Shown here: positions 1-6,450 of the stretch, in pieces
Layout: every line of letters begins with the position of its first letter
Position numbering within the stretch: the first letter of the stretch is position 1
Assembly (NCBI GenBank): GCA_903922545.1
Contig: CAIXUE010000047.1
Span: 1-6,450, forward strand
Reading direction: 5' to 3'
DNA from: an uncultured Alphaproteobacteria bacterium
Lineage (GTDB): Bacteria > Pseudomonadota > Alphaproteobacteria > Micropepsales > Micropepsaceae
Length of the DNA: 6,450 nt
Translations under genes and position numbers: made by a program
Notes under the pieces: generated by a model
What the model saw: only the letters and a program-made list of their open reading frames with translations
Databases searched by the model: none
What the model was told of the DNA's origin: nothing

Positions 1-891
1 CAGCCGAGCAAAGCCAAGACCCACAAAGCCTCTGACGACCAGCAGGTCGAGCGCCTGCACCAGGGTTACGCCCAGTCCATGGAGATCACCGAGGTTCTGG
101 CCGACGAGCGGAGCCAGTTCCAGCACATCCGCATCTTCGACACCGTCGCCAACGGGCGGGTGATGACACTGGATGACATCGTACAGATCACCAGCCGGGA
201 CGAGAGCGCTTATGCCGACATGCTCACCCATCTGCCCATGTTCGAACATGGCAAGGTGGAGCGGGTGATGATCGTGGGCGGCGGCGATCTTTCCATCGCC
301 GACGAAGCCCTCAAGCACAAAAACGTCAAGGAAGTGGTGCTGGTGGACATTGACGGCCAGGTGATCGAACTGTGCAAAAAGCTGTTCGGCGGCATCAACG
401 CCAAAGCCTTCAAGGACAAGCGCATGACCATCGAGGTGGCCGATGCGTTTGAATATCTGGGCCGCAAATCCAGCAAGAATCGCTTTGACCTGATCATCGC
501 GGACCGGCCCGATCCGGTGGGCCCCGGCAAAGCGCTGTTTGGCGAAACTTTCTATGACCGGGTGAAAGGCGCGCTGCGTCCGGGCGGCTATGCCACTTTC
601 CAGACCGGCGTTCCTTTCTACCAGCCCTGGGAGATCACCGAGGCGCTGCAGGAACTCGCCCGCTTCTTTCCCCGCTCCGGCCTCTATCTGACCGTGGTGC
701 CGACTTACATCGGTGGCTTCATGGCCCTGTCCTGGGCGACCAAGGGCGGCAAACCGCTGGGCACGCCCGCCGGCATCAAGAAGGCCGCCAGCGCCTACAA
801 GCGCGCCAAGCTCAAATGCGAATATTACAATCCGTCGGTGCATGCCGCGGCTTTCGCGCTGCCGAACTGGATCCAGAAGCTGGTGCCTTGA
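1..891 (+). CDS. Spermidine synthase-family aminopropyltransferase-like protein, 5' end outside the window
   Basis: The frame is open from base 1 with no ATG, GTG or TTG before the internal ATG at 79. Family similarity already begins before that ATG (LHQGYAQS, visible residues 19-26), so the true start lies to the left and 296 residues are visible. The family transfers an aminopropyl group from decarboxylated S-adenosylmethionine to a diamine, normally putrescine, in the cytosol. Conserved elements are the N-terminal beta region (GRVMTLDDIVQ, 52-62), the Rossmann nucleotide loop GGGD (93-96), the acidic VDID (115-118), the catalytic-type DRPDPVGP (168-175), PTYIGG (234-239) and the C-terminal YYNPSVHAAAFALP (275-288). 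Two family motifs are altered: the usual YHE is YAD (71-73) and GGGDG is GGGDL. The aminopropyltransferase fold is secure. The substrate is not, so I withhold the symbol speE. The next gene overlaps the stop codon. Confidence 0.88.
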   Translation, partial: QPSKAKTHKASDDQQVERLHQGYAQSMEITEVLADERSQFQHIRIFDTVANGRVMTLDDIVQITSRDESAYADMLTHLPMFEHGKVERVMIVGGGDLSIADEALKHKNVKEVVLVDIDGQVIELCKKLFGGINAKAFKDKRMTIEVADAFEYLGRKSSKNRFDLIIADRPDPVGPGKALFGETFYDRVKGALRPGGYATFQTGVPFYQPWEITEALQELARFFPRSGLYLTVVPTYIGGFMALSWATKGGKPLGTPAGIKKAASAYKRAKLKCEYYNPSVHAAAFALPNWIQKLVP

Positions 892-1268
892 CCGAAAAGA
901 GCGCGCTCCAGATTGCTGTGGCGCTGGCGGGGCTGGTGCCGGTGGCGGCTGGAATAGCCGGCGCTATCAACCCTTCGCTGCTCGATCTGTCTGGCACCAG
1001 CTCCGCCATCACCCACGCCGCCTATCTCAGCGGGCTGCTGCTGGGCATCGGCCTTTCCTTCTGGTCGCTGATTCCGGGGATTGAGCGGCAAAGCCGGGCG
1101 TTTGCCCTTCTGACTGGGCTGGTGGTGATCGGCGGGCTGGCACGCCTCATCAGCGCCATCCGCCTGGATGTCTGGAGCCTGTCGGTGCTTCTGCCCCTCT
1201 GCATGGAACTAGCGGTCACGCCGGCTCTGTTGCTCTGGCAGCGGCGGCTGGCCAGCCAGCGGCCTTAA
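888..1268 (+). CDS. DUF4345 family small integral membrane protein
   Basis: This is a 126-residue hydrophobic protein with four likely membrane helices at about residues 8-27, 44-63, 72-92 and 95-117. It matches the DUF4345 pattern as I know it: a LVPVAAG start, then YLSGLLLGIGLSFW (46-59), IPGIER (62-67), GGLARLIS (82-89) and a terminal ELAVTP...LLWQRR (107-120). No biochemical role is established for the family. The frame stays open upstream to an ATG at 816, but that start would add a hydrophilic stretch read out of frame from the preceding gene. I prefer TTG at 888, which overlaps the upstream stop as TTGA, has AGAAG 8 bases before it, and puts the first helix at the N-terminus. It is probably co-translated with the aminopropyltransferase-like gene. 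Start choice is less certain than the gene itself. Confidence 0.8.
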   Translation: MTEKSALQIAVALAGLVPVAAGIAGAINPSLLDLSGTSSAITHAAYLSGLLLGIGLSFWSLIPGIERQSRAFALLTGLVVIGGLARLISAIRLDVWSLSVLLPLCMELAVTPALLLWQRRLASQRP

Positions 1269-1277
1269 ACCCGCCCT

Positions 1278-1303
1278 TTGGGGCCTTCCCTTTCGGGCCC
1301 CAA
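1278..1303. terminator. Possible intrinsic terminator hairpin after the DUF4345 gene
   Basis: TTGGGGCC (1278-1285) pairs perfectly with GGCCCCAA (1296-1303) around a 10-base loop, starting 9 bases after the DUF4345 stop. The 3' flank on the plus strand is only loosely T-rich (TCTTTGTTT, 1311-1319) and is separated from the stem by GACCCCA. It could therefore be a weak or leaky terminator, or a 5' leader structure of cnoX. Its position fits separation of the first gene pair from the cnoX operon. Confidence 0.5.
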
Positions 1304-1329
1304 GACCCCATCTTTGTTTCTGAAAAACC

Positions 1330-1339
1330 AGGAAACGAG
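1330..1339 (+). promoter_or_regulatory. Ribosome binding site of cnoX
   Basis: The purine-rich AGGAAACGAG lies just upstream of the ATG at 1345 and is the clearest ribosome binding site on the plus strand here. The downstream genes of this cluster lack comparable sites and seem to rely on overlap with the preceding stop. I could not make out a convincing -35/-10 promoter pair in 1269-1344. Confidence 0.55.
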
Positions 1340-1344
1340 ATCTC

Positions 1345-2301
1345 ATGGCCCTGATTGGACCCGGCGGTAGACCTGTCACCTCCGAACCCGCCCAGAACCA
1401 GGCCTCCGGCGCCAGCCCGCATATCAAGGATTCCGGGCTCGCCACCTTTGCCGCTGATGTGCTGGACGCCAGCCGCAGCACACCGGTCATCGTGGATTTC
1501 TGGGCTCCCTGGTGCGGCCCCTGCAAGCAATTGGGCCCCGCGCTGGAAAAAGCGGTCACCGAAGCCAATGGCGCGGTGAAGCTGGTCAAGGTCAATATCG
1601 ACGAGAATCCCGAGATCGCCCAGCAGCTGCGCATCCAGTCCATTCCCACTGTCTATGCCTTCAAGGATGGCCAGCCGGTGGACGGCTTCATGGGCGCACT
1701 GCCCGACAGCCAGGTTGCGGCTTTTGTCGCGGGGCTGGCGGGAGGCGATGGCCATGGCGGTCATGGCGGCGCCGAACATGCCGCCGAAGTTCTGGCCGTT
1801 GCCGACGAGGCGCTGGCCGCGGGCGATATCGGCACCGCCGCCCAGGCCTATGGCCATGTGCTGCAGGATATTCCCGGCCAGCCCAAGGCGGTGGCGGGCC
1901 TGGCAGCCTGTTACCTGAAAAGCGGCGATATCGAACGCGCCCGCGCCACCCTGCAGCTGGTCAAGCCCGACGAGGCCGGTGACGAAGCCATCCGCGCCGT
2001 GGAAGCCGAACTGAAGCTGCGCGACAATCCGGCGCCGCGCGGCGAAATCGAAGTTCTCAAAGCAAAGCTGGCGGCGGATGCCGCCGATCTTCAGGCGCGT
2101 TATGACCTGGCGTTGGCGCTGGATGCCGGCGGCGACCGCGAAGGCGCGCTAGACGAGCTTTTGGAACTGGTGCGCCGCGACCGCAAATGGAACGAGGAGG
2201 CGGCGCGCAAGCAGCTTGTCACCCTGTTCGAGGCGATGGGTTTTGCCGATCCGCGCACTGTCGATGCCCGGCGCAAGCTCTCGGGCCTGCTGTTTTCCTG
2301 A
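1345..2301 (+). CDS. cnoX: CnoX/YbbN-type chaperedoxin: thioredoxin domain plus TPR domain
   Basis: The product has 318 residues. A thioredoxin domain (about 30-131) carries WAPWCGPC with both cysteines (C57, C60), the cis-proline P101 in QSIPTVY, and FKDGQPVDGFMG. A Gly/His-rich linker (132-143) leads to a helical TPR region (about 145-318) with recognisable repeats such as AVADEALAAGDIGTAAQAY and DLQARYDLALALDAGGDREGALDEL. CnoX proteins bind unfolding proteins during oxidative stress and hand them to GroEL and DnaK. E. coli CnoX lost the first active-site cysteine, while alphaproteobacterial versions keep CGPC, as here, so disulfide exchange with clients is plausible. The start has AGGAAACGAG about 6-14 bases upstream. 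There is no signal peptide, so it is cytosolic. The TGA stop shares its A with the next ATG. Confidence 0.93.
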   Translation: MALIGPGGRPVTSEPAQNQASGASPHIKDSGLATFAADVLDASRSTPVIVDFWAPWCGPCKQLGPALEKAVTEANGAVKLVKVNIDENPEIAQQLRIQSIPTVYAFKDGQPVDGFMGALPDSQVAAFVAGLAGGDGHGGHGGAEHAAEVLAVADEALAAGDIGTAAQAYGHVLQDIPGQPKAVAGLAACYLKSGDIERARATLQLVKPDEAGDEAIRAVEAELKLRDNPAPRGEIEVLKAKLAADAADLQARYDLALALDAGGDREGALDELLELVRRDRKWNEEAARKQLVTLFEAMGFADPRTVDARRKLSGLLFS

Positions 2302-2954
2302 TGCAGCATAGCTATCACAGCTTCGCCGACCTGCCGGGCAGTTTGCCGGTATTCCCGCTTTCCGGCGTGCTGCTTCTGCCGCGCGCCGCCCTGCCGCTGA
2401 ATGTGTTTGAGCCACGCTATCTGGAAATGGTCGATGACGTGCTGCGCAGCAACCGGCTGATCGGCATCATCCAGCCGGTGGAAAGCGAAGACACGGTGCT
2501 CAAGCCCAAACTTTCCCAGGTCGGCTGCGCCGGGCGCATCATTTCCTGGCGCGAGAGCGAAGATAACCGTTATCTCATCACCCTGGCGGGACTTTGCCGG
2601 TTTAAAGTGAAAGAAGAGATTTCCGCTTTGTCCACGTACCGACAGGTGGCATGCGATTTCGCGCCTTTCGCCGGCGATCTGGCGCAGGGCGCCGATGATG
2701 CCGACTTTCCCCGCGAGAGACTGCTGCAGGCGCTGAAGGATTATCTGATGCGCCGTGACATGAAGGCGGACTGGAAAAGCGTGATGACCGCGCCAGCCGA
2801 ATCCCTGGTCAATGCGCTGGCCATGATGTGCCCCTTCGAGCCGGCCGAAAAACAGGCCCTGCTGGAGGCGCCGAGCTGGCCGGAACGGGTTTCCACCCTG
2901 GTGGCGCTCTTGGAAATTTCCACCCTGGGCCAAGGCCCCGGAACGCTCAACTGA
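2301..2954 (+). CDS. Lon protease N-terminal (substrate-binding) domain protein without a protease
   Basis: The product has 217 residues. The N-terminal half matches the LON substrate-binding (PUA-like) domain: [34 protein letters not shown] runs across residues 15-48, followed by IGIIQP (54-59), VGCAGRI (74-80) and [13 protein letters not shown] (91-103). The C-terminal half is helical (about 138-208). No Walker motif and no Ser-Lys protease dyad are present, so this is the stand-alone LonN form common in proteobacteria, whose role is not well defined. It may bind misfolded proteins or act as an adaptor. The frame is open upstream inside cnoX, but ATG at 2301 gives the family N-terminus and overlaps the cnoX stop by one base (TGATG). 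There is no clear ribosome binding site, so translational coupling to cnoX is likely. Confidence 0.9.
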
Positions 2955-3139
2955 TGGAAACCGATCCCAAGCTGCTTGAAATACTCATCTGTCCGGTGAC
3001 GCGCACCACGCTGCACTTTGACCGCGACAAGCAGGAACTGATTTCCAAAGCCGCGGGCCTGGCCTTTCCCATTCGCGGCGGCGTGCCCATCATGCTCCCG
3101 GCCGAGGCGCGCGAGCTTTCCGACCTTGAGCGCCAATAA
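2954..3139 (+). CDS. Trm112 family protein (YcaR-like)
   Basis: This is a 61-residue protein of the normal length for bacterial Trm112-like proteins. It has the expected [11 protein letters not shown] near the N-terminus (about residues 6-16), the acidic/basic strand [12 protein letters not shown] and the closing [20 protein letters not shown]. In eukaryotes and archaea Trm112 activates tRNA, rRNA and release-factor methyltransferases. The bacterial protein is thought to be related, but its partner here is unknown. Only one cysteine is left (CPVT instead of CPxC), so a zinc site is unlikely, as in many bacterial members. The start ATG at 2954 shares its A with the upstream TGA, and the frame extending left to 2828 is only shadow sequence of the LonN gene. 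GGAAC about 10 bases upstream is at best a weak ribosome binding site. Confidence 0.88.
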
Positions 3140-3441
3140 TGTCCTGGCCGGCGGAACTGCGACTGAATTCCGAAAAGAATATTCTCACCATCCTGTTTGA
3201 GGATGGCGCGCGCCACGCTTTGCCTGCCGAAATGCTGCGCGTTGAAAGCCCTTCCGCCGAAGTGCGCGGCCATGGCGGCAGCACCAAACCGCCGCCCGTG
3301 ACGGGCAAGCAAAATGTGAAAATCGCCCGGCTGGAGCCGGTGGGCAATTACGCCGTGCGCATCGTGTTCGATGATGGCCATGACAGCGGGCTTTACAGCT
3401 GGGATTATCTGGACAAGCTTGGCCGCGAGCAGTCCCGATGA
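3139..3441 (+). CDS. DUF971 family protein
   Basis: The product is 100 residues of the DUF971 domain, the same fold as the N-terminal domain of gamma-butyrobetaine hydroxylase. Seen features are WPAELRLN at the start, LTILFEDGARHALPAEMLR (about 16-34), the central SPSAEVRGHGG, VKIARLEPVGNYAVRIVFDDGHDSGLYSWDYL (60-91) and a short basic tail. GLYSWDYL is close to the family hallmark G-I/L-Y-S/T-W-x-x-L. Stand-alone DUF971 proteins sit near iron-sulfur or protein-maintenance genes in several bacteria, but no activity is established and I infer none. The ATG at 3139 shares its A with the trm112 stop (TAATG), and its own stop overlaps the channel gene by four bases (ATGA). No strong ribosome binding site is visible. 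Confidence 0.88.
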   Translation: MSWPAELRLNSEKNILTILFEDGARHALPAEMLRVESPSAEVRGHGGSTKPPPVTGKQNVKIARLEPVGNYAVRIVFDDGHDSGLYSWDYLDKLGREQSR

Positions 3442-4328
3442 GCGATATTATTCCCCCGCCCAAGAAACGCCGCGTCAGCATCGCCCGCGCGCCGGTGCGC
3501 GCGCGCGTCGCTATCGTCAAGGGTCAGGATTCTGGCCGCTTCACCGATTTCTATCATGCCGTACTCACCGGCAACTGGCTGGTCTTCATCCTGCAGCTGG
3601 GCGTGCTGTTCGTATCGGTGAATGTGGTGTTCGCCACGCTTTTTCTGCTGGACCCAGGCGGCATTTCCAACGCCGCGCCGGGCAGCTTCACCGATGCCTT
3701 TTTCTTCAGCGTTCAGACATTGGGCGCGGGTGGCGGCGACATGGCGCCCAAGGATCTGTACACCGATGTGCTGGTGGCGGTGGAAAGTTTTTTCGGCATT
3801 CTCACCATCGCGGTGTTCGCCGGCCTGATGTTCGCGCGCTTTTCACGGCCGCTGTCGCGGGTGGTGTTCTCCAAGACCTCCGTGGTGGCGCCGTTCGACG
3901 GCGTGCCGACCCTGATGTTCCGCGCCGCCAACCAGCGCGGCAATTCCATCCTGGATGCATCCGTGACGGTATCGCTGGCGCGGCAATACACCACCCAGGA
4001 AGGCGTGGAGATGCGCCGCTTCCACGAATTGAAGCTGCTGCGCTCTTCCAATCCTCTTTTCGTGCTGAGCTGGACGGTGATGCATCCCATCGACAAGGAC
4101 AGCCCGCTTTACGGCCTGTCGCCGGAAGAGATGGCGGCGGAAGAAATGGAAATCGTGGTCATGCTGTCGGGCATGGACGAGACCATCGCCGACCATATCT
4201 TTTCGCGTCACGCCTATTGGCATGATGAAATCCAGTGGCACCGGCGTTTTGTAGATGTGATCTCGGTGGCGCCCAGCGGGCACCGGGTGCTGGATCTCAC
4301 CCATTTCCACGACACCAAAAAAGCCTAG
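3438..4328 (+). CDS. KirBac-type inward rectifier channel homologue with a non-canonical selectivity filter
   Basis: The product has 296 residues, close to the length of KirBac3.1. Layout: a basic N-terminus (8-28), an amphipathic slide helix (about 34-46, TDFYHAVL), membrane helix M1 (47-71), pore helix PGSFTDAFFFSVQT (81-94), filter loop (94-103), M2 (109-134) ending in ARFSRP, and a cytoplasmic Ig-like domain (about 140-290) with SWTVMHPID (211-219), FHELKLLRSSNP and VLDLTHFHD near the end. These match KirBac3.1 closely as I recall it. The filter does not: where KirBac3.1 has T-M-A-T-I-G-Y-G-K this protein has T-L-G-A-G-G-G-D (94-101), so the tyrosine is lost and the loop is one residue shorter. 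Family assignment is secure, but potassium selectivity cannot be assumed. Translation is probably coupled to DUF971 through the ATGA overlap. Confidence 0.9.
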   Translation: MSDIIPPPKKRRVSIARAPVRARVAIVKGQDSGRFTDFYHAVLTGNWLVFILQLGVLFVSVNVVFATLFLLDPGGISNAAPGSFTDAFFFSVQTLGAGGGDMAPKDLYTDVLVAVESFFGILTIAVFAGLMFARFSRPLSRVVFSKTSVVAPFDGVPTLMFRAANQRGNSILDASVTVSLARQYTTQEGVEMRRFHELKLLRSSNPLFVLSWTVMHPIDKDSPLYGLSPEEMAAEEMEIVVMLSGMDETIADHIFSRHAYWHDEIQWHRRFVDVISVAPSGHRVLDLTHFHDTKKA

Positions 4329-5356
4329 GCGTCCACGCCCACCGCTTCGGTCACGGATTTAAATCCGTCCCGTTCCAGCAGCGCGATCAGTTCGCGCTTG
4401 ATGCGGTTCACCAGTCCCGGACCCTGATAGACCAGCGCGGTGTAAAGCTGCACCAGCGAAGCGCCGGCGCGGATCTTGGCATAGGCATCTTCGCCGGATG
4501 AAATGCCGCCTGCGCCGATCAGCACAATGGATGAACCAAGACGCCGGCGCATCTGGCGCAGGATTTCCGTAGAAGGCTGGAGCAGCGGCTTGCCGGAAAG
4601 ACCGCCCGCTTCGCCCGCATGGGAAGAACGCAGCGCCGGCCGGGCGATGGTGGTGTTGGAAACAATCAGGCCTTCGATGCCGCTGGCCCGCACCACGGCG
4701 GCGATATCATCCAGCGCATGGCCGTCCAGATCGGGCGCGATCTTCAGCAGCAACGAAATCCTGTTTTTGCGCGCGCCGGTCAGGGCATCCAGAAGACGCG
4801 TCAGCTCTTCGCGATTCTGCAGGCCGCGCAGGCCGGGCGTGTTGGGCGACGACACATTCACCGTCACATAGTCGGCCAGTAACGACAACAGCGCGAAGGC
4901 GTGGACATAATCGCTGATGCGGTCGGCACTGTCTTTGTTGGCGCCGATATTGATGCCGACAAGGCGCGGGCCCCGCCCCGCCAGATTGCGCGCCGCCGCC
5001 GCCATGCCCAGATTGTTGAAACCCATGCGGTTGATCACTGCGCCATCTTCCGTCAATCGGAACAGGCGGGGCCGGGGATTGCCAATTTGCGGGCGCGGCG
5101 TGACCGTGCCGCATTCGACAAAACCGAAACCCAATTTGCCCATGGCCGGGGCCACGGCCGCATTCTTGTCAAAGCCGGCGGCAAGCCCCACCGGATTGGG
5201 AAAGGAAAGACCCAGCGCCGTCACCTTCAGGCGCGGATCATCGCCTGGCGGCTGCGGCAAAAGCGGCCCCGCTATGCGGGTCAACGCCAGGGTGGCGTTG
5301 TGCGCGCTCTCGGCGGGCAACAGGCGCAAAAAGCTGGCGGCAAAATCCAGGATCAT
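4325..5356 (-). CDS. pyrD: Dihydroorotate dehydrogenase (quinone), class 2
   Basis: This is a 343-residue enzyme that oxidises dihydroorotate to orotate with FMN and passes electrons to membrane quinone, the fourth step of pyrimidine synthesis. Class 2 features are the helical N-terminal membrane/quinone-binding segment (2-30), NPVGLAAGFDKN with K64, the substrate motif NRMGFNN (N109), NVSSPNTPGLRGLQ with the catalytic serine S170 and N167/N172, LLLKIAPD (K205), VSNTT (232-236), and the phosphate-binding IGAGGISSGEDA (280-291) and GASLVQLYTALVYQGP (298-313). All key residues are present. I chose ATG at 5356 because AAGAGG lies at 5362-5367, five bases away. A TTG just before it, at 5359, would be too close. 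It follows the TPR gene by nine bases and is likely in one operon with it. Its stop overlaps the convergent channel gene. Confidence 0.96.
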   Translation of the reverse strand: MILDFAASFLRLLPAESAHNATLALTRIAGPLLPQPPGDDPRLKVTALGLSFPNPVGLAAGFDKNAAVAPAMGKLGFGFVECGTVTPRPQIGNPRPRLFRLTEDGAVINRMGFNNLGMAAAARNLAGRGPRLVGINIGANKDSADRISDYVHAFALLSLLADYVTVNVSSPNTPGLRGLQNREELTRLLDALTGARKNRISLLLKIAPDLDGHALDDIAAVVRASGIEGLIVSNTTIARPALRSSHAGEAGGLSGKPLLQPSTEILRQMRRRLGSSIVLIGAGGISSGEDAYAKIRAGASLVQLYTALVYQGPGLVNRIKRELIALLERDGFKSVTEAVGVDA

Positions 5357-5360
5357 CAAT

Positions 5361-5367
5361 CCCTCTT
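5361..5367 (-). promoter_or_regulatory. Ribosome binding site of pyrD
   Basis: On the minus strand AAGAGGG overlaps the last bases of the upstream TPR gene's TAA stop and lies four bases before the ATG at 5356. It decides between ATG 5356 and TTG 5359 and suggests that pyrD is translated partly independently of the preceding gene. Confidence 0.55.
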
Positions 5368-6118
5368 AATCCGGATAGCCCTGAAACGCACGCACCTTCG
5401 CCGCGAAAGCTTTGGGATCATTTTTGGCCAGCAGCGCCAGCAATTCGGCTGCGCGTCCCTGGATGAATTTTTCATAGGCGGTTTGGGGGGCAGCTTTGAG
5501 CGCGGCGGAAAGTTCGCTTTGGATGCGGGCGCGGTAACGCTCCAGCGCATAGCCCGACAGCGACAGCGCAATTTGATAACGCACCGAGACTTTATCGGGT
5601 GCGGCCGCCACGGCGCGATCAAACAGCACAAGACCCTCGGATTCCCGCGCGCCATAAAGCGTGTTAGCCAGAAAAGCGCCGCCCACCCGCACGATCTCGA
5701 TATTCCAGCCGCCCATCGCCGCCAGCGCATAAGGATCGCGCGGATCATCGATAAGCGCCGCATCCAGATTTTCTTTGGCCTCTTGCGGCGCGTTTGAAAG
5801 CCGCGCGCGGATAATACCGGTGATGCGCCCTTCCAGACCCAGCGCCGTGGCAAGCCAGACATGCCCGTCCGCCTGGGACGGATCCGCGGCGATGGCCTTG
5901 CGCGCAAAATCTTCCGCGCGCTTGAGACAGGAAAGACAGGGCGTTTCCGCCGATTGCGCCATCGCCGCGCGTGCCGCAATGGCAAAGCCTTCCGCATTAT
6001 TTGCATTCGTGCCAGCGCGGATCGCCGCTTCGTAATCACCGCTGGCGTATATCGCATACAGGCTTTGCGCCGAGGCCGGAGTGGCCATCAGCAGCAAAAC
6101 AAGCAGCAACCGCTTCAT
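5366..6118 (-). CDS. Exported TPR-like protein of unknown function
   Basis: This is a 250-residue protein. Residues 1-18 form a typical Sec signal peptide: MKR, a leucine-rich core and an ASA-Q cleavage site, so the mature part should be periplasmic. No lipobox is seen. The mature part is helical with TPR-like spacing: YAIYASGDYEAAIRAG (21-36), RAEDFARKAIAADPSQADGHVWLATALG (67-94), AKENLDAALIDDPRDPYALAAMG (114-136) and GLVLFDRAVAAAPDKVSVRYQIALSLSG (162-189). A CLSC pair (C61, C64) could form a disulfide. I know no characterised function, and similar proteins are usually called hypothetical TPR proteins. The ATG overlaps the lysyl-tRNA synthetase stop as ATGA and has no evident ribosome binding site of its own, so translational coupling is likely. 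pyrD follows nine bases later. Confidence 0.82.
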   Translation of the reverse strand: MKRLLLVLLLMATPASAQSLYAIYASGDYEAAIRAGTNANNAEGFAIAARAAMAQSAETPCLSCLKRAEDFARKAIAADPSQADGHVWLATALGLEGRITGIIRARLSNAPQEAKENLDAALIDDPRDPYALAAMGGWNIEIVRVGGAFLANTLYGARESEGLVLFDRAVAAAPDKVSVRYQIALSLSGYALERYRARIQSELSAALKAAPQTAYEKFIQGRAAELLALLAKNDPKAFAAKVRAFQGYPD

Positions 6119-6450
6119 TTGAGGAAGTCGCCCGCCAGGGCCTGACGGATCATGGCCGCGGTTTGGGCGCAGCCGAACAAGACGGCGAAGGAACCAAAAC
6201 GCGGACCCTGGGTCTGGCCCAGAAGCACTTCGTAAAGCGCACCAAACCAGGCGCGGAGAGGGTCGAAATTATGTGCTTTGCCCACCTCGTAAACCACATT
6301 CTGGACCTTCTGCCCGTCGCGTTCATCGCCCAGGGCTTCCAATTGCGCCGCGAGATCGGAAAGCGCGGCGCGTTCGTGGTCGGTGGGCGCACGGTACCGC
6401 TTCTCCGGCTTCACGAAGTCCTCGTAATAGCGCAGCGCATAACCCACCAG
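6115..6450 (-). CDS. lysS: Class I lysyl-tRNA synthetase, C-terminal part
   Basis: The last 111 residues are visible and the gene continues beyond the right edge. The segment carries GYALRYYEDFVKP, a basic KRYRAP, VVYEVGKAHNFDPLRAWFGALYEVLLGQTQGPRFGSF across its centre, and a TAAMIRQALAG tail. This is the conserved C-terminal anticodon-binding helical region of class I LysRS (the archaeal/alphaproteobacterial type, sometimes called lysK), not the class II enzyme of E. coli. It charges tRNA-Lys in the cytosol. The HIGH and KMSKS catalytic motifs lie in the part outside the window. The GTG at 6447 is an internal codon, since the frame remains open to the edge. The TGA stop overlaps the TPR gene's ATG by four bases. 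Confidence 0.92.
   Translation of the reverse strand: MVGYALRYYEDFVKPEKRYRAPTDHERAALSDLAAQLEALGDERDGQKVQNVVYEVGKAHNFDPLRAWFGALYEVLLGQTQGPRFGSFAVLFGCAQTAAMIRQALAGDFLK

Follow-up and report, generated by a model that had tools for sequence, protein, structure and literature searches.

A KirBac-type channel gene with a rewritten selectivity filter and repeated filter turnover in the Micropepsales

The stretch of DNA analysed here (6,450 nucleotides; hereafter the window) encodes a KirBac-type protein in which a short run of glycine and alanine closed by an acidic residue stands in place of the potassium filter, and the resulting channel probably passes ions other than, or besides, potassium. The gene belongs to an order-wide family with cultured members in which the filter was rewritten repeatedly while the gene, its neighbourhood and its gating domain were kept. 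In K+ channels the TxGYG filter is regarded as all but unchangeable, and its turnover across a whole order is the part of these results likely to surprise specialists. Related canonical and changed scaffolds form a natural mutational series, one that allows direct measurement of how filter chemistry relates to selectivity. They also make one ask what advantage the loss of K+ selectivity in this gene could bring to a cell.

The kir gene and its filter

An intact open reading frame at 3438–4328 (+) encodes a 296-aa protein that ORF structure, Pfam, phmmer and Foldseek together identify as Kir/KirBac-type; metagenome DNA is the sole record of the source bacterium. Pfam IRK_C matches the C-terminal domain (E=1.6e-31), placing a cytoplasmic Kir gating domain at residues 142–295 (3861–4322, +). 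The protein matches KirBac3.1 in a phmmer comparison with PDB sequences (E=1.6e-71), and the KirBac3.1 structure is the top Foldseek match of its AlphaFold model (E=1.8e-34, 44% identity). That model (mean pLDDT 80.8, pTM 0.60) has a beta-rich cytoplasmic domain, an N-terminal helix at residues 35–44 (3540–3569, +), which we take by homology to be the slide helix, TM1 at residues 47–69 (3576–3644, +), an intact pore helix at residues 84–95 (3687–3722, +) and TM2, the inner helix, at residues 107–135 (3756–3842, +). Alignment places the group-specific residues A128 and M131 of the inner helix beside F132, whose equivalent in KirBac3.1, Tyr132, has a role in the gate. The window model was built from an 85-sequence alignment and that of a canonical sister, P0061, used as a control, from 73 sequences; both are monomer models, which cannot show a pore. 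Two transmembrane helices, a P-loop and IRK_C, as expected of the Kir/KirBac family, are thus all present by Pfam, model and PDB matches, and the TxG[Y/F]G filter of the family is replaced by TLGAGGGD. The Pfam pore models PF01007 (IRK) and PF07885 (Ion_trans_2) gave no match to the window protein at E<=0.001; both match P0061.

The rewritten filter, T94-L-G-A-G-G-G-D101, is encoded in frame by codons ACA TTG GGC GCG GGT GGC GGC GAC at 3717–3740 (+) and is preceded by the intact pore helix PGSFTDAFFFSVQ. KirBac3.1 aligns at the filter site with SVQTMATIGYGK. A first-pass annotation made from the letters of the window had reported these codons, the intact helix and the KirBac3.1 filter, and all three accounts agree with the open reading frame and the alignment. 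The sister group carries TLGTLGYGV at the same place, relative to which the window filter is one codon shorter, lacks the tyrosine and has an acidic end. Two alignments had been put forward, one with the pore helix essentially intact and one with the helix three residues shorter. The AlphaFold monomers place the helix at residues 84–95 in the window protein and 80–92 (window 84–96) in P0061, a near-equality that would locate the lost residue at the helix end or in the filter; the helix-intact alignment is favoured over the shorter helix on this modelled evidence, which is weak because both models are monomers. The corresponding codons of a canonical relative (L002) are ACG CTG GGC ACG CTG GGC TAT GGC, so that a lost codon, a T-to-A and a Y-to-G change would all be needed between the two. 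A single indel is therefore insufficient to restore a canonical filter, as the annotation had argued.

A conserved filter type and apparent domain exchange

We define A-type filters as GA-G[G/S/A][G/S][D/E], lacking tyrosine and one residue short. They occur in 31 homologues, including the window protein, among the 120 matches listed of 4403, which makes the filter more than a chance occurrence and supplies the set of GAGGG-type filters that the first-pass annotation had proposed to look for. The other 30 proteins, all metagenomic, are 69–84% identical to the window protein, which is itself present on three contigs. Mean majority-residue frequency over positions 94–101 is 0.95 in A-type proteins and 0.96 in canonical sisters, and among six compared segments of the A-type, conservation is highest at the filter. 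The corresponding value for the A-type cytoplasmic domain is 0.87; for segment 102–138, just past the filter, it is 0.87 in A-type proteins versus 0.94 in the sisters. The reading of the window gene as something other than simple decay holds up, with the ORF and fold intact and the filter this well conserved. Pairwise dN/dS between the window gene and its canonical relatives L103, L104, L002, L106 and L105 is 0.27–0.34; the 22 closest Micropepsales Kir pairs give 0.13–0.44, among them 0.20 for L014/L019, whose S-I-N-Y-S/T-like filters we call B-type.

The sharpest switches listed between the 31 A-type and 128 canonical proteins are A97 (T in 128/128 canonical relatives), G99 (Y in 128/128), M131 (I in 126, L in 2), D/E101, A128 (T in 125, A in 3) and F119 (S, T, A or G). 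Position 101 is D or E in 31/31 A-type proteins and V in 92, A in 32, D in 3 and S in 1 of the canonical sisters. The pattern at A128, M131 and D101 may in part simply reflect descent from one ancestral pore module. Phe119, found in 26/31 A-type proteins, was considered as a substitute for the lost filter tyrosine and rejected, since B-type pores that keep the tyrosine often carry Phe119 too. A further variant, TLGAGAGGE (L001 and P0114), has canonical length and combines glycine and alanine only with an acid, E ending the filter in 2/2. All A-type sequences found here come from metagenomes: none was detected in the 96 Micropepsales genomes scanned, nor among the best 80 of 137 relatives retrieved from 84,980 species genomes, although one scan pattern, FAG[IL]MFAR, fits all A-type rows.

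Trees of the pore and cytoplasmic domains (53 rows, filter columns excluded) disagree. The pore-domain tree groups 28 A-type and 2 GAGAGGE rows together (support 94, not starred), a grouping that the cytoplasmic-domain tree rejects (p-AU 1e-35). This conflict points to recombination, and pore and cytoplasmic domains seem, from these sequences, to have been exchanged. Segment comparison finds a canonical-type pore joined to an A-type cytoplasmic domain in P0022 and the reverse arrangement in P0029, P0030, P0031 and P0033, with the switch after about residue 138–170. Chimeric assembly is a possible alternative for the single short contigs (P0022, P0029) and explains the related P0030, P0031 and P0033 less easily. 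We also considered whether the A-type arose once; the whole-protein tree does not show this, with five changes, four of them forced by starred branches.

Filter turnover across the Micropepsales

A Kir gene is present in 42 of 96 Micropepsales genomes (E<=1e-15). With canonical defined as [T/S/G]-x-G-[Y/F]-G, 13 of these genes are canonical (five with S-I-G-Y-G) and 29 are non-canonical, comprising 25 B-type (S-I-N-Y-S/T and kin), three shortened and one GAGAGGE filter. A tree of neighbouring genes requires at least seven changes between canonical and non-canonical filters, five of them forced by starred branches. The window filter does not stand alone, filter changes having recurred in the order. 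Alphaproteobacterial Kir genes from outside the Micropepsales have G-Y-G in 10/10 cases (nine TxGYG, one SxGYG), in an even draw of 385 genomes that yielded 13 with a Kir match, three of them Micropepsales. One of these ten genes (G140) has an internal stop; the Kir matches of 42/42 Kir-bearing Micropepsales genomes have none.

A wider set of 372 Kir proteins, biased in that it was gathered around three queries, divides into 218 canonical, 104 B-type, 31 A-type, 14 D-[K/N]-[S/P], three shortened and two GAGAGGE filters. In the B-type the first GYG glycine is replaced by Asn (95/104) and the second by Ser or Thr (101/104), and the tyrosine is kept. B-type genes occur in the cultured Rhizomicrobium electricum (L014:7959-8837; P0156) and R. 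palustre (P0210), and another Micropepsales filter (L018) reads T-I-S-Y-T. The charged-filter class, S-V-D-K-S followed by D, E or A, comprises P0217, P0222, P0229, P0230, P0233, P0235, P0237, P0240, P0243, P0257 and P0261, the first of which bears the name of a Rhizomicrobium sp. MAG. The shortened filters read S-V-N-T (L004), S-V-N-S (L012) and S-S-N-A (L120), and in these proteins alanine also replaces the conserved proline that follows the filter. Two S-I-G-Y-G proteins, L114 and L117 (genomes G045 and G067), lie among S-I-N-Y-S relatives in both the Kir and neighbour-gene trees, a nesting that suggests reversion or repeated loss.

Within the window, kir is the final gene of a tightly overlapping row on the forward strand. 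The row, assigned from ORFs, Pfam and neighbourhood, begins with a thioredoxin-TPR gene (1345–2301, +), CnoX-like, and continues with a Lon substrate-binding-domain gene, lonN (2301–2954, +), a Trm112-like gene (2954–3139, +; Pfam PF03966, E=5.9e-16) and a DUF971 gene (Pfam GBBH-like_N; 3139–3441, +), the end of which overlaps the kir start by four bases (ATGA). Dihydroorotate dehydrogenase (pyrD; Pfam, neighbourhood) is the convergent neighbour (4325–5359, −). Upstream of the row, the listed start of a DUF4345 ORF (816–1268) overlaps the end of a spermidine synthase-like gene (79–891), and its true start may lie downstream. Homologues of thioredoxin-TPR, lonN and DUF971 surround kir in 39 of the 42 Kir-bearing Micropepsales genomes, whether the filter is canonical or not; the exceptions are G009 and G011, with pyrD alone near kir, and G029, with none of these genes. 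A few Micropepsales kir genes sit 1–3 kb from DUF971. We considered whether special neighbours set the role of the changed channel and rejected this for the window's own neighbours, the genes compared, because canonical and changed kir genes share this flanking row.

In a tree of the thioredoxin-TPR, lonN and DUF971 proteins (40 rows), the window adjoins G002 (84% identity; support 85, not starred), whose kir gene has a canonical TLGTLGYGA filter. Both belong to an eight-row group with G001, G003, G053, G063, G044 and G060 (support 100). The first-pass annotation had held that a canonical filter in close relatives of the same genus would refute a real change. G002, with TLGYG, comes near to this case; together with the 30 changed-filter proteins, however, its canonical filter points to a switch of filter rather than an error.

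At E<=1e-15 each Kir-bearing genome holds one Kir gene (22/22 and 42/42 Micropepsales genomes), which makes a canonical partner subunit unlikely. A mixed tetramer with such a partner was rejected, as no second full Kir match was found in these genomes, many of which are drafts and all of which come from outside the A-type; G064 holds an extra 77-residue C-terminal Kir piece. Another Ion_trans_2 channel is present in 27 of the 29 non-canonical genomes (all except G001 and G008), and 23 of the 30 Ion_trans_2 loci examined there fit a loose TxGYG-type pattern, so other channels of these genomes may provide K+-selective conduction. We tentatively suggest, as an idea with somewhat less than an even chance of being right, that the single Micropepsales Kir locus is a natural site of selectivity switching. 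At least five filter classes (x-G-Y-G; S-I-N-Y-S; D-K-S; Gly/Ala plus acid; shortened forms) would interchange there by mutation and by pore/cytoplasmic recombination, each under purifying selection with its own ion preference.

Natural exceptions to the Kir filter found in print, within open-licence PMC literature, amount to a few proteins (NirBac, TbIRK). The same literature yielded no survey of such Kir filters and no joint mention of Rhizomicrobium and an inward rectifier; a GIRK4 filter variant also appears there in work mentioning NirBac. NirBac is a proven precedent (2015), to which the window adds a variant of that kind.

Predicted conduction and known systems

By analogy with NirBac, we favour a weakly selective or non-selective cation channel with Kir gating kept, a reading we consider moderately probable. 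The gene would be the Micropepsales counterpart of KirBac at its usual genomic place, with the K+ filter converted to G-A-G-G-G-D, and its product would still form a tetrameric cation channel of the NirBac type. Four Asp101 side chains could attract cations to the mouth. The tyrosine of a K+ filter props that filter open; a flexible, tyrosine-less G-A-G-G-G would not offer stacked carbonyl sites to take the place of the water around K+. The pore would then discriminate little between Na+ and K+, both of which would pass, perhaps along with further small monovalent cations. Opening would be timed by the Kir gate, through the bundle crossing, the cytoplasmic domain and anionic lipids. We infer that such a channel could, for example, let Na+ and K+ leak in a gated manner and so help the cell adjust its osmotic state or membrane potential. 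Open-licence PMC literature yielded neither flux nor current measurements on a Micropepsales channel.

Some of the alternatives question whether there is a working pore at all. Among relatives of the window identified by neighbouring genes, the closest have canonical filters, as expected if the window filter were a sequencing or assembly error or the gene a decaying pseudogene. The ORF is intact, however, the protein occurs on three contigs and 30 other proteins at 69–84% identity share the filter type. We ruled this explanation out on those proteins and on the conservation of the filter, and regard its chances as negligible; the first-pass annotation had argued against a sequencing error too. 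A Kir scaffold with a sealed pore, serving as a non-conducting sensor or scaffold, would agree with a filter one residue short, a shortening also seen in L004, L012 and L120 of the Micropepsales, and with the well-conserved cytoplasmic domain (0.87). A plugged pore would not be expected to have the most conserved filter segment with a strictly acidic end, though, nor do the concerted switch of near-gate residues and the canonical-length GAGAGGE variant, which retains Gly/Ala plus acid, sit easily with it, and we consider a sealed pore less likely, at about one chance in eight put loosely.

Other alternatives accept conduction and differ on the ion. The strict acid after the glycine tract would suit a pore in which the Asp101 ring selects another ion, such as Na+, H+, NH4+ or a divalent ion, and the D-K-S and N-Y-S chemistry of other classes hints at different ions. 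Against this, we know of no selective filter reading G-A-G-G-G-D. NirBac1.2, moreover, is reported to be impermeable to Ca2+ (PMC4607889), and we hold another-ion selectivity to be improbable. A preference for K+ could instead persist through an alternative filter geometry in which A-G-G-G carbonyls form fewer, looser sites and K+ is favoured several-fold. The remaining protein is that of a KirBac, TbIRK is a precedent with its GGYVG filter (PMC5429665), and KcsA G77A is described as selective in liposome flux (PMC11251424). TbIRK retains its tyrosine, however, whereas the window filter has none and is one residue short, and NirBacs with unrelated loops are reported as non-selective (PMC4607889); we think retained K+ preference unlikely, if conceivable. 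Because TbIRK and KcsA G77A keep selectivity, sequence alone leaves the selectivity of the window channel unsettled.

Our preferred reading, a NirBac-like channel of little or no selectivity, can be set against several known systems. NaK and CNG channels likewise depart naturally from TxGYG and are weakly selective, and NaK has an acidic residue in its filter. Both keep the filter length and have no Kir cytoplasmic domain, unlike the window protein. The Asp of NaK also lies inside the motif (TVGDGN; PMC9822992), whereas Asp101 stands at the filter end. Mutants of the first GYG glycine in GIRK2 (weaver), BK and Shaker are reported to lose selectivity (PMC11251424, PMC9001731). Weaver GIRK2 G156S, BK G354S and Shaker G376A are comparable to the S-I-N-Y-S class of the Micropepsales, but they are single mutations of canonical filters rather than natural conserved families, and KcsA G77A is reported to retain selectivity in flux assays (PMC11251424). 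TbIRK of Trypanosoma brucei resembles the window protein as an inward rectifier without the signature motif; it differs in being eukaryotic, in keeping the tyrosine of its GGYVG filter, which the window filter does not resemble, and in being moderately K+-selective (K+ over Na+ >7-fold, Ba2+-insensitive; PMC5429665). KirBac3.1 and KirBac1.1 share the fold, gate region and IRK_C domain, KirBac3.1 being the best structure match, but its TMATIGYGK stands opposite TLGA-GGGD, with the tyrosine gone and one residue fewer.

The NirBac precedent is the strongest support, by analogy, for a non-selective channel. NirBac1.1 and 1.2 of Anaeromyxobacter, with non-canonical P-loops, are reported to form oligomers of tetramer size and to be non-selective in 22Na+ flux, with more flux at 50% POPG, and NirBac2.1 of Gemmatimonas has the filter TTGTD (PMC4607889). 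These data, together with the glycine mutants (PMC11251424), fit the first-pass proposal of a poorly selective or non-potassium channel. NirBac belongs to a different phylum and has a different filter, and non-selectivity was measured there but is predicted here. The NirBac1.x loops are described as lacking homology to the KirBac1.1 loop (PMC4607889), whereas the window protein has an intact pore helix and a rewritten filter. The report likewise describes Anaeromyxobacter as having no other obvious K+ channel gene (PMC4607889), while most Micropepsales checked have another Ion_trans_2 channel. We use NirBac as a functional label only, the window protein's nearest relatives listed being A-type and canonical proteins. 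The window protein is a KirBac homologue with a non-canonical P-loop and filter, as NirBacs are defined, and the likeness extends from the KirBac architecture and the non-TxGYG P-loop to a filter that varies between close relatives, which the NirBac report also observed and suggested to be an evolutionary hotspot (PMC4607889).
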